Assembly: GCA_017554615.1 (NCBI GenBank)
Contig: JAFZHY010000013.1
Coordinates: 1-64,000, forward strand
Source of the DNA: Clostridia bacterium
GTDB taxonomy: Bacteria > Bacillota > Clostridia > UMGS1840 > HGM11507
DNA: 64,000 nucleotides
Direction: 5' to 3'
Position 1 is the stretch's first letter. Every line of letters starts with the position of its first letter. Position numbers and translations under genes: made by a program. The notes beneath the pieces are model-generated. The model was not told the origin of the DNA, ran no database searches, and saw nothing but the letters and a program-made list of their open reading frames with translations. Below are positions 1-64,000 of this stretch, piece by piece.

Positions 1-542
1 AGGCTTGGTTTAAGTGTTTCTGCTCCCGGTTGCCAGTTAGCAGGACAAACCTGATCTCCGTGAGCGTGTACAAACTGACATGCCTGAACTTTACGGAAAA
101 GTTCTTCAGCATTTCTACCCACATTTCCTGCTGTTACCTCATAGCCTACAATTTTACCTTCAGGATTTATGATAAAGGTACCACGCTCTGCAAGACCGTC
201 TGATTCGATTAAAACCTCAAAATCTTTTGAAATTTCATGAGTAGGATCGGCAAGCATAGGATAATTGATTTTTTTAATTCTTTCAGATGCGTCGTGCCAT
301 GCTTTATGAACAAAATGTGTGTCAGTAGATACAGAATATATCTCACATCCGACATTTTTAAAATCTTCATACTTATTTGCCAAGTCTTCTAACTCTGTTG
401 GACATACAAAAGTAAAATCTGCAGGGTAGAAAAAGAATACACTCCATTTTCCTAAAATATCTTCTTTGGAAACCATCTTAAAATCGTCTCCGTGAAATGC
501 GTAAGCTTTAAAATCCGAAATTTCTTTGTTAATTAAAGACAT
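1..542 (-). CDS. ahpC: Peroxiredoxin AhpC (3' end cut by window edge)
   Basis: A typical 2-Cys peroxiredoxin, which reduces hydrogen peroxide and organic hydroperoxides in the cytosol and is recycled by AhpF or a thioredoxin-type reductase. The frame opens with ATG at 542 (MSLINKE) and stays open to the edge. About 180 residues are visible; the family usually has about 187, so only the last few are missing. The peroxidatic cysteine is C47 in FTFVCPTE and the resolving cysteine is C166 in QVCPANW. The gene begins 17 bp after the dfx stop on the same strand, so both are probably one oxidative-stress operon. No ahpF is visible here. The identification is firm. Confidence 0.95.
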   Translation of the reverse strand, partial: MSLINKEISDFKAYAFHGDDFKMVSKEDILGKWSVFFFYPADFTFVCPTELEDLANKYEDFKNVGCEIYSVSTDTHFVHKAWHDASERIKKINYPMLADPTHEISKDFEVLIESDGLAERGTFIINPEGKIVGYEVTAGNVGRNAEELFRKVQACQFVHAHGDQVCPANWQPGAETLKPS

Positions 543-559
543 AATTATTTTCTCCTTTT

Positions 560-937
560 TTATTTTGTTTTCCAAAGACTATGTTGATTACAAAAGGCAT
601 ATACTGCTTTTATGTTATCTCCTTTGTGTAATAAAAAATTCGCCTTTGGAGGTGTGTTTGGTTTTAGTTGCTTGTAAGAAAAACCATCGTCGCTTTCAAT
701 ACATACCCACTCAATATAATGTTCGGGTTCCATAGGATGTTCGACTGAACCGACTGAAACGATTACCGTATCGTCTTCTCTTTTATATACAGGAATATGT
801 TTTTCTTCGGATGCTTCTTTAGTACCCGGAATTATTTTTTCCATATTTTCGCCGCAACATTGTATAGGAACACCACTATCCCTTATCATAGCAATAATAT
901 TTCCACAATGCTTACAAGTAAAAAACAGTTCCTTCAA
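560..937 (-). CDS. dfx: Desulfoferrodoxin (two-iron superoxide reductase)
   Basis: Reduces superoxide to peroxide without making oxygen, using rubredoxin-type electrons; a hallmark of anaerobes. At 125 aa it has both family domains. The N-terminal desulforedoxin centre has C8, C11, C27 and C28. The C-terminal neelaredoxin centre has H47, H67, H73, C116 and H119, with E45-K46 before the first His as in active enzymes. The start codon is TTG at 937, supported by an AGGAGG site 7 nt upstream; no in-frame ATG is better placed. Peroxide made here would be handled by AhpC, encoded 17 bp downstream. The divergent promoter region carries an inverted repeat at 962-1007. Confidence 0.95.
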   Translation of the reverse strand: MKELFFTCKHCGNIIAMIRDSGVPIQCCGENMEKIIPGTKEASEEKHIPVYKREDDTVIVSVGSVEHPMEPEHYIEWVCIESDDGFSYKQLKPNTPPKANFLLHKGDNIKAVYAFCNQHSLWKTK

Positions 938-961
938 TACGATTCCTCCTTTCTATATAAA

Positions 962-1007
962 AGTATAACCAAATACTTTAAATAAATACATAAATAATGG
1001 TTATACT
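962..1007. promoter_or_regulatory. Divergent promoter region with 10-bp inverted repeat
   Basis: A perfect 10-bp repeat, AGTATAACCA at 962-971 and TGGTTATACT at 998-1007, lies midway between dfx-ahpC (minus) and the MFS-SDR pair (plus). Each arm read outward contains TATACT, a possible -10 element for transcription in that direction. No good -35 hexamer sits 17 bp upstream of either, as is common for activator-dependent or operator-controlled promoters. Arm centres are 36 bp apart. That this is a shared operator is inference; the repeat itself is plain in the sequence. Confidence 0.55.
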
Positions 1008-1031
1008 ATGGATTGATTGGAGTGATATCTT

Positions 1032-2447
1032 ATGGAAGTTAATGTTTCAAAACCCTATTTAAAAGATTTTGTACCATATGCACTTGCTGCATTTTTGGTA
1101 GGTGCTGTTGGTGGCTTTACTGCTGTACTCGGCCCTGCATTTGTCAGCAATTTAAATTTACCATATAACAATACAACATGGACCGCTTTATCTATGGCAG
1201 CCTCGACTGCAGCATTTGCTCCCATTCTTGGCAAACTGGGCGATGTAATAGGCAGAAGGATAACATTATTTATTGGTATAGCAATCTTTACTCTTGGCAA
1301 CATTCTCACAGCAGTAGCACCATCATTATTTTTTATGATTATTGCCCGTTTTATTGTGGGAATAGGAAGCGCGGCTATTGCACCTGTTGTAATGTCCTAC
1401 ATTGTTACAGAGTTTCCGCCTGAAAAAATTGCAAAGGGTTTTTCATTATATATGCTTATTTCAAGCAGTGCAGTAATTTTTGGACCTACACTTGGTGGTT
1501 TGCTTATTGAATTTTATGATTGGCGAACAATGATGTGGGTATGCGTTGCAATTTCAGTAATTATTTTATTGCTTTGCATTGTTACACACAAAAAAGACGG
1601 AATAAGGTTAAAACCACTTACACATTTTGATAGCATTGGTTCTTTTTGGGTTTTAATTTTCTTTACTCTTATGCTGTGCCTACCGTCATTTGGTCAGAAT
1701 TACGGAATAAGATCGGTATGGTTTATAATTATTTTAATCGCATCAGTTATCTCGTTTGCCGGTCTTATTTATGCTGAAAAAAAGGCTATAAATCCAATTC
1801 TTAGCTGGAAATTTATGAAAAGAAAAAAGTTTTTTCTTTCAGTTCTTGCTCTTTTTTTAACTCAAGGTCTTATGCAGGCAAATATGACAAATATAATTGT
1901 ATTCATTAACTATACCCAGCCTGACAATACTATTATATCCAGTTATGCAATTTCAATTATGTATATTGGTATGTCTCTTGGTTCTGTTATTTTAGGACCA
2001 TTGGCAGACCGTACAGAACCAAAAAAGATTTTAGCAGTTTCACTTGCACTTACAGGAATTGGCTGCGCAATAATGCTTTTATTTACTGCAAAAGCCTCAG
2101 TAATTTTACTTGCTGCTTCTCTTGGCATATTAGGCTTTGGGCTTGGAGGAAACGCTTCAATTTTTATGAAAATTGTACTGTCGGGTGTACCTAATGAAGT
2201 TGCCGGAGCAGGAACGGGAACATACGGGTTATTCCGTGATCTTGCCGCACCATTTGGAGTAGCAATATTTGTCCCTCTTTTTACAAACAGAGTAACAAAT
2301 ATTGTAAATAGTGGTGCAAATGAAATTACTGCTGCAATAAAATCGATAAAGTTTCTTGCAATAGCAGAAATTCTTTGCGTTATTGCAGGTATTACGATAG
2401 TATTGTTCCTACCTAAAATTTATATTAAAAAAGGAGAAAAAGCATGA
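1032..2447 (+). CDS. MFS drug/metabolite exporter (DHA2-like)
   Basis: A 471-aa integral membrane protein of the major facilitator superfamily, probably a proton-coupled exporter. Motif A (GKLGDVIGRR) is at about residues 67-76, between TM2 and TM3. Hydrophobic segments continue to the end, and the length suits the 14-TM DHA2 group. The start is ATG at 1032 with GGAG 9 nt upstream. The stop overlaps the start of the following reductase by 4 bp (ATGA), so the two are translationally coupled and likely act on one compound. The substrate cannot be told from the sequence. It is divergent from the dfx-ahpC stress operon, sharing a control region. Confidence 0.85.
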   Translation: MEVNVSKPYLKDFVPYALAAFLVGAVGGFTAVLGPAFVSNLNLPYNNTTWTALSMAASTAAFAPILGKLGDVIGRRITLFIGIAIFTLGNILTAVAPSLFFMIIARFIVGIGSAAIAPVVMSYIVTEFPPEKIAKGFSLYMLISSSAVIFGPTLGGLLIEFYDWRTMMWVCVAISVIILLLCIVTHKKDGIRLKPLTHFDSIGSFWVLIFFTLMLCLPSFGQNYGIRSVWFIIILIASVISFAGLIYAEKKAINPILSWKFMKRKKFFLSVLALFLTQGLMQANMTNIIVFINYTQPDNTIISSYAISIMYIGMSLGSVILGPLADRTEPKKILAVSLALTGIGCAIMLLFTAKASVILLAASLGILGFGLGGNASIFMKIVLSGVPNEVAGAGTGTYGLFRDLAAPFGVAIFVPLFTNRVTNIVNSGANEITAAIKSIKFLAIAEILCVIAGITIVLFLPKIYIKKGEKA

Positions 2448-3241
2448 AATTAAAAGACAAAGTTGTTTTAATCACTGCCTCAACCAGAGGAATAGGTCTT
2501 GCCATTAGTAAAGTCTTTGCCAAAGAAGGTGCTATAGTTTATATGGCGGCAAGAAATTTAGAACTGGCAAAAGAGGAAGCAAATAAACTTAATTCAGATG
2601 GATGTAGAGTAAAATATGTTTATAACGATGCAAGTAACCCTGAGTCGTATACAACTATGACTGATGAAGTAATAAAAGATGCAGGGCGTATTGATGTTCT
2701 GGTTAACAATTTCGGAACTTCAAATCCAGGGAAAGACCTTGACTTTTCAAACACTGATACAGATGTTTTTTTTGATATTGTAAATATCAACTTAAGAAGT
2801 GTATTTATGGCAAGTAAAGAAGTTGCCAAGCACATGGCAAAAAACGGTGGAGGAAGCATTATAAATATATCATCTGTGGGTGGTCTTGTTCCTGATATCT
2901 CCCAGATTGCTTACGGAACAAGTAAGGCGGCTATCAATTATCTTACAAAACTTATAGCTGTACACGAAGCAAAAAATAAAATACGATGTAATGCAATCTT
3001 GCCGGGAATGACAGCAACAGAAGCAGTATCAAAAAATCTTACAGAAAATTTTAAAGAACTCTTTATGCGACATATTCCCTTTAAAAGAATGGGTACTCCC
3101 GAAGAGATTGCTGCCGCTGCCGTATATTTTGCATCGGATGATTCTAAATATACCACAGGGCAGATATTAACCGTTTCGGGTGGTTTTGGTTTGGCAACAC
3201 CATTATATGGAGATTTATCAGATAAAATTAACCGTAGATAG
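2444..3241 (+). CDS. Short-chain dehydrogenase/reductase (SDR)
   Basis: A 265-aa classical SDR that would reduce or oxidise a carbonyl/alcohol with NAD(P)(H). The cofactor motif is TASTRGIG (residues 11-18), a variant of TGxxxGIG in which the first Gly is Ala. The catalytic residues are N116, S143/S144, Y157 and K161 (YGTSK). A C-terminal SGGFGLATP segment matches the family's end. The start overlaps the MFS stop by 4 bp, so it is the second gene of a two-gene operon closed by the hairpin at 3245-3278. It resembles generic FabG/glucose-dehydrogenase-type SDRs; the substrate is unknown. A role modifying the compound moved by the MFS protein is inference. Confidence 0.88.
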   Translation: MKLKDKVVLITASTRGIGLAISKVFAKEGAIVYMAARNLELAKEEANKLNSDGCRVKYVYNDASNPESYTTMTDEVIKDAGRIDVLVNNFGTSNPGKDLDFSNTDTDVFFDIVNINLRSVFMASKEVAKHMAKNGGGSIINISSVGGLVPDISQIAYGTSKAAINYLTKLIAVHEAKNKIRCNAILPGMTATEAVSKNLTENFKELFMRHIPFKRMGTPEEIAAAAVYFASDDSKYTTGQILTVSGGFGLATPLYGDLSDKINRR

Positions 3242-3244
3242 ACA

Positions 3245-3278
3245 AAAAATATCCACCTTTACTCAGGTGGATATTTTT
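3245..3278. terminator. Bidirectional terminator between SDR and nitroreductase genes
   Basis: AAAAATATCCACC and GGTGGATATTTTT form a 13-bp perfect stem around an 8-nt loop, with A-rich and T-rich flanks on both sides. It lies between convergent genes and can end both transcripts. Confidence 0.9.
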
Positions 3279-3286
3279 CTATTATT

Positions 3287-3808
3287 CTACAAATTCGATA
3301 TTTCTTCAATCGTTTTTCTTTTTTTATTAACCTTTACATCTTCTTTTGCATAGCCTAATAAAATTACAAGGCGGACTCTGTCTTTAATTCCTAAAATTTG
3401 CTGCACTTTGTCTTCTTCAAACCAACCTAATATACATGAGTCGACGCCTTCATTTGCTGCGGCTAATGTAAGATGGGCAGTTGCTATTCCTATATCTATT
3501 GAACGGTAGTCGTTATTTTTAAGTTTTGAGCCTAAAAGGGCAGATTTAACATACGGCTTTTCGCTTACAACAATTAAACATGGGGCATCTAAAGAGAATT
3601 TATTCATACCCATTTTTGTTGTGGCTTTTGCTACTTCTTTTGCCATATCCCCTTTTAAGACTGTGAAATAATACGGTTGACCGTTACAAGCAGACGGAGC
3701 CAACCTTGCCGCTTCTATTATTTTTTTTATTATTTCATCACTTACTTCTTTGGTATTATCAAAATTTCTGCAAGAATATCTTTTGTTTATTACTTTTTCA
3801 AATTCCAT
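3287..3808 (-). CDS. Nitroreductase family FMN protein
   Basis: A 173-aa FMN-dependent nitroreductase-fold oxidoreductase. The N-terminal RYSCRNF (about residues 9-15) is the family's FMN phosphate-binding arginine/serine motif, and ACNGQPY near residue 40 is the matching second contact. The C-terminal VILLGYAKE is also typical. The length fits the small single-domain branch common in clostridia. It begins 2 nt after the lipid kinase stop; its ribosome site GAGGTG lies inside the end of that gene, implying a two-gene operon. The substrate is unknown. The family usually reduces nitro compounds, quinones or flavins in the cytosol. Confidence 0.88.
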   Translation of the reverse strand: MEFEKVINKRYSCRNFDNTKEVSDEIIKKIIEAARLAPSACNGQPYYFTVLKGDMAKEVAKATTKMGMNKFSLDAPCLIVVSEKPYVKSALLGSKLKNNDYRSIDIGIATAHLTLAAANEGVDSCILGWFEEDKVQQILGIKDRVRLVILLGYAKEDVKVNKKRKTIEEISNL

Positions 3809-3810
3809 AT

Positions 3811-4671
3811 TTACACCTCGATATATTCCTTATTTGCTTCCAAATGACAGGAGGATATATTAGTATGAGTTTCTCCGTCTATCTGAAGATATGACGGTTT
3901 ATCAAACTCTACTTTTATATCATAACCTTCTAAAATGGTAACGCTTTTTTTAAGTTTCGTATGCTTACCTTTAAAGACAAGCAAAAATGCATATAAAATT
4001 TTAAGTTTAGGAGCATTATGCACAACAATCAGTGAGAGTTTTCCGTCTTCTTCTAATCTGTTTTGCTTGGGTGTTAACATAAACCCTCCGCCGCAAAATC
4101 TTCCTTTCATTGTTGCTGCAAACCAAACATTTTTAAAGTTATGTTCTTTCCCATCTACCAAAACTTTAGCATTAGTTGTTTTATATTTTCCGAAAACTCC
4201 TTTTAATGCTACGCCTACATAATTAACTGACTTTTTAGTTTCCTGTCTTAAATCGTTTACTTTGGAGCAGACATATGCATCAAAGCCCATCCCCACTCCG
4301 TTTATAAATTTATAATTTTTACCGTTTATCATACAAACGGGAAGTTTTTTAGTATATTTTTTTATGGGTATTAATTTGTTATCCCCTTTTATATCCCTTG
4401 CAAAATCGTTTCCGTTTCCGCATGGGAAATAATATGTATTGTCGGTATAATTATCACACTCATTTACAAAATGGTTTAGCGTTCCGTCTCCGCCTATTAT
4501 AATAACACTGTCCGTTTTATTTATATTATTAAAAAATGAGTTCCAGTTATTAACTGTTGTAATATCACAAATATCAAGGGTTTCGTTCTTTAAAATTTCC
4601 TTTACTTTTTCTAACCCCTTTATTCCCGTTTCGTTATTTGATTTTGGATTATAAAATACATACACTCTCAT
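3811..4671 (-). CDS. Diacylglycerol kinase-family lipid kinase
   Basis: A 286-aa DAGK-catalytic-domain protein (DgkB/YegS group) that phosphorylates diacylglycerol or a related lipid with ATP at the inner membrane face, recycling DAG produced by lipoteichoic acid synthesis in Firmicutes. Visible motifs are NPKS near residue 9, the nucleotide-binding GGDGTLNHF near 60 and PCGNGNDFA near 83. There is no membrane segment, as expected for this soluble group. The start is the only ATG in context (MRVYVFYNP). It is the upstream member of a pair with the nitroreductase gene; the functional link, if any, is unclear. Confidence 0.88.
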   Translation of the reverse strand: MRVYVFYNPKSNNETGIKGLEKVKEILKNETLDICDITTVNNWNSFFNNINKTDSVIIIGGDGTLNHFVNECDNYTDNTYYFPCGNGNDFARDIKGDNKLIPIKKYTKKLPVCMINGKNYKFINGVGMGFDAYVCSKVNDLRQETKKSVNYVGVALKGVFGKYKTTNAKVLVDGKEHNFKNVWFAATMKGRFCGGGFMLTPKQNRLEEDGKLSLIVVHNAPKLKILYAFLLVFKGKHTKLKKSVTILEGYDIKVEFDKPSYLQIDGETHTNISSCHLEANKEYIEV

Positions 4672-4727
4672 AATTTATCCCCTTTTTTATAGATTAGTGC
4701 AGTGTATCAACTTCTCATTTATATAAA

Positions 4728-4753
4728 GAAAATCTCAAAGAATTGAGATTTTC
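4728..4753. terminator. Hairpin terminator after metY
   Basis: GAAAATCTCAA and TTGAGATTTTC form an 11-bp stem with a 4-nt loop, 12 bp beyond the metY stop. On the minus strand it is followed by TTTATAT, a modest U-tract. Confidence 0.75.
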
Positions 4754-4765
4754 CTTTCGTTTTAT

Positions 4766-6031
4766 TTATAGTAAATTAAGCGCCTGTTCAAAATCTGCGA
4801 TTATATCTTCAACATTTTCAAGCCCAACTGAAACTCTTATAAGACCTGCATCAATTCCTGCTTCTTTAAGTTGTTCATCAGAAAGTTGTCTGTGAGTTTC
4901 ACTTGCAGGATGAAGAACGCAAGTTCTTATATCTGCAACATGGACAACATTTGAAGCAAGTTTAAGATTATCCATAAATTTAACTGCTTTTTCTTTTCCG
5001 CCCTCGATTATAATTGCTATAACGCCACTTGCCCCGTCAGGAAGATATTTACTGCATAAATTATGATATTTATCTTCTTTAAGGCCAGGATAACTAACAC
5101 TCTTAATTTCTTTGCGGGTTGTGAAAAATTCGGCAACTTTAAGAGCATTTTCACAATACTTAGCCATTCTTAAAGGCAAGGTTTCAATACCTAAATTAAG
5201 AAGAAAAGCACCGTTGGCGCTCTGGCACATTCCGTAATCTCTCATCATCTGCGCTCTTGCTTTTGCTATATATGCTGCCTTTCCAAAATGGTCGGTATAT
5301 ATTAATCCGTGATAAGATTCGTCAGGCTCATAAAGTTCTGTAAATCCGTTTTTCTTCCAGTCAAAATTACCTGAATCTATAATTGCTCCACCCACCTGGA
5401 TAGCATGACCGTCAAGATACTTGGTTGTAGAATGAATTACAATATCTGCACCGTATTCTATCGGTCTGCATAAAATAGGGGTTGCAAATGTATTATCTAT
5501 AATAAAAGGAACATTGTTATCGTGTGCAAGTTTAACAAACTTTTCAATATCTAAAACATTTATTGTAGGGTTAGAAATTGTTTCTCCGAAAACTGCTTTG
5601 GTATTAGGCTGAAACTTTTTCTGAAGTTCTTCTAACGGTAAAGACGGATCAACAAATGTAACATCAATGCCAAGTTTTCTAAGTGTTACATTAAACAGAT
5701 TATATGTTCCACCGTAAATTGTGGCAGAACTAATAAAATGGTCTCCTGCTTTTAAAATATTAAGAAGAGAAATAGTAGTTGCTGCCTGACCTGAAGAAGT
5801 TAAAAGAGCGCCTATACCTCCTTCTAAATCTGCAAGTTTATCTTCTACTGCTGCAACGGTTGGGTTGGATAATCTTGAGTAGAAGTGAGCAGATGCGCTA
5901 AAGTCAAACAAATCACCTATAAACTCTGTTGAATCAAAGGTAAAAGTTGTACTCTGATATATAGGAAGAGCACGTGCTTCTCCGTTTTTAGGCTTATAGC
6001 CGGAATGTAAACATTTTGTTTCTATTTTCAT
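4766..6031 (-). CDS. metY: O-acetylhomoserine aminocarboxypropyltransferase (sulfhydrylase)
   Basis: A 421-aa PLP enzyme of the Cys/Met metabolism family. MetY makes homocysteine (or methionine) from O-acetylhomoserine and sulfide or methanethiol. The PLP lysine is K204 in HSTTKYLDGH, with D179 of the IIDNTFATP segment holding the pyridine nitrogen. The long form and the HSGYKPKNGEAR start fit MetY rather than MetB/MetC, which are about 380-390 aa. GAGG lies 8 nt before the ATG. It is monocistronic with its own promoter (6070-6098) and hairpin terminator. The short leader shows no S-box or T-box. Sulfhydrylase is the best guess; specificity within the family cannot be fixed by eye. Confidence 0.92.
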   Translation of the reverse strand: MKIETKCLHSGYKPKNGEARALPIYQSTTFTFDSTEFIGDLFDFSASAHFYSRLSNPTVAAVEDKLADLEGGIGALLTSSGQAATTISLLNILKAGDHFISSATIYGGTYNLFNVTLRKLGIDVTFVDPSLPLEELQKKFQPNTKAVFGETISNPTINVLDIEKFVKLAHDNNVPFIIDNTFATPILCRPIEYGADIVIHSTTKYLDGHAIQVGGAIIDSGNFDWKKNGFTELYEPDESYHGLIYTDHFGKAAYIAKARAQMMRDYGMCQSANGAFLLNLGIETLPLRMAKYCENALKVAEFFTTRKEIKSVSYPGLKEDKYHNLCSKYLPDGASGVIAIIIEGGKEKAVKFMDNLKLASNVVHVADIRTCVLHPASETHRQLSDEQLKEAGIDAGLIRVSVGLENVEDIIADFEQALNLL

Positions 6032-6069
6032 TTTTAATTCCTCATTTCAATATAAATTCTCTAAATTTT

Positions 6070-6098
6070 ATTTTAAAGCAACTATCTTTAAAAGTCAA
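6070..6098 (-). promoter_or_regulatory. Sigma-A promoter for metY
   Basis: On the minus strand TTGACT (6098-6093), a 17-bp spacer, then TAAAAT (6075-6070). It lies about 40 bp before the metY start and just after the pyk terminator. Confidence 0.8.
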
Positions 6099-6110
6099 CA
6101 GTTGGCATAA

Positions 6111-6141
6111 AAAAACTGCTTTTACATAAAAAGCAGTTTTT
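6111..6141 (-). terminator. Terminator of pyk
   Basis: AAAAACTGCTTTT and AAAAGCAGTTTTT pair as a 13-bp stem with a 5-nt loop, 10 bp after the pyk stop. Confidence 0.88.
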
Positions 6142-6151
6142 CCCATTATTA

Positions 6152-7564
6152 CTATATTTCTTCAACTTTTATAAGACTTGTATTACCCGACTGACCTGTT
6201 GTATTTCCGCCTGTAATAACAATTCTGTCTCCTTCTTTTAAATTAAGAGTCTCGGTTGCTATTTTTTTAGCATTATAAAATAATACATCGGTAGATGTGA
6301 ATTTTTCACACATAGCAGGAATTACTCCCCAGGAAAGTGCAAGTCTTCTCCATGTGTTTTCATTGGTTGTAAGACCTATAATAGGCACTGACGAACGGAA
6401 TCTTGATACCATTCTTGCTGTCATCCCTGAAATTGAACAAGCGACAATAACTTTTGCGTCAAGGTCGATTGCCATACCACAGGTGGAATGAGAAATAGCA
6501 TCAACAGCATTTTTGATTTTAAACTCAAAATTATGAAGCCTTTTATTATATTTAATATTATTTTCGGTTGTTTCTGCTATTTTTGACATTGTTTCAACTG
6601 CTTTTACAGGATATTTTCCGACTGCAGTTTCTCCTGATAACATAATTGCACTTGTACCGTCATACACAGCATTTGCAACATCTGATATTTCTGCTCTTGT
6701 AGGGCGTGGGTTATAAATCATAGTTTCTAACATTTCGGTTGCAGTGATTATTCTTTTGCCGAGCAGTCTGCACTGAGTTATAAGTTTTTTCTGAATTGCA
6801 GGAAGTTCATTAAAAGGAACTTCAACACCCATATCTCCTCTGGCAATCATAATACCATCACACCAGTCGCAAATTTCTACGATATTATCTATCCCTGCCT
6901 GATTTTCAATTTTTGCTATAAGTTCAATATTTTTTGCATCTATTTCTTTTAAATATTCGTGGATATCTATTAAGTCCTGTTTGCTTGAAACAAAGGAACA
7001 GGCTATATAATCTATTCCGTTTTTTATCCCGAAGGCTATATCTTTTTTATCCTGCTCAGAAAGATATTTCTGCTTCATAACTTTACCAGGAAAACTCATA
7101 CTTTTTCTGTCTGAAAGTTCTCCGCCTATTACAACCCTGCAGATAATATCTGTGTTATCCACTTCTTTAACTTCAAAACTTAAAAGACCGTTATTAAGAA
7201 GGACTGTGTCTCCTTTTTTAAGTTCATCTTTAAGGCCTTTATAACTAACAGAAACTATACTTTCATCCCCTATAATATCTCTTGTTGTAAAGGTAAATGT
7301 ATCCCCTTCCAAAAGAGTTATTTTACCATCCTTAAATGTTTTTATCCTGTATTCAGGGCCTTTGGTATCAAGCATAATAGCGATAGGCAAATTAAGTTCT
7401 TTCCTGACACTTTTTATCATATCAATTCTTCTTTGGTGGTCTTCATAAACACCGTGAGAAAAATTTAATCTTGCAACATTCATACCCGCTTTACACATAC
7501 CTACTAAAACTTCTTTTGTTTCACTTGCAGGGCCAACGGTACAAACAATTTTTGTTTTGCGCAT
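6152..7564 (-). CDS. pyk: Pyruvate kinase
   Basis: The last step of glycolysis, PEP + ADP to pyruvate + ATP. It is 470 aa from ATG at 7564 (MRKTKIVCTVGP). An upstream in-frame start at 7627 would fall inside the promoter -35 box, while AAGGAG sits just before 7564, so the shorter start is right. Family motifs seen are ARLNFSHG, MLDTKGPE, the KIENQAGI catalytic lysine region, ARGDMGVE and TATEMLETM. It lacks the extra C-terminal PEP-utiliser domain that many Bacillus-type pyruvate kinases carry. It lies downstream of pckA, an enzyme of PEP metabolism, but has its own promoter and terminator. Confidence 0.97.
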   Translation of the reverse strand: MRKTKIVCTVGPASETKEVLVGMCKAGMNVARLNFSHGVYEDHQRRIDMIKSVRKELNLPIAIMLDTKGPEYRIKTFKDGKITLLEGDTFTFTTRDIIGDESIVSVSYKGLKDELKKGDTVLLNNGLLSFEVKEVDNTDIICRVVIGGELSDRKSMSFPGKVMKQKYLSEQDKKDIAFGIKNGIDYIACSFVSSKQDLIDIHEYLKEIDAKNIELIAKIENQAGIDNIVEICDWCDGIMIARGDMGVEVPFNELPAIQKKLITQCRLLGKRIITATEMLETMIYNPRPTRAEISDVANAVYDGTSAIMLSGETAVGKYPVKAVETMSKIAETTENNIKYNKRLHNFEFKIKNAVDAISHSTCGMAIDLDAKVIVACSISGMTARMVSRFRSSVPIIGLTTNENTWRRLALSWGVIPAMCEKFTSTDVLFYNAKKIATETLNLKEGDRIVITGGNTTGQSGNTSLIKVEEI

Positions 7565-7598
7565 AACTTTACTCCTTATTATAAAAACTGTTATACTT

Positions 7599-7627
7599 AT
7601 TATATCAAAAATGCCTTTTAGTGTCAA
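7599..7627 (-). promoter_or_regulatory. Consensus sigma-A promoter for pyk
   Basis: Minus strand: TTGACA (7627-7622), a 17-bp spacer, TATAAT (7604-7599). Both hexamers are perfect consensus, suggesting strong constitutive expression. The transcript start should fall about 25-30 bp before the pyk ATG. Confidence 0.92.
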
Positions 7628-7641
7628 TCACACACTAAAAA

Positions 7642-7672
7642 AAGGACTGATATTCATTAAGAATATCAGCCC
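7642..7672 (-). terminator. Terminator of pckA
   Basis: An 11-bp stem (7645-7655 with 7661-7671) and a 5-nt loop, followed on the minus strand by a run of seven T. It is immediately downstream of pckA. Confidence 0.9.
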
Positions 7673-7686
7673 TGTTTTAAAAAATA

Positions 7687-9459
7687 TTATTTTAAGTTTG
7701 ATTCAAGTTTTGCTAACTGTTCAGCCATTTCTTTTGGAAGTTTATCGCCGAACTGTGCGAAGTATTCTTTGATGTTTTCTACATCTTCAAGCCATACTTT
7801 GTTATCGATTGAAAGTAATGCTTCGATTTCAGCAGTTGTCATATCAAGACCTGTAACGTCAACATCGCTAACGTTAGGAACGTAACCGATAGCAGTTTCC
7901 TTAGCGTCAACTTTACCGTCGCATCTGTCTAAAATCCAGTTAAGAACTCTCATATTGTCGCCGAAACCTGGCCACATAAAGTTATCATTTTCGTCTTTTC
8001 TGAACCAGTTAACATGGAAGATTTTAGGTGCTTTGTCGCCTAATTTTTTACCCATGTCTAACCAGTGCTGCCAGTAAGAAGCCATATTGTAACCAACGAA
8101 AGGTTTCATAGCCATTGGGTCACGTCTAACAACACCAACTGCTCCTGCTGCTGCTGCAGTAGTTTCAGATGCCATTGTAGCACCAACGAATGTACCGTGT
8201 TCCCAATCTCTTGACTGGTATACTAATGGAGCACATTTAGCACGTCTGCCACCGAATACGATTGCAGATACAGGAACTCCCATTGGATTTTCAAATTCAG
8301 AAGAAATACATGGGCAGTTAACTGCAGGTGCTGTAAATCTTGAGTTTGGATGAGCAAGTTTGTTACCTTCAGCAGTAAATTCTTTACCGTTAACAACTGA
8401 ACCTTTCCATTCTGTTGCATTTTCAGGAGGGTTCTTATCTAAGCCTTCCCACCAAACTGTATTGTCATCGTTATTTATAGCAACGTTTGTAAAGATTGTA
8501 TTTTTCTTTGTAGCTGCAAGAGCGTTAAAGTTTGTTTTTTCGCTTGTACCAGGAGCAACGCCGAAGAAACCTGCTTCAGGGTTAATAGCATATAATCTTC
8601 CGTCAGGACCGATTCTTAACCAAGCGATATCGTCCCCAACTGTCCATACTTTATATCCTTTTTCTTTTAGATATTCAGGTGGAATTAACATAGCAAGGTT
8701 TGTTTTACCACATGCTGAAGGGAAAGCAGCACAGATGTACTTAACTTCGCCCTGAGGGTTTTCTAAACCTAAGATAAGCATATGTTCAGCCATCCAGCCT
8801 TCCTGCATACCAAGGTATGAAGCAATACGTAGAGCAAAACATTTTTTACCAAGTAAAACGTTTCCGCCGTATGCTGAGTTAACAGACATAATTGTTTTAT
8901 CCTGTGGGAACTGAACGATATATCTTTCTTCAGGATCAACATCTTTTTTAGCGTGTAAACATTTAACGAAATCAGGATTTTCGCCTAATGCTTCTAATAC
9001 TTTATTGCCAACTCTTGTCATAATAGCCATGTTTAATACAACATAGATACTATCTGTAAGTTCTACACCGATTTTAGAGAATGGAGAACCAACAGGACCC
9101 ATTGAGTAAGGAATAACATACATTGTTCTTCCTACCATAGAATCTTTGTATAATTTGTTTAATTTTTCATACATTTGGGAAGGTTCCATCCAGTTATTGA
9201 TAGGACCTGCTTCTTCTTTTGTAGGTGTACAAATAAATGTTCTGTCTTCAACACGGGCAACGTCGTTTTCTGCTGTTCTGTGATAGTAACATCCAGGTAA
9301 TTTTTCCTGGTTTAATTTAAGAATTTCGCCTGTTGCACATGCTTCTTCTCTTAAAGCTTCAAGTTGAGCTTCTTCCCCTGTAACCCAAACAATCTGGTCA
9401 GGATTACAAAGAGCTTTCATTTCTTCTAACCAAGTTAATACTGCTTGATTTTTTGTCAT
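7687..9459 (-). CDS. pckG: Phosphoenolpyruvate carboxykinase (GTP)
   Basis: Interconverts oxaloacetate + GTP and PEP + CO2 + GDP. It is 590 aa from ATG at 9459; a TTG six codons upstream would put the GAGGAG ribosome site inside the gene, so it is rejected. The P-loop FPSACGKTN is at about residues 246-254. Length, the GRTMYVIPYSMGP segment and the FGGRRAKCAP region identify the GTP-dependent class, which is unrelated in sequence to the roughly 520-540 aa ATP-dependent PckA of Bacillus. In fermenting anaerobes this enzyme can run toward oxaloacetate. It is monocistronic: a TATAAT at 9538-9533 lies upstream and a terminator follows. Confidence 0.96.
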   Translation of the reverse strand: MTKNQAVLTWLEEMKALCNPDQIVWVTGEEAQLEALREEACATGEILKLNQEKLPGCYYHRTAENDVARVEDRTFICTPTKEEAGPINNWMEPSQMYEKLNKLYKDSMVGRTMYVIPYSMGPVGSPFSKIGVELTDSIYVVLNMAIMTRVGNKVLEALGENPDFVKCLHAKKDVDPEERYIVQFPQDKTIMSVNSAYGGNVLLGKKCFALRIASYLGMQEGWMAEHMLILGLENPQGEVKYICAAFPSACGKTNLAMLIPPEYLKEKGYKVWTVGDDIAWLRIGPDGRLYAINPEAGFFGVAPGTSEKTNFNALAATKKNTIFTNVAINNDDNTVWWEGLDKNPPENATEWKGSVVNGKEFTAEGNKLAHPNSRFTAPAVNCPCISSEFENPMGVPVSAIVFGGRRAKCAPLVYQSRDWEHGTFVGATMASETTAAAAGAVGVVRRDPMAMKPFVGYNMASYWQHWLDMGKKLGDKAPKIFHVNWFRKDENDNFMWPGFGDNMRVLNWILDRCDGKVDAKETAIGYVPNVSDVDVTGLDMTTAEIEALLSIDNKVWLEDVENIKEYFAQFGDKLPKEMAEQLAKLESNLK

Positions 9460-9620
9460 AATATTTTCTCCTCTCAAAAATATATTATAATTTTTAAATT
9501 AAATTGCATTATAAAATATTACAATCGTAATTATTATACAATAGTTTTTCAAAAAAATAAAGTATTTTTTTAAAATATTCATATTAAATTTACTTTTACT
9601 TATTTTTTGATAACTTATGC
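9460..9620. promoter_or_regulatory. pckA leader and promoter region
   Basis: A gene-free, very AT-rich stretch. On the minus strand TATAAT (9538-9533) is the best -10; the hexamer 17 bp upstream (TTTATT) is a poor -35. The 5' leader to pckA would be about 70 nt and shows no clear fold. Nothing else is recognised. Confidence 0.5.
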
Positions 9621-9652
9621 AAAAAACTCCGGCAGGCTGACCGGAGTTTTTT
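9621..9652 (-). terminator. Strong intrinsic terminator upstream of pckA
   Basis: AAAAAACTCCGG and CCGGAGTTTTTT form a 12-bp stem with an 8-nt loop and a T6 run on the minus strand. It ends noc or the candidate RNA before the pckA promoter. It is symmetrical, so it could also work on the plus strand. Confidence 0.9.
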
Positions 9653-9776
9653 GTAAATAGATTTTTTCACCTGTTACGGATATTATATAAGGGGATTTAC
9701 AATATCTTACAATTAAGAACACAAAAGGGGGTGTATTCTTAATTTAAACAGGTGTAATGGAGAATGGGGTTTTTTT
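9621..9776 (-). ncRNA. Candidate structured C-rich small RNA or noc 3' UTR
   Basis: Read on the minus strand, 9754-9747 pairs with 9675-9668 (8 bp). Inside are two more helices: 9744-9736 with 9719-9711 (9 bp, plus 3 bp nearer the tip) and 9706-9701 with 9684-9679 (6 bp). The result is a compact three-way junction. Both hairpin loops carry C-runs (CCCCUUUU at 9730-9723 and UCCCCUU near 9695-9689), and another CCCC lies at 9769-9766. A clean intrinsic terminator follows at 9652-9621. There is no strong promoter just upstream, so processing from the noc transcript is possible. C-rich loops recall RsaE/RoxS-type sRNAs that bind Shine-Dalgarno sites; that role is inference. Confidence 0.4.
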
Positions 9777-9830
9777 AAATATTCCGTTTAGTTTAAAAGT
9801 TAAAACTAAAGATGCAAAAACGGAATATTT
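9777..9830. repeat. 13-bp inverted repeat after noc
   Basis: AAATATTCCGTTT (9777-9789) is matched perfectly by AAACGGAATATTT (9818-9830). An inner AGTTT/AAACT pair (9790-9794 with 9803-9807) extends the fold. It begins 3 bp beyond the noc stop. Neither strand has a terminator-type T-run directly after the stem, so it may stabilise a 3' end rather than stop transcription. Confidence 0.55.
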
Positions 9831-9833
9831 AAG

Positions 9834-10697
9834 TTATTTATTATTAGGTAGATTTTTATCTACTCTAATGACATATTCAATAAAGTCATCCGTTTCTTTC
9901 TTGTTTGACTTTATAAGCAGCCCTGACTGTCTTATTAAATCAACAGTCTGATTTATGGTGCTTGAAAAAATTCTTAAATCTTTAAACAGGCTTACACATC
10001 TTAATTTAGTGTGATTTTTTTTATTTTCTCTTTTTACCTCGCCCAAAAGTCCTAAAATAAGGCTTTCGGTCTGGGCTACATTTAAGTTTTTGCTTATTAT
10101 TTCATTTATTGCTTTTTCTCTTAATTCATATTCATCAAGTTTAATTAAACATCTTGCATGGCGCTCGGTAAGGTTATTATCAATTATTATCTGCTTAAGG
10201 TCAGGCTCAAGTTTTAAAAGCCTTAATTTATTTGCAACGGTAGATTGGTTTTTGCCTAATTTTTTTGCAAGTTCTTCCTGTGTCAGATTACATTCTTCAA
10301 TTAACTTTCTGTAACTGTCTGCTTCTTCAAAAAAGGTTAAATCATGCCTTTGTATGTTCTCTATAATTGAAAGAACCATTGATTCTTCTCTTGAAAATTT
10401 CTTAACAATAACAGGAACGGTTGCCAAACCTATAAGTTTTGCTGCCCTTAATCTTCTCTCTCCTGCTATTAATTCATATAAATCTTTTTCTATCTGCTTT
10501 ACGGTTAAAGGCTGGAGTATTCCGTGCTCTTTTATTGAACGGGATAATTCATAGAGTTTGCTCTCGTCAAAATCTTTTCTCGGCTGATATTTATTTGGAA
10601 CTATCATATCAGGCGAAATAAACATTAAACGAGGCTTGTCCACAACTTTTGCACTTATCATATTAAGCATAAAAAAATAACACCGTCCTTTCTTCAT
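9834..10697 (-). CDS. noc: Nucleoid occlusion protein (ParB/Noc family)
   Basis: A 287-aa ParB-fold DNA-binding CTPase. GERRLRAAK (residues 79-87) and ENIQRHDLT form the CTP/clamp region, and TQEELAKKLGKNQSTVANKLRLLKL (about 139-163) is the helix-turn-helix. That HTH, the ERHARCLIKL segment and the RIFSSTINQTVDLIRQSG tail match Noc better than chromosomal ParB. It follows rsmG, the usual noc position, and no parA is adjacent. The start is uncertain: ATG 10697 lies about 5 nt after the predicted transcript start, while ATGs at 10670 and 10661 lack a well-spaced ribosome site. The basic-aromatic start MKKGRCYFF resembles Noc's membrane-binding helix, favouring 10697. Confidence 0.85.
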   Translation of the reverse strand: MKKGRCYFFMLNMISAKVVDKPRLMFISPDMIVPNKYQPRKDFDESKLYELSRSIKEHGILQPLTVKQIEKDLYELIAGERRLRAAKLIGLATVPVIVKKFSREESMVLSIIENIQRHDLTFFEEADSYRKLIEECNLTQEELAKKLGKNQSTVANKLRLLKLEPDLKQIIIDNNLTERHARCLIKLDEYELREKAINEIISKNLNVAQTESLILGLLGEVKRENKKNHTKLRCVSLFKDLRIFSSTINQTVDLIRQSGLLIKSNKKETDDFIEYVIRVDKNLPNNK

Positions 10698-10711
10698 GGT
10701 ACAGTGTTATT
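10676..10711. promoter_or_regulatory. Inverted repeat over the noc start and -10 box
   Basis: AATAACAC (10676-10683) and GTGTTATT (10704-10711) are perfect 8-bp arms flanking the first noc ATG. The right arm overlaps the -10 element at 10709-10714. It could be an operator or an mRNA hairpin limiting noc translation; the sequence does not decide. Confidence 0.45.
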
Positions 10712-10737
10712 ATATCCATTTTTTTCCAATTTGTAAA
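10709..10737 (-). promoter_or_regulatory. Sigma-A promoter for noc
   Basis: Minus strand: TTTACA (10737-10732), a 17-bp spacer, TATAAT (10714-10709). The expected start of transcription, near 10702, is only a few bases before the first ATG. Confidence 0.82.
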
Positions 10738-10762
10738 GAAAAAGCGTTCGCCAATTTGCGAC

Positions 10763-10807
10763 AAACCCTGTCATATCTAAGGCTTAAGCTTAGATATGAC
10801 AGGGTTT
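10763..10807. terminator. 19-bp perfect hairpin after rsmG
   Basis: 10763-10781 pairs with 10789-10807 without a mismatch, around a 7-nt loop. It is 11 bp past the rsmG stop, so it is probably the rsmG terminator. However, the minus-strand tail is only TTTG, while the plus-strand tail is T-rich. A pure transcript-end stem is also possible. Confidence 0.6.
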
Positions 10808-10817
10808 TAGATTTTTA

Positions 10818-11522
10818 TTATAGTGGATTTTTAGTAGGTTTACCTGCCTGACGAGGGTATTTATCAGGTGTAGATTTAATCTTTTTAAATATGTAAATTT
10901 TTCTTTGATTATCCGTGCCAGGAAGAATAAACTCTTCTTTTTTAACAAGTTCGATATTTAAAATCTTCATAGCATTTTTCGCATTATCAAGTTCAATATC
11001 CCCGTCCTTTCCTTTAAGGGCTATAAAATAGCCATCACATTTAACAAACGGAGTGCAGTATTCCATAAGCACATTAAGCGGTGCTACTGCACGGGCAACG
11101 CATATATCATACTTTTGCCTGTAATTTTCCATATGCCCTGCGTCTTCTGCGCGGGAATGAAATGTTGAAATATCGGTTAGCCCTAATTCTTCAATTAATA
11201 TATTTAAGAAGTTTATTCTTTTATTAAGGGAATCTAACAAGGTAAATTTAAGAGAGGGATTATAAATTTTAAGAGGGACAGAGGGAAATCCTGCGCCACA
11301 CCCTACATCAATTACACTCATCCCATCTTTAAAGAAGCCTGACAGTACAGGCAGAACACTGTCTAAATAATGCTTAAGATTTATTTCGTCAGGGTCTAAG
11401 ATAGAGGTAAGATTAACCTTATTGTTATAGTCTGTAAGAAGTTTTGTATATTTTTTAAACTTCTCTTCTTTAGTGTCATCTATTGTTAAACCCATTAAAG
11501 AAAATAGTTCTTTTAAATTCAT
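10818..11522 (-). CDS. rsmG: 16S rRNA (guanine527-N7)-methyltransferase
   Basis: Methylates G527 of 16S rRNA with SAM (loss gives low-level streptomycin resistance in other bacteria). It is 234 aa, the usual size for the family. The SAM-binding motif VIDVGCGAGFPSVPLK is at residues 70-85, and the C-terminal PDKYPRQAGKPTKNPL tail is diagnostic of RsmG. It starts 21 bp after the yitT stop on the same strand and is followed by a hairpin and noc. In most Firmicutes mnmE and mnmG precede it; here a yitT gene does. Confidence 0.96.
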   Translation of the reverse strand: MNLKELFSLMGLTIDDTKEEKFKKYTKLLTDYNNKVNLTSILDPDEINLKHYLDSVLPVLSGFFKDGMSVIDVGCGAGFPSVPLKIYNPSLKFTLLDSLNKRINFLNILIEELGLTDISTFHSRAEDAGHMENYRQKYDICVARAVAPLNVLMEYCTPFVKCDGYFIALKGKDGDIELDNAKNAMKILNIELVKKEEFILPGTDNQRKIYIFKKIKSTPDKYPRQAGKPTKNPL

Positions 11523-11543
11523 AATTTATCCATTCCTTTACAA

Positions 11544-12428
11544 TTAGTCAATATTAAATTTAAACACATCTGCGACTTCTGTAATAGTTATAAAAGCGCC
11601 TTTATCAATATTATGAACAATATTTCTCATTTTTGCAATCTGGAAACGGTCAAGGATAAAATAAATCATAGTTTTATCTTCATCCGAATATCCACCCCTA
11701 ACGGATATTTTAGTTGCGCCACATTCAAATTCTTTCATAAGTTCATAGCAAATCTGTTCCGGCTTTGTGGTTATAATCATTGCTGCTTTTGAACGGTCAA
11801 GACCCTCTACGATAAAGTCTATTGTTTTAAGCCCTGCTCCGTAAGTAACGATTGAATACAAAGGAAGTATCCAGTTTTTAAGCACTATTCCGCATATAAC
11901 ATAGAGTATAACATTATACACCATTACAAATGTGCCAACTGTAACGCCCAATCTTTTGGCAAATACCACAGACATAACTTCTACACCGTCAATAGCGCCA
12001 CCGAAACGGATAGTAAGACCGCTTCCCACCCCTGAGATAAGTCCACCAAAAAGAGCGCATAAAAGCAAGTCTTCCCCCGCAAGAGGAGATGCGAAAGACA
12101 CATCTAAAGGCAATATATCTGTAATAAGCCATGCTCCCAATGCATACATAGAAATTGTATATAAAGAATAAATGGTAAAAAGTTTTCCTTGCTTTTTATA
12201 ACCGAATATAAATAAAGGAATATTAAGTAAAAGCAGACATAAAGGCAAAGAAAGCCACTCGGGCGAAATCTGGGAAATAAGCATTGAAGTCCCTGAAATT
12301 CCACTGTCATATAACTTAACCGGAGTTAAAAAAACCGTAATACCGAATGCGTTTATAAAACCTGCTATTGTAAGCAACAATAACTTTGTTGCTTCAATTC
12401 CTCTAAAAAATTTTTTAATTAAATTCAT
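11544..12428 (-). CDS. YitT family membrane protein
   Basis: A 294-aa protein with an N-terminal membrane domain (YitT/DUF161, about residues 15-190, five to six hydrophobic segments) and a soluble C-terminal DUF2179 domain (about 215-280, with GATKISVRGGYSDEDKTMIYFILDR). The family is abundant in Firmicutes, but its transport or regulatory role is not established. AGGAGC precedes the ATG. It appears to be transcribed with rsmG from the promoter at 12490-12518. The glycine-rich GGLISGVGSGLTIRFGGAIDGVEV segment is the most conserved part of the membrane domain. Confidence 0.88.
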   Translation of the reverse strand: MNLIKKFFRGIEATKLLLLTIAGFINAFGITVFLTPVKLYDSGISGTSMLISQISPEWLSLPLCLLLLNIPLFIFGYKKQGKLFTIYSLYTISMYALGAWLITDILPLDVSFASPLAGEDLLLCALFGGLISGVGSGLTIRFGGAIDGVEVMSVVFAKRLGVTVGTFVMVYNVILYVICGIVLKNWILPLYSIVTYGAGLKTIDFIVEGLDRSKAAMIITTKPEQICYELMKEFECGATKISVRGGYSDEDKTMIYFILDRFQIAKMRNIVHNIDKGAFITITEVADVFKFNID

Positions 12429-12489
12429 TACCTTGCTCCTAAAACAATTACAATCTATTTATGTAATATATATTTATACACTTATTATA

Positions 12490-12518
12490 ATTATAATTTA
12501 AAATCTTATTTTTTTCAA
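12490..12518 (-). promoter_or_regulatory. Sigma-A promoter for yitT-rsmG
   Basis: Minus strand: TTGAAA (12518-12513), a 17-bp spacer, TATAAT (12495-12490). It lies about 60 bp before yitT and just beyond the rpoD terminator. Confidence 0.82.
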
Positions 12519-12537
12519 GTGATTAAACTTTAAAAAT

Positions 12538-12564
12538 GCGAAGTGTTTTTTAAAAACACTTCGC
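12538..12564 (-). terminator. Terminator downstream of rpoD
   Basis: GCGAAGTGTTTTT and AAAAACACTTCGC form a long stem with a minimal loop, followed by ATTTTT on the minus strand. The same GCGAAGTGT/ACACTTCGC core is used in the PFOR terminator at 19655-19686. Confidence 0.85.
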
Positions 12565-12573
12565 TTTGATTTG

Positions 12574-12600
12574 AATTAAGGAAATCTTTTAACTTTTTGC
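12574..12600 (-). repeat. Vestigial second copy of the rpoD 3' end
   Basis: These 27 bases match the last codons of rpoD (12635-12661) with a single mismatch, 61 bp apart in direct orientation. Translated in the same frame the copy reads KKLKDFLN, identical to the RpoD C-terminus. The bases between, such as GTCTGGAACGC, do not match the gene. This looks like the remnant of a partial tandem duplication, placed between rpoD and its terminator. Confidence 0.75.
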
Positions 12601-12632
12601 GTTCCAGACTTTTTTAACATACCCACATCATT

Positions 12633-13715
12633 TTAATTAAGGAAATCTTTTAATTTTTTGCTTCTGCTTGGATGTCTTAATTTTCTTAATGCTTTTGCTT
12701 CAATCTGTCTTATTCTTTCACGGGTTACATTAAATTCTCTGCCCACTTCTTCCAATGTGCGCATCTGACCGTCTTCTAGGCCGAAACGAAGTTTTAGAAC
12801 TCTTGCTTCTCTTGGGGTTAGGGTGCTTAGAACTTCCTGGAACTGTTCTTTTAAAAGAGTATATGCGGCAGCATCAGCAGGAGATTGAGCATCTGAATCC
12901 TGGATGAAATCTCCTAAGTGGCTGTCTTCTTCTTCGCCGATTGGAGTTTCTAAAGATACAGGGTCCTGACTGATTTTCTGAATTTCTCTAACCTTTTCAA
13001 CTGACATATTAAGATGCTTTGAAAGTTCTTCAGGTGTAGGGTCTCTTCCAAGTTCCTGTAAAAGTTGTCTTGATACTCTTAACAGTTTATTGATAGTTTC
13101 AACCATATGAACAGGAATTCTTATAGTTCTTGCCTGGTCAGCAATAGCACGGGTAATCGCCTGTCTTATCCACCATGTTGCATATGTGGAAAATTTAAAG
13201 CCTTTTGTAAAGTCAAACTTTTCTACTGCTTTGATAAGACCTAAATTACCTTCCTGAATAAGATCTAAGAAAAGCATTCCTCTTCCTACATATCTTTTGG
13301 CAATAGAAACAACAAGCCTTAAGTTTGCTTCTGCAAGCATTTGCTTGGCAGTTTCATCCCCCTCTGCCATACGCTTTGCATACATAATTTCTTCTTCTGT
13401 TGATAAAAGAGGAACTTTACCTATTTCTTTTAAGTACATTCTGACATGGTCATCTATTCCAACACCGTCCTGAAGAATTATCTCTTCAACCTCGTGTTCT
13501 TTAAAGTCCATATCCTCAGGGTTTTCCCCTTCCCCATCATTTACGATTTCAACTCCCATTTTTTCGAGTTTTTCGTAAATCTTTTCGATATCTTCAACAT
13601 TTAAGTCGATTTCACTAAGACGGTCATTAAGTTCTCCCAATGTGATTTTACTGTTGGCTTTGCCAAGTTCTAAGAGTTCTTTAATAACCGCTCTTTTACT
13701 CACTACTTCAGACAT
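12633..13715 (-). CDS. rpoD: RNA polymerase primary sigma factor (sigma-A)
   Basis: The housekeeping sigma factor, 360 aa, close to the Gram-positive SigA size (no long non-conserved insert). Seen in order: region 1.1 (residues 1-80), 1.2 ([17 protein letters not shown]), region 2 with [12 protein letters not shown] and [25 protein letters not shown], region 3, and the region 4.2 helix-turn-helix [24 protein letters not shown]. It is downstream of dnaG in the conserved dnaG-rpoD macromolecular synthesis arrangement. ATG at 13715 has GGAG 7-8 nt upstream. A short duplicated copy of its 3' end follows it. Confidence 0.98.
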
Positions 13716-13772
13716 CTATTTTCTCCTTTCGGTATACGGAAAAATCTTTCCCATTTTATTATATATAATTTT

Positions 13773-15518
13773 TTATTTTTTATCTGTTTTTTCTTTCAAT
13801 TTATGAAGTTGAGCGTTTAATTCTTCCAAAGAATCTGCTTTTACGACATTAAACTGATTTTTAAGATAATTTATTCTCTTTAAAAGGTCGGACACATTCT
13901 TTTCGTTAACTTCATAATTTAAACTTTTCATTTTAAGTTTTGCTATTTTTGATTTTTCTAAATCGGGCAGCCTGTCCAACACCATATTGACATCATATCC
14001 GCCTTTTTCCAAAAGAAGTTCGCCCAGTATTTTTACTGTCTTATTATAAAGGTCAAAAGAAAAATAGGAACAGGCAACATGGTCTTTTAATCTTTTAAAC
14101 CAGGTTATACTGTTTATTAATATATTGATAAGTTCCCCCTCGCACACATCAAGGTTATTTCTTATCTTATCTTCGTTTGATTCGTTTCTTCTTTTTATGT
14201 TTTCTTTAACCTCGGTTTTTTTCTCTTCAAACTTCTTGTTTTTCGATGTAATCTTTTTAAGTTCGCTATAAATTAGTTCTTCGCTTATATCAAGTTCTCT
14301 TGACAGTTTTTTTATGTAAAGTTCACGTTCTAAAGAATCGGAAAGTTTGCTAAGATGCACGGTTGCAATTCTTGCGTAATTAATTTTCCCTTCGATAGAT
14401 GTGATATCCACCTTTTCTTTTTCTATATCTAAAAGATATTCCATATATGTCGGCGCATCTTTTAAAAGTTTTAAAAAATATTCGCTTCCTGATTTTTTTA
14501 AAATTTCGTCAGGGTCTTTCCCACCTTTTAAAATAGCAACATTAACATCTATCCCCTCAAAGAGAAGATACTCTGCTGCTTTGGTTACAGCATTCTTTCC
14601 TGCCAAGTCGTTATCATAACAGATTATAACCTTTTTGGCATATCTTTTAATAAGTTTAGCGTGGTCTTCACAAAATGCAGTGCCAAGCGATGCAACTGCA
14701 CTGTTAAAGCCGAATTTATGAAGTGCTATAACATCCATCTGCCCTTCGGCAAGAATGATATAATCGGCTTTGGAATTTTTAGCAAGGTTTAAGCCGAATA
14801 AGTTCTGCCTTTTTTTAAAGGCTTCGGTTTCGCCTGTGTTTAAATATTTAGGAAGACTATCGTCCATAACTCTTCCGCTGAATGCTATAACATTTCCCCT
14901 TAAATCTATAACAGGAAAAATAATTCTGCTTCTGAAAAAGTCATAAACTCTTGATTCCTTTTTAGATATAACTCCTGCCTTTAACATTGCCCATTCGGAA
15001 AACTTATTAAGTTTAAGATGATTATAAAGGTCGTCATATGTACTTTTGGCATAACCTAACCCGAAATTCTTGATAGTTTTCATATCAAGGCCCCTGTCGG
15101 TAAGATACTTAAGGGCATTTTCATCTTTCATTAAGTTATTATGGAAATAGATAGCCGAAGTTTTATTGATTTCATATATATCTTTTTTTAACTGATGTTC
15201 TTTGGATATTTCTCCGTTTTCTTCAGGGAGAGGAACTCCGCCTCTTTCTGCAAGAAATTTTACTGCTTCTATAAAATCAAGATTATTGATTTTTTCAACA
15301 AAATTGATTATATTTCCGCCCTCGTGGCAACCGAAGCAATAGTATAACTGGTCGTCTTTATTCACAAAAAAAGAGGGGGTTTTTTCCTTGTGGAAAGGAC
15401 ACAACCCCAAAAATCTATTACCGCTTTGCTTTAAATCGGTATACATAGAAACTAAATCTATAATATCATTTCTCTGCCTGATTTCTTCTAAAAGCATATC
15501 GTCGAAATACAGCGCCAC
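13773..15518 (-). CDS. dnaG: DNA primase
   Basis: Makes RNA primers at the replication fork. It is 581 aa, with an N-terminal CHC2 zinc domain (C40, H43, C61, C64), the DnaG catalytic N-domain, TOPRIM (AEGQMDVIALHKFG and CYDNDLAGKNA), and a C-terminal helicase-interaction region of charged helices. The start is GTG at 15518 (MALYFDDML); GGGTG lies upstream, while the next ATG (eight codons in) has no ribosome site. It is followed by rpoD 57 bp downstream, so one transcript is likely. Confidence 0.97.
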   Translation of the reverse strand: MALYFDDMLLEEIRQRNDIIDLVSMYTDLKQSGNRFLGLCPFHKEKTPSFFVNKDDQLYYCFGCHEGGNIINFVEKINNLDFIEAVKFLAERGGVPLPEENGEISKEHQLKKDIYEINKTSAIYFHNNLMKDENALKYLTDRGLDMKTIKNFGLGYAKSTYDDLYNHLKLNKFSEWAMLKAGVISKKESRVYDFFRSRIIFPVIDLRGNVIAFSGRVMDDSLPKYLNTGETEAFKKRQNLFGLNLAKNSKADYIILAEGQMDVIALHKFGFNSAVASLGTAFCEDHAKLIKRYAKKVIICYDNDLAGKNAVTKAAEYLLFEGIDVNVAILKGGKDPDEILKKSGSEYFLKLLKDAPTYMEYLLDIEKEKVDITSIEGKINYARIATVHLSKLSDSLERELYIKKLSRELDISEELIYSELKKITSKNKKFEEKKTEVKENIKRRNESNEDKIRNNLDVCEGELINILINSITWFKRLKDHVACSYFSFDLYNKTVKILGELLLEKGGYDVNMVLDRLPDLEKSKIAKLKMKSLNYEVNEKNVSDLLKRINYLKNQFNVVKADSLEELNAQLHKLKEKTDKK

Positions 15519-15627
15519 TAACTATCACCCACATTTCTACTTTTTTATTTCGACAAAAAAAATAAAATTCCTTTTTTTAATATGATTTTGGTGCAAATTT
15601 AATCTAAACTCGTTTTGTAATTACAAA

Positions 15628-16620
15628 TTATAAGATTTCTGATTTTAAAAATTTTTCTTCATATGTCGTTATTGCATACCTGTCTGTCATACCTGCAATA
15701 TAATCACAAACGGTTACTGCCTTGCCGTCAGAGTCAAGTCTTTTTAAATATTCTACAGGGAGCAGGTTAACATTTTTATAAAAATACTCGTATAAAAATT
15801 TTACTATCCCTTTGCATTTATCCTCTTTTTTTCTTACTGCCTGTGATAAATAAACATTTTCAAACATAAAGTCGCGAAGTTCGTCGGTAAGTTCAGATAT
15901 AGACTTACTCATTTTTATTTCTCCGTTTTCTGAGTTTGACAAAACATCTAAAATCATTGTATTTATTCTTATGCTGTGTTTACTGCCAAGGCTTTTGATA
16001 AACTTTTTTGGAATTGAGTCTTTTGATAAAATACCTGCTCTTATTGCATCGTCAATATCGTGATTTATATATGCAATTCTGTCTGCCAGACGCACAATGT
16101 TTCCCTCACTGGTTTTGGGAATATTTTTCCCTGTATGGTTAACTATTCCGTCCCTTACCTCATAGGTTAAGTTAAGACCGTTTTCCTTTTCAAAATAGTC
16201 CACCACTCTTAAACTCTGCTCATTATGGCAAAACCCGTTTTCGCATATTTCGTTAAGCACTTCTTCGCCTATATGCCCGAAAGGTGTATGCCCTAAGTCA
16301 TGAGCGTATGCTATGGCTTCTGTTAACGCTTCGTTTAAAAAAAGACCTCTTGCAATAGTTCTTGCAATCTGGGAAACCTCCAATGTGTGAGTAAGCCTTG
16401 TTCTGTAATGGTCGTCTGACGGAGATATAAACACCTGTGTTTTATGCATAAGACGCCTGAACGCTTTGGAATGTGTTATCCTGTCTACATCCCTTCTGTA
16501 TTCCGTTCTTATTTCGCATAAAGGCTCTTTTATTTGTCTGCCAAGAGTTTCTCTTGATTTTGCAGCGTATAAAGATAGAAGTTCATATTCTCTTTCTTCG
16601 GTCATTTCTCTTATATTCAT
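15628..16620 (-). CDS. dGTPase-like HD-domain triphosphohydrolase
   Basis: A 330-aa HD-superfamily protein of the dGTP triphosphohydrolase family, which splits dNTPs to nucleosides and triphosphate and so trims dNTP pools. Metal ligands include H78 in RLTHTLEVSQIA and the HD pair H107-D108 in HDLGHTPFGH. RDVDRITHSKAFRRLMHKTQVF and DIDDAIRAG are also family hallmarks. It overlaps rdgB by 4 bp, so two nucleotide-pool sanitising enzymes are translationally coupled. Preference for dGTP over other dNTPs cannot be read from sequence. Confidence 0.9.
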   Translation of the reverse strand: MNIREMTEEREYELLSLYAAKSRETLGRQIKEPLCEIRTEYRRDVDRITHSKAFRRLMHKTQVFISPSDDHYRTRLTHTLEVSQIARTIARGLFLNEALTEAIAYAHDLGHTPFGHIGEEVLNEICENGFCHNEQSLRVVDYFEKENGLNLTYEVRDGIVNHTGKNIPKTSEGNIVRLADRIAYINHDIDDAIRAGILSKDSIPKKFIKSLGSKHSIRINTMILDVLSNSENGEIKMSKSISELTDELRDFMFENVYLSQAVRKKEDKCKGIVKFLYEYFYKNVNLLPVEYLKRLDSDGKAVTVCDYIAGMTDRYAITTYEEKFLKSEIL

Positions 16621-17201
16621 AGTATCTTTTCAAGTTCCTCTTTTAGTTTATTCATTGCCTTTCTTCGATGGCTTATTTCATTTTTTTCTTCCTTGGATAC
16701 TTCGCCGAATGTTTTTTTATACTTTTCAACATAGAACATAGGGTCATAGCCAAAACCGTTTTCGCCGACTATTTCACAAAGGAGTGTTCCTTCACATTCG
16801 CCCTCTGTTTCTATTACGGTAAAATCATCTAAAATACAGCATATTGCACTTTTAAAACGCGCTTTTCTGTTTTCTTTATCTTTCATTTCTTCTAAAAGTT
16901 TTAAGCATCTTCCGTGGTCGTCAAGCCCTTCTCCTCCGTATCTTGCAGAGTACACTCCCGGAGCACCGTCAAGTGCATCCACGCAAAGACCTGAGTCGTC
17001 GGCTATGGTAGGCATTTTTACATAATCGTAAATTGCTTTTGCTTTTATATAAGAATTTTCTTTAAATGTAGTTCCTGTTTCCTCTACATCTATTTCTATA
17101 TTCATATCTTTTAAAGACACTGCCTCATGCCCCATTAAAGATAAGATAAGATTAAAGTCTTTTACTTTACCCGAATTATTGGTTGCTATTACAAATTTCA
17201 C
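16617..17201 (-). CDS. rdgB: XTP/dITP pyrophosphatase (HAM1/RdgB)
   Basis: Hydrolyses non-canonical purine NTPs (XTP, ITP, dITP) to the monophosphate, keeping them out of DNA and RNA. It is 194 aa, starting at GTG 17201 (KFVIATNNSGK). GAGGTGG lies 6 nt upstream of this codon, whereas a more distal GTG at 17216 would include the ribosome site. Motifs are TNNSGK (substrate phosphate), IADDSGLCVDALDGAPGVYSAR, and the end segment FGEVSKEEKNEISHR. The stop overlaps the dgt-like start by 4 bp. Confidence 0.96.
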   Translation of the reverse strand: MKFVIATNNSGKVKDFNLILSLMGHEAVSLKDMNIEIDVEETGTTFKENSYIKAKAIYDYVKMPTIADDSGLCVDALDGAPGVYSARYGGEGLDDHGRCLKLLEEMKDKENRKARFKSAICCILDDFTVIETEGECEGTLLCEIVGENGFGYDPMFYVEKYKKTFGEVSKEEKNEISHRRKAMNKLKEELEKIL

Positions 17202-17220
17202 AAAAAACCACCTCACTATA

Positions 17221-17250
17221 ATTTTATCATATTTTGTAGTATTTTGTAAA
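17221..17250 (-). promoter_or_regulatory. Probable promoter for rdgB-dgt
   Basis: Minus strand: TTTACA (17250-17245), an 18-bp spacer, TAAAAT (17226-17221), close to the rdgB start. It is back-to-back with the sleB-like gene's promoter. Confidence 0.65.
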
Positions 17251-17265
17251 GGAAATGATTAGGGA

Positions 17266-17294
17266 TTGATATTTTTTTTAATCTATGTTAAAAT
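17266..17294 (+). promoter_or_regulatory. Promoter for the SleB-like gene
   Basis: TTGATA (17266-17271), a 17-bp spacer, TAAAAT (17289-17294). It is of sigma-A type; a forespore sigma-G promoter, expected for a germination enzyme, was not evident. Confidence 0.7.
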
Positions 17295-17326
17295 TGGTCT
17301 TGTATTTTTTTAAAAAGGAGGTTATT

Positions 17327-18163
17327 ATGAAAAAATTATTACTTACTCTTATACTTATATTTACTTTAACATTACCTGCCAATGCATATTATACTACAGA
17401 TTATTTAGTTCCATACACACTTAGTGTTAACGGAAATGTTATAGAAACAGAAGACAACAGTTATATAATTGATAACACTGCTTATGCACCCATAAGATTT
17501 GTTTTAAACGCTATCGGGATTTACGAAATGGAATGGGATAATTCTGAAAGAAGCGTTACATTTTCTCATAACGATACTGTGGTTAAACTTTATGAAGGAT
17601 ATGATTATGCTTTTATAAACGATACACAAGTTAAACTGGATAATTTAGTTCTAATAAATAATGACCGTACACTTGTTCCTGTTCGTTTTGTATCAGAACT
17701 TTTTGGTTTTTATGTAGACTGGAATAACACTTTTTATATTGTAAACCTTGTTAAAGACGAACTTAAAGTGGACGAGGGTATAATAGAGAAAGACTACAAT
17801 TTAGATGATGTTATGTGGCTTTCAAGAATTATTGAGGCAGAAAGTTCAGGAGAACCTTTTTCAGGAAAAATTGCAGTAGGAAATGTTATTTTAAACCGTG
17901 TTAAATGTGATGAATTTCCTGACACTATTTCAGAAGTTATATTTGACAGGAAATTCGGCGTACAATTTCAGCCTGTGGCAAACAATAAAATTTATAATAC
18001 CCCCTCTAACGAAAGTGTAATGGCAGCACTTCTTGCTATAAGGGATGTTAATCTGGCAGGAGACAGTTTGTATTTTCTAAACCCTGTTATAGCAACTAAC
18101 AGATGGATATTAAATAACAGAACATATTATACAACTATAAATAACCACGATTTTTATTTATAA
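17327..18163 (+). CDS. Cell-wall hydrolase with stalk domain and SleB domain
   Basis: A secreted 278-aa protein starting at ATG 17327 (GGAGG 6 nt before); an upstream in-frame ATG at 17285 lies in the promoter and is rejected. A signal peptide covers about residues 1-20 (KKLLLTLIL...NAYY). Next is a copper amine oxidase N-terminal-like stalk domain (about 28-135) with NTAYAPIRFVLNAIG and DRTLVPVRFVSELFG, then a SleB/hydrolase_2 domain (about 155-278) opening MWLSRIIEAESSGEPFSGKIAVGNVILNR. SleB enzymes are lytic transglycosylases of spore cortex; the catalytic Glu is likely in IIEAE. Vegetative wall remodelling is an alternative. Confidence 0.88.
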   Translation: MKKLLLTLILIFTLTLPANAYYTTDYLVPYTLSVNGNVIETEDNSYIIDNTAYAPIRFVLNAIGIYEMEWDNSERSVTFSHNDTVVKLYEGYDYAFINDTQVKLDNLVLINNDRTLVPVRFVSELFGFYVDWNNTFYIVNLVKDELKVDEGIIEKDYNLDDVMWLSRIIEAESSGEPFSGKIAVGNVILNRVKCDEFPDTISEVIFDRKFGVQFQPVANNKIYNTPSNESVMAALLAIRDVNLAGDSLYFLNPVIATNRWILNNRTYYTTINNHDFYL

Positions 18164-18168
18164 CATTT

Positions 18169-18204
18169 AAAAGGTGTAAAAACAAATTTGTTTTTACACC
18201 TTTT
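18169..18204. terminator. Bidirectional terminator between sleB-like gene and degV
   Basis: AAAAGGTGTAAAAACAAA is followed directly by its reverse complement, making an 18-bp dyad with T-runs on both strands. It separates convergent genes. Confidence 0.9.
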
Positions 18205-18245
18205 TTTGTCTGTTCTAACTAACACAACAAGAGTCTTAGAAATTA

Positions 18246-19076
18246 TTAATTTTTAAAAAATGCTACAATAACTGCACCAGGACCTGCATGAGTACCGATA
18301 ACACTTCCGACAGAAGTATAAGGGACATCTCTTCCACCGAAAAGATTTTTGGAATCTTCTTTAAACTTTAATAAATGTTCATCACTTACGCCGGAATAAC
18401 CTAACAAAACAGGTTTATCAAGGTTTACTCCACCTGCATTTTCTATTTCTTTTATAACAAGTGCATTACCCTGTTTATTACCTCTTGCTTTTCCTATTGA
18501 TGTGATTTCTCCGTCTACTACTAAAAGAACAGGCTTTAAATTAAGAAGTGTACCTGCAAAAGCGGCAGTTTTGGAAATTCTTCCTCCTCTTTTTAAATAC
18601 TCCAATGTGTCAAGAAGTGCAAATATAACTATTTTTTCTTTTTCCTTTTCTAATATTTCTTTGATTTCCTTTGCACTATGCCCTTCGTCTACAAGTTGCA
18701 GTGCTCTCTCAACAAGTATTCCGCCGCCAATAGTAACGCTTCCTGTGTCTACTATATGTATATTGTTATAGTCCTCAGAGGCAATATTAGCGCTCTGGAA
18801 TGTTCCTGATAATTTATGAGATAAAGTTATAACAACTGCTTCTTCGTCTTCGCTAACAGTATCAAAAACTTTCATAAATGCATCAGGAGATGCCTGGCTT
18901 GTTGACGGATGAAAAGATGATGTTTCTAACTTTTCATAAAATTCGTTGTGCTTGATGGTTACCCCGTCGATAAATTCCTCATCTCCGAAATGCACCATAA
19001 GAGGAACAACTGTTACTTTTTCTTTAATTTCTTTTGTTAAATCCATTGTGGAATCCACTATAATTCTTGTTTTCAT
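18246..19076 (-). CDS. DegV family fatty-acid-binding protein
   Basis: A 276-aa DegV/FakB-type protein. The family binds a single fatty acid and, with kinase FakA, presents it for phosphorylation and entry into phospholipids. Typical segments are IIVDSTMDL at the start, the TSQASP signature near residue 60, ITLSHKLSGTFQSA, the IVDTGSVTIGGGILVERA motif, and the C-terminal IGTHAGPGAVIVAFF. It starts 12 bp after the marR stop, so it is probably under control of that regulator. FakA is not in the window. Confidence 0.92.
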   Translation of the reverse strand: MKTRIIVDSTMDLTKEIKEKVTVVPLMVHFGDEEFIDGVTIKHNEFYEKLETSSFHPSTSQASPDAFMKVFDTVSEDEEAVVITLSHKLSGTFQSANIASEDYNNIHIVDTGSVTIGGGILVERALQLVDEGHSAKEIKEILEKEKEKIVIFALLDTLEYLKRGGRISKTAAFAGTLLNLKPVLLVVDGEITSIGKARGNKQGNALVIKEIENAGGVNLDKPVLLGYSGVSDEHLLKFKEDSKNLFGGRDVPYTSVGSVIGTHAGPGAVIVAFFKN

Positions 19077-19088
19077 ATTTACTCCTTT

Positions 19089-19535
19089 TTATAACCCTTC
19101 TTTAGTTATTTCTATAAGATTTTGAGAAATTTTTTCCAAGGCAAAGTAAAAATTCTCCCTTTGCTCTTCACTTAACCCTTTACCGCCTTTTTCAACTGCC
19201 AATTTAATTCTTTCTCTTAATGCGTATGTTGATTTGTTGCCTTTATCAGTCAGGCTTATAAGCGCACGATATCCGTTGTCGGTTACATTTTTTCTTTGTA
19301 TAAGGCCCTTTTCTTCAAGTGCTTTAACTGCTCTTGAAACCTCGCCTTTATCCCTGTTACACATTTTAGAAAGTTCGGCACAGGTAAGACCGTCAGGATG
19401 CTTATAAAGAGCAATAAGATATATGACATATGTTCCTTTTAACCCATATTCTTTCATCTCATCACTTGCTATTTTATTCCAACTTGACAGTATTTCACTA
19501 AGCGATAGTGTAAATGTTTCAAATCTTCCTATCAT
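19089..19535 (-). CDS. MarR family transcriptional regulator
   Basis: A 148-aa winged-helix repressor from ATG 19535 (MIGRFETF), which has AAGGGGG upstream. A longer in-frame start at 19676 would run through the promoter and operators, so it is rejected. The wHTH covers about residues 35-100, with LTCAELSKMCNRDKGEVSRAVKALEEKGLI as helices 3-4 and GYRALISLTDKG as the wing. It is followed by degV 12 bp downstream. Two palindromes of one type sit on its promoter (19556-19609), strongly suggesting autorepression. Because its partner is a fatty-acid carrier, a lipid ligand is plausible but unproven. Confidence 0.92.
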   Translation of the reverse strand: MIGRFETFTLSLSEILSSWNKIASDEMKEYGLKGTYVIYLIALYKHPDGLTCAELSKMCNRDKGEVSRAVKALEEKGLIQRKNVTDNGYRALISLTDKGNKSTYALRERIKLAVEKGGKGLSEEQRENFYFALEKISQNLIEITKEGL

Positions 19536-19555
19536 AAACTTTTCCCCCTTGGAAA

Positions 19556-19609
19556 GATGTTGAAAAATCAACATCTTTATTCTATCAAAAAATTGTTGAG
19601 TTGTCAACA
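19556..19609 (-). promoter_or_regulatory. marR promoter with two MarR-type operators
   Basis: Minus strand: TTGACA (19607-19602), a 17-bp spacer, TAGAAT (19584-19579). Operator 1, GATGTTGA-AAAA-TCAACATC at 19556-19575, begins 3 bp downstream of the -10. Operator 2, TGTTGA-N4-TCAACA at 19594-19609, covers the -35. Both share TGTTGA-N4-TCAACA and their centres are 36 bp apart. A protein bound at either site would block RNA polymerase. Confidence 0.85.
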
Positions 19610-19654
19610 TTTTTTTAGGAATTATAGTATTAGTTAAGTTATTATTTATTAAAA

Positions 19655-19686
19655 AAAAAGCGAAGTGTAAAAACACTTCGCTTTTT
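19655..19686 (-). terminator. Terminator of the PFOR gene
   Basis: AAAAAGCGAAGTGT and ACACTTCGCTTTTT form a 14-bp stem with an AAAA loop and a T-run on the minus strand. The stem core is shared with the terminator at 12538-12564. Confidence 0.92.
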
Positions 19687-19700
19687 AGATAAGGCTTAAA

Positions 19701-22700
19701 TTATTCAGCCATTTTTTTGTAAGTTGCAAGTCTGTCTGCTAAATCTTTTTCAGCTTTTGCAAATAATTCTTCAGCGATTTCAGGGTATGCTTTCTTAAGC
19801 ATCAAGTATCTGTTTTCGCCTTCTAAGAATTCTTTAACAGTGCCGGTAGGGTCTTTAGAATCTAAGATGAACGGATTCTTTCCTTGTTCTTTAAGTTCAG
19901 GGTTGAATCTCCATAAGTGCCAGTAGCCTGTTGCAACTGCTTTCTTTTCTTCAAAGATTGTGTTAGCCATACCTATTTTAATACCATGGTTGATACAAGG
20001 AGCGTAAGCAATGATTAGAGATGGTCCTGGATATGCTTCTGCTTCTCTTATTGCTTTTAATGTCTGGTTCATATCTGCACCAAGTGCAATCTGAGCAACA
20101 TATACATAGCCATAAGTTGTAGCAATCATACCTAAGTCTTTCTTCTTGGTTCTCTTACCTGCTGCTGCGAATTTAGCAACTGCACCTGTAGGAGTAGATT
20201 TAGAAGACTGACCGCCTGTGTTAGAGTAAACTTCGGTATCAACAACAAAGATATTGATATCTTCGCCTGATGCGATAACGTGGTCTAAACCACCGTAACC
20301 GATATCGTAAGCCCAACCGTCTCCACCGAATACCCACTGAGATCTCTTAACTAAGAAGTCAGTTCTGTCAGCGATTTCTTTAATAGCAGGGTTAGACATA
20401 TCTGCATCTTTGATAAGAGCAATAATATCTTTTGCTGCTTTCTTAGATGCTTCTGCATTGTCTTTACCAGCGATCCAAGCCTGGAATGCTTCTTTAAGTT
20501 CAGGTTTAACAACATCCATTACAGATTCCATTCTGTTAACTAATGTCTTTCTGATTTTGTTGTTTGCCTTAACCATACCTAAACCGAATTCAGCATTATC
20601 TTCAAATAGAGAGTTAGCCCATGCAGGACCTTTGCCTTCTGCATTTTTGCAGTATGGCATTGAAGGTGCAGAACCACCCCAGATTGATGTACAACCTGTA
20701 GCGTTTGCAACAATCATTCTATCGCCGAATAACTGAGTGATAAGTTTGATATATGGTGTTTCTCCACAACCTGCACAAGCGCCTGAGAATTCAAGCATAG
20801 GCTGAGCAAACTGAGAATTTTTAGTAGTTTTTGAAATATCTATCTGATCCTGTTTTGATGGAATGTCCATAGCAAAATCCCAGTTAGATGCTTCAATTTG
20901 GGAAACTTCGTCTATTGGTTTCATAACAAGTGCTTTTGTTTTTGATGGACATACATTAGCACATACGCCACAACCTAAACAGTCAAGCGGAGAAACCTGG
21001 ATACGGAATGTCATACCGTTAAAGCCTGTTGCTTTTAATGTTGCAAATGATTCAGGTTTAGTGCTGTCTTCTTCTTCTGTTAAAAGAACAGGTCTTATAG
21101 CAGCGTGAGGACAAACAAGTGAACACTGGTTACACTGAATACAGTTTTCTTCAAGCCATACAGGAACATTAACTGCAACACCTCTTTTTTCAAAACGGGA
21201 TGTACCTGTTTCGAAAGTACCGTCTTCCATACCTAAGAATGTGCTTACAGGAAGTTTGTTACCAGCCTGAGCATTAACAGGTTCAACGATATTTTTGATA
21301 AATGCAGGAATGTCTTTATCTTCTTTAACTTCGTCTTTAGCATCTTTCCATGAAGCAGGAACATCTATCTTCTTAAGAACGTCGATAGCACCGTCAACTG
21401 CTGCACAGTTCATATTAACAATTTCGTCTCCTTTTTTGCCGAATGTCTTTTTAATTGCGGCTTTGATTAGGGCAACTGCTTCTTCAAAAGGAATAACGTT
21501 TGCAAGTTTAAAGAATGCACTCTGAGTTACCATGTTGATTCTGTTTGGACCAAGACCAACTTTAACAGCAACTTCAACAGCGTTGATTGTGTAGAAGTTA
21601 ATGTCATTTTCAGCAATGTATCTTTTAACTTTTGCAGGTAATTTTTCATCTAATTCTTCAGGAGACCATACACAGTTAAGAAGGAATGTTCCTCCTTTTT
21701 TAAGACCTTCTAAAACATCATACTGATGAATGTATGCAGGTTTATGACAAGCAATATAGTCTGCCTCGTCAAGAAGGTAAGTAGATTTGATAGGATCTTT
21801 ACCAAATCTTAAGTGAGACATTGTTACGCCGCCTGATTTTTTAGAGTCGTAATCAAAATATGCCTGAGCATAAAGGTCAGTATTGTTACCGATGATTTTG
21901 ATTGCGTCTTTATTAGCACCAACAGTACCGTCAGAACCGAATCCCCAGAATTTACATCTTGTAGCACCTTTAGGAGCTGCATTGATTTTTTCTCCTATTG
22001 GAAGAGAAAGGTTTGTAACGTCATCGTTGATACCGATTGTGAAACCGTTTTTAGGTTCTTTTTCGTCAAGGTTATTAAATACAGCAACAAGTTGTGTAGG
22101 AGTTGTATCTTTTGAACCTAAACCGTAACGTCCGCCAACGATTAAAGGAGCATTTTCCTTACCGTAGAACAGATTACATACGTCAAGGTATAATGGTTCA
22201 CCTAATGAACCAGGTTCTTTAGTTCTGTCTAAAACTGCGATTTTCTTAACTGTTGAAGGTAATACATCAAAGAAGTATTTAGAAGAGAAAGGTCTGTAAA
22301 GGTGAACTTTAACAACACCCACTTTTTCGCCTTTGTTAACTAAATAATCAACAGTTTCTTCCAATGCTTCACAAACAGAACCCATAGCGATAATAACTTT
22401 TTCAGCGTCTGGAGCACCATAGTAATTAAATGGTTTGTAATCTCTGCCTGTGATTTTTGTAATTTCTTTCATATAGTCGTTAACTATATCAGGAATTGCT
22501 TCATAGTATTTATTTGATGCTTCTCTGCCCTGGAAGTAAATATCAGAGTTCTGAGCTGTACCTCTTAAAACAGGGTGTTCAGGGTTTAATGCATTATCTT
22601 TAAATGCTTTAAGAGCATCGTAATCAACAAGACCTTTTAAATCTTCATAATCCATAACTTCGATTTTCTGAATTTCGTGAGAAGTTCTGAAACCGTCGAA

Positions 22701-23210
22701 GAAATGTAAGAAAGGAACTCTTCCTTTGATAGAAGCAAGATGAGCAACACCTGCTAAGTCCATAACTTCCTGAACGGAACCTGTAGCAAGCATAGCAAAA
22801 CCTGTCTGACGGCATGCCATAACGTCCTGGTGGTCCCCGAAGATATTAAGAGCGTGAGCAGCAAGGGCTCTTGCACTTACATGGAATACGCATGGTAATA
22901 ATTCACCTGCGATTTTGTACATATTAGGAATCATAAGAAGTAATCCCTGAGATGCAGTAAAAGTAGTTGTTAAAGCGCCTGCCTGTAATGAACCGTGAAC
23001 TGCACCGGCTGCACCGGCTTCAGATTGCATTTCGACAACTTCAACTGTTTCGCCAAAAATATTTTTCTGGCCTTTTGCACTCATTTCATCAACCACTTCT
23101 GCCATTGTAGATGATGGAGTGATAGGATAGATAGCAGCAACTTCAGTAAACGCATATGAACAATACGCAGCAGCGTTGTTACCATCCATGGTCATCATTT
23201 TTTTTGCCAT
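19701..23210 (-). CDS. nifJ: Pyruvate:ferredoxin (flavodoxin) oxidoreductase
   Basis: Converts pyruvate + CoA to acetyl-CoA + CO2 and reduced ferredoxin or flavodoxin: the central oxidative step of clostridial fermentation. It is a single-chain 1169-aa enzyme with all fused domains: domain I from ITPSSTMAEVVDEMS, domain II (transketolase C-terminal like), the gamma-type domain, a two-[4Fe-4S] ferredoxin domain (CIQCNQCSLVCP near 695 and CLGCGVCANVCP near 750), and a C-terminal TPP domain with GDGWAYDIGYGGLDHV and NTGGQSSKSTPTG. GAGG precedes ATG 23210. It is monocistronic, with tandem promoters and a palindrome upstream. Confidence 0.98.
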   Translation of the reverse strand: MAKKMMTMDGNNAAAYCSYAFTEVAAIYPITPSSTMAEVVDEMSAKGQKNIFGETVEVVEMQSEAGAAGAVHGSLQAGALTTTFTASQGLLLMIPNMYKIAGELLPCVFHVSARALAAHALNIFGDHQDVMACRQTGFAMLATGSVQEVMDLAGVAHLASIKGRVPFLHFFDGFRTSHEIQKIEVMDYEDLKGLVDYDALKAFKDNALNPEHPVLRGTAQNSDIYFQGREASNKYYEAIPDIVNDYMKEITKITGRDYKPFNYYGAPDAEKVIIAMGSVCEALEETVDYLVNKGEKVGVVKVHLYRPFSSKYFFDVLPSTVKKIAVLDRTKEPGSLGEPLYLDVCNLFYGKENAPLIVGGRYGLGSKDTTPTQLVAVFNNLDEKEPKNGFTIGINDDVTNLSLPIGEKINAAPKGATRCKFWGFGSDGTVGANKDAIKIIGNNTDLYAQAYFDYDSKKSGGVTMSHLRFGKDPIKSTYLLDEADYIACHKPAYIHQYDVLEGLKKGGTFLLNCVWSPEELDEKLPAKVKRYIAENDINFYTINAVEVAVKVGLGPNRINMVTQSAFFKLANVIPFEEAVALIKAAIKKTFGKKGDEIVNMNCAAVDGAIDVLKKIDVPASWKDAKDEVKEDKDIPAFIKNIVEPVNAQAGNKLPVSTFLGMEDGTFETGTSRFEKRGVAVNVPVWLEENCIQCNQCSLVCPHAAIRPVLLTEEEDSTKPESFATLKATGFNGMTFRIQVSPLDCLGCGVCANVCPSKTKALVMKPIDEVSQIEASNWDFAMDIPSKQDQIDISKTTKNSQFAQPMLEFSGACAGCGETPYIKLITQLFGDRMIVANATGCTSIWGGSAPSMPYCKNAEGKGPAWANSLFEDNAEFGLGMVKANNKIRKTLVNRMESVMDVVKPELKEAFQAWIAGKDNAEASKKAAKDIIALIKDADMSNPAIKEIADRTDFLVKRSQWVFGGDGWAYDIGYGGLDHVIASGEDINIFVVDTEVYSNTGGQSSKSTPTGAVAKFAAAGKRTKKKDLGMIATTYGYVYVAQIALGADMNQTLKAIREAEAYPGPSLIIAYAPCINHGIKIGMANTIFEEKKAVATGYWHLWRFNPELKEQGKNPFILDSKDPTGTVKEFLEGENRYLMLKKAYPEIAEELFAKAEKDLADRLATYKKMAE

Positions 23211-23237
23211 TTTTGTTTCCTCCTTAGTAATCTATAT

Positions 23238-23295
23238 TTATCTTACGTAGATAATTAACCTTATACAGTATAACATATATCTTTTCAATTTTCAA
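23238..23295 (-). promoter_or_regulatory. Tandem promoters and palindrome upstream of PFOR
   Basis: Two overlapping sets read on the minus strand: TTGAAA (23295-23290) + 17 bp + TATACT (23272-23267), and TTGAAA (23288-23283) + 17 bp + TATAAG (23265-23260), offset by 7 bp. Just downstream, TTATCT-TACGT-AGATAA (23238-23254) is a 17-bp palindrome in the leader, well placed for a repressor. The regulator is unknown; it does not match the Rex consensus. Confidence 0.7.
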
Positions 23296-23302
23296 ATGAT
23301 TT

Positions 23303-24625
23303 TTAACATTTTAGATAAAATTTATTTTTTACACCTTTTTTTGAGTAAATTTTAGTATAAATCAATGTTAAAAATACTAAAAAGCCTGTTCCCTCGCTTA
23401 AAATATAACCTAAAAGATAACCCTTTATACCAAAATAAGGAACAACCAGTATAACAAACATAAGTTTCACTACACCTGAGAAGATATTTACTGTCATTGT
23501 AAGAAACTGAAGCCCCATTCCGTTAAGGATACTTGATGATAAAATATTAAAGAATAAAAACGGAAGGACTACGCTCATTGTTTTTATATAATAGGATGGC
23601 TCTAAACTATCGTATAAAACACCTGATATACAGTCTGAAAACATACTTAATAAAAAGAAAGATAATATGCCTGTAATAACCCCTGAAAAAAGAGTTTTAA
23701 ATGTAAGATGCTTTATTCTTTTAAAATTACCGTATGCTTCCACCTTTGATATTTCAGGCAGAGTAAGAACGGACACAGCACCGATTATAACCGTTGGCAA
23801 AAATACCACAGGGGCTGCCATACCTTTTATTATACCAAGTATGCTTACCCCCTCTCCCCTTGTAAGACCGTATTCAATAAGTTTTGTGGGCATAAGCACA
23901 TTTTCCATAGTATGAATTAAGGAAGCAATATATCCCCCTGAAGCAATAGGAAGACTTATTTTCATTATATCCGTAAAAAAGGTTTTCTTAATGTATGTAT
24001 CCTGTCTTTTTGACGCAAAGAAACGGTAGGAAACATAGATATAGAGCATAGATACATATTCCCCTATAACTATTCCAAGGCTCATAACTTTTATTCCGTT
24101 TTCAAGCCCGTATTTTAACCCCTCTTTTGCAAATAAAAATACAAAGAGTATTCTTGTTATCTGCTCTATTATCTGACCGTTTGCGCAGTATTTAACCCTT
24201 AAAAGTCCGTTGAAATATCCGCTTATTGACGAAAAGACTGCAATAGCAGGAAAGGAAAAAGAAATAACTCTTATACTTTTTAAAACTCTTGAATCTTTTA
24301 ATATACTGTATGCTATATATTCACTGTTTATATAGGTTATAACAAACATAAGTAAGGAGATTGAGCCTGTTATTACGAGGGCAGTTTTTAAAATTCTTTT
24401 TGAATATTTTTCTTTCTGGGCAACAAGTTTGGATAAGGTCTCTCTTATACCGAATGCCGAAATTCCTGCCCCAAAAGCATATACGGATAAAACAAGTTGG
24501 TAAAGCCCACATCCCTCTGCCCCTGAAACTTTGGACAGATAAATTCTGAATACAAAACCTAAAATTCTTATAAAGAATGCAGAAAAAATGAGCCTGAAAA
24601 TTTTTGATATAATACTTTTTCTCAT
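23303..24625 (-). CDS. SpoVB/MurJ-like polysaccharide flippase (MOP superfamily)
   Basis: A 440-aa polytopic membrane protein with about 12 or more hydrophobic segments. The N-terminus, with ISKIFRLIFSAFFIRILGFVFRIYLSK and GLYQLVLSVYAFGAGISAFGIRETLSKLVA, is that of the SpoVB/polysaccharide biosynthesis branch of the MATE/MOP superfamily. Members flip lipid-linked wall or cortex precursors. SpoVB is usually about 500 aa, so this is a short member; the last residues (GVKNKFYLKC) look like a genuine basic tail. It stands alone between PFOR and a long gene-free stretch. Vegetative lipid II flippase or sporulation role cannot be separated here. Confidence 0.82.
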   Translation of the reverse strand: MRKSIISKIFRLIFSAFFIRILGFVFRIYLSKVSGAEGCGLYQLVLSVYAFGAGISAFGIRETLSKLVAQKEKYSKRILKTALVITGSISLLMFVITYINSEYIAYSILKDSRVLKSIRVISFSFPAIAVFSSISGYFNGLLRVKYCANGQIIEQITRILFVFLFAKEGLKYGLENGIKVMSLGIVIGEYVSMLYIYVSYRFFASKRQDTYIKKTFFTDIMKISLPIASGGYIASLIHTMENVLMPTKLIEYGLTRGEGVSILGIIKGMAAPVVFLPTVIIGAVSVLTLPEISKVEAYGNFKRIKHLTFKTLFSGVITGILSFFLLSMFSDCISGVLYDSLEPSYYIKTMSVVLPFLFFNILSSSILNGMGLQFLTMTVNIFSGVVKLMFVILVVPYFGIKGYLLGYILSEGTGFLVFLTLIYTKIYSKKGVKNKFYLKC

Positions 24626-24790
24626 AAATACACCTCGTATTTATAAGTTTATTATCTTTTTATATCTTATATGACGCGTACACATTATTTAATCTAACTA
24701 ACAAACTAAAATTTAAGTTTTTTTACATAATGATATAATCCTTTTCATATCTTAACTTATTACACTGTAATATAGTTTTTTTAGTTATAT
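24626..24790. promoter_or_regulatory. Gene-free AT-rich stretch upstream of the flippase gene
   Basis: No open frame of note. The one clear element is a 15-bp palindrome, TATTACA-C-TGTAATA (24758-24772), about 130 bp before the flippase start, which could be an operator. No convincing -35/-10 pair was found for the flippase. Confidence 0.35.
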
Positions 24791-24956
24791 TCTGTACCTT
24801 GTACAGAGTGATATTTTTAATAACTCAAAAGTGTTATTAAAACCTGCAGTTTTAGTGCTATTTTATCCGCCTGTAAACTACCGTAGATAATACAACTGCT
24901 AAGCAATAACACTTGTTAAAAACAAATATCACTCGCCATCAGGCGAATAAAACTGC
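24791..24956. repeat. Complex inverted-repeat element (ncRNA or MITE candidate)
   Basis: Three matched blocks run inward from the ends: GAGTGATATTT (24806-24816) with AAATATCACTC (24924-24934), AAGTGTTATT (24829-24838) with AATAACACTT (24905-24914), and GCAGTT (24846-24851) with AACTGC (24894-24899). Together they give a rod-like fold of 129 nt with internal loops. Competing pairs exist: GCAGTTTTA (24846-24854) with TAAAACTGC (24948-24956), and CGCCTG (24868-24873) with CAGGCG (24940-24945). A 7-bp hairpin, TCTGTAC/GTACAGA, sits at 24791-24807. No protein is encoded and no target-site duplication is seen. The strand is undetermined. Confidence 0.5.
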
Positions 24957-24980
24957 CGAGTGCTCCTAAGAACACTCGGC
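24955..24980 (-). terminator. Terminator after the Cys-rich protein gene
   Basis: GCCGAGTG and CACTCGGC form a GC-rich 8-bp stem with a 10-nt loop, followed by AGTTTTATT on the minus strand. Its outer bases also belong to an alternative pairing with 24846-24854. Confidence 0.75.
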
Positions 24981-24997
24981 ATACAGGGCTTTATTTT

Positions 24998-25768
24998 TTA
25001 CATAGGCGGGAAGAATTCTTCCACAGGGAAGCATAAGTTTTTAAAGATATTGCAAGGGTCTTCGTCGGTTGAGCCTTCGCATTCTTTTTCAGGTATACAG
25101 AAATCGTATACAGGAATCATTAACTGAACGCTTCTTTCAAGTTTTATGATAGTGAATATACCGATAGTTACATAAACTGTTTTAGAATCGCCTGAAGAAA
25201 CCAAGTCGTCATCAAAGCAACGACAGATGCATCCAGGAACTGATGTGATATCAATATCACAGCAGGAAGAACATTTTTCTTTTTCCACTAATTTTGCGCT
25301 TAGAACAACAGGGTCAACAACTTCTACAACTGAACGAGGAAGATTTGTTTTAACTGATTCTAATACGTCTTGTTCGTTTGGTCTGTACGCCGATGTATAA
25401 ATTCTGGCATTACCCTCTGAACCATATAAAATAATTTTCTTATCAAATGTTGCAAGACCTTCTACAACGGTTGGTCTTCCGCAACCTGTGAAAAGTTCCA
25501 AAGTGATTTTAAAGAAATATTTAACGCTTACTGTGTAGTAACCTTTATTAAAAGCAACAGGTTCAACATCAGAATATACCCATACAATTTCAGCACCTTT
25601 TATTCTTACGCTGATTGCTCTATCTGCTATTTCCTGAGCATTTCTTGTTAAATAAACTCTTAAATCCTCCAGACAGTCTTTTTCACGGCAGGAATCATAC
25701 ACTTTATCGGTATGAATACAAACTTTATCTTTTACTGCGTTATTATTACAGTTACATTTATCTGCCAT
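24998..25768 (-). CDS. Cys-rich conserved clostridial protein, function unknown
   Basis: 256 aa from ATG 25768 (MADKCNCNN), chosen because GGAGG is 8 nt upstream; two earlier start codons overlap that site. The protein is soluble, with no signal peptide or membrane segment. It has an N-terminal Cys cluster (CNCNN, CIHTDKVYDSCREKDC), a beta-rich middle with aromatic strands (GYYTVSVKYFFKITLELF), and a second Cys cluster near residues 170-190 (CSSCCDIDIT, CICRC), ending in a CFPVEEFFPP tail. I do not recognise a named domain. Cys-rich, self-assembling proteins of this type in clostridia are sometimes spore surface proteins; that is a guess. Confidence 0.75.
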   Translation of the reverse strand: MADKCNCNNNAVKDKVCIHTDKVYDSCREKDCLEDLRVYLTRNAQEIADRAISVRIKGAEIVWVYSDVEPVAFNKGYYTVSVKYFFKITLELFTGCGRPTVVEGLATFDKKIILYGSEGNARIYTSAYRPNEQDVLESVKTNLPRSVVEVVDPVVLSAKLVEKEKCSSCCDIDITSVPGCICRCFDDDLVSSGDSKTVYVTIGIFTIIKLERSVQLMIPVYDFCIPEKECEGSTDEDPCNIFKNLCFPVEEFFPPM

Positions 25769-25848
25769 TTTCATAACCTCCATAAGTTATTTAGAGACTT
25801 TATATCTCAATAACATACTATGACGGAGGATAAAAAATGTGAAAATCT

Positions 25849-26682
25849 TTAGTCCTTTTTCATTATAAGATTATATACTTCTCTTTTAGGGATATCACGC
25901 TCTAAGGCACATTTTTTTATGGCTTCTTTCTGGTCAAACCCTTTATTTATATAGTACTCTACATGCTCATATATACTCATATCAGCAAACGGGTTGTCAT
26001 CTTCGCAAATTTTTGCACCGCTTAGAACGATTACATATTCCCCTTTAGGCTCTTTTTCTTCATATATTTTTTTTGCACCTAAAACATCACATCTTAAAAC
26101 TTCCTGATGAATTTTGGTAAGTTCTCTTAAAAGCGAGATTTCTCTGTTGCCCATAACTTCTTCTATACATTCTAAGGTAGATTTTAATTTATGGGGCGCT
26201 TCGTAAAAAATCAGGGTTTGCTTTATATCTTTTAAGTCGTTTAACTCTTTTATTTTTTCCTGTTTTTTATGGGATAAAAAGCCATAAAACATAAAACGAC
26301 GAGAGTCAAGTCCGCATAAGGTCATCGCAGTTATAGCGGCACATGCACCCGGCAAAGATTCTATTTCTATACCGTTTTCTATACACTCTTTAACAAGTTG
26401 CTCTCCCGGGTCGGATATGACAGGAGTTCCCGCATCGGAAACAAGTGCCACATTCTTTCCTGATTTTAGTTCGCTTATTATTTTTGCACCTTTATATTGT
26501 TTATTATGCTCATAATAGCTTATAAGAGGCTTTTTAATTTCAAAATGGTTAAGAAGTTTTAAGGTGTGCCTTGTATCTTCGGCAGCAATTAAATCAACTT
26601 CCTTTAATGTTTCTATTACTCTTAATGTGATATCTTTTAAATTACCGATAGGAGTTGCACAAATAAACAATTTGCCTTGCAT
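25849..26682 (-). CDS. rsmI: 16S rRNA (cytidine1402-2'-O)-methyltransferase
   Basis: Adds the 2'-O-methyl of m4Cm1402 in the ribosomal P site. It is 277 aa from ATG 26682 (MQGKLFICATPIGNL); AAGGAAG precedes it and the upstream in-frame start is weaker. This is a tetrapyrrole-methylase fold with the N-terminal ATPIGNLKDIT, AAEDTRHT, SDAGTPVISDPG and the FLSHKKQEK motif. The C-terminal segment (residues 220-277) fits the RsmI helical tail. It follows jag, from which a terminator separates it. Confidence 0.96.
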   Translation of the reverse strand: MQGKLFICATPIGNLKDITLRVIETLKEVDLIAAEDTRHTLKLLNHFEIKKPLISYYEHNKQYKGAKIISELKSGKNVALVSDAGTPVISDPGEQLVKECIENGIEIESLPGACAAITAMTLCGLDSRRFMFYGFLSHKKQEKIKELNDLKDIKQTLIFYEAPHKLKSTLECIEEVMGNREISLLRELTKIHQEVLRCDVLGAKKIYEEKEPKGEYVIVLSGAKICEDDNPFADMSIYEHVEYYINKGFDQKEAIKKCALERDIPKREVYNLIMKKD

Positions 26683-26700
26683 ATCTTTCCTTCTTTCTAA

Positions 26701-26728
26701 AAAAAGCAAGTGGCTACACTTGCTTTTT
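26701..26728 (-). terminator. Terminator after jag
   Basis: AAAAAGCAAGTG and CACTTGCTTTTT pair as a 12-bp stem with a GCTA loop, ending the rpmH-jag transcript. Confidence 0.9.
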
Positions 26729-26733
26729 ATAAA

Positions 26734-27390
26734 TTATTCTTCTGTGTTTTTCTTAGGAGGATATTTAAAAGAAACAACAAGTTTTCTGTTTGGATCTTCT
26801 CCTATTGAATGAGTTTTGATTTTAGGATAGTTCTGAAGGGCTGTATGTATAATTCTTCTTTCATACGCTTTCATAGGCTCTAAAACAATTTCTTTTCTTG
26901 TTTTCATAACCTTTTTTGCAAGACCCTGAGCAAGACCGATAAGTGCTTCTTCTCTTTTTGCTCTGTAATCTTCTGTATCTATATTTACTTTATAGAAAGT
27001 TTCAAACTCTTTGTTTACATAAAGCTGAACGATATGCTGAAGAGCATCTAATGTTTCCCCTCTTCTTCCTATTACCATTCCCATATTTTCGCCTTCAAGT
27101 TTAACTAAAACACGGTTGTTTTCTCCAACATTTATTTCACAGTCTGCTATAATGCCCATTTTATTTAAAACATTTAATACAAACTCTTTTGTTTTACCGA
27201 TAACATCATCATCGTTTTTTTCTATAGTTATTCTGACCTTGGCATCTTTCTGACCGAAAATTCCAAATAGTCCTTTATTGCTTGTTTCAATTATTTCTAT
27301 ATTAACATCTTCTCTTTTAGCATTAAGTTCTAAAAGCCCTGATTCTATTGCTTCTTCTGTATCTTTTCCTGTTGCAATAATTTCTCTCAT
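26734..27390 (-). CDS. jag: Jag/KhpB RNA-binding protein (SpoIIIJ-associated)
   Basis: A 218-aa single-stranded RNA-binding protein with an N-terminal Jag domain (residues 1-50, IIATGKDTEEAIESGLLELN), a central KH domain with the GxxG-type loop MVIGRRGETLDALQHIVQLYVNK (about 105-128), and a C-terminal R3H domain (RRIIHTALQNYPKIKTHSIGEDPNRKLVVSF). In other Firmicutes KhpB works with KhpA and affects cell elongation, division and sporulation. It follows yidC by 12 bp, as in most Firmicutes. Confidence 0.95.
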   Translation of the reverse strand: MREIIATGKDTEEAIESGLLELNAKREDVNIEIIETSNKGLFGIFGQKDAKVRITIEKNDDDVIGKTKEFVLNVLNKMGIIADCEINVGENNRVLVKLEGENMGMVIGRRGETLDALQHIVQLYVNKEFETFYKVNIDTEDYRAKREEALIGLAQGLAKKVMKTRKEIVLEPMKAYERRIIHTALQNYPKIKTHSIGEDPNRKLVVSFKYPPKKNTEE

Positions 27391-27402
27391 TAAAGTTTCC
27401 TC

Positions 27403-28269
27403 CTATCTTATTTTCTTGTTGGCAACTGTTGCTCCTTTAACTGCAATTTCACCAGCAAGTCTGTCTTTAATTACTTTATCCAATGTGAAAAACTGAACTA
27501 TCTGTAACACGCTGTTAATACACCAGTATAAACTTAACCCTGCAGGAACACGCGCACCAAACATTAAAATCATAAGAGGCATAAGCATTGTCATAACTTT
27601 GCTTGTCTGCTGAGCTTCTGAGCTTGTCTTATTCTGTGCCTGCATAAAATAACTGCTAAGCCATGTTAGCGCTGCGGCAAGTACAGGCAGTATCCACGCT
27701 AAGATAACAAAGCCTTCATTACCAGGTATAACAGATAAATCAAGACCGAAGAAATTAAAGTCAAACCCACTAAAACCAGGTAAAATATCCTGAATTTTAT
27801 CGATAAGTTCAGGCTGACTTATTTTATTTGCAATCTCAATTTCATAACTGTATGGGGAAAGACCTGCTATTTTAACCCCTGCAACTTCAGCAAGTTGCGC
27901 TATTTTTTCTGTGCTAAGACCAAGAATGAATTTAAGAGGTCTTGCGATAGCACCGTATAAACCGATAAGTATAGGAAACTGAAGCAAAGTAGGAAGACAA
28001 CTTGCAAAAGGACTTATATTATAGTCCTGATAAATCTTCATCATTTCTTTGCTTTGTTTTTCTTTATCGTTTTCGTATTTTTTCTGAATGTCTGCAATAA
28101 GCGGCTGAATTTCCTGCATTGCAACCATTGATTTTTGCTGCTTAATAGTAAGCGGTAAGATAATAAGTTTGAATAATATTGAAATAACAACGATTGTAAG
28201 ACCATAGTTTGACAATACGCTGTAAATTAAATTCATAATATATCCTATAGGAGCACCTAAAAAGTCCAT
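27403..28269 (-). CDS. yidC: Membrane protein insertase YidC (Oxa1/SpoIIIJ)
   Basis: Inserts and folds inner-membrane proteins with or without SecYEG. It is 288 aa with five to six hydrophobic segments and the Gram-positive short architecture lacking the large periplasmic domain of E. coli YidC. Conserved parts are IILPLTIKQQKSMVAMQEIQPLIADIQKKYENDKEKQ (amphipathic and coiled-coil C1 loop), CLPTLLQFPILIGLYGAI, and GLSLYWCINSVLQIVQ near the end. No lipobox is present. It sits between yidD and jag. An SpoIIIJ-type sporulation role is possible. Confidence 0.96.
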   Translation of the reverse strand: MDFLGAPIGYIMNLIYSVLSNYGLTIVVISILFKLIILPLTIKQQKSMVAMQEIQPLIADIQKKYENDKEKQSKEMMKIYQDYNISPFASCLPTLLQFPILIGLYGAIARPLKFILGLSTEKIAQLAEVAGVKIAGLSPYSYEIEIANKISQPELIDKIQDILPGFSGFDFNFFGLDLSVIPGNEGFVILAWILPVLAAALTWLSSYFMQAQNKTSSEAQQTSKVMTMLMPLMILMFGARVPAGLSLYWCINSVLQIVQFFTLDKVIKDRLAGEIAVKGATVANKKIR

Positions 28270-28292
28270 ATAATCACTTCCTTACTAATGTT

Positions 28293-28502
28293 TTAAGGAT
28301 AGTCAATTCCTCCTTTAGAGAAAGGATTGCACCTTAAAATCCGATAAACTGCCTTAAAACCACCCTTTATAACCCCGTATTTTTCAATGGCTAAGAGCGC
28401 ATATTCCGAACAGGTGGGAATATAACGACAGGTAGGGTATCTTTTAAGACCTGACAAATGTTTGCGATAAAATTTAATTATCCCTATCAGTATTCTTTTC
28501 AT
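28293..28502 (-). CDS. yidD: Membrane protein insertion efficiency factor YidD
   Basis: A 69-aa amphipathic protein aiding YidC-dependent insertion. It shows the family core YRKHLSGLKRYPTCRYIPTCSEYALLAIEKYG and RCNPFSKGGIDYP. Its start lies inside the end of rnpA (29-bp overlap), the standard arrangement in this operon. Confidence 0.95.
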   Translation of the reverse strand: MKRILIGIIKFYRKHLSGLKRYPTCRYIPTCSEYALLAIEKYGVIKGGFKAVYRILRCNPFSKGGIDYP

Positions 28503-28836
28503 AACTTAAAAGTCCGGCTTTTTTAAATAAATATTTAAGAGCCGATAATATTTTTTTATAGTCTGCCAAAGAAGCACTGCTTCTTGCAACAATTACAAAA
28601 TCATAAGATAAAGGAAGCATATTTTCAACTTCCCTGTAACTCTCTTTGATTCTGCGCCTTACTCTGTTTCTTATAACCGCTTTCCCTACTTTTTTGGAAA
28701 CGGTAATTCCAAGCCTGTTTTTATTAAAACGGTTGGCACGAAAATAAATTATAAGACAGTCGGAAGATATAAACTTCCCACGCCTGTACAGATAAGAAAA
28801 CTCTCTGTTTTCCTTAATAGACACGGTATTTTTCAT
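28474..28836 (-). CDS. rnpA: Ribonuclease P protein component
   Basis: Protein subunit of RNase P, which matures tRNA 5' ends with the rnpB RNA (not in this window). It is 120 aa. The RNR motif region is VRRRIKESYR (about residues 59-68), preceded by NRLGITVSKKVGKAVIRNR. It overlaps yidD by 29 bp and follows rpmH, with an intervening hairpin at 28863-28887. Confidence 0.96.
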   Translation of the reverse strand: MKNTVSIKENREFSYLYRRGKFISSDCLIIYFRANRFNKNRLGITVSKKVGKAVIRNRVRRRIKESYREVENMLPLSYDFVIVARSSASLADYKKILSALKYLFKKAGLLSYEKNTDRDN

Positions 28837-28862
28837 ACAAATTCCTATCTTAAATGTTAAAA

Positions 28863-28887
28863 AAATGCCGCAATGCTAACGGCATTT
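28863..28887 (-). terminator. Hairpin between rpmH and rnpA
   Basis: AAATGCCG and CGGCATTT pair across a 9-nt loop; a T-run follows on the minus strand. As rnpA is downstream, it probably acts as a partial terminator giving more L34 than RNase P protein. Confidence 0.75.
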
Positions 28888-28969
28888 ATTTTACTAAAAT
28901 CAATATGACAAAACTACTTGAAAAGATTTCTTATCAAGTATTTTTATGCCACATATTAAAAAATTAAAA

Positions 28970-29104
28970 TTACGCGCTTAATCTTTTTCTGCCTTTTAAT
29001 CTTCTTCTTGCTAATACTTTTCTTCCGTTAGAAGTTCTCATTCTTTTTCTGAAGCCGTGTTCTTTGCTTCTCTGTCTTTTCTTAGGCTGATATGTTCTCT
29101 TCAC
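28970..29104 (-). CDS. rpmH: 50S ribosomal protein L34
   Basis: A 44-aa, highly basic ribosomal protein, below usual ORF-size cut-offs but unmistakable: it begins [18 protein letters not shown] and ends KGRKRLSA. The start codon is GTG at 29104 with GGAGGTG 9 nt upstream. It has its own near-consensus promoter (29177-29205) and a leader hairpin. In most bacteria dnaA lies divergently next to rpmH; here the neighbour is a uridine kinase-like gene. Confidence 0.98.
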
Positions 29105-29131
29105 GCTTACGCACCTCCTTAATATGATACC

Positions 29132-29163
29132 GTTAAAATGAAGACATAATCTGACATTTTAAC
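29132..29163 (-). promoter_or_regulatory. rpmH leader hairpin
   Basis: GTTAAAATG (29132-29140) and CATTTTAAC (29155-29163) form a 9-bp stem in the predicted 5' leader, ending about 27 bases before the rpmH start. It may stabilise the mRNA or take part in feedback; its function is not shown by sequence. Confidence 0.5.
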
Positions 29164-29176
29164 TTACAACATAGTA

Positions 29177-29205
29177 ATTATATATAAAAAGACCAAAAAA
29201 GTCAA
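29177..29205 (-). promoter_or_regulatory. Strong sigma-A promoter for rpmH operon
   Basis: Minus strand: TTGACT (29205-29200), a 17-bp spacer, TATAAT (29182-29177). It drives rpmH-rnpA-yidD-yidC-jag. Confidence 0.9.
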
Positions 29206-29234
29206 GATAAATTTTTAAGAATTTATTTTGCCTT

Positions 29235-30140
29235 TTATTTTTTTATAAATTCATTAAGAAGCGAATCTTTGCCCACATTCTTAGTATCTATATTTAAAAA
29301 ACATTCGAGTAGATTTATAAGTCTTCTTGCTCTTAGGTAATATTTGTTATCTTTATTTACTGTATAAAGCATTTTAAGAGCCTGACTTTTAAGAACACAT
29401 GTTTCATAATCGAGATAGGTGTTCTCTACAATATCTGCGTTTAATTTATAGCCTTTCATAAACTGCCTTTCTCCTGCACGAACATAGTCCCACAGTAAGA
29501 AACTGTTTAAAACATCCGAATTCCTGTAATTTTCGTCCCTTACAAGACGCCTTATAAACCTTAAATCAATATTAGAGAGTTTCTTTCCCTTATGCTCTAT
29601 ATGAGGGGTCGGGCATATGAAAATTCTAAGAATTTTTTCCCCTTTAAAAATTCCTGTTATTTTTTTATTCAGAGCGTGAAGCCCCTCTATTAAAACAATA
29701 TTGTTATCCTCTATTTTAACATTTCTATTATTTTCCACCCACCTGCCTGTTTCAAAATCTAAAAGAGGAAGTTTTACTTCTTTTCCCTCTTTTAAAAGAT
29801 TAAAATCTCTTTTTATAGCGTCAAGACGAAGAGAGTTTATTGTTTCATAGTTTGGGTGGTTATTTTTCCAAAGGGGCATATTTTCTATTGATTTATAATA
29901 ATCGTCAAGAGAGATACAAAAACTGCCCTCTAAATTTATATCCTTTGTTAAAAGTGAAGAAAAGGTTGTTTTACCTGATGAGGTAGGTCCGCATAAAAAC
30001 ACATATTTAATCTTTTCTTCTTTTATCCTTCTTGCAATTTTATCAACGGTTTTTTTAAATTTTTCTTCGCTTTTATTTATAAAACTTTCAAGATTATCTT
30101 TTGCATTTTGATTGATATAATCAACAGTTAAAATACTCAT
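29235..30140 (-). CDS. Uridine kinase-like P-loop kinase
   Basis: A 301-aa phosphoribulokinase/uridine kinase-family protein. The Walker A motif GPTSSGKTTF is at residues 51-60, followed by CISLDDYYKS (the DDFY-type substrate motif), HPNYETINSLRLD and VLIEGLHALN (Walker B strand). In clostridia this family is often annotated as nucleoside kinase; a leading TGS domain found in some members is missing here. It overlaps the end of hemZ by 20 bp and is the last gene of the DUF4364-MBL-hemZ operon. A pyrimidine nucleoside is the likely substrate but unproven. Confidence 0.8.
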   Translation of the reverse strand: MSILTVDYINQNAKDNLESFINKSEEKFKKTVDKIARRIKEEKIKYVFLCGPTSSGKTTFSSLLTKDINLEGSFCISLDDYYKSIENMPLWKNNHPNYETINSLRLDAIKRDFNLLKEGKEVKLPLLDFETGRWVENNRNVKIEDNNIVLIEGLHALNKKITGIFKGEKILRIFICPTPHIEHKGKKLSNIDLRFIRRLVRDENYRNSDVLNSFLLWDYVRAGERQFMKGYKLNADIVENTYLDYETCVLKSQALKMLYTVNKDNKYYLRARRLINLLECFLNIDTKNVGKDSLLNEFIKK

Positions 30141-31527
30141 TTAAAAACTCCTCTTTTTTTGTGATAATCTTATTGATATTTCTTATGTATTCCACAGAGT
30201 CTTTAGGATTTCTAAGCCTTACTATTTCATCTTTCAAAATGGCTTTTGACACACTGCCTCCGCCAAAGGCGATAATACTTTGCACTTCACGCATCATATA
30301 TACATTATATAAACACTCATGCCCTTTTTTGCAGTAGCCTGTATTTTCCAGACCGTCGAGGGTGTTCTTCTGCCTGTATATATAATATGGTATATAATCT
30401 TTTAACTTTTCGAATGTGTAATCCTGCATCAGACGGGCAATATTATTGGTTGCTTGATTCTCGGTATAATCTGCGCTCCTTTTTATTGAAAGAGTATGAA
30501 CGGTTATATTCTCAGGGTTTAAAGAGTAAATTTTGTCAAGAGAATATTTAAAGTCATCTATACTTTCTTTATATAGCCCTGCTATAAGGTCGCAGTTAAC
30601 AGTTTTAAAACCTGTTTCTTTAGCAAGGTTAAAAGCAGCAAAAAAATCTTCTTTAGTATGGTTTCTTTTAATTTCTCTTAGTGTTTTATCATTAAGAGTC
30701 TGTGGGTTTATACTTATTCTGTCCACACCCATATCTTTTAGTATTTTTAATTTTTCTTTATTTATACTGTCCGGTCTTCCCGCTTCAACGCTGAATTCTC
30801 TTATTTTTGATAAATCAAGTGTATTATTTATGGTATATAAGAGTTTTGAAAGTTGATTTTCATTAAGTACTGTTGGTGTGCCGCCGCCAATATAGACAGT
30901 TTCTATATTTTTAATATTTTTTGCAGTTTCTATTTCCTTACATAGATTTTCAAGATATACTTGAAGTTCCTTATCGTCTAAAAGTGGTTTTGATATAAAA
31001 CTGCAGTAGGCGCATCTTGTTTTACAAAACGGAATTCCTATATATAAAGAAACACCGTTTTTCATCTTACATTTTTCTATCTCTTCTTCAAAACCGTCAG
31101 CCTTTATCATAAGGTCTGCTCTTTTTTCGCTTATTAAAAAATCGTTTATAAGTATATCTTTTATTTGATCTTCAGAATAACCGAATTCTTTTAACTGGCT
31201 TACTTTCTTTTGCGGCCTTATACCTATAAGTATTCCCCATGCAAGATTAAAAGGCGTATATTTTTTATACGCATCAACATAGGAAAGATTTATAATAAGC
31301 CCTAACTTATTAAGATAGGGCTTATCAGGGTTAAAAGAACTTATCCCTACATATTCTGTATTTCCTAAACGGATAGTGGTTATAACTTCTCTTTCTTTTA
31401 GTTCGCTTATAACCATATTCTCACAGTCTATATCAAACACGATTTTTACACCTTTAAAGGTGGCTCTTACTATATTTTCAAGTTCATAAATTCTTTCGTG
31501 GCCGATAAGTTTTATTCCTATATCCAT
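30121..31527 (-). CDS. hemZ: Coproporphyrinogen dehydrogenase-like radical SAM protein HemZ
   Basis: A 468-aa radical-SAM enzyme of the oxygen-independent coproporphyrinogen III oxidase/HemW family. The cluster motif is C168-x3-C172-x2-C175 (FCKTRCAYCSF); VYIGGGTPTVLNENQL and the HTLSIKRSAD segment are HemZ-type. An N-terminal extension of about 155 residues before the radical SAM domain matches HemZ rather than HemN or HemW. Without other haem genes here, haem synthesis or haem handling are both possible. It overlaps the MBL gene by 10 bp and the kinase by 20 bp. Confidence 0.88.
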   Translation of the reverse strand: MDIGIKLIGHERIYELENIVRATFKGVKIVFDIDCENMVISELKEREVITTIRLGNTEYVGISSFNPDKPYLNKLGLIINLSYVDAYKKYTPFNLAWGILIGIRPQKKVSQLKEFGYSEDQIKDILINDFLISEKRADLMIKADGFEEEIEKCKMKNGVSLYIGIPFCKTRCAYCSFISKPLLDDKELQVYLENLCKEIETAKNIKNIETVYIGGGTPTVLNENQLSKLLYTINNTLDLSKIREFSVEAGRPDSINKEKLKILKDMGVDRISINPQTLNDKTLREIKRNHTKEDFFAAFNLAKETGFKTVNCDLIAGLYKESIDDFKYSLDKIYSLNPENITVHTLSIKRSADYTENQATNNIARLMQDYTFEKLKDYIPYYIYRQKNTLDGLENTGYCKKGHECLYNVYMMREVQSIIAFGGGSVSKAILKDEIVRLRNPKDSVEYIRNINKIITKKEEFLNEYFNC

Positions 31528-32147
31528 CCTACAACCTCATTGTTCATCTTTTCATATGCTATGGTTGTTTTATCTTCGTGCCCCGGGTATACAACCGTAT
31601 TATCAGGAAGTTTAAAAAGTATGTTTTTTATTGAGTCTATTTCTTTTTTTATACTTCCACCAGGAAAATCTCCTCTTCCTATTGAGCCCTGAAAGAGCGT
31701 ATCCCCCGAAAATACAACACCATGACCGTAAAGACAGATACTGCCCTCGGTATGCCCCGGAGTTTCTAATATTTCAAACTCCATATTTAAAAACTTAAGA
31801 GTGTCTTTATGTTTTTTTACAGTATAATTTTTAATTGGCAAAAACGGTTCGGAAACATAGCAAAGAAGACTTTTTCTATTATCGCTAAGCGCATCCACTT
31901 CTTTTTCCGATAAAATCAACTCGCAAGTTTCAAATGCATCTTTTACCTTATGATATGCTAAAATATGGTCAAAATGGACATGGGTAAAAACGATATATTT
32001 AATTTGAAGACCCAGACTTTTAACTCTTGCTATAATATCTTCTGCGTTTCCGCCAGGGTCAATAATCATTCCATCTTTTTCATTCTCGTCATACACTATA
32101 TAACAATTAACAGACAAACTGCCGACCTTTATTACCTCTATCTTCAT
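31518..32147 (-). CDS. Metallo-beta-lactamase fold hydrolase (glyoxalase II-like)
   Basis: A 209-aa zinc hydrolase. The metal motif THVHFDHI provides H56, H58, D60 and H61; later ligands are in TPGHTEGSICLY, FSGDTLFQGSIGRGDFPGG and YPGHEDKTT. The length suits the YcbL/small GloB-like group, which hydrolyses thioesters such as acyl-glutathione analogues. The substrate is unknown. It is in the middle of the DUF4364-hemZ operon: 2 nt after the DUF4364 stop and 10-bp overlap with hemZ. Confidence 0.9.
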   Translation of the reverse strand: MKIEVIKVGSLSVNCYIVYDENEKDGMIIDPGGNAEDIIARVKSLGLQIKYIVFTHVHFDHILAYHKVKDAFETCELILSEKEVDALSDNRKSLLCYVSEPFLPIKNYTVKKHKDTLKFLNMEFEILETPGHTEGSICLYGHGVVFSGDTLFQGSIGRGDFPGGSIKKEIDSIKNILFKLPDNTVVYPGHEDKTTIAYEKMNNEVVGWI

Positions 32148-32149
32148 TT

Positions 32150-32686
32150 TTACACATCCTGCATTACATTTTTCGTAGTTTCCATATAAATTTGCATAGC
32201 ATTTTTTAAAAAATGCTCCTTGGTGCGAAGTGCCAGATCTCTTGAGCCTACATTTATATTAAGTTCAAACAGCAAATCGCCCTTTTCGTATATTTTAAGA
32301 TATACATTAAATTCTCCGTTTTCAGAAACTATAATATCCGATTCGATTTTAGATTCGGGAAGTTCTGCATGAAGACGTTTTTTTACGCTAAATAAAAGTT
32401 TCTGCCTTATAACATAAGGAATTTCCTTTTCAAAATATTCAGCCGATTTTACGGGCTCTTTATTCATTTCGTATTTATTTTCGCCCTCTTCTTTAAAAAC
32501 CCTTATCCAGCCGATATTTATAATATCAAACAGGCATTTTTGCATAAGGTAATAATCTATATCCACATCTTCTAAAGTTATCTGTGTAAGCACCTGATTA
32601 GTGATAGGTTTATTATAATTTTTAAGCACAAAAAGTATTATAAGTTTTATAATAAATTCGTTATTTAAAAGCCCTTTATATGCCAT
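32150..32686 (-). CDS. DUF4364 family protein
   Basis: A 178-aa soluble protein of a clostridial family known as DUF4364, with a winged-helix-like N-terminal part (KGLLNNEFIIKLIILFVLKNYNKPITNQVLTQITL) and a mixed alpha/beta C-terminus. A DNA-binding or regulatory role is suspected from the N-terminal fold, but no function is known. It is the first gene of a four-gene operon with MBL, hemZ and the P-loop kinase, driven by a perfect-consensus promoter. Confidence 0.78.
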   Translation of the reverse strand: MAYKGLLNNEFIIKLIILFVLKNYNKPITNQVLTQITLEDVDIDYYLMQKCLFDIINIGWIRVFKEEGENKYEMNKEPVKSAEYFEKEIPYVIRQKLLFSVKKRLHAELPESKIESDIIVSENGEFNVYLKIYEKGDLLFELNINVGSRDLALRTKEHFLKNAMQIYMETTKNVMQDV

Positions 32687-32724
32687 AATTTTCCCTTTCT
32701 TTTTACAATTTTCTGACTCTTTTT

Positions 32725-32753
32725 ATTATATATAAATCTTAAAATACTGTCAA
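32725..32753 (-). promoter_or_regulatory. Consensus sigma-A promoter for DUF4364-hemZ operon
   Basis: Minus strand: TTGACA (32753-32748), a 17-bp spacer, TATAAT (32730-32725). Both hexamers are perfect. Its -35 box lies 7 bp from the -35 of the divergent promoter. Confidence 0.92.
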
Positions 32754-32760
32754 CAATTTA

Positions 32761-32789
32761 TTGATTTTTAAAAACATAAGTGGTATTAT
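32761..32789 (+). promoter_or_regulatory. Promoter for the ECF S-component gene
   Basis: TTGATT (32761-32766), a 17-bp spacer, TATTAT (32784-32789), arranged back-to-back with the divergent promoter. No riboswitch-like fold fits in the 30-nt leader. Confidence 0.8.
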
Positions 32790-32824
32790 ATTCCTTAGTT
32801 AAAATAAAAAAGGAGAATGAAAAA

Positions 32825-33319
32825 ATGAAAAACAAAACAAGACAAATTATTATCGCGGCTCTTTTAGCCTCATTAACCTGCGTTGCAACTATGATTATAA
32901 AAATTCCATCTCCGCTTAACGGTTATATAAATCCCGGGGATGCGATAGTTCTTGTTACAGGATGGCTTATGTCTCCTCTATATGCATTCTTTGCAGCAGG
33001 GATAGGTTCAGCCCTTGCAGACGCTTTTTCAGGATATGTTACATATATTCCTGCCACATTTATTATAAAAGGTTTAATGGCAGTTATTGCATACTTTATA
33101 CCAAGGCTTTTTAAAGATAATAAAAATCTTTTGCCCAAAATTACAAGCAGTGTAGTTGCTGAAATTTTTATGGTTGCAGGATACTTTATATTTGAAGGCT
33201 TTTTATACGGTTTTATTCCGTCTATGGTAAACATTCTTCCAAACTGCGTTCAGGGTACATTAGGAATAGTATTGGGAATTATAATTTATAAAATATTTAA
33301 GAAAAGCAATATTATTTAA
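32825..33319 (+). CDS. ECF transporter substrate-binding (S) component
   Basis: A 164-aa, six-segment membrane protein that captures a vitamin-like substrate and docks on a shared EcfA-EcfA'-EcfT energising module. The start is ATG 32825 (MKNKTRQIIIAALLASLT), 9 nt after AGGAG; an upstream in-frame ATG lies over the promoter. The N-terminal AALLASLTCVATM holds the Ala-rich EcfT-docking motif, followed by GYINPGDA, as in the HmpT/PanT-like group. Substrate candidates are hydroxymethylpyrimidine, pantothenate or another vitamin; the sequence does not decide. Its stop overlaps convergent spmB by 4 bp. Confidence 0.8.
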   Translation: MKNKTRQIIIAALLASLTCVATMIIKIPSPLNGYINPGDAIVLVTGWLMSPLYAFFAAGIGSALADAFSGYVTYIPATFIIKGLMAVIAYFIPRLFKDNKNLLPKITSSVVAEIFMVAGYFIFEGFLYGFIPSMVNILPNCVQGTLGIVLGIIIYKIFKKSNII

Positions 33320-33843
33320 AAAAGCATATTGCATACGATTATACCTGATGCGATGCATACAAAATCGGCTATAAGCGCACATTTTATTGTATGCCTTGTA
33401 TCAGTTATACCGACGCTTCCAAAATATACAGCCACTGTGTAAAAAGTGGTTTCGGTTGAACCGCATATTACCGATGCCATAAAACCTATTTTGGAATCTG
33501 CGCCGAAGTTTTTTATAATATCGGTAAGCATGGCAATACCTCCGCTTCCTGACATTGGCCTTAAAATTGCCATTGGAATAATCTCACAGGGGATATTTAA
33601 AATATCTGTTACAGGTTTTAGAGAAGTCATCAGAAAATCTAAAAGGCCTGATGCACGAAATATTCCTATTGCTATCATTAAGGTTGCAACGGGAGGAAAG
33701 ATATTTAAAACTGTTTTAAGGCTTTCTTTTACGCCTTTTATAAACGCCTGATATACATCAACTTTTTTTATAAACCCTACCGTTACAGTAATCATAAGCA
33801 TAAGGGGAATTAAAAATACTGATACTTGTTTAATTATTTCCAT
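33316..33843 (-). CDS. spmB: Spore maturation protein B
   Basis: A 175-aa membrane protein with a nucleoside-recognition (Gate) domain. SpmA and SpmB are needed for spore core dehydration and heat resistance in Bacillus and Clostridium. Typical segments are IKGVKESLKTVLNIFPPVATLMIAIGIFRASG, AILRPMSGSGGIAML and GSTETTFYTVAVYFGSVG. It directly follows spmA (no gap between stop and start). Convergent with the ECF gene, with a 4-bp overlap and no terminator between them. Confidence 0.95.
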   Translation of the reverse strand: MEIIKQVSVFLIPLMLMITVTVGFIKKVDVYQAFIKGVKESLKTVLNIFPPVATLMIAIGIFRASGLLDFLMTSLKPVTDILNIPCEIIPMAILRPMSGSGGIAMLTDIIKNFGADSKIGFMASVICGSTETTFYTVAVYFGSVGITDTRHTIKCALIADFVCIASGIIVCNMLF

Positions 33844-34407
33844 CTATTTTCTCCTCTCGCTTATTTTTGCACATACTATACCTGTTACAAGGGCTAAAAA
33901 ACTGCATATCCAAATAGGCACTATTACGGAAAAAGGCGTTTTTGACCCTCCCAAAATTCTTATTGCAAGAATGGTTGAGGGGATAATCTGGATAGATGCT
34001 GTATTCATAACTGCAAAAAGGCACATTGAGTTTGTTGCCTTTTTTTCATTTCCTTTTAATTCTTCCATTGTTTTTATGCCAAAAGGGGTTGCGGCGTTGC
34101 CTAAGCCTAAGAGGTTTGCAGTTATATTCATACTCATCACGCCGAATGCTTTATCGTTTTTTACATCCTTAAAAAGAAGTTTTAAAGGCTTCTTTAAAAT
34201 ATTTGCAATTTTTTCTGTTACCTTACTCTCATTTAAAACATTCATCATTCCGCTAAATACACACATTGTAGAAAGAATGGAAACCATAAGTTCCACAGTT
34301 TGCAACACTGAATTTAGCCCACCCTCAAGAATTTTACTTATGGTTCCTAAAAAGCAGGAATAGATTATAGAAAAAACTATCATAACTGAAAAAATACCGT
34401 TTAACAT
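33844..34407 (-). CDS. spmA: Spore maturation protein A
   Basis: A 187-aa nucleoside-recognition-domain membrane protein, partner of SpmB. It contains VMSMNITANLLGLGNAATPFGIKTMEEL and NTASIQIIPSTILAIR, the family signature. GGAGGAGC precedes ATG 34407. The pair supports an endospore-forming ancestry, although spmAB homologues persist in some asporogenous clostridia. Confidence 0.95.
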   Translation of the reverse strand: MLNGIFSVMIVFSIIYSCFLGTISKILEGGLNSVLQTVELMVSILSTMCVFSGMMNVLNESKVTEKIANILKKPLKLLFKDVKNDKAFGVMSMNITANLLGLGNAATPFGIKTMEELKGNEKKATNSMCLFAVMNTASIQIIPSTILAIRILGGSKTPFSVIVPIWICSFLALVTGIVCAKISERRK

Positions 34408-34533
34408 ACCTTGCTCCTCCTTATTTAAGTTTATGATTTTAATTTTTTAAAATGCTCACAATAAGTTTTTAAAAAAATATTTATTTTTAAAAAGAAGTGT
34501 GGTATAATATCTCGGTAAATAAAAAAAGAAAGA

Positions 34534-35529
34534 ATGATGAAAATGACAATTAAAATAGGTATTTTAGGTTACGGAAATCTTGGAAAGGGCGTAGAACTTT
34601 CTGTGATGAAAAATCCTGATATGGAACTTAAATATGTTTTTACAAGAAGAAACCCTGAGAGTTTAAATATTCTTACAAAAACTGCTAAAGTTAAGCATAT
34701 CGATAACATTTTAGATTACAAAGATGAGATAGATGTTCTTATTCTTTGCGGAGGAAGTGCTACTGACCTTCCTTATCAGACTCCACAATATGCAAAATAT
34801 TTTAACGTAGTGGACAGTTTTGATACTCACGCAAAAATTCCTGAACATTTTAAAAACTGTGATATATCTTCTAAAAATTCAGGTAAGATAAGCATTATTT
34901 CTGTTGGCTGGGACCCTGGAACTTTCTCTCTTAACAGACTTTATGCAAACGCTATTTTACCTGACGGAAAAGATTATACTTTCTGGGGCAAAGGAATAAG
35001 CCAGGGCCATTCAGACGCTATAAGAAGAATAGACGGAGTGCTTGATGCAAAACAGTATACAATACCTGTTAAAGAGGCTATTGAAGAAGTTAAAAAAGGC
35101 AACTTCCCTGAACTTACAACAAGACAGAAACATATAAGAGAATGTTTTGTTGTTTTAAAAGAGGGTGCTGATAAAGAAAGAATAGAAAATGAAATTAAAA
35201 CTATGCCTAACTACTTTGCCGATTATGACACTACTGTTTACTTTATTTCAAAAGAAGAACTTGACAGTGAGCATAAGGGAATTCCTCACGGTGGAAAGGT
35301 TATAAGAACAGGCAAGACAGGGATAGATAATGAAAATAATCATACTATTGAATACAGCCTTAATTTAGACTCTAACCCTGAATTTACTTCAAGCGTTATA
35401 ACTGCTTATGCAAGAGCAGCATACAGATTAAATAAAGATGGAAAGTCAGGATGTAAAACTGTGTTTGACATTGCTCCTAAACTTTTATCCCTAAAACCAT
35501 ACGAAGAACTTATTAAAGAAATGTTATAA
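34534..35529 (+). CDS. ddh: meso-Diaminopimelate dehydrogenase
   Basis: NADPH-dependent reductive amination of tetrahydrodipicolinate straight to meso-DAP, a one-step bypass of the acylated lysine/DAP routes. It is 331 aa. The dinucleotide motif GILGYGNLGKGVE is at about residues 8-20. Substrate-site segments FDTHAKIPEH, SVGWDPGTFSLNR, FWGKGISQGHSDAIRRI and GIPHGGKVIRTG are those of known DAPDH enzymes. ATGATGAAAATG offers three starts (34534, 34537, 34543) with only weak ribosome-site support. A TATAAT at 34503-34508 is the likely -10. It supplies both lysine and peptidoglycan. Confidence 0.95.
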   Translation: MMKMTIKIGILGYGNLGKGVELSVMKNPDMELKYVFTRRNPESLNILTKTAKVKHIDNILDYKDEIDVLILCGGSATDLPYQTPQYAKYFNVVDSFDTHAKIPEHFKNCDISSKNSGKISIISVGWDPGTFSLNRLYANAILPDGKDYTFWGKGISQGHSDAIRRIDGVLDAKQYTIPVKEAIEEVKKGNFPELTTRQKHIRECFVVLKEGADKERIENEIKTMPNYFADYDTTVYFISKEELDSEHKGIPHGGKVIRTGKTGIDNENNHTIEYSLNLDSNPEFTSSVITAYARAAYRLNKDGKSGCKTVFDIAPKLLSLKPYEELIKEML

Positions 35530-35538
35530 ATTGACATA

Positions 35539-35569
35539 AAAAAACCTTGTAAAATTTACAAGGTTTTTT
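35539..35569. terminator. Bidirectional terminator between ddh and recG
   Basis: AAAAAACCTTGTAAA and TTTACAAGGTTTTTT form a 15-bp stem. It includes the last codons and stop of recG, so the two convergent genes share one hairpin. Confidence 0.92.
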
Positions 35570-37580
35570 GTTTATTATTTACGCTTTGTTTTAAAAGTTT
35601 ATTTTCTTCTTTATCTAAAGTCGGGTCATCTTTAAGGATATTTTTTGCTTCTTCAATAACGATATTAAGAGTTTTAACATCTGTTAAGAAGTTTGCAATT
35701 TTCATATCTATAAAGCCTGACTGCGCTGTGCCGAAGAAATCTCCAGGGCCTCTTAATTTAAGGTCTTTTTCGCTTATTTTAAAACCGTCATTAGTTTCTG
35801 CCATTATTTTAAGTCGCTCAAGGGTGGTTTTACTTGGGTTATCAGTAAGAAGAATATTATATGCCTGTTTTTCCCCTCTTCCTACTCGTCCTCGAAGTTG
35901 ATGAAGTTGGGATAAGCCAAACCTTTCTGCATTTTCTATCATCATAACAGTTGCATTAGGAACATTAACCCCTACTTCAATTACAGTTGTAGAAACAAGA
36001 ATCTTAATATCCCCTTTTTTAAAGTCAAGCATTATTCTGTCTTTTTCTTCATTTTTCATTTTACCATGCAAAAATGCAACTTTATAATCGGGGAATTTAC
36101 TTTCAATAACTTTTGAATACTCGACTGCGTTTTTCAAACTGTCATCCGAATTTTCGGTTTCTTCAACTAAAGGACATACTATATAAATCTGGTCGTTTTC
36201 CTTTAATCTTTCCAACAAAAATTTATCTATACTTTTTCTGTCCTTTTCTTTTGCAGCAATAGTTTTAACCTCTTTTCTTCCAGGAGGAAGTTCGTCAATT
36301 ATTGATACATCAAGGTCAGAATACATAATAAGCGCGAGAGTTCTTGGGATAGGAGTTGCGCTCATTACAAGAAAATGAGGGTTATTTCCTTTACTATATA
36401 ATTTCCCCCTTTGATTTACACCAAAGCGATGCTGCTCGTCTGTTATACACATGGCAAGATTTTTAAATTCAACATCCTTTTCTATAAGAGCGTGAGTGCC
36501 TATTAAGACATGAAGTTTCCCTTCCTTTAATTCTGATAAGATAACTTCCTTTTCTTTCTTTTTTGTGCTCCCTGTAAGAAGACCTACCTTAAAGCCGAAA
36601 TGCTCAAAATATTTTGACATTTCTTCATAGTGCTGAAGGGCAAGAATTTCAGTAGGCGCCATTATCGCTCCCTGATACCCTGAATTTACTGCCATAAGCA
36701 TACTTAAAAGAGCAACCATAGTTTTCCCAGAGCCTACATCCCCCTGAACAAGCCTGTTTAACTGCTTCCCATCTTTTATATCTTTTGCTATTTCCCTTAC
36801 TACTCTTTTCTGGGCATTAGTAAGTTCAAAAGGAAGAATTTCTGCTAATTTTTCCACTATTTTAAAATTGCGAAATTCTATACCTTTATTGGTATTATTC
36901 TTATTTTTTCTCTGAAGAAGACCTAACTCGAAAATAAGAAGTTCCTCAAAAACAAATCTTTCCTTTGCAAGTTTTAGCGCATATTCACTTAAAGGAAAAT
37001 GAATGTTTTTATATGCAAATAAAATATCGCAAAGGTTATATTTTTTCTTTATGTAATCAGGCAGGGTTTCCTCTGTCTGAAAGTCTATGGCAAGTATTGC
37101 AGATTTTACAAAAGATGAAAAAACATTCTGGCTAAGCCCTTTGGTAAGAGAATATATTGGAGTAATTCCTCCTGTGTTTTTCTCTTCCTTTTCGGTAACG
37201 GGGTTTACCATTTCTATTTTGTTAAAGCCTCGCTGAACTTTTCCAAAGAAAAGGTATTCTTCCCCCTCAATTAATTTTGAAAATAGATATTTCTGGTTAA
37301 AATATGTTATTTCCATTTTGCCTGTTTCATCATAAACTGAAAGTTTTATAATATCTAAATTCTTTCTTATCATTCTGTAATTTTTTGACTTAACCCTTGC
37401 CCTTACAAGTGCTTTTTCACCGTCAAAACATTCTATTATATTTTTCTTTTTACTTCTGTCTTCATAACCTTTAGGAAAATGGTTTAAAAGGTCATAAACA
37501 GTGGCAATGCCCATTTTTTTAAGCATTGCTCCTCTTGCTTTTTTTATATTAGCAAGTTTTTCCAAAGATAGATCAAGCAT
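35556..37580 (-). CDS. recG: ATP-dependent DNA helicase RecG
   Basis: Branch-migrates stalled forks and recombination intermediates. It is 674 aa, with an N-terminal wedge (OB) domain (about residues 50-150), RecA-like domain 1 with Walker A GDVGSGKTM and DEQHRFG (DExH box), then domain 2 with VSTTVIEVGVNVPNAT and QLHQLRGRVGRGEKQ, and a C-terminal LRGPGDFFGTAQSG. It starts 8 nt after the stop of an S24-type repressor gene, so the two are almost surely co-transcribed, linking RecG expression to that regulator. Confidence 0.96.
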   Translation of the reverse strand: MLDLSLEKLANIKKARGAMLKKMGIATVYDLLNHFPKGYEDRSKKKNIIECFDGEKALVRARVKSKNYRMIRKNLDIIKLSVYDETGKMEITYFNQKYLFSKLIEGEEYLFFGKVQRGFNKIEMVNPVTEKEEKNTGGITPIYSLTKGLSQNVFSSFVKSAILAIDFQTEETLPDYIKKKYNLCDILFAYKNIHFPLSEYALKLAKERFVFEELLIFELGLLQRKNKNNTNKGIEFRNFKIVEKLAEILPFELTNAQKRVVREIAKDIKDGKQLNRLVQGDVGSGKTMVALLSMLMAVNSGYQGAIMAPTEILALQHYEEMSKYFEHFGFKVGLLTGSTKKKEKEVILSELKEGKLHVLIGTHALIEKDVEFKNLAMCITDEQHRFGVNQRGKLYSKGNNPHFLVMSATPIPRTLALIMYSDLDVSIIDELPPGRKEVKTIAAKEKDRKSIDKFLLERLKENDQIYIVCPLVEETENSDDSLKNAVEYSKVIESKFPDYKVAFLHGKMKNEEKDRIMLDFKKGDIKILVSTTVIEVGVNVPNATVMMIENAERFGLSQLHQLRGRVGRGEKQAYNILLTDNPSKTTLERLKIMAETNDGFKISEKDLKLRGPGDFFGTAQSGFIDMKIANFLTDVKTLNIVIEEAKNILKDDPTLDKEENKLLKQSVNNKQKTL

Positions 37581-37588
37581 ACTGTCTC

Positions 37589-38242
37589 CTAAAAATAATA
37601 TTCTACTTTTACCACTTTGCCTAAAATTCTAAAATCTTGCTCTTTAAGGTTGACTATTATAGGCATATTATTAGGGTTTGAACTCTGCGGAATAAGGTTT
37701 GCTATATCTCCGTTTATAAATACTCTTTTTACTGTTGCATCTTCATTATCTATAAGCACAACTGCTATATCACCGTTGTCTACATAGTCCTGTTTCGACA
37801 CAACTACAACAGAACCCTCTTTTATATTTACAAGGTCCATAGAGTCGCCTTTTACTTTAAGTGCAAAATAATTTTCATAATCGTTATTGCTTACATAAGT
37901 GTAGCCTAAAATTTCTTCGTCGGCAATTACAGGCTTTCCTGCTCTTATTACTCCTAAAATCGGTATAGGATGATTTTTTTTAGCAGGTTTTAATAGAGTG
38001 TTTAAAGAGGATGAGTCCTCCTCTTCCCCCTCCATAAGATACAGAATACTGGTATTAAGAATTTTTGCAAGTTTTTCATATGTAGCAATAGTTATTCTTC
38101 TTGTAACTCCGTCTTCATATCTTTTTATGGTAGATTTATTAACCCCAAGGCTTTTGCCGACCTCTTCCAAAGTAAGCCCTAATGATTCTCTTCTTTCTTT
38201 AATTCTTTTTCCCGATTCGGCATAACAGATTCTATCATCCAC
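37589..38242 (-). CDS. XRE-family repressor with S24 (LexA/CI-like) peptidase domain
   Basis: 217 aa. Residues 10-70 form a Cro/CI helix-turn-helix (ERRESLGLTLEEVGKSLGVNKSTIKRYEDG), and 93-215 an S24 serine peptidase. The cleavage site is Ala101-Gly102 (VIRAGKPV), the nucleophile is Ser134 (KGDSMD), and the general base is Lys172 (ATVKRV). All are intact, so RecA-stimulated self-cleavage is plausible. It is not canonical LexA, whose HTH is of a different type. No phage genes flank it. It is upstream of recG in the same operon, and dyads at 38260-38356 are probable operators. Confidence 0.9.
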   Translation of the reverse strand: MDDRICYAESGKRIKERRESLGLTLEEVGKSLGVNKSTIKRYEDGVTRRITIATYEKLAKILNTSILYLMEGEEEDSSSLNTLLKPAKKNHPIPILGVIRAGKPVIADEEILGYTYVSNNDYENYFALKVKGDSMDLVNIKEGSVVVVSKQDYVDNGDIAVVLIDNEDATVKRVFINGDIANLIPQSSNPNNMPIIVNLKEQDFRILGKVVKVEYYF

Positions 38243-38259
38243 TGTTAAACCCTCCTCAC

Positions 38260-38356
38260 ATATACTGTTGTTACCTTTATTTTATCACAGTATATATGCA
38301 AAATGCAACAATTTTCGTCAAATTATACTAAATTTGACAAGTTTTGTTGCATTTTG
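38260..38356. promoter_or_regulatory. Stacked dyads upstream of the S24 repressor-recG operon
   Basis: Three inverted repeats: ATATACTGT (38260-38268) with ACAGTATAT (38287-38295); CAAAATGCAACAA (38299-38311) with TTGTTGCATTTTG (38344-38356), 13 bp perfect; and, nested in it, GTCAAAT (38317-38323) with ATTTGAC (38332-38338). The first flanks a likely -10 (TAAAAT, minus strand). The outer 13-bp pair lacks a T-run and starts 14 bp from the deacetylase gene's end, so it is not a typical terminator. Confidence 0.65.
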
Positions 38357-38369
38357 TTTTTAAAATATT

Positions 38370-39305
38370 TTAAAATGTGAGTTGTTCAAGGCTTAAAAAT
38401 GTATAGCCTTCATTTCTTAAATTATCTATAATTGTACCGAGAGCGTCTGCATTATCTTTTGACACTGCGTGAAGAAGAATTACTGCTCCGTTATGGATAT
38501 GGTTTGTTACCTGATTTACTGCGTAATCTATACCGTTTACAACTCCTGCTTCCCAGTCTTTATAAGCAACACTCCAGAATGCAGTTTTATATCCTAAGTC
38601 TTTTGCCATTGCAAGTGTTCTTTCACTGAATTCTCCGTTAGGGTATCTTAGATATTTAACTTCATATGAAAAATTTTCTTTCATATAGTCATCTATTTTT
38701 TTAAGTTCTTCCTTAAATTCGCTAGAAGACAAAGTTGGCATACTTTTATGATTCCAACTGTGGTTTCCCACAATATGCCCTTCATCAACCATTCTTCCTA
38801 CAAGTTCTTTATTTCTTGTTACATAATCGCCTGTGCAAAAAAATGCTGCAGGAACATTTTTTTCCTTTAATGTATCAAGAATTATGGCAGTATATCCGTT
38901 TTCATAACCTTCATCAAAAGTTAAGTAAATATTTTTTGAGTTTGTATCCCCTATATAACAGGCATTCATCCCCTCCATAAGATTTTTATAAAAACCGATA
39001 GGCGGGATTTCTCCTTTTGCCACCCTTGTAAAGCCAAAACCATAACATGTATCCGAATATTTTGAATATTCGGATACATTTTCATTTTTTACTTCTTCAG
39101 TTTTATCAGTAGTTGTTACAGTGCCGGTAGGAGTATCGTTTAATATAGTATCGTTGTTGTTGTCTTTAACTGTACTGTCATTCATATTATTAAAATCTTC
39201 AGTTACATCCGGCATAACATCTTCTGCCTCGTCTTTAACTGCATTACAGCCTGAAAAAGAAACTAATAATAAAACTGCTAATAATAAATACAATGTTTTT
39301 TTCAT
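38370..39305 (-). CDS. Lipoprotein polysaccharide deacetylase (PdaA-like)
   Basis: 311 aa from ATG 39305 (AAGGAG upstream; an earlier GTG three codons before is less well placed). A lipoprotein signal peptide ends in LVSFSGC, giving lipidated Cys near residue 20. A Thr/Asp/Asn-rich linker runs to about residue 85, then a NodB-type carbohydrate esterase 4 domain. Motif 1 is TFDEGYENGYT, motif 2 GNHSWNHKSM, and motif 3 RYPNGEFSERT. The TFDEGYENG form is that of PdaA, which makes muramic delta-lactam precursors in spore cortex; vegetative wall deacetylation is the alternative. Confidence 0.9.
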   Translation of the reverse strand: MKKTLYLLLAVLLLVSFSGCNAVKDEAEDVMPDVTEDFNNMNDSTVKDNNNDTILNDTPTGTVTTTDKTEEVKNENVSEYSKYSDTCYGFGFTRVAKGEIPPIGFYKNLMEGMNACYIGDTNSKNIYLTFDEGYENGYTAIILDTLKEKNVPAAFFCTGDYVTRNKELVGRMVDEGHIVGNHSWNHKSMPTLSSSEFKEELKKIDDYMKENFSYEVKYLRYPNGEFSERTLAMAKDLGYKTAFWSVAYKDWEAGVVNGIDYAVNQVTNHIHNGAVILLHAVSKDNADALGTIIDNLRNEGYTFLSLEQLTF

Positions 39306-39371
39306 TATAATCACTCCTTCGATTTTATTATGACACTGTTTTTTTTTTTTATAATTGAAAATTTTTTACAA

Positions 39372-39403
39372 AAAAATCAAGAATTTTAAAATTCCTGATT
39401 TTT
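39372..39403 (-). terminator. Terminator of the aconitase-family gene
   Basis: AAAAATCA (39372-39379) pairs with TGATTTTT (39396-39403) and encloses the GAATTTTAAAATTC palindrome; a T-run follows on the minus strand. Confidence 0.85.
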
Positions 39404-39415
39404 AAGTTTAGTAAG

Positions 39416-41683
39416 TTATCTTCTGTAATAATTTATTAAACAACCTGAAAGAATTATATCTCTTTCATCATCGGTTAAATCTTTTAATACAAAAGTTTCT
39501 TCTTTTACACCGCATTTGCCGATAACATAAACTTTTATATTATCCTGTTTTTCTTTAACCATCTTTTTAATATCAGGAATGAAAATATAATCGTCTTTTT
39601 CAACAAAAAGTTTATCACAAACAAATGGCAGCATACCCCAGTTTATAAGATTGCTTCTGTATCGTTTTGTGGCATATTCTATTGCTATATTTGCCCAACC
39701 TCCAAGAACTTTCTGGCAGGATGCCGCCTGTTCTCTTGCTGAACCGTCTCCAGGTTTATTGGCATATACCACACTGCCTATTCCTGTGTTTAACACATCA
39801 ATATCTTTAATTGCCTTTATTTTTTCGTAAACGTTTTTTAGTTCCTCACATTCTTCAAACGGATTTTTACCATCAAGTCTTAATTTTTCATAAACTCCAA
39901 CTTCTTTTGCCTTTTCAACATACTGAGGGTCTTTTCTTGAAAGTGTGAATTCTGCAAGTTTTAAAGGGTTTGATCTGTAAGAAGATGTTTCGCCTGATGG
40001 TATAAGTTCATCAGTTGTAGTAACAGGGTCGCATATAACGGATACAACTTTTAAAAGCAAGTCGTCAGTAAGATTTGACATTTTAGGCCAGTCTGCAATA
40101 TTAGGACCATATTTTAATTCTACATCTTCCTGTGCTTTGCCTGAGCCGAAATAAACTCTGCTCTGGTACACTGATTTATCAAAATAATACTTAGGTTTTG
40201 TAAAGTTTACATCTATATCAGTTGCAGGGGTTAAGAAACCACCGTTTATTGCAGTTGCAGCGATAGACCTTGCATCCATAAGAGCAACAGATGAAATCTG
40301 GCCGCCTGACGGTTTTGAACCTTCTCTGTTAGGGAAGTTTCTTGTTGAATGTCTTATAGACAATGCATTATTGGCAGGAACATCCCCTGCGCCAAAGCAT
40401 GGGCCACAGAAAGCAGTTCTTATAGATACACCTGCTCTTAGAAGTTTAGATGCTGCACCGTTTTTAATAAGTTCAAGATATACAGGCTGACTTGACGGAT
40501 ATGCAGAAAGCATAAATTCATCGTTACCTATATTTCCTTTTTCCAAAATATCTGCAGCGTCAATTAAGTTGTCATAAGTACCACCTGCGCAACCTGCGAT
40601 GACACCCTGGTCAACCTTTAATCTACCATTTACTATCTTTTCTTTAAGGCTGAATTTAACATCAGGGTTATCCATTTGTTTTGCGCCTTTTATTTCAACA
40701 TCTCTTATTATATCTTCTAAGTTTTTATTAAGTTCTTCAATAGTGTAGACATTACTTGGGTGGAATGGCATAGCAATAGACGGTTTTATAGTTGATAAGT
40801 CTACAATAACTGCTCCGTCATAATATGCAATATTATCAGGGTTAAGTTCTCTAAATTCGCCTATTCTTTTGTGCATATCATAATAGTCTTTAACCTTTAT
40901 ATCAGTTCTCCAGATAGATGATAGACATGTAGTTTCAGTCGTCATAACATCAATACCATTTCTGAAATCAACATCAAGATTTGATATGCCAGGCCCAACA
41001 AATTCCATAACCTTATTTTTAACAAAGCCATTGTCAAACACTTCTTTTATAATGGATAATGCAACGTCCTGAGGGCCTACACCTTTGTTAACATTACCTT
41101 TAAGATATACCATTATAACCCCAGGATAAGTTATATCATAAGTACGGCTTAAAAGTTGCTTAACAAGTTCAGGGCCGCCTTCCCCTATCGCCATTGTTCC
41201 AAATGCTCCGTATCTTGTATGACTGTCCGACCCTAAAATCATAGCGCCGCATTCTGCCATCATTTCTCTCATATACTGGTGGATAACTGCCTGATGGGCA
41301 GGAACATAAATTCCACCGTATTTTTTCGCAGCAGATAAGCCGAACAGATGGTCGTCTTCATTAATTGTTCCCCCTACTGCACAAAGAGAGTTGTGGCAGT
41401 TGGTTAAAACATACGGTATAGGGAACTTGGTAAGCCCTGATGCTTTTGCAGTCTGAATAATGCCGACATAGGTTATATCGTGAGACGCCATTTTATCAAA
41501 CTTTAATTTAAGGCTGTCCATATTATCCGATGTATTATGGCTTTCTAAAATTTTATAAGCCATTGTTCCCTTTTTAAAAAGTTCGGTATCACTTTCTATA
41601 TTAAGTTTATTTTTAAGTTCTTCTTTATTTAAAATTTCTTCACCGTTTATTAAATAAACGCCGTCTTTAATTAGTTCAATCAT
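39416..41683 (-). CDS. Aconitase-family hydratase (YbhJ-like)
   Basis: A 755-aa protein with all four aconitase domains. The [4Fe-4S] ligands are C365 ([12 protein letters not shown]), C426 and C429 ([11 protein letters not shown]). [21 protein letters not shown] (151-171) is the substrate-binding segment, and the swivel domain includes [13 protein letters not shown] and a [15 protein letters not shown] end. It looks closer to the YbhJ/hydratase subgroup than to AcnA or AcnB. With no citrate synthase or IDH nearby, the substrate is open: citrate/isocitrate or another hydroxy-acid. It is monocistronic, between the deacetylase and glyS. Confidence 0.82.
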
Positions 41684-41705
41684 TTTTTATTCTCCTGTTT
41701 TAGAA

Positions 41706-41738
41706 AACCTAAACCCAAAGGATAATTGGGTTTAGGTT
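41706..41738 (-). terminator. Terminator after glyS
   Basis: AACCTAAACCCAA and TTGGGTTTAGGTT form a 13-bp perfect stem with a 7-nt loop, 5 bp beyond the glyS stop. The T-run after it is weak. Confidence 0.75.
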
Positions 41739-41743
41739 ATGTT

Positions 41744-43126
41744 TTAAAATTCTAATTTTTTATCAATATAACTTTCAAGTTCAGAAATTTTTATTCTTTC
41801 CTGAGCCATAGTATCCCTGTCTCTAATTGTAACTGAATCGTCATCTAAAGATTCAAAGTCAAATGTGATACATAAAGGAGTACCGATTTCGTCCTGTCTT
41901 CTGTATCTTTTACCTATGCTTCCGGATTCGTCATATTCACAGTTATACTTTTTGCTAAGTTTTTCATAAACGCTAAACGCACCGTCTGATAACTTTTTGG
42001 AAAGCGGTAAAATAGCACATTTAACAGGCGCTAAGAACGGATGAAGTCTTAAAACTGTTCTTACATCGTTCTTTTCTACATCGCAGATTTCTTCGTCATA
42101 CGCTTCAACTAAAAGAGCAAGTGCAACCCTGTCTGCCCCAAGAGATGGTTCAATACAGTAAGGAATGTATTTTTCGCCTGTTTCAGGGTCAGAATATTCA
42201 AGATTTTCTCCTGAATGTTCAATATGCTGTTTTAAGTCAAAATCTGTTCTGTCGGCAATACCCCAAAGTTCTCCCCAACCAAATGGGAAAAGATATTCTA
42301 TATCAGTTGTAGCATTGGAATAGTGAGATAATTCTTCCTGCTCGTGCTGTCTTAGTTTGATATTTTCTTCCTTCATATTTAAGCTTAATAAAAAGTTCTT
42401 ACAGAATTCCTGCCAGTAGTCAAACCATTTTAAATCTTCGCCAGGTTTACAGAAAAATTCAAGTTCCATCTGTTCAAACTCTCTTGTTCTGAAAGTGAAG
42501 TTACCAGGTGTGATTTCATTTCTGAAAGATTTTCCTATCTGACCGATACCAAAAGGAAGTTTTTTTCTTGCAGTTCTTTGAACATTTTTAAAGTTAACAA
42601 AGATACCCTGCGCAGTTTCAGGTCTTAAGAAAAGTTCTGCCTTACTGTCTTCAGTTACCCCCTGAAATGTTTTAAACATAAGGTTAAACTTTCTTATATC
42701 TGTAAAATTTTGAGAGCCACAGTCAGGACATTTGATATTTTTTTCTTTGATAAATGAAAGCATTTCTTCATCTGACCAGCCGTTAGGGCTTACGCCTTCT
42801 GCTTCTTCTATCAAATGGTCTGCTCTGTGTCTTGTTTTACAATCTTTACAGTCCATTAAAGGGTCGGAAAAACCTCCCACATGCCCTGAAGCAACCCATG
42901 TTTTAGGGTTCATAAGTATTGCGGCATCAAGGCCCACATTATAAGGACTTTCCTGAATAAATTTTTTCCACCATGCTTTTTTAACATTGTTTTTAAATTC
43001 AACGCCCAAAGGACCGTAGTCCCATGTATTTGCAAGACCACCGTATATTTCGGAACCGGAATATACAAAACCTCTTCCTTTACACAGTGCAACTATTTTT
43101 TCCATTGTTTTTTCTGAGTTATTCAT
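41744..43126 (-). CDS. glyS: Glycyl-tRNA synthetase (dimeric class II)
   Basis: Charges tRNA-Gly. It is 460 aa, the single-chain alpha2 type (GlyQS), not the two-subunit bacterial form. Class II motifs are seen: motif 2 region [33 protein letters not shown], motif 3 [16 protein letters not shown], and a C-terminal anticodon-binding domain. A zinc-like [21 protein letters not shown] insert is present. The gene lies 21 bp after a small membrane protein gene, leaving no room for a T-box leader. Confidence 0.96.
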
Positions 43127-43147
43127 TTATAAAACCTCGCTACAAAT

Positions 43148-43660
43148 TTATTTGCTTTTTATTTTATTGCCTTTAACAGTATAGTAGATAAACATACCTA
43201 TAACATATATTACAAGACCTATTAATATAACTTTTATTGCTTTTGTGCCCATAATATTAGAAAGTTTAACTGCTAACACTCCGCCTTTATTAGGTAAACC
43301 TATAAGAGAAAAGAAACTGCTTACAATATCTATCGGATAAACAAAAAACGCGCCTGTTCCTATAACAAGGGAAACTATACTCCAGTTTCTTAAACTTACT
43401 TTTATTTTTTTATTTACTATAAATGATGAAATAAGAAGTGCTAAGAAAAGTATAAAACCCAAAGTTGAGATAAATGTAACAAACCCCTGCACTTTTGGAA
43501 TATGAGAGCCATACCCCATAAAAGCACTGTGTAAGAATATAAGAACTATACCTAAGATAAGGGAAATGGTAAACATCATCAATAATTTATTTGAAAGAAT
43601 GTCCAATTCCTGTTTTATTTCTTTTCTTTTCTGAATTCTCTTAATGTCGTTTCTATTCAT
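43148..43660 (-). CDS. Small hypothetical membrane protein
   Basis: 170 aa with a basic, coiled N-terminus (residues 1-25, KRIQKRKEIKQELD) and four hydrophobic segments at about 30-45, 62-83, 93-112 and 145-163. The C-terminus is Lys-rich. I do not recognise a family. It lies between rsmE and glyS, 21 bp from each, so it is probably translated from the same transcript, but its neighbours give no clue to function. Confidence 0.7.
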   Translation of the reverse strand: MNRNDIKRIQKRKEIKQELDILSNKLLMMFTISLILGIVLIFLHSAFMGYGSHIPKVQGFVTFISTLGFILFLALLISSFIVNKKIKVSLRNWSIVSLVIGTGAFFVYPIDIVSSFFSLIGLPNKGGVLAVKLSNIMGTKAIKVILIGLVIYVIGMFIYYTVKGNKIKSK

Positions 43661-43681
43661 TTTGTAAATATCCTTTCTCTT

Positions 43682-44413
43682 TTAAAGTTCTAATTCATAC
43701 AGTATATTAAATATAGAAGCAAGACCTGCTGTTTCAGTTCTTAAAATTCTATTACCTAAAGTTACACTTTGTATGCCACAGTTTTTTATTTCTTCGCTTT
43801 CTTCTTTGGAAAACCCGCCCTCAGGGCCGATAATAATTGCAATTTTTTCTCCCTTAAAATCTTTTAATGCACTCTTTAATGTATGTGATTTTTCTTCTTC
43901 GTAAGGGAAAAGCACCAAATCATAATCATCAACAAGGTTTTTAAATTCGCTAAAATCAATAAGATTATTAACCAAAGGAACTATTCCTCTGCCCGACTGT
44001 TTGGCAGCAGATAAAGAAATTTTATTATATCTTTCTTTTTTCTTCTCAAAATCTTTTTTTGAAATTTTTAAAACGCATCTTGCCATATTGACAGGAGTAA
44101 TATCATATACACCTGCTTCCACACACTTTTCAACAATCAAAGAAAATTTATCTCCCTTAGGAAGCCCCTGAAAAAGTGATATTTTAACCAAAGGCTCACC
44201 CTGACTTTTTTTCTTATCTAAAATTTTAAGTGTTACATCGGTTTTTGCAATACTTTCTATCAAACAATCATAATCAAAACCCGAACTGTCTGACACAGTA
44301 ACATTTTCGCCTGTTCTACAGCGTAAAACGTTAGCAAGATGATGCATATTTTCACCGGTTAAAATAATCTTATCCGATTTAATAGCATCGATACTGACAA
44401 AAAATCTTGGCAT
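43682..44413 (-). CDS. rsmE: 16S rRNA (uracil1498-N3)-methyltransferase
   Basis: A SPOUT-class methyltransferase of 243 aa that modifies U1498 of 16S rRNA. An N-terminal PUA-like domain (GENMHHLANVLRCRTGENVTVSD) precedes the knotted SAM domain, with IIGPEGGFSKEESEEI and VTLGNRILRTETAGLASI as signature. It is first in the rsmE-membrane protein-glyS transcript. Confidence 0.96.
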   Translation of the reverse strand: MPRFFVSIDAIKSDKIILTGENMHHLANVLRCRTGENVTVSDSSGFDYDCLIESIAKTDVTLKILDKKKSQGEPLVKISLFQGLPKGDKFSLIVEKCVEAGVYDITPVNMARCVLKISKKDFEKKKERYNKISLSAAKQSGRGIVPLVNNLIDFSEFKNLVDDYDLVLFPYEEEKSHTLKSALKDFKGEKIAIIIGPEGGFSKEESEEIKNCGIQSVTLGNRILRTETAGLASIFNILYELEL

Positions 44414-44465
44414 AAATAAATTGTCCTTTCATACAGGCTATAATAATGCCAACACATTATTAGTT

Positions 44466-44494
44466 ATTATACCAAAATTATTTAGATTTTTCAA
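44466..44494 (-). promoter_or_regulatory. Promoter for rsmE operon
   Basis: Minus strand: TTGAAA (44494-44489), a 17-bp spacer, TATAAT (44471-44466). Confidence 0.82.
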
Positions 44495-44544
44495 GAGTTA
44501 TCTTTATAAAAAAAGCATAAATGTTACAAAAAGAGTCAAAAAAG

Positions 44545-44573
44545 TTGATTTAATAATAAGATTGTATTATAAT
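44545..44573 (+). promoter_or_regulatory. Promoter for mrp
   Basis: TTGATT (44545-44550), a 17-bp spacer, TATAAT (44568-44573), about 30 bp before the mrp start. Divergent from the rsmE promoter. Confidence 0.82.
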
Positions 44574-44605
44574 ACTAAAGAGCAAATGAGAAAGGATGAA
44601 ATAAA

Positions 44606-45436
44606 ATGAGCGAATGTACACACGACTGCAGTACTTGTTCTTCAAAATGCAGTAATCAGAAACCTGAAAGTTTTTTAGAGGCGCCAAACGAACTTTCGGA
44701 TATTAAAAAAGTTATAGGAATTGTGAGCGGTAAAGGTGGAGTAGGCAAATCTATGGTTACTTCTCTTATGGCTGTTATGTTAAATAGAAAAGGCTATAAA
44801 TCTGCAATTTTAGATGCAGATATTACAGGTCCGTCTATCCCTAAGGCTTTTGGCTTAAAGGAAAAGGCTATGGGAAACAAATTCGGGCTATACCCTGTTA
44901 CATCCAAAACAGGAATTGATATAATGAGCCTTAACCTGCTTCTTGATAACGATACCGACCCTGTTGTATGGAGAGGGCCTGTTATTGCAGGAACAGTTAA
45001 ACAGTTCTGGACTGATGTTATATGGTCTGATGTTGATTTTATGTTTATTGATATGCCACCTGGAACAGGCGATGTGCCTTTAACAGTTTTTCAGACTATT
45101 CCAGTTGACGGAATAATTGTTGTTACATCTCCGCAAGACCTTGTTTCAATGATTGTTAAAAAGGCTCTTAATATGGCTAAACTTATGAATGTGCCTGTTA
45201 TCGGCATTGTGGAAAATTACAGTTATTTAGAATGTCCTGACTGTAAAAAACAAATCAAGATGTTTGGCGAAAGCCATATTGACGAAATTGCAAAAGAACA
45301 CGGTGTTAAAGTTCTTGCAAAAATGCCTATTGACCCTTATCTTGCAGAAAATACAGACAGCGGTCTTATAGAACTATACAGTGGCAAGCATCTTGACGAA
45401 TGTGCAAACGAAGTTGAAAAACTTCTTAAGGTGTAG
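44606..45436 (+). CDS. Mrp/NBP35-type Fe-S carrier ATPase
   Basis: A 276-aa P-loop ATPase that binds and transfers Fe-S clusters. The N-terminal Cys cluster C4, C8, C11, C15 resembles Nbp35 rather than standard bacterial Mrp. A deviant Walker A (SGKGGVGKS) is at residues 41-49; MPPGTGDVPLTVFQ and a CPDC motif (LECPDCKKQIKMFG), the dimer-bridging cluster site, follow. AAGGATG precedes the ATG. It is followed after 3 bp by a C_GCAxxG_C_C redox protein gene, suggesting a shared role in metal-cluster or redox biology. Confidence 0.92.
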   Translation: MSECTHDCSTCSSKCSNQKPESFLEAPNELSDIKKVIGIVSGKGGVGKSMVTSLMAVMLNRKGYKSAILDADITGPSIPKAFGLKEKAMGNKFGLYPVTSKTGIDIMSLNLLLDNDTDPVVWRGPVIAGTVKQFWTDVIWSDVDFMFIDMPPGTGDVPLTVFQTIPVDGIIVVTSPQDLVSMIVKKALNMAKLMNVPVIGIVENYSYLECPDCKKQIKMFGESHIDEIAKEHGVKVLAKMPIDPYLAENTDSGLIELYSGKHLDECANEVEKLLKV

Positions 45437-45439
45437 GTT

Positions 45440-45877
45440 ATGAAGAAAGAAGAATATGCCCAGAAACTTTTTACAGACGGATATAACTGTGCTCAGGCAG
45501 TTGTCGGTGCTTTTTCGGATATTATTCCCTTAGATTTTGATACTTTAATAAAACTTGCGTCCCCTTTTGGCGGAGGAATGGGAAGATTAAGAGAAGTTTG
45601 CGGTGCAGTAAGCGGAATGTTTATTGTACTTGGCTTTTTAGACGGATATACCGATTCGGATAATCTTACAAAGAAAAAGGAAGTATACGAAAAGGTACAA
45701 CTTCTTTCAAAAGAATTTGAAAAGGAAAACGGTTCCATTATTTGCCGAGAACTCTTAGGGTTAAGCATAAAAAATGACAACCCCGAGCCATCAAAAAGAA
45801 CAGAAGAATACTACCAAAAAAGGCCGTGCGTTGAAATGGTTAAATCTGCAGTTAGAATACTTGAAAATAATATATAA
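45440..45877 (+). CDS. C_GCAxxG_C_C family redox protein
   Basis: A 145-aa member of the C-GCAxxG-C-C family, named from its spaced cysteines: C17 (YNCAQAV), C54 in the CGAVSG signature, C in SIICRELLG and C in RPCVEM. These residues are thought to bind a metal or cluster, but no function is firmly established. It follows mrp by 3 bp, and both end at the hairpin 45884-45912. Co-occurrence with an Fe-S carrier fits a cluster-binding role (inference). Confidence 0.9.
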   Translation: MKKEEYAQKLFTDGYNCAQAVVGAFSDIIPLDFDTLIKLASPFGGGMGRLREVCGAVSGMFIVLGFLDGYTDSDNLTKKKEVYEKVQLLSKEFEKENGSIICRELLGLSIKNDNPEPSKRTEEYYQKRPCVEMVKSAVRILENNI

Positions 45878-45883
45878 CAAAAA

Positions 45884-45912
45884 AAGCCGAAACTTTTTAA
45901 AAGTTTCGGCTT
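45884..45912. terminator. Bidirectional terminator between mrp operon and purine PRTase
   Basis: AAGCCGAAACTTTT and AAAAGTTTCGGCTT form a 14-bp stem with a 1-nt nominal loop; the flanks are A- and T-rich. Confidence 0.9.
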
Positions 45913-45917
45913 AAATT

Positions 45918-46478
45918 TTATTCTAATATATTTCCGTCTTTATCAAATAACGGTAATTTTTCGAGCGCGATAATATCTCCTCTGTCCATCGCATCTCCTT
46001 CTGCAAGGACAGCCATTTTACCTACAATGTTGCCCCCTGCTTCTAAAACGAGTTTTTCAAGGGCTAAGATGGACTCTCCTGTGCTTATAACATCGTCAAC
46101 TATAAGTACTCTTTTACCTTTTAAAAGATTAATATCATCTTCGCCAAGATAAAGGCTTTGTTCTCCGTGAGTGGTTATTGAATTAACCGTTACAGAGATA
46201 AGATTTTTCATATAAACTTTTGGTTTTTTTCTTGCTATAACATAATTGTTTGCGCCTGCCTGTTTTGCCATTTCGTAAATAAGCGGAATGCTTTTTGCCT
46301 CTGCAGTAACTAATATATCATATTCGGGTGCTTTTTCAAGAAGTGCTTTTGCACAGCACTCGGTAAGTTCCACATCCCCGAACATAATAAATGCAGCAAT
46401 GGTAAGTTCTTCGCTTACTTTAAAGAAAGGAAGTTCTCTTGTAAGGCCTGCAACTTTAAGAGTATAAGAATTTTTCAT
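45918..46478 (-). CDS. Purine-type phosphoribosyltransferase
   Basis: A 186-aa type I phosphoribosyltransferase. The PRPP loop is VLIVDDVISTGESILALEKL (about residues 121-140), and LVTAEAKSIPLIYEMAKQAG is the second conserved loop. It resembles the adenine/xanthine PRTase group. A purine permease gene precedes it on the same strand, separated by about 75 bp that include a hairpin, consistent with base uptake and salvage. Which purine is used cannot be told. The full APRT motif set is not clear enough to use apt. Confidence 0.85.
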   Translation of the reverse strand: MKNSYTLKVAGLTRELPFFKVSEELTIAAFIMFGDVELTECCAKALLEKAPEYDILVTAEAKSIPLIYEMAKQAGANNYVIARKKPKVYMKNLISVTVNSITTHGEQSLYLGEDDINLLKGKRVLIVDDVISTGESILALEKLVLEAGGNIVGKMAVLAEGDAMDRGDIIALEKLPLFDKDGNILE

Positions 46479-46499
46479 AGTTTAGCCTCTTTCATTAAT

Positions 46500-46525
46500 G
46501 ATGCCCGCCATTAATAGCGGGCATC
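46500..46525 (-). terminator. Hairpin after the purine permease gene
   Basis: GATGCCCGC and GCGGGCATC pair (9 bp, GC-rich) around an 8-nt loop, about 27 bp past the permease stop. It lacks a strong T-run, so read-through into the phosphoribosyltransferase gene is likely. Confidence 0.65.
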
Positions 46526-46552
46526 AAATTATAAACTAAATGGTATTTATAA

Positions 46553-47908
46553 TTACATAACCTGTGTGCCGATATAGATTGCAAACAGTGCAACTGATAC
46601 CCACATAATAGGGCTTATATCTTTTACTTTACCGCATAAGATTTTTAAAACAACCCATGAAATCATACCGAACATAATACCGGTTGCTATTGAATATGCA
46701 AAAGGCATCATAACGATTGCTAAAAATCCACCGATTGAATCTGCAACATCGCCATCAAAGTCCATCTTAGTAACTGCTGAAAGCATTAGAAGACCAACGA
46801 ATAACATTGCAGGAGTTGTAGCAAATCCAGGAATTGCAAGGAATATTGGTGCAAGAGGAATTGCTATAAGGAATAAGATACCTGTTGTAAGCGCTGTTAA
46901 ACCTGTTCTTCCGCCTGCTGCTACACCTGCTGAAGATTCAACATAACTTGTAACAGTAGAAGTACCAAGACATGCACCTGCAACTGTACCAACAGCGTCT
47001 GCCATTAAAGCGCCACCTGCTCTTGGAAGAGAACCGTCTTCATCAAGCAAATCGCCTTTCTGAGCAACACCGATTAATGTACCAACTGTATCAAAAATAT
47101 CAGTATATAAGAATGTGAATAATACTACTGCAAAAGATGCAAAGTTTTTCGCAACAAACGCAAAATCAAACTGGAATAATGCAGGAGCAGCAAAGTTTGC
47201 TTTAATTGCATCCCATGAAAGATTAGGAATTAAAGAATAAACACCTGCATCTGGGTTAACCTGATACCAGCCAACAAGTTCAGCAATAATGCCAAGCACC
47301 CATGTTGCCAAGATACCTATTAAGATATCGCCTGTAACTTTATAGTGATGAAGCACTCCGATAATAAGTAAACCAACGATTGCAAGAACAACCTGTGGAG
47401 AACCTAAACTACCAAGACCAACTAATGTAGAATCGTTATTAACAACGATACCTGCGTTGATAAGTGCAATAATTGTAATAAATAAACCAATACCTGCTGT
47501 AATACCAAGCTTTAAGTTTGCTGGAATTTTGTTTACAAGTGCTTCTCTGAACTTAAATATTGAAAGAATCATAAATATAATACCTTCAAATAAAATAGCA
47601 GTTAAAGCAACTTTGTATGAATATCCCATACCTAAACATACTGTGTAGGTAAAGAAAGCGTTAAGACCCATACCTGATGCCAATGCAACAGGATAGTTAG
47701 CAAAAAACGCCATACAAATTGTTCCGATAGCAGCAGAAAGAGCAGTAGCCATAAAAATAGCAGCAGCGCCAGGACCGTCAGGAATAATACCTAACATACC
47801 AGGGTTAACAGCTAAGATATAAGCCATAGCCAAAAATGTGGTTATACCTGCTATAATTTCTGTTTTAACATTTGTGCCATGTTCTTTTAATTTGAAAAGT
47901 TTTTCCAT
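46553..47908 (-). CDS. NCS2 purine permease (AzgA/PbuG-like)
   Basis: A 451-aa membrane transporter of the AzgA-type NCS2 group, which imports hypoxanthine, guanine or adenine with protons. The start is ATG 47908 (MEKLFKLKEHGTNVKTEIIAG), with AGGAGAGGGG 3-9 nt upstream; the ATG at 47938 would place the ribosome site in the coding region. Motifs are TTFLAMAYILAVNPGMLG, GMGLNAFFTYTVCLGMGYSYKVAL, and CLGTSTVTSYVESSAGVAAGGRTGL. No purine riboswitch is present in the leader. Confidence 0.93.
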   Translation of the reverse strand: MEKLFKLKEHGTNVKTEIIAGITTFLAMAYILAVNPGMLGIIPDGPGAAAIFMATALSAAIGTICMAFFANYPVALASGMGLNAFFTYTVCLGMGYSYKVALTAILFEGIIFMILSIFKFREALVNKIPANLKLGITAGIGLFITIIALINAGIVVNNDSTLVGLGSLGSPQVVLAIVGLLIIGVLHHYKVTGDILIGILATWVLGIIAELVGWYQVNPDAGVYSLIPNLSWDAIKANFAAPALFQFDFAFVAKNFASFAVVLFTFLYTDIFDTVGTLIGVAQKGDLLDEDGSLPRAGGALMADAVGTVAGACLGTSTVTSYVESSAGVAAGGRTGLTALTTGILFLIAIPLAPIFLAIPGFATTPAMLFVGLLMLSAVTKMDFDGDVADSIGGFLAIVMMPFAYSIATGIMFGMISWVVLKILCGKVKDISPIMWVSVALFAIYIGTQVM

Positions 47909-47964
47909 TTTCCCCTCTCCTTTTTTGGTATATTTCATACCTTATTTTCTTTTAGCACACATTT

Positions 47965-47993
47965 ATTATACAACTTATACAAACTTTTTTCAA
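47965..47993 (-). promoter_or_regulatory. Promoter for the purine permease gene
   Basis: Minus strand: TTGAAA (47993-47988), a 17-bp spacer, TATAAT (47970-47965). The short leader has no guanine/adenine riboswitch. Confidence 0.85.
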
Positions 47994-48196
47994 GATATTT
48001 TTAACATTTTGTTTAATTTTAATAACCATTTTTTTCTAAATTGGCTTTAAATATTTAAGCCATTATTTTTAAAAATAATTTTGTTTAAAAAAGAGAATAT
48101 TAAATATTTTAATAGAAACTCTTAATTTTTAAACCCTTTTATTCCAAAAACGCCCCATTTTAAGTAAAATCGACAAAAAAATATTAAAATTGCCTC
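47994..48196. other. AT-rich spacer, nothing recognised
   Basis: About 200 bp between divergent promoters. It is dominated by A/T runs (for example around 48057-48120), with no frame, long dyad or known motif that I can support. Confidence 0.6.
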
Positions 48197-48256
48197 TTTA
48201 CAAACTTAAAAATATGGTTTATGATAAAACAAAGGTCAAAGATAGTCAAAGTCAAA
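48197..48256 (+). promoter_or_regulatory. ctsR operon promoter with CtsR operator
   Basis: TTTACA (48197-48202), a 17-bp spacer, TATGAT (48220-48225). Right after the expected start of transcription is GGTCAAA-GAT-AGTCAAA (48234-48250), a perfect match to the known CtsR direct heptad repeat with 3-bp spacing. A third partial repeat, GTCAAA, abuts it (48251-48256). The operon is thus autoregulated and heat/stress inducible. Confidence 0.95.
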
Positions 48257-48269
48257 AAGGGGTGTAATT

Positions 48270-48719
48270 ATGGCTATATCAGATATAATAGAAAGATATA
48301 TAAAGGAACTTTTAAATAATGAGGGCGAGGTAGAGATTAAAAGAAACGACCTTGCGGCGTATTTTAACTGCGTACCGTCTCAGATAAATTATGTTATATC
48401 CACAAGGTTTACAAACGAGCATGGTTTTATCGTTGAGTCAAGACGAGGCGGAGGAGGCGGAATAACTATAAGAAGGGTTAAATTAAATGAAAGCGATTAT
48501 ATAACCACTCTTATTAACTCTATTGGAAACTTTTTAAAACAGAGTGATGCATATTCATATATAAAGGCACTTTATGAATATGGAAAGATTACTAAAAGAG
48601 AAGCAAACATTATGTTTGCCGCAGTTTCAGACACTACACTTAACACTGATGCGCAACTTAAAGATTATTTAAGAGCGAGAATTCTTAAAAATATTCTTAT
48701 AAATCTTAAAAGGAGTTGA
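48270..48719 (+). CDS. ctsR: CtsR, repressor of class III heat-shock genes
   Basis: A 149-aa winged-helix repressor, inactivated by heat and removed after McsB/ClpCP action. Typical are ISDIIERYIKELL, the HTH NDLAAYFNCVPSQINYVISTRF and the wing FIVESRRGGGGGITIRRV. The C-terminal dimer domain ends LRARILKNILINL. First gene of the four-gene ctsR-mcsA-mcsB-clpC operon, with the CtsR box immediately upstream. GGGGTG precedes the ATG. Confidence 0.97.
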   Translation: MAISDIIERYIKELLNNEGEVEIKRNDLAAYFNCVPSQINYVISTRFTNEHGFIVESRRGGGGGITIRRVKLNESDYITTLINSIGNFLKQSDAYSYIKALYEYGKITKREANIMFAAVSDTTLNTDAQLKDYLRARILKNILINLKRS

Positions 48720-48723
48720 TTTT

Positions 48724-49197
48724 ATGTTATGCGAGAAATGTAAAAAAAATCAGGCTTTAGTAAAAATTATAAAAAATTATAACGGAAATATTTTGGAGCA
48801 GTATCTTTGCAAAGATTGTGCATCTTATGAAGATATCCCGTCATTAGAAATTAAGCCTGACAATATATTATCTGATTTTTTAAATATGTTTTCTCCTGAG
48901 ATAAGTTATAATCTTCAATGTGAAAACTGTCATACAACCTATTCTTCCTTTAAAAAACAAGGGAAATTTGGTTGTGAGAAGTGTTACACATCCTTTGGCA
49001 AAAATATTGATATGATGCTTAAAAACATTCATTCATCGGATGAGCACACAGGGAAACTTCCTAAAAAATACAGTGGGGCATTAAGGATAAAAAGAGAAAA
49101 AGAAGCATTAAGAAAAAAACTTGAGGCACTTGTTAAAGAAGAAAAATACGAAGAAGCCGCAAAAATAAGAGATAAAATTAAGGAAATGGAGGAATAA
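48724..49197 (+). CDS. mcsA: McsA, activator of the McsB arginine kinase
   Basis: 157 aa with four zinc-type CxxC pairs: C3-x2-C6 (MLCEKCKK), CKDC, CENC and CEKC. A C-terminal UVR domain follows (IKREKEALRKKLEALVKEEKYEEAAKIRDKIKEME). It binds McsB and stimulates it. AAGGAG overlaps the ctsR stop. The UVR segment resembles that in ClpC, the fourth gene of the operon. Confidence 0.95.
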   Translation: MLCEKCKKNQALVKIIKNYNGNILEQYLCKDCASYEDIPSLEIKPDNILSDFLNMFSPEISYNLQCENCHTTYSSFKKQGKFGCEKCYTSFGKNIDMMLKNIHSSDEHTGKLPKKYSGALRIKREKEALRKKLEALVKEEKYEEAAKIRDKIKEMEE

Positions 49198-49200
49198 ACT

Positions 49201-50169
49201 ATGACGGAAAATATTGCACTATCAACAAGAATTCGTCTTGCGAGAAATTTTAAAGGTTATAAATTTATTCCCCAAATTGATAAAGAAGATGCCATAAAGA
49301 TTACAAAAAAAGTTAAAGATGCTCTTTTTTCGTCTAATGAAAAGTCCCCTTTGATGTTTAGACAAATCAATCAGGAAGAACTTAAAATAAATGGGAAAAA
49401 ACTTGTTGAAGAGCATCTTATAAGCCCTGACATTTTAAATTCCAAAGTTGAAAGTGCTGTTATAATTGATAACAATAAGGAAATAAGCATTATGGTAAAT
49501 GAAGAAGACCATTTAAGAATTCAGGTTATAAAAAAAGGGTTCGATTTATCCTTGGCATACTCTCTTGCAAATGCCTGTGATGATTTAATTGAAGAGGGAA
49601 ATGAATATGCATTTTCTGAAAAATTCGGTTATTTAACAAGTTGCCCTACAAATGTCGGCACAGGCTTAAGGGCATCAGTTATGATTCATATTCCTGCTAT
49701 TTGTATGAGCGGGAGGCTTAATACATTTATAAGAAATGTTAACCGACTTGGAATGACACTCAGGGGTTATTACGGAGAAGGAACAAAGAGCCTGGGAAAT
49801 ATATTTCAGGTTTCAAACGAGGTTACTTTAGGAATATCGGAAGAAGAAATTATTTTAAGGCTTAAAAACATTGTATCAGAAATTATTAAAGAAGAAATTA
49901 AATTAAGAGAGGCTATAAACTCAGATTCATTAGCCGACAAAGTTTTAAGGTCGTTTGGAATTTTAAAATACTGTCATATGATCGGTTACAAAGAATTTTC
50001 TTCTTTATGGTCAGATGTTTTATTAGGGGCAGATATGGGTATAATTGATAACATAGATTGTGATTTGTTCAAAAAACTTATATCTTCTCTTGCACCTTAC
50101 AGTATAGGCGAAGAAGATACTCTAAAAAGAGATAAATTAAGAGCAAAACTTATAAAGGAAGTGATTTAA
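49201..50169 (+). CDS. mcsB: Protein arginine kinase McsB
   Basis: Phosphorylates arginines on misfolded proteins as a degradation tag for ClpCP. It is 322 aa, somewhat shorter than the roughly 360 aa of B. subtilis McsB; the shortfall is at the C-terminus. The phosphagen kinase fold includes ALSTRIRLARNFKGY at the start, NEEDHLRIQV (the loop with catalytic Glu), CPTNVGTGLRASVMIHIP, and RGYYGEGTKSLGNIFQVSNEVTLG. Start 4 bp after the mcsA stop. Confidence 0.95.
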   Translation: MTENIALSTRIRLARNFKGYKFIPQIDKEDAIKITKKVKDALFSSNEKSPLMFRQINQEELKINGKKLVEEHLISPDILNSKVESAVIIDNNKEISIMVNEEDHLRIQVIKKGFDLSLAYSLANACDDLIEEGNEYAFSEKFGYLTSCPTNVGTGLRASVMIHIPAICMSGRLNTFIRNVNRLGMTLRGYYGEGTKSLGNIFQVSNEVTLGISEEEIILRLKNIVSEIIKEEIKLREAINSDSLADKVLRSFGILKYCHMIGYKEFSSLWSDVLLGADMGIIDNIDCDLFKKLISSLAPYSIGEEDTLKRDKLRAKLIKEVI

Positions 50170-52587
50170 ATGCATGATAAAAGATTTACCAAAAAAGCCG
50201 AAACTGCAATTTCCCTTTCTGAAAAGTCGGCTATGGAATTAGGACATAATTATATAGGAAGCGAACATATTCTTTTAGGTCTTTTAAAAGAGGGGTCAGG
50301 AATTGCATATAATGCACTTATTGCAAACGGTGTTACTGAAGAGGGCGTTAACTTAATGATAGAAAAATATATAGGCAAAGGCACTCCTGACAATCAGAGA
50401 AAATACCCTACCCCAAGATGCAAAAGAGTGTTGGAAATTGCTCTTGAGGTAGCAGTTAATTTAGACCATAAATATATAGGAACAGAGCATCTTCTTTTAG
50501 CGCTTCTTAATGAAAACGATTCAGTTGCTTATAAAATTTTAACCACGCTAAAGGCAAACCCGCAAAAAATTGTAGAAGATATTTTTAAACTGTTTAATGA
50601 AAGTTCATCATCTTCATACAGCACTCAAAAGGAAGAGAGCAAGAATAACGAAAGTGATAAATTCGGTGTAGATCTTACAAAGGCTGCCAAAGAGGGTAAA
50701 ATCGACCCTGTTATAGGCAGAGAAGAAGAAATTGCAAGAGTTATAGAAATTTTATCAAGAAGAACAAAAAACAACCCTTGCTTAATAGGTGAACCTGGGG
50801 TTGGTAAGACTGCTATTGCAGAGGGACTTGCTCTTAGAATATATGAAAACAAAGTTCCTGAAACTCTTAAAGGGAAAAAACTTGTAACCTTAGATTTAAC
50901 TTCACTTCTTGCAGGGTCTAAATACCGTGGCGAGTTTGAAGACAGAATTAAAAAAGTCATAAAAGATGTTAAAGAAAAGAAAGACACTATTCTTTTTATA
51001 GATGAAATACACACTATTGTTGGTGCAGGGGCAGCAGAGGGAGCAATAGATGCTGCAAATATTTTAAAACCATCTCTTGCAAGGGGCGAAATTCAGTTGA
51101 TTGGTGCTACTACTATTGACGAATACAGAAAGCATATTGAAAAAGACTCTGCCTTAGAGAGAAGATTTCAACCCGTAACAGTAGAAGAACCGACAGTTGA
51201 AGAAACCATTGAGATTTTAAAGGGTTTAAGAGATAAATACGAGGCACATCACAAGGTAAAAATTACCGACGAGGCGCTTGAGGCTGCTGCAAAACTTTCA
51301 CATAGATATATAACCGACAGGTTCTTACCTGATAAGGCTATTGACTTAATTGACGAGGCATCTTCAAAATTAAGAATTAAAAACTTAACTTCTCCGCCAG
51401 ATTTTAAAGAACTGGAAGAAAAAATTGAAAAAATAAAGGCAGAAAAGGAAGAGGCAATTCTTGCACAAGATTTTGAAACTGCAGCAAAATTAAGAGATGA
51501 AGAAAACAAATTAAAAGACGAACTTAAGATAAAGAAATTAGAGAGAGAAGAAGCAAACTCAAAAATTATAAACTGCGTAGGCGAAGAAGATATTGCTTTG
51601 GTTATATCCTCATGGACTAAAATTCCTGTTTCAAAACTAACCGAAGAAGAGGGAGAAAAACTTTTAAAACTTGAAGAGAGTATGCACGAAAAAGTTGTAG
51701 GTCAGGATGAAGCCATAGTTAAAATAGCAAAGGCAATAAGAAGAAACCGTGCAGGACTTAAAGACCCTAAAAGACCTATTGGCTCATTTTTATTCTTAGG
51801 GCCTACCGGAGTTGGTAAAACCGAGGTTGCAAAAACTTTATCGGAAGTTATGTTTGGAACAAGTGAATCTATGATAAGAATAGATATGTCTGAATATATG
51901 GAAAAGCACTCCGTTTCCCGACTTATCGGTGCTCCTCCGGGATATATTGGGCATGACGAGGGAGGTCAACTTACCAAGAAGGTAAGACAAAACCCTTACT
52001 GCGTTTTATTATTTGACGAAATAGAAAAGGCTCATCCTGACGTTTTTAACACACTCTTACAAATTCTTGAAGACGGAATTTTAACCGACTCGCAAGGAAG
52101 AAGAGTTGATTTTAAAAACACTGTGATTATTATGACATCAAATATCGGTGCATCAAAAATAACCGAAATAAAATCAAAATTAGGTTTTTCGCAAGAAAGC
52201 GAAGAAGACTCATCATACGAAGAAATAAAGAGCAGTGTATTAAAAGAATTAAAGAACTATTTAAGACCTGAATTTATAAACAGAATTGATGAGATTATAG
52301 TATTCCACAAACTTTCAAAGGATGATATAAAAAATATTTCCAAAATTATGATTAAGTCTTTAAAAGTAAGAGTTGAAGAAAAAAATATTACACTTAATAT
52401 TGACGATTCGGTGTATGATTATTTAGCCCAAAAAGGTTATGATGCATCCTATGGTGCAAGACCTCTTAGAAGAACTATTCAGACAGATATTGAAGACTTA
52501 CTCTCCGAAGAAATGCTTAAGGGAAATATAAAAGAAAAAAGCATAGTTTCTCTTAAAGCAGAAGACGGAAAAATCATTGTAGGTTAA
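50170..52587 (+). CDS. clpC: ATP-dependent Clp protease ATPase ClpC
   Basis: AAA+ unfoldase of ClpCP, 805 aa. The N-domain has two repeats (residues 1-145, HNYIGSEHILLGLL and HKYIGTEHLLLALL). D1 has Walker A GEPGVGKT (207-214) and DEIHTIVGAG. A UVR/M-region spans about 415-450. D2 has Walker A GPTGVGKT (544-551), followed by GAPPGYIGHDEGGQLTKKVR and RPEFINRIDEI. A linker of Ser-rich residues lies near 145-165. The stop is followed by the hairpin 52591-52622. The gene begins directly after mcsB. Confidence 0.97.
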   Translation: MHDKRFTKKAETAISLSEKSAMELGHNYIGSEHILLGLLKEGSGIAYNALIANGVTEEGVNLMIEKYIGKGTPDNQRKYPTPRCKRVLEIALEVAVNLDHKYIGTEHLLLALLNENDSVAYKILTTLKANPQKIVEDIFKLFNESSSSSYSTQKEESKNNESDKFGVDLTKAAKEGKIDPVIGREEEIARVIEILSRRTKNNPCLIGEPGVGKTAIAEGLALRIYENKVPETLKGKKLVTLDLTSLLAGSKYRGEFEDRIKKVIKDVKEKKDTILFIDEIHTIVGAGAAEGAIDAANILKPSLARGEIQLIGATTIDEYRKHIEKDSALERRFQPVTVEEPTVEETIEILKGLRDKYEAHHKVKITDEALEAAAKLSHRYITDRFLPDKAIDLIDEASSKLRIKNLTSPPDFKELEEKIEKIKAEKEEAILAQDFETAAKLRDEENKLKDELKIKKLEREEANSKIINCVGEEDIALVISSWTKIPVSKLTEEEGEKLLKLEESMHEKVVGQDEAIVKIAKAIRRNRAGLKDPKRPIGSFLFLGPTGVGKTEVAKTLSEVMFGTSESMIRIDMSEYMEKHSVSRLIGAPPGYIGHDEGGQLTKKVRQNPYCVLLFDEIEKAHPDVFNTLLQILEDGILTDSQGRRVDFKNTVIIMTSNIGASKITEIKSKLGFSQESEEDSSYEEIKSSVLKELKNYLRPEFINRIDEIIVFHKLSKDDIKNISKIMIKSLKVRVEEKNITLNIDDSVYDYLAQKGYDASYGARPLRRTIQTDIEDLLSEEMLKGNIKEKSIVSLKAEDGKIIVG

Positions 52588-52590
52588 TTA

Positions 52591-52622
52591 AAAAAAAGCA
52601 GATTGAAAAATCTGCTTTTTTT
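52591..52622. terminator. Bidirectional terminator between clpC and tyrS
   Basis: AAAAAAAGCAGATT and AATCTGCTTTTTTT form a 14-bp stem with a GAAA loop. It serves both convergent units. Confidence 0.93.
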
Positions 52623-52623
52623 T

Positions 52624-53844
52624 CTATTTAACAATTACTTTTATAAATGCTTTTTTACCTCTTCTTACCATAAGTTCGTTATTGTCAAACATATCTAAAG
52701 TAACGGTAAAGTTAATATCTGAAACCTTTTCTTCTTTAACTGAAACCCCACCCTGTGTAACATTTCTTCTTGCTTCGCTTTTTGATGGTGCAAGTTTTGT
52801 TAAAACAAGTAAGTCCATAATATTCATTCCGTCTTTTAACTCTTCCTTGCTTATTTCTACACTTGGAACTTCAGCAGCCTGACCACCTGCAAAAAGACTA
52901 AGCGCTGCCGCTTCGGCTTTTTGGGCTTCTTCTTCGCCATGAACCATTTTAGTAACTTCAAATGCAAGACGCATTTTTGCTTTGTTGATTTCGCTGCCTT
53001 CTAATTTTTCATACTCTGCAATTTCTGTAAGAGGAATGAAAGTAATAAGTTTCATACAGTTTATAACATCAGAGTCGTTAACATTTCTAAAATACTGATA
53101 GAATTCAAAAGGAGTTGTTTTATTAGGGTCAAGCCACAAAGCACCTTTGGCAGTTTTACCCATTTTCTTTCCTTCGGATGTTGTAAGAAGCGTAAATGTC
53201 ATACCATAGGCTTCTTTTGCATCGCATCTTCTTATAAGCTCGATACCACCGATGATATTAGACCACTGGTCATCCCCACCAAGTTCTAATTTACAACCGT
53301 ATTCTCTGTTAAGTTTTAAAAAGTCATAACTTTGCATAAGCATATAGTTAAACTCAATAAATGAAAGACCTTTTTCAAGACGGGTTTTAAAACATTCTGC
53401 AGTAAGCATTCTGTTTACTGAAAAATGAACGCCGATTTCTCTTAAAAATTCAATATAGTTAAGGTCTAAAAGCCAGTCTGCATTGTTTACCATAAGCGCT
53501 TTGCCTTCGGAAAAGTCAACTAATTTTGAAAGTTGGCTTTTAAAACAGTCTGCATTATGCTGGATGGTTTCTTTTGTCATCATCTGACGCATATCGCTTC
53601 TGCCTGATGGGTCGCCTACCATAGCAGTTCCCCCACCAATAATTGCAATAGGTCTGTGCCCTGCTCTTTGCATATGAGCCATTACAACCATCTGCAAAAA
53701 GTGGCCGATATGAAGTGAATCTGCTGTAGGGTCAAAACCTATATAAAAAGTAACTTTTTCATTATTTAAAAGTTCTTCTATTTCTTTTTCATGTGTCATC
53801 TGGGCGATAAGCCCTCTTGCCTTTAATTCTTCTAATAAATTCAT
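52624..53844 (-). CDS. tyrS: Tyrosyl-tRNA synthetase
   Basis: A 406-aa class I enzyme. The HIGH motif is DSLHIGHFL (about residues 43-51), and the KMSKS loop is KKMGKTAKG, with Gly in place of the first Ser, a common variation. A C-terminal S4 RNA-binding domain follows ([26 protein letters not shown]). The gap to ftsZ is only 61 bp and holds a hairpin, so no T-box leader is present, unusual for a Firmicutes tyrS. Confidence 0.96.
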
Positions 53845-53872
53845 TAAATATAAACCTCTCTTTTATATCATT

Positions 53873-53900
53873 AGAAGCACCTGTAATATCAGGTGCTTCT
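53873..53900 (-). terminator. Hairpin after ftsZ
   Basis: AGAAGCACCTG and CAGGTGCTTCT form an 11-bp stem with a 6-nt loop, 5 bp downstream of ftsZ. The T-run is weak, so some read-through to tyrS is possible. Confidence 0.75.
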
Positions 53901-53905
53901 TAAGA

Positions 53906-55066
53906 TTATTCTTCTTTCTTACCCATTGAATCAATAAAGGAAGGAATGTCAAGAATGTCTTTATCAAAAACATCTATCTGGTCTTCTTCTATCGGTTTTT
54001 TAGGTTCAGCAACATCTAAAACTGGCAGTTCTTCCTTTTCGGCTACCGGCTCTTCTTTCTTTTCTACAGGTTTTCTAACCATTGGTCTTATAACAGGACC
54101 GCCTTCAGCAGTGTCAAAACCTGTGGCAACAACAGTAACTTTAATATCATCGCCCATTGATTCGTCGGTAACAGTACCGAATATGTAGTTATCTGCATCA
54201 GCAGAGATTTTTTCCTGAATAATAGTATTGATAGTGCTGACATCGAACAGGTTAAGACTTGAACTACCTGTGATATTAACAAGGACACCTTTTGCACCTT
54301 CAATAGAGGTTTCAAGAAGCGGACTTTCGATTGCTGCTTTGGCAGCATCTTCTGCTCTGTTTTCCCCTGAACCGTAACCAATACCCATATGAGCAAAACC
54401 GTTATTTTTCATAACTGTTTTAACATCGGCAAAGTCACAGTTGATAAGACCACCGATAACGATTACATCGGATATGCCCTGAACGCCCTGTCTTAAAACA
54501 TCGTCTGCAAGTTTGAATGAATCAAGCAAAGATGTGTTTTTATCTACCATATTAAGAAGTTTATCATTTGGAATAACCATTAAAGCGTCAACGCTTTCTT
54601 TAAGTTCCATTGTGCCTTTACTTGCAATTTCGCCTCTTTTTCTTCCTTCAAAAGAGAACGGTCTTGTAACAACGCCGACTGTTAAGATACCTAAATCTTT
54701 AGCAATACCTGCAACGATAGGGGCTGCACCTGTACCTGTTCCGCCACCCATACCGGCAGTGATAAACACCATATCAGCACCTTTTAAAATCTGAGCGATT
54801 TCATCGCTTGACTCTTCTGCTGCTTTTTTACCGATTTCCGGATTTGCACCTGCTCCAAGCCCTCTTGTAACTTTTTCTCCGATTTGAATTTTATGAGTAG
54901 CCAATGATGTTGAAAGAGCCTGCTTGTCCGTGTTTAAAGCAATAAATTCTACGCTTGACAAATTATTAAGTACCATATTATTAACTGCATTATTGCCTGC
55001 TCCACCGACACCAATTACTTTTATTACAGCATTTTCTGCAATTCCTGTTGGAATTTTAACTGACAT
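53906..55066 (-). CDS. ftsZ: Cell division protein FtsZ
   Basis: Tubulin-like GTPase of the division ring, 386 aa. The nucleotide motif [10 protein letters not shown] is at residues 107-116, with the T7 loop [11 protein letters not shown] near 210. A Glu/Pro-rich linker covers about 320-365 and the C-terminal peptide LDIPSFID binds FtsA/SepF. GGAGGG precedes ATG 55066. It is the last gene of the dcw cluster, after sbp and without ftsA beside it. Confidence 0.98.
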
Positions 55067-55080
55067 TTTTTATGCCCTCC

Positions 55081-55467
55081 CTAATTTATATTATTTTCTT
55101 CTTTATCACCATTATTTTTTATTTTAACAGATTCTCTCCATTTATTCAATAGTAAACTTCTAATTATACCAAAATTTCTGAAAATTCTTATGGAAAACAC
55201 AACAACAACTGCAGTGTATAAGTCAATTCCAAGCCTTACGCCAAGGAAGATAATAGATATTGATAAAAGTGCATTCAAAAAGAAACCTGAAACAAAAATT
55301 GTCAAATCAAATCTTTTGCTTAAGTTTGCAACTATTCCACCCATTATAGAGTCAAACGCTGCAAATATTGCAATGGCAATATAAACCGATGCTTCGGTTG
55401 ACACATTTATATTAAGAAAATACCCAAGTAGCCCACCTGTTAAAAGGCATATAAGCGCAATAGTCAT
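55081..55467 (-). CDS. sbp: Small basic protein Sbp (DUF1290)
   Basis: 128 aa with three to four hydrophobic segments (ALICLLTGGLLGYFLNI, VYIAIAIFAAFDSIMGGIVA, VSGFFLNALLSISIIFLGVRLGIDLY) and a basic, Asn-rich tail. This is the DUF1290 or small basic protein that lies between ftsQ and ftsZ in many Gram-positives. Its function is unknown. 12 bp separate it from the upstream DUF881 gene. Confidence 0.9.
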   Translation of the reverse strand: MTIALICLLTGGLLGYFLNINVSTEASVYIAIAIFAAFDSIMGGIVANLSKRFDLTIFVSGFFLNALLSISIIFLGVRLGIDLYTAVVVVFSIRIFRNFGIIRSLLLNKWRESVKIKNNGDKEENNIN

Positions 55468-55479
55468 TTATCTCACCTC

Positions 55480-56217
55480 TTATTTCCCCAATGCTTCGTT
55501 TGCTTTAGCGTTAGTTATTATTTTAGAATGTTTATACTCAATTTTTCCTACATACGCAGGAACAACCATATCACTCTCAACTTTTTTTATCTCGATTTTA
55601 ATCCAAGGGGAAAGTTCATCAAAAATTCCACCCCTCATTTTAAAACCACTTTCAAGCTGATCAGGGTCGCCTATTGCTTTTATAACAAATGGTGCTGCAA
55701 CTTTTACACCGTTAATATTAACCACATTACCCACACAACGCACTTCGCTTGTAGCAAGAACTCTCTGGTCGTTAACCGATAAAGCCTCTGCCCCTGCTGC
55801 TCTTAGTTCATTCATTACCTTTAAAATATCTTCCTGATGAACTATATAAAGATTTTCGTTCATATTCTGGGTATTCGCACCTTCCCCATCGCTTAGGGTT
55901 ATTTCAATACCAGGCCCTTCAACCGATACAAGACCTGCTAAAATTTCTGCATTTCTTAAATCTTTAATAAGCATTTCATCGGCATTGGCCTGGGTCTGAT
56001 ACTCATAAATTTCATCTTTATATTCCATAACCTGTTTATATAAAGCCTCATTTTTCTCTTTTTCCAGCCTTAAAAGTTCCTGAGTCTGCCCTACCCTTAA
56101 CTGAGTGGGATAGGTTGCAACCGAAGTGTTTTTTACAGTTTTAAACTGCAACACTATAAAGAAACTTAAAATCATACAAACAAAGCCGATTGAAATCTGA
56201 GCGATTCCTTTTTTCAT
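55480..56217 (-). CDS. DUF881 family division-cluster protein
   Basis: 245 aa: one N-terminal membrane anchor (about residues 5-24), a coiled-coil segment (about 45-85, ELLRLEKEKNEALYKQVMEYKDEIYEYQTQA), then an extracellular DUF881 domain (GPGIEITLSDG, ALSVNDQRVLATSEVRCVGNVVNINGVKVAAPFVIKAIGDP). The family is found next to sbp/ftsQ/ftsZ in Gram-positives, where it is thought to be part of division or wall assembly, but no activity is proven. Confidence 0.88.
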   Translation of the reverse strand: MKKGIAQISIGFVCMILSFFIVLQFKTVKNTSVATYPTQLRVGQTQELLRLEKEKNEALYKQVMEYKDEIYEYQTQANADEMLIKDLRNAEILAGLVSVEGPGIEITLSDGEGANTQNMNENLYIVHQEDILKVMNELRAAGAEALSVNDQRVLATSEVRCVGNVVNINGVKVAAPFVIKAIGDPDQLESGFKMRGGIFDELSPWIKIEIKKVESDMVVPAYVGKIEYKHSKIITNAKANEALGK

Positions 56218-56251
56218 CTACATTTTCATCCTTTACCTTAGATATTTAAAC

Positions 56252-56290
56252 AAGAAGCGACACATGAGGTTTAACCCAATGACGCTTCTT
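56252..56290 (-). terminator. Probable terminator after ftsQ
   Basis: AAGAAGCG and CGCTTCTT enclose an inner GGTTTAACC pair; on the minus strand TTGTTTAAAT follows. It lies 10 bp beyond the ftsQ stop and suggests that the DUF881-sbp-ftsZ unit may be separately promoted. Confidence 0.6.
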
Positions 56291-56299
56291 TTTTAACAT

Positions 56300-57076
56300 T
56301 TACTCTGAAATATGACGAAGTTTTTTAGGATTTCTTGCATCTATCTTACCCGTTGCCCCATGAGGCAATTTCTCTAAAACTGCTTTTAGCATGGTAAGTT
56401 TACTGTTGATATTATCACTGTTTCCTACAATAACTTTAAGATCGTTATCCATATTAAAACATAATTCATCATTTTCAATAAATATGCTTGATACATTCTC
56501 AATAAGATTATTATTATACAAATCTTTTGCAATTTCAAGAGTTTTTTGCAAATTTTTATCGGAATTTAGGGTTATTTTTTCTCCCAGTATATATTTATCA
56601 AATTTAAAGTCTGATAGTTCTGGTAACTTATAGGAAATATCAGGTGTTTTTTCTGATAAAACCTTACCCTCATCATCAACTATAACCACCGTGTCTGCTA
56701 CATTCACATATGCAACAGGGATACATTCTACTATACTTATCTCTATTTTTTGTGGTAATATTCTTTGAAGACTGACACTGTCAACAAACGGAATCTTTGC
56801 AATATTTTCTCCTGCGTCCTTTAGTCTGAACCTGAATATATTTTCACCTGCATTAAATCCGCTCGTACTGATAATTTCTTCACTTAAAATTACATTGTTT
56901 CCTGAGATATCTATTACTTTAAGATTAAAAACAGGTGTGAAAAGAAGACCTATACAGATAATCAGCATAAGTATAATCGCAAGAAAAATTTTTTTGGCTT
57001 TCTTTTTTCTTTTTCTTCTTTGGCGATGAATTTCAATTATATTCTTTTCTTCGCTTTTTCTTCCTTTTTCCCTCAT
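56300..57076 (-). CDS. ftsQ: Cell division protein FtsQ/DivIB
   Basis: A 258-aa bitopic divisome protein. Residues 1-28 are strongly basic (IEIHRQRRKRKKKAKK), then a TM helix (about 29-50), a POTRA domain (51-120, VIDISGNNVILSEEIISTSGFNAGENIFRF) and the FtsQ beta domain (ECIPVAYVNVADTVVIVDDEGKVLS). It ends KIDARNPKKLRHISE. It lies 16 bp after murA on the same strand. Confidence 0.93.
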   Translation of the reverse strand: MREKGRKSEEKNIIEIHRQRRKRKKKAKKIFLAIILMLIICIGLLFTPVFNLKVIDISGNNVILSEEIISTSGFNAGENIFRFRLKDAGENIAKIPFVDSVSLQRILPQKIEISIVECIPVAYVNVADTVVIVDDEGKVLSEKTPDISYKLPELSDFKFDKYILGEKITLNSDKNLQKTLEIAKDLYNNNLIENVSSIFIENDELCFNMDNDLKVIVGNSDNINSKLTMLKAVLEKLPHGATGKIDARNPKKLRHISE

Positions 57077-57092
57077 TTTTATCTCCGTTTTA

Positions 57093-58346
57093 TCATTTGT
57101 ATATTATATCTGCTCCAAGACTTTGTAAATCTCTTACAATATCTTCATACCCTCTTTTGATATAATGGGTATTGGACACCTCTGTTACACCGTCTGCACA
57201 AAGACCTGCAACCACAAGACCTGCCCCGCTTCTAAGGTCAGGAGCATTAACCCTTGCTCCGTACAGTTTTTTCACACCTTTTATAACTGCGCATCTGTCA
57301 GAAATAGTGATATCTGCGCCCATTTTTTTGAGTTCTTCAACATGCTTAAATCTTGAATCAAAGATATTTTCTATAATCATTCCCGTTCCCTTTGCAATAC
57401 TTAAAAGGGACATTATTATAGACTGAGCATCAGTAGGAAACCCAGGATAAGGCAAGGTTCTTATTAAGTTATTAGACTTTAACGCTCCGTTACCTTTTAC
57501 CCTGATAGAGTGGTCAGCAATAAATTCAAATTCTACTCCCATTGCATCCATTACTGCTGCAACCGAACTTATATGATTATAATTAACATTTTCAAGAATT
57601 ACATCTCCGTCTGTTATTGCTCCTGCAACCATATAGGTTGATGCTACAATTCTGTCAGGTATAACCTTATGGGTTACTTCATAAAATGTGTTAGTACCAA
57701 CAATTTCTATAACGCTTGTTCCTGCGCCTGATACTTTAACTCCCATTTTACATAAGAACTTTTGCAAGTCTTCTATTTCCGGTTCTTTTGCCGCATTTAT
57801 AATTTTTGTTTTACCCTTATGGGTTGATGCTGCAAGCATTATATTTTCTGTTGCACCTACTGACGGAAAATCAAGGTGTATTTCACTGTCTTTTTGCTTA
57901 TTCTTCTTAAAATTGATATATCCGAATTTTTCTTCTACAAATATTCCCATCTTTTTAAAGGCTTTGATATGTAAATCTATGGGACGAAGCCCTAATTCAC
58001 AGCCTCCAGGATAAGTTGTTCTTACCTCTCCCATTCTTGAGAGTACAGCGCCTGTCAAAATTATGGAAGAACGCATTTTATCCATCAGTTCTTCTTTTAT
58101 ATCAGTTTTTCTTATATCGGAAGAGTCTATTATAAGCAGGTCTTCCTCCCAGCTTATTTTGCAACCCAAGTCCTTTAAAATCTCTAAAGTGAGTTCAACA
58201 TCCTTAATCTTGGGGCAATCTATTATTATACTTTTTTTACCGCTTATTAAGGTTGCCGCAAGAATGGGAAGCACAGTGTTTTTCGCTCCCGGAATTTTTA
58301 TTCTTCCGCTTAGTTTTCTGCCTCCTGTGATTACTATCTTACCCAC
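57093..58346 (-). CDS. murA: UDP-N-acetylglucosamine 1-carboxyvinyltransferase
   Basis: The first committed step of peptidoglycan synthesis. It is 417 aa. K22 and N23 (GAKNTVLP) and the fosfomycin-target C116 in PGGCELGLRPIDLH are present. The start is GTG at 58346 with AGGAGGTG upstream. The C-terminal RRGYEDIVRDLQSLGADI is typical. It lies in the dcw cluster between murG and ftsQ, as in many clostridia; a second murA elsewhere is possible. Confidence 0.97.
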   Translation of the reverse strand: MGKIVITGGRKLSGRIKIPGAKNTVLPILAATLISGKKSIIIDCPKIKDVELTLEILKDLGCKISWEEDLLIIDSSDIRKTDIKEELMDKMRSSIILTGAVLSRMGEVRTTYPGGCELGLRPIDLHIKAFKKMGIFVEEKFGYINFKKNKQKDSEIHLDFPSVGATENIMLAASTHKGKTKIINAAKEPEIEDLQKFLCKMGVKVSGAGTSVIEIVGTNTFYEVTHKVIPDRIVASTYMVAGAITDGDVILENVNYNHISSVAAVMDAMGVEFEFIADHSIRVKGNGALKSNNLIRTLPYPGFPTDAQSIIMSLLSIAKGTGMIIENIFDSRFKHVEELKKMGADITISDRCAVIKGVKKLYGARVNAPDLRSGAGLVVAGLCADGVTEVSNTHYIKRGYEDIVRDLQSLGADIIYK

Positions 58347-58411
58347 TTACACACCTCCTGATAATTATTCCATATTTATACTATGATTTTTTCAGGAAAG
58401 TGTGAATACTG

Positions 58412-59527
58412 CTATTTTTTTATTATTTTTTCTATTTCGTCTACAATTCGTCTGGAAGAATCAGGAACACTTAAAAGTTTTGCGTTTTCTCCCATTTCTT
58501 TCATTTTTTCTTTATCTTCTAAAATATCAAGAATTGTTTTTTCAAACAATTTCATATTAAGTAAACTTTCTCTTATTTTTATGGAAGCACCACCTGCTAC
58601 AAATCTGTTTGCGTTTATCTCCTGATGGTTTTCCGCAACATTAGGAGAAGGAATAAGCACAGACGGTTTTCCAAGATATGCAATCTCGCTTAAAAATGTT
58701 GCACCCGAACGGCTTATAACTAAGTCTGCAGCACAAAGATAATCTTCCATATTGTGTGCATATTTTTTCACTTTAACAAAATCTGAGTCGGTATCTATTC
58801 CCCAGTTTTTTAAATCTTCTACTGCATTCATATAATATCTGTGGCCTGTTATTAAAACAACCTTAAACTTCTTTTCCTGATAGTGTTTTTTTATAAAGGA
58901 AACCATATATTGATTAAGTTGCGCTGCACCAAGGCTTCCGCTTACACACACTACAACTGGCAGACCCTCTAAAAACCCTATCTCTTTTAAAGATGTGTTT
59001 TTACGGACTGTTTCAAATGCCTTTCTTACAGGGTTACCTGTAACAACTGTTTTTTCGGGGCAATTTAAGATATCTATATCATTAAATGTAATACATACCC
59101 TTTTTGCAAATTTAGAGAGAAGTCTTGAAGTTTTGCCTCCCACTGCATTCTGCTCGTGAATAAGAGTAGGAATTCTTAGAAAATTGGCAGCCATTACTGC
59201 AGGTGCACTTACATACCCACCTGTTCCCACTACTACATCGGGCTTAAATTTTAACAATATTTTCATACATTTTAATATGCCAGACATAAATTTTAAAATA
59301 ACTTTAATATCGTGGAATCTGCCTTTAGGCGTAAAGCCCTCCACATCGACATACTCAATGTTATAGCCTGCATGAGGAACAAGTCGGCTTTCCATGCCTT
59401 TTTTAGTTCCAATAAATAAAATTTCGTTTTTTTCATCTCTTCTTTGGACTTCGTTTGAAATTGCAATGGCAGGATTTATATGTCCCCCAGTGCCTCCGCC
59501 TGTTACAACTATTCTCAAATTATTCAA
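58412..59527 (-). CDS. murG: UDP-GlcNAc:lipid I N-acetylglucosaminyltransferase
   Basis: Adds GlcNAc to lipid I to form lipid II at the inner membrane face. It is 371 aa, a GT-B fold with an N-terminal TGGGTGGHINPAIAI glycine loop and HEQNAVGGKTSRLLSKFA. The C-domain has CVSGSLGAAQLN and SRSGATFLSEIAYLGKPSVLIPSPNVAENHQEINA for UDP-GlcNAc. It overlaps ftsW by 4 bp. Confidence 0.97.
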   Translation of the reverse strand: MNNLRIVVTGGGTGGHINPAIAISNEVQRRDEKNEILFIGTKKGMESRLVPHAGYNIEYVDVEGFTPKGRFHDIKVILKFMSGILKCMKILLKFKPDVVVGTGGYVSAPAVMAANFLRIPTLIHEQNAVGGKTSRLLSKFAKRVCITFNDIDILNCPEKTVVTGNPVRKAFETVRKNTSLKEIGFLEGLPVVVCVSGSLGAAQLNQYMVSFIKKHYQEKKFKVVLITGHRYYMNAVEDLKNWGIDTDSDFVKVKKYAHNMEDYLCAADLVISRSGATFLSEIAYLGKPSVLIPSPNVAENHQEINANRFVAGGASIKIRESLLNMKLFEKTILDILEDKEKMKEMGENAKLLSVPDSSRRIVDEIEKIIKK

Positions 59528-60621
59528 CCCCTTTTATAACGAGATATATTTAGTACTATTCCCATTGCTATCATCTGGAAAACAAAACTTGAGCCTCCTG
59601 CCGAGAAAAACGGAAGAGGAATACCTGTTGCAGGAAGCAGGTTTATTGCAACGCCTATATTTAATATAACCTGTATAATAATAAGTGCGCCCATACCGAA
59701 CGCCATATAAGTACCGAATGAATCAGGACAGTCCACAGCGATTTTTATGCATCTAAAAAGTAAAATTCCAAAAAGCACTATAACTAAAGTTGCACCTATA
59801 AGACCGAGTTCTTCACAGATAATTGAAAATATGTAGTCATTCTGAGGTTCAGGGATATATAAATGCTTCTGCCTGCTTCGGCTTAACCCCAAGCCAAAAA
59901 TTCCTCCTGAACTTATTGCGTAAAGAGATTGTACTATTTGCCATCCGTCTCCTAATTTATCCTGAAACGGGTCTAAATACGCAGTTATTCTCTTTAATCT
60001 ATACGGTTCGCTTATCGCAAGAAAACCTCCTGCGCCTAAACCTAAAAATATAAGAGGAACATAAAATTTAAATTTTATACCGAATGATAAAAGCATAGTA
60101 AATACTGTGCCGCAAATAATGATAATTACCGAAAAGTGAGGCTGCAATAGTAAAAGAGCACAAGGGATACCCACTATTACTAAAAGAGGCACATAAATAT
60201 TTGAAAAACTCTGTTTACTTTTCTCCATACTGGTAAAATACATAGCAAGGAGAATAACTATTGACACCTTTGTAAACTCAGATGGCTGAAATGTACCTAT
60301 CCCAAGGTTTATCCATCTTTTAGCACCCTTTGTTTCAACACCGATTATAAGAACTAATATTAAAAGAATAATGTTTAATACATACATTAACATTCCGAAC
60401 TTTTTATATTTCTTATAGTCAAACGATGCACAAAAAAGCAATGCGCCAAAACCTAAGACAGTCCAGATAAGTTGCTTTTTAACAAAATAGAAACTGTCTC
60501 CGTGCAAAACAAATGCAGACGGTGCACTTGCAGAAAAAATCATTATCAAGCCAAACAGCGACAGTATAACTACTGTCGCAAACAATACTCCGTCAAAGGA
60601 TGATTTTTTTATTTTTTCCAT
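59524..60621 (-). CDS. ftsW: SEDS glycosyltransferase FtsW
   Basis: A lipid II polymerase of the SEDS family, 365 aa and about ten TM segments. It has GAKRWINLGIGTFQPSEFTKVSIVI (the catalytic-loop side with W/P signature), DKLGDGWQIVQSLYAISSGGIFGLGLSRSRQKHLYIPEPQNDYIFSIICEELG, and LLPATGIPLPFFSAGGSSF. The cluster position, after mraY and before murG, favours FtsW (or SpoVE) over RodA. Confidence 0.94.
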   Translation of the reverse strand: MEKIKKSSFDGVLFATVVILSLFGLIMIFSASAPSAFVLHGDSFYFVKKQLIWTVLGFGALLFCASFDYKKYKKFGMLMYVLNIILLILVLIIGVETKGAKRWINLGIGTFQPSEFTKVSIVILLAMYFTSMEKSKQSFSNIYVPLLVIVGIPCALLLLQPHFSVIIIICGTVFTMLLSFGIKFKFYVPLIFLGLGAGGFLAISEPYRLKRITAYLDPFQDKLGDGWQIVQSLYAISSGGIFGLGLSRSRQKHLYIPEPQNDYIFSIICEELGLIGATLVIVLFGILLFRCIKIAVDCPDSFGTYMAFGMGALIIIQVILNIGVAINLLPATGIPLPFFSAGGSSFVFQMIAMGIVLNISRYKRG

Positions 60622-60633
60622 TTATACCACATC

Positions 60634-61590
60634 CTAAAAACTAATAGTTCCAATAAATCCCAAAACGCAGAACAAAAGCGTGGTTAAAGAAAATAAAACA
60701 ACAATTTTATTTTCTGAAAATCCGCACATTTCAAAATGGTGGTGGATAGGAGACATTTTAAAAACTCTCTTACCGAATAATTTAAAACTTGCAACCTGAA
60801 TAACCACCGATAAAGATTCTATTACATATACAATTCCTAAAATAACAATAAGTAGCGGGTCGCCTGTTGAAACGCATATTCCCGTAACAAGAGCGCCTAA
60901 GAACAGGGAACCTGTATCCCCCATAAATACTTTTGCAGGATGAAGATTAAAAATCAAAAATGCAATAAGCGCACCTAATGAAGCTGCACTAAGTAAAGAT
61001 AATCCTACCATACCTTTTATAAACATGGTAGCGGTAAGAAATACCAGAACGGTTGAGGTAATGCTTGTTGCAAGACCGTCAATACCGTCGGTTAAGTTAA
61101 CGGAGTTAACCATATAGAATATTCCCACCATAACAAGCGGATAGTAAAAATAATATAAATCAAAACTGAATTTAAAAAACGGTATAAAAATTTTTGTATC
61201 TGTTAGGTTAAAATATCTTAATAAAAGCACAAAAGTTACAATAACCAGTATTAAACAAAGAGTTTTCTGCTTTGCGCTAAACCCTTTGTTTCTTTTTAGT
61301 TTAACCTTAATAAAGTCGTCAACAAAGCCTACTACACCACAAAGAAGTGCAAAGGCAAACACAATATATCCTCTTAAATCAAGATGGATAAAAGAAATTG
61401 TAAGCGCTATTGCTATAATAAATGCAATTCCACCCATTGTAGGAGTGCCTGATTTTTTCTTATGCCAGTTAGGTCCGTCTTCTAAAATCTGCTGACCGAA
61501 TTTCAACTTTCTTAAATAAGGAATAAGCACAGGCGAAATGATAACACATATAAAAAATGAAATAACAAGTGATATAAATAATAAATTCAT
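60634..61590 (-). CDS. mraY: Phospho-MurNAc-pentapeptide translocase
   Basis: Forms lipid I from UDP-MurNAc-pentapeptide and undecaprenyl phosphate. It is 318 aa with about ten TM helices. Catalytic Asp residues lie in VGFVDDFIK and NLTDGIDGLATS, and F(V)FMGDTGS holds the third. The His-rich SPIHHHFEMCG loop is present. GTPTMGGIAF is the N-terminal signature. It lies 4 bp after the murF stop. Confidence 0.97.
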   Translation of the reverse strand: MNLLFISLVISFFICVIISPVLIPYLRKLKFGQQILEDGPNWHKKKSGTPTMGGIAFIIAIALTISFIHLDLRGYIVFAFALLCGVVGFVDDFIKVKLKRNKGFSAKQKTLCLILVIVTFVLLLRYFNLTDTKIFIPFFKFSFDLYYFYYPLVMVGIFYMVNSVNLTDGIDGLATSITSTVLVFLTATMFIKGMVGLSLLSAASLGALIAFLIFNLHPAKVFMGDTGSLFLGALVTGICVSTGDPLLIVILGIVYVIESLSVVIQVASFKLFGKRVFKMSPIHHHFEMCGFSENKIVVLFSLTTLLFCVLGFIGTISF

Positions 61591-61594
61591 AATT

Positions 61595-62932
61595 TTATTT
61601 TAATAAGCCCTCGCTTATTTCCTCCATTTTATATTTTCTTGAACCTTTGATTAAAATTACATCATCGTCCTTGATATTGGCTTTAAGGTAGTTTAAAACT
61701 TCCATATTATCTCTAAAGTTTTTTTCACATAAAAAGCCCGAATCTTTTGCACCTTTATTTATGCAAAGAGCATCTTCAGTAACTGTTATAAGTTCGTCTA
61801 CATCATATTCTTTTACTTTTCTTCCCACTTCTTCTAAAAGTTCATCGCGGAATTTTCCAAGTTCTAATACCGAGCCAAAAACTGCAATTTTTCTTTTACC
61901 TTTAGTTTTCTTTAAAACATCTAAAGATGCAATCATTGAATTTGGGGCTGCATTATAACAGTCTGAAATAATTGTAAAATTATCTTTCTTTATAATATTC
62001 TGCCTTATACCCTCTGGCTTAAAGTTCATAAGCCCTTCTTTTATTTTCTCTTTATCGTCTGTTAACTGCATTCCTACAGTTATTGCACAAAGTGCATTAT
62101 AAACATTATGTATGCCAGGCGTATTTATGGTATACGAAAAACCACCTATTTTAAATTTTACCTTTGAGTCTTCTTCTATTATATCTTCTGCTAAAATATC
62201 ACAGTTTTTATTGTTTATTCCGTAATATATAGTTTTTATATTTATTAAATCACGCGCGTTATATAAAAGTTCGTCATCTCCGTTTAAAATTATGCAGGAG
62301 TCTTTATTCATTCCCTTTAATATCTCAAGTTTTGCTTTTAATATGCCTTCTCTTGAGCCAAGATTTTCTATATGCGAATGTCCTATATTGGTTATTACCG
62401 AAATATCAGGGCAGACAATTTCGGATAAATACTCTATTTCTTTAAAATGGTTCATACCCATTTCAAAAACTGCGACTTTTTCATCTTCCAATCTGAAAGC
62501 AGTAAGAGGCACACCTATATCATTATTAAAGTTTCCGTTTGTTTTAAGGGTTGGAAAAAGATTACATAGCACAGATGCTATCATATCCTTAGTAGTTGTT
62601 TTGCCCACGCTTCCTGTAACTGCAACTTTTACAGGGTTTAGTTTTTTTATATAGTATCTTGCTATATCTCCCAATGCTTTTTTAGTGTCTTCTACCTTTA
62701 TTACGGTTAGGTTGCCCTTGTAGTCTTTGCTTGTAAGCACTGCTTTGCAACCGTTTTTCTCAACATCCTCTAAAAAATCATGAGCGTCAAAGTTTTCGCC
62801 TAGAAGGGGAACAAAAAGGCTTTTTTCATCTGTGAGTCTGCTATCTGTTACAATTTTTGTAACTTCATCTGATGATTTTGATATAATTTTCCCTTTTGTT
62901 GCTTTAACTATTTCATCAATTTTTAAAAGCAT
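61595..62932 (-). CDS. murF: UDP-MurNAc-tripeptide:D-Ala-D-Ala ligase
   Basis: Adds D-Ala-D-Ala to complete the pentapeptide. It is 445 aa. The ATP loop is TGSVGKTTTKDMI (about residues 106-118), with GNFNNDIGVPLTAF, MGMNHFKEIEYLSEI and YNAAPNSM as family motifs. GGGG of its ribosome site lies in the end of murE. It is encoded 5 bp downstream of murE. Confidence 0.97.
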   Translation of the reverse strand: MLLKIDEIVKATKGKIISKSSDEVTKIVTDSRLTDEKSLFVPLLGENFDAHDFLEDVEKNGCKAVLTSKDYKGNLTVIKVEDTKKALGDIARYYIKKLNPVKVAVTGSVGKTTTKDMIASVLCNLFPTLKTNGNFNNDIGVPLTAFRLEDEKVAVFEMGMNHFKEIEYLSEIVCPDISVITNIGHSHIENLGSREGILKAKLEILKGMNKDSCIILNGDDELLYNARDLINIKTIYYGINNKNCDILAEDIIEEDSKVKFKIGGFSYTINTPGIHNVYNALCAITVGMQLTDDKEKIKEGLMNFKPEGIRQNIIKKDNFTIISDCYNAAPNSMIASLDVLKKTKGKRKIAVFGSVLELGKFRDELLEEVGRKVKEYDVDELITVTEDALCINKGAKDSGFLCEKNFRDNMEVLNYLKANIKDDDVILIKGSRKYKMEEISEGLLK

Positions 62933-62937
62933 TGAAT

Positions 62938-64000
62938 TTAACCCCTTTTTAAAATTTCGTGTACTATTTCTCTTTCGTCAAAGTGAATTTTCCCTGTGCT
63001 AAGAATCTGATATGTTTCATGCCCTTTTCCTGCAAGAAGCACTACATCATTCTCTTTTGCAATTTTTAGGGCGTATTCTATCGCTTTATGTCTATTTTCT
63101 ATTACTGTATAATTTTCCCCCACGACCCCTTTTGTAATATCATCTAAGATTTTATAAGGGTCTTCAGTTCTTGGGTTGTCAGAAGTGATAACTGTAAAAT
63201 CTGATTTTGAAGTTGCGATTTTACCCATAATACTTCTCTTTTTATTATCCCTGTCTCCTCCGCATCCGAATAATGTTATAAGTCTACCCTGTTTAAATTC
63301 GTTTATAGTATCTATAACATTATCAAGCCCGTCGGGAGTGTGAGCATAGTCTATAATAACTGTATAGTCGGTATCAGTATCAACTACTTCAAGTCTTCCT
63401 TTTACTCCTTTATGATTCTTAAGAGCCATTCTTATAAAAGGCATAGGAACACCTAAAGCGGTTGCAACACTTATTGCAAGAAGAGAATTATATACATTAA
63501 ATTTCCCAGGTATGCCTACTAAAATTCTTGAACATTCGTCATCTTTTGACACATTAAAAGAAACACCGTTTCTGTTTAGGAAAATATCAAATGCTTTGAT
63601 ATCGCCTTTTTCTATTCCGTATGTTACAACTTTATCTTTTGCTTTTGTTGCCATAAGTTCATAGTAACTGTCGTCAATATTTAAAACTGATATTTCTGAT
63701 TTTTCAAAAAGAATGCTTTTTGCCTTTGCGTACTCTTTAATAGTTTTATGAAAATCAAGGTGGTCCTGTGTTATATTTGATATTGCGCCCACCTTAAAGT
63801 CTATTTCGCTTACCCTGTCAAGAAACAGAGAATGTGAAGAAACTTCCATAACAACATAGTTGACATTCTCGTCTGCCATTTCTTTTAATAAAAGGTTAAG
63901 TTCAAGTGAATCAGGAGTTGTTCTCTCTGCCGGTAAAATTTTGTCGCCTATCATATTCTGGTTTGTGCCGATAAGCCCTACTTTATATCCACACCCTTCA
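62938..64000 (-). CDS. murE: UDP-MurNAc-tripeptide synthetase (5' end beyond window)
   Basis: Adds the third residue of the peptide stem. About 354 C-terminal residues are present; the N-terminal Rossmann domain and ATP loop (about 130 residues) lie past the window edge, and the frame is open to 64000. It begins within the central domain (GLIGTNQNMIGD, LPAERTTPDSLEL, VMEVSSHSLFLDRV). The DNPR motif (VITSDNPRTEDP) that binds the added amino acid is the meso-DAP form, fitting the ddh gene at 34534. The ATG at 63954 is internal and is not the start. Confidence 0.95.
   Translation of the reverse strand, partial: EGCGYKVGLIGTNQNMIGDKILPAERTTPDSLELNLLLKEMADENVNYVVMEVSSHSLFLDRVSEIDFKVGAISNITQDHLDFHKTIKEYAKAKSILFEKSEISVLNIDDSYYELMATKAKDKVVTYGIEKGDIKAFDIFLNRNGVSFNVSKDDECSRILVGIPGKFNVYNSLLAISVATALGVPMPFIRMALKNHKGVKGRLEVVDTDTDYTVIIDYAHTPDGLDNVIDTINEFKQGRLITLFGCGGDRDNKKRSIMGKIATSKSDFTVITSDNPRTEDPYKILDDITKGVVGENYTVIENRHKAIEYALKIAKENDVVLLAGKGHETYQILSTGKIHFDEREIVHEILKRG

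Follow-up and report, generated by a model that had tools for sequence, protein, structure and literature searches.

The minus strand between noc and pckA in the window (the whole 64,000-nt stretch of clostridial DNA that was analysed) holds a C-rich segment for which a structured RNA had been proposed from the sequence, and this raises the question of whether such an RNA is real, which of its neighbouring genes it belongs to and how it may act. The gene upstream of it is noc (9834–10697, minus strand), encoding a nucleoid occlusion protein of the ParB family; the identities of noc, pckA, pyk and rsmG are upheld by NCBIfam, the noc match scoring 309.6, slightly below its cut-off of 315. The core of the C-rich RNA, comprising a leader, a three-way junction and a conserved tail, occupies 9655–9771 and is co-directional with noc and pckA, all on the minus strand. 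The RNA can be assigned to this strand because its helices include three G-U pairs (two in arm P2 and one in arm P3) whose plus-strand equivalents would be A-C mismatches, and because the shuffle comparison of the fold favours the minus strand. The folding energy of the minus strand at 9655–9771 is −27.3 kcal/mol, compared with −9.4 ± 2.3 kcal/mol for shuffled sequences (z = −7.8, 0 of 200 as good), and the homologue in the genus relative L033 gives z = −7.4, whereas the plus-strand values are weaker, at −2.7 and −4.2, respectively.

The fold is, as the preliminary description had it, a closed three-way junction with an 8-bp closing helix; this helix, P1, pairs 9747–9754 (5′ strand) with 9668–9675 (3′ strand), and the joining segments, expected to be 2–4 nt long, measure 2, 4 and 3 nt. 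Both arms exist but are longer than first described: P2 (9711–9744) has 13 bp, uninterrupted in the minimum free-energy structure, in place of 9+3 bp, and P3 (9679–9706) has 9 bp, one G-U pair included, in place of six. The C-runs anticipated in both loops are present (CCCCCUUU at 9724–9731 in P2 and AAUCCCCUUA at 9688–9697 in P3). The C-rich stretch placed immediately upstream of the junction corresponds to the unpaired leader motif ACCCCAUUCUCCAU (9757–9770), of which the part CCCCAUUCUCC is conserved across the four GTDB-family genomes compared. On the other side of P1 lie the unpaired tail AAAAUCUAUUU (9655–9665) and the intrinsic terminator with T6 that had also been noted (9620–9653; CTCCGG...CCGGAG), which is palindromic on the plus strand too. 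A separate hairpin (9777–9830), located past the noc stop codon and ahead of the C-rich leader, has no U-tract and is not a terminator.

L033 (SVKB01000012.1), the nearest pckA relative among public genomes, carries this RNA at the corresponding place between noc and pckA; it and the contig G001:C1 are one and the same record (SVKB01000012.1, both 65,429 bases) and were counted once. Its stems diverge in sequence and length while the unpaired C-rich motifs stay, the elements common to both species being ACCCC(C)AUUCUCCAU, the P2 loop (CCCCCUUU / ACCCCCUUUUGU; identical in L033), the P3 loop CCCC(C)UUA, carried on a rewritten stem, and the identical tail AAAAUCUAUUU. A terminator again follows, with a different sequence, and the hairpin after noc has a counterpart in GCCGUG-CAUCA-CACGGC. 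In alignment A5, which was adjusted manually and padded with N, is anchored by the conserved motifs and contains two sequences only, 12 of the 34 pairs are double-changed (five of the nine comparable pairs in P1, one in P2 and six in P3), all comparable cells pair (100%) and none is broken, whereas structures with slid pairing partners gave only 0–2 double-changed pairs. Compensatory change in the helices of relatives, which had been named as a check on the fold, is thus seen between these two sequences, and each of them reaches the junction shape independently by free-energy folding. The C-rich RNA is almost certainly a real, conserved and uncatalogued structured RNA.

Its full form has a narrow distribution. 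A DNA similarity search of 60 relatives returned only the copy in the genus relative (G001), the remaining matches looking like chance, and two covariance models (R1 and R2) applied with strict filters to 118 relatives and 391 genomes of the class found the full junction in two genus members only, the core in the window being matched by R2. The leader motif reaches further. When CCCCAUUCUCC was sought in 21 genomes, it was intergenic once per genome in four of four genomes of the GTDB family, always downstream of noc and followed by a terminator; all other matches fall inside long reading frames. In G002 and G003, from the family's two other genera, the motif downstream of noc reads CCCCC(C)AUUCUCCUUUCG and stands directly before the terminator, without a three-way junction. 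In the next family of the order, only a plain terminator follows noc and no C-rich motif is kept. The RNA is followed by an unrelated gene in G002 and by what looks like the beginning of an rRNA operon in G003, and pckA is absent from the sequence adjoining the noc-linked motif in the other family members. Since CCCCAUUCUCC also follows noc in G002 and G003, the RNA goes with noc and not with pckA.

As to function, conserved unpaired C-rich motifs, a conserved fold and an end at an intrinsic terminator are found together in this RNA, and from these sequence features it is probably, on balance, a small regulatory RNA that binds Shine-Dalgarno sites. The transcript would be either the 3′ end of the rsmG–noc mRNA or the product of a promoter of its own at the end of noc; the junction would space the two C-rich loops so that each could serve as a pairing site; and both loops, together with the leader, would pair in trans with the G-rich ribosome-binding sites of several mRNAs and so block their translation.

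Predicted pairing was evaluated against the start regions of 1180 called genes and, comparatively, against 460 ortholog pairs with G001 (about half of that genome being covered). The strongest predicted pairings lie 15–18 nt upstream of start codons, in the Shine-Dalgarno zone, and surpass those within coding sequence; the P2 loop, for example, pairs at −12 kcal/mol or better with 138 start regions vs 39 in coding sequence. However, reversed motifs pair with start regions nearly as often (104 v 88, 138 v 98 and 56 v 43), so the pairing reflects C-runs meeting G-rich ribosome sites and is not proof of specificity. Ribosomal-protein genes, with start regions that are conserved in any case, are numerous among the best pairs conserved with G001, along with assorted others. 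No specific or central-carbon target set emerged from the 1180 start regions or the 460 ortholog pairs; the target scan of the C-rich loops that had been suggested thus points to generic anti-Shine-Dalgarno pairing, with no metabolic focus.

A scan of intergenic terminators covered this genome almost whole (1,277,454 bases) and about half of G001 (1.07 Mb). Among 192 such terminators in this genome with at least 40 nt upstream, only two loci have at least three CCCC runs upstream, namely the RNA described here and a second C-rich small RNA candidate on contig C27 (about 17590–17815, minus strand; L186, L312), next to an nrdR-like gene. The half of G001 likewise yields two loci among 227 intergenic terminators, which are homologues of the same two RNAs, that of the C27 RNA lying on contig C3 of G001 at 6540–6755 on the plus strand. 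The C27 RNA has its own conserved TATAAT promoter region, a 5′ hairpin, CACCCCCC/AACCCC runs, a hairpin whose loop reads UAAUCCCC and a terminator, and its stems too are rewritten in G001. This set of two loci is the best support for the idea of a C-rich regulatory RNA put forward in the preliminary description.

The strongest competing explanation is that the structure serves the noc transcript alone, in cis, as a 3′ UTR structure that ends the rsmG–noc mRNA, stabilises it or guides its processing, and has no targets in trans. The RNA follows noc in four of four family genomes, and no U-tract terminator was found between noc and the RNA. In both genus members, the hairpin without a U-tract starts a few nucleotides past the stop codon of noc. 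The end of noc itself (9841–9887, minus strand), which contains a hairpin (AUUAG-GUAGAU..AUCUAC-CUAAU) that can form across the stop codon, is unusually conserved at the nucleotide level: the last 45 alignment columns are 98% identical to L033, compared with 68% for the whole gene, despite a frame-shifting indel. No convincing promoter for the RNA was seen; such conservation could be explained by a promoter or a processing signal, and our first guess is that the C-rich RNA derives from the noc 3′ UTR. However, what is conserved in the RNA is the unpaired C-rich motifs and not the stems, and mere stabilisation would need no such motifs; moreover, both genomes contain, at another locus, a second C-rich RNA served by a TATAAT promoter of its own. 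We consider a role confined to the noc transcript rather unlikely, albeit deserving of real weight.

A second alternative is that the RNA is a decoy that mimics the tail of 16S rRNA and titrates mRNAs or initiation factors, without chosen targets. The motif in G002 and G003 reads CUCCUUUC, like the anti-Shine-Dalgarno tail CCUCCUUUC, and the pairing with start regions is broad and not specific, as such a decoy would have it. However, CUCCAU takes the place of CUCCUUUC in the genus version, and the loop motifs correspond to G-runs and not to the Shine-Dalgarno complement proper, which makes this explanation improbable.

The RNA might also be a true but diverged member of the RsaE/RoxS family, a likeness that had been suggested at the outset. 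Control by ResDE/SrrAB and by nitric oxide is a mark of that family. Among 4227 Rfam families none matched at the gathering score; sub-threshold matches to AfaR, SpF25, rimP and the His leader were inconsistent between the homologues and were dropped. RsaE (RF01820) matches weakly at 9620–9757, in an alignment that places the P2 loop on the first C-rich loop of the model and AUCCCCUU on its linker motif. However, this match, at 22.1 bits (E = 0.18 over the 4227 families), is far below the gathering score of 79, RsaE is not matched by the L033 homologue at any E-value up to 10, the model prefers other places in a whole-genome search, and it contains no three-way junction. Because of the score and the missing match in the homologue, the C-rich RNA is not filed as RsaE, and membership of the family is very improbable. 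What stands of the suggested likeness is a plausibly similar mode of action through exposed C-rich sites, since several exposed C-rich regions, in loops and in single-stranded sequence, do precede the terminator.

Matches of the RsaE model elsewhere in relatives do not represent this RNA. G001 has up to about 20 of them, many of which represent a single dispersed repeat about 93 nt long (for example C34:30–122, C16:505–600 and C1:43562–43654), which is itself sRNA-like, with a palindromic hairpin, a C-rich TTTCCTATCCCCTCTG and a terminator-like hairpin AGGGGCTGTAAAT...ATTTACAGCCCC.

The upstream sequence of pckA has features of its own. The TATAAT of the pckA promoter (9533–9538, minus strand) comes after the terminator of the RNA and precedes the pckA start by 79 nt; of the 15 genomes compared, 11 have a perfect TATAAT in front of pckA. 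The genes that precede pckA are different in most relatives, including genomes in which a close pckA is found. Weakest of all is therefore a pckA leader (a riboswitch or attenuator that would sense a metabolite and terminate transcription at 9620–9653), since, for all that an aptamer-like junction followed by a terminator does lie upstream of pckA, the gene has, judged by sequence, its own promoter beyond the terminator, the RNA accompanies noc in genomes whose adjoining sequence lacks pckA and inspection revealed no anti-terminator pairing common to both species, which leaves this reading hardly credible and a location of the RNA in the pckA 5′ UTR unlikely. The cis role for pckA that had been offered as the alternative is accordingly disfavoured, and the proposed connection with pckA, pyk or central carbon metabolism finds no support, given the linkage to noc, the separate pckA promoter and a predicted pairing without metabolic focus.

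Returning to the interpretation as a small RNA that binds Shine-Dalgarno sites, the distribution of Hfq within the family may bear on how it works. Hfq (PF17209) was not found in either of the two genus members, and it is present in G002 and G003; the coincidence of Hfq absence with the presence of the junction is suggestive only. A doubtful extension is that an uncatalogued noc-linked family of C-rich RNAs, with simple members in Hfq-containing genera, developed into a closed three-way junction with extra C-rich loops in the genus that lacks Hfq; a rigid scaffold would thereby replace the chaperone, and this RNA and the second small RNA would together make up a small regulon independent of Hfq. 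The family, whose members differ in whether they have Hfq and in whether they have the junction, offers a natural comparison for chaperone-free action.

The proposed design has parallels among characterised RNAs. The short RsaE/RoxS RNAs (RF01820) resemble the C-rich RNA in having several C-rich regions, with CCCCUUUGU-like motifs in loop and linker, followed by a terminator, and in RoxS/RsaE these regions pair with ribosome sites and block them (PMC4409812); they differ in lacking a closed three-way junction and in gene context, besides the score far below threshold here. LhrC of Listeria monocytogenes has three redundant CU-rich sites in loops and in a single-stranded stretch, which is the same distribution of C-rich patches, and its effect on lapB is independent of Hfq (PMC4132741). 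However, LhrC is multicopy, consists of two stem-loops and a linker, uses its terminator loop as the third site and has no sequence relation to the C-rich RNA in the Rfam scans. The Rsa RNAs and RNAIII of S. aureus share exposed C-rich UCCC loops that pair with Shine-Dalgarno sites (PMC3861533) but have other folds, hosts and loci, and FsrA and CsfG of Bacillus subtilis likewise carry C-rich regions in predicted single-stranded segments (PMC4409812) but differ in layout and gave no Rfam match here. C-rich small RNAs that bind ribosome sites have thus been described in Bacillus, Staphylococcus and Listeria, and the present candidate, which has a defined architecture and evidence of covariation, would add uncultured gut Clostridia to these hosts.
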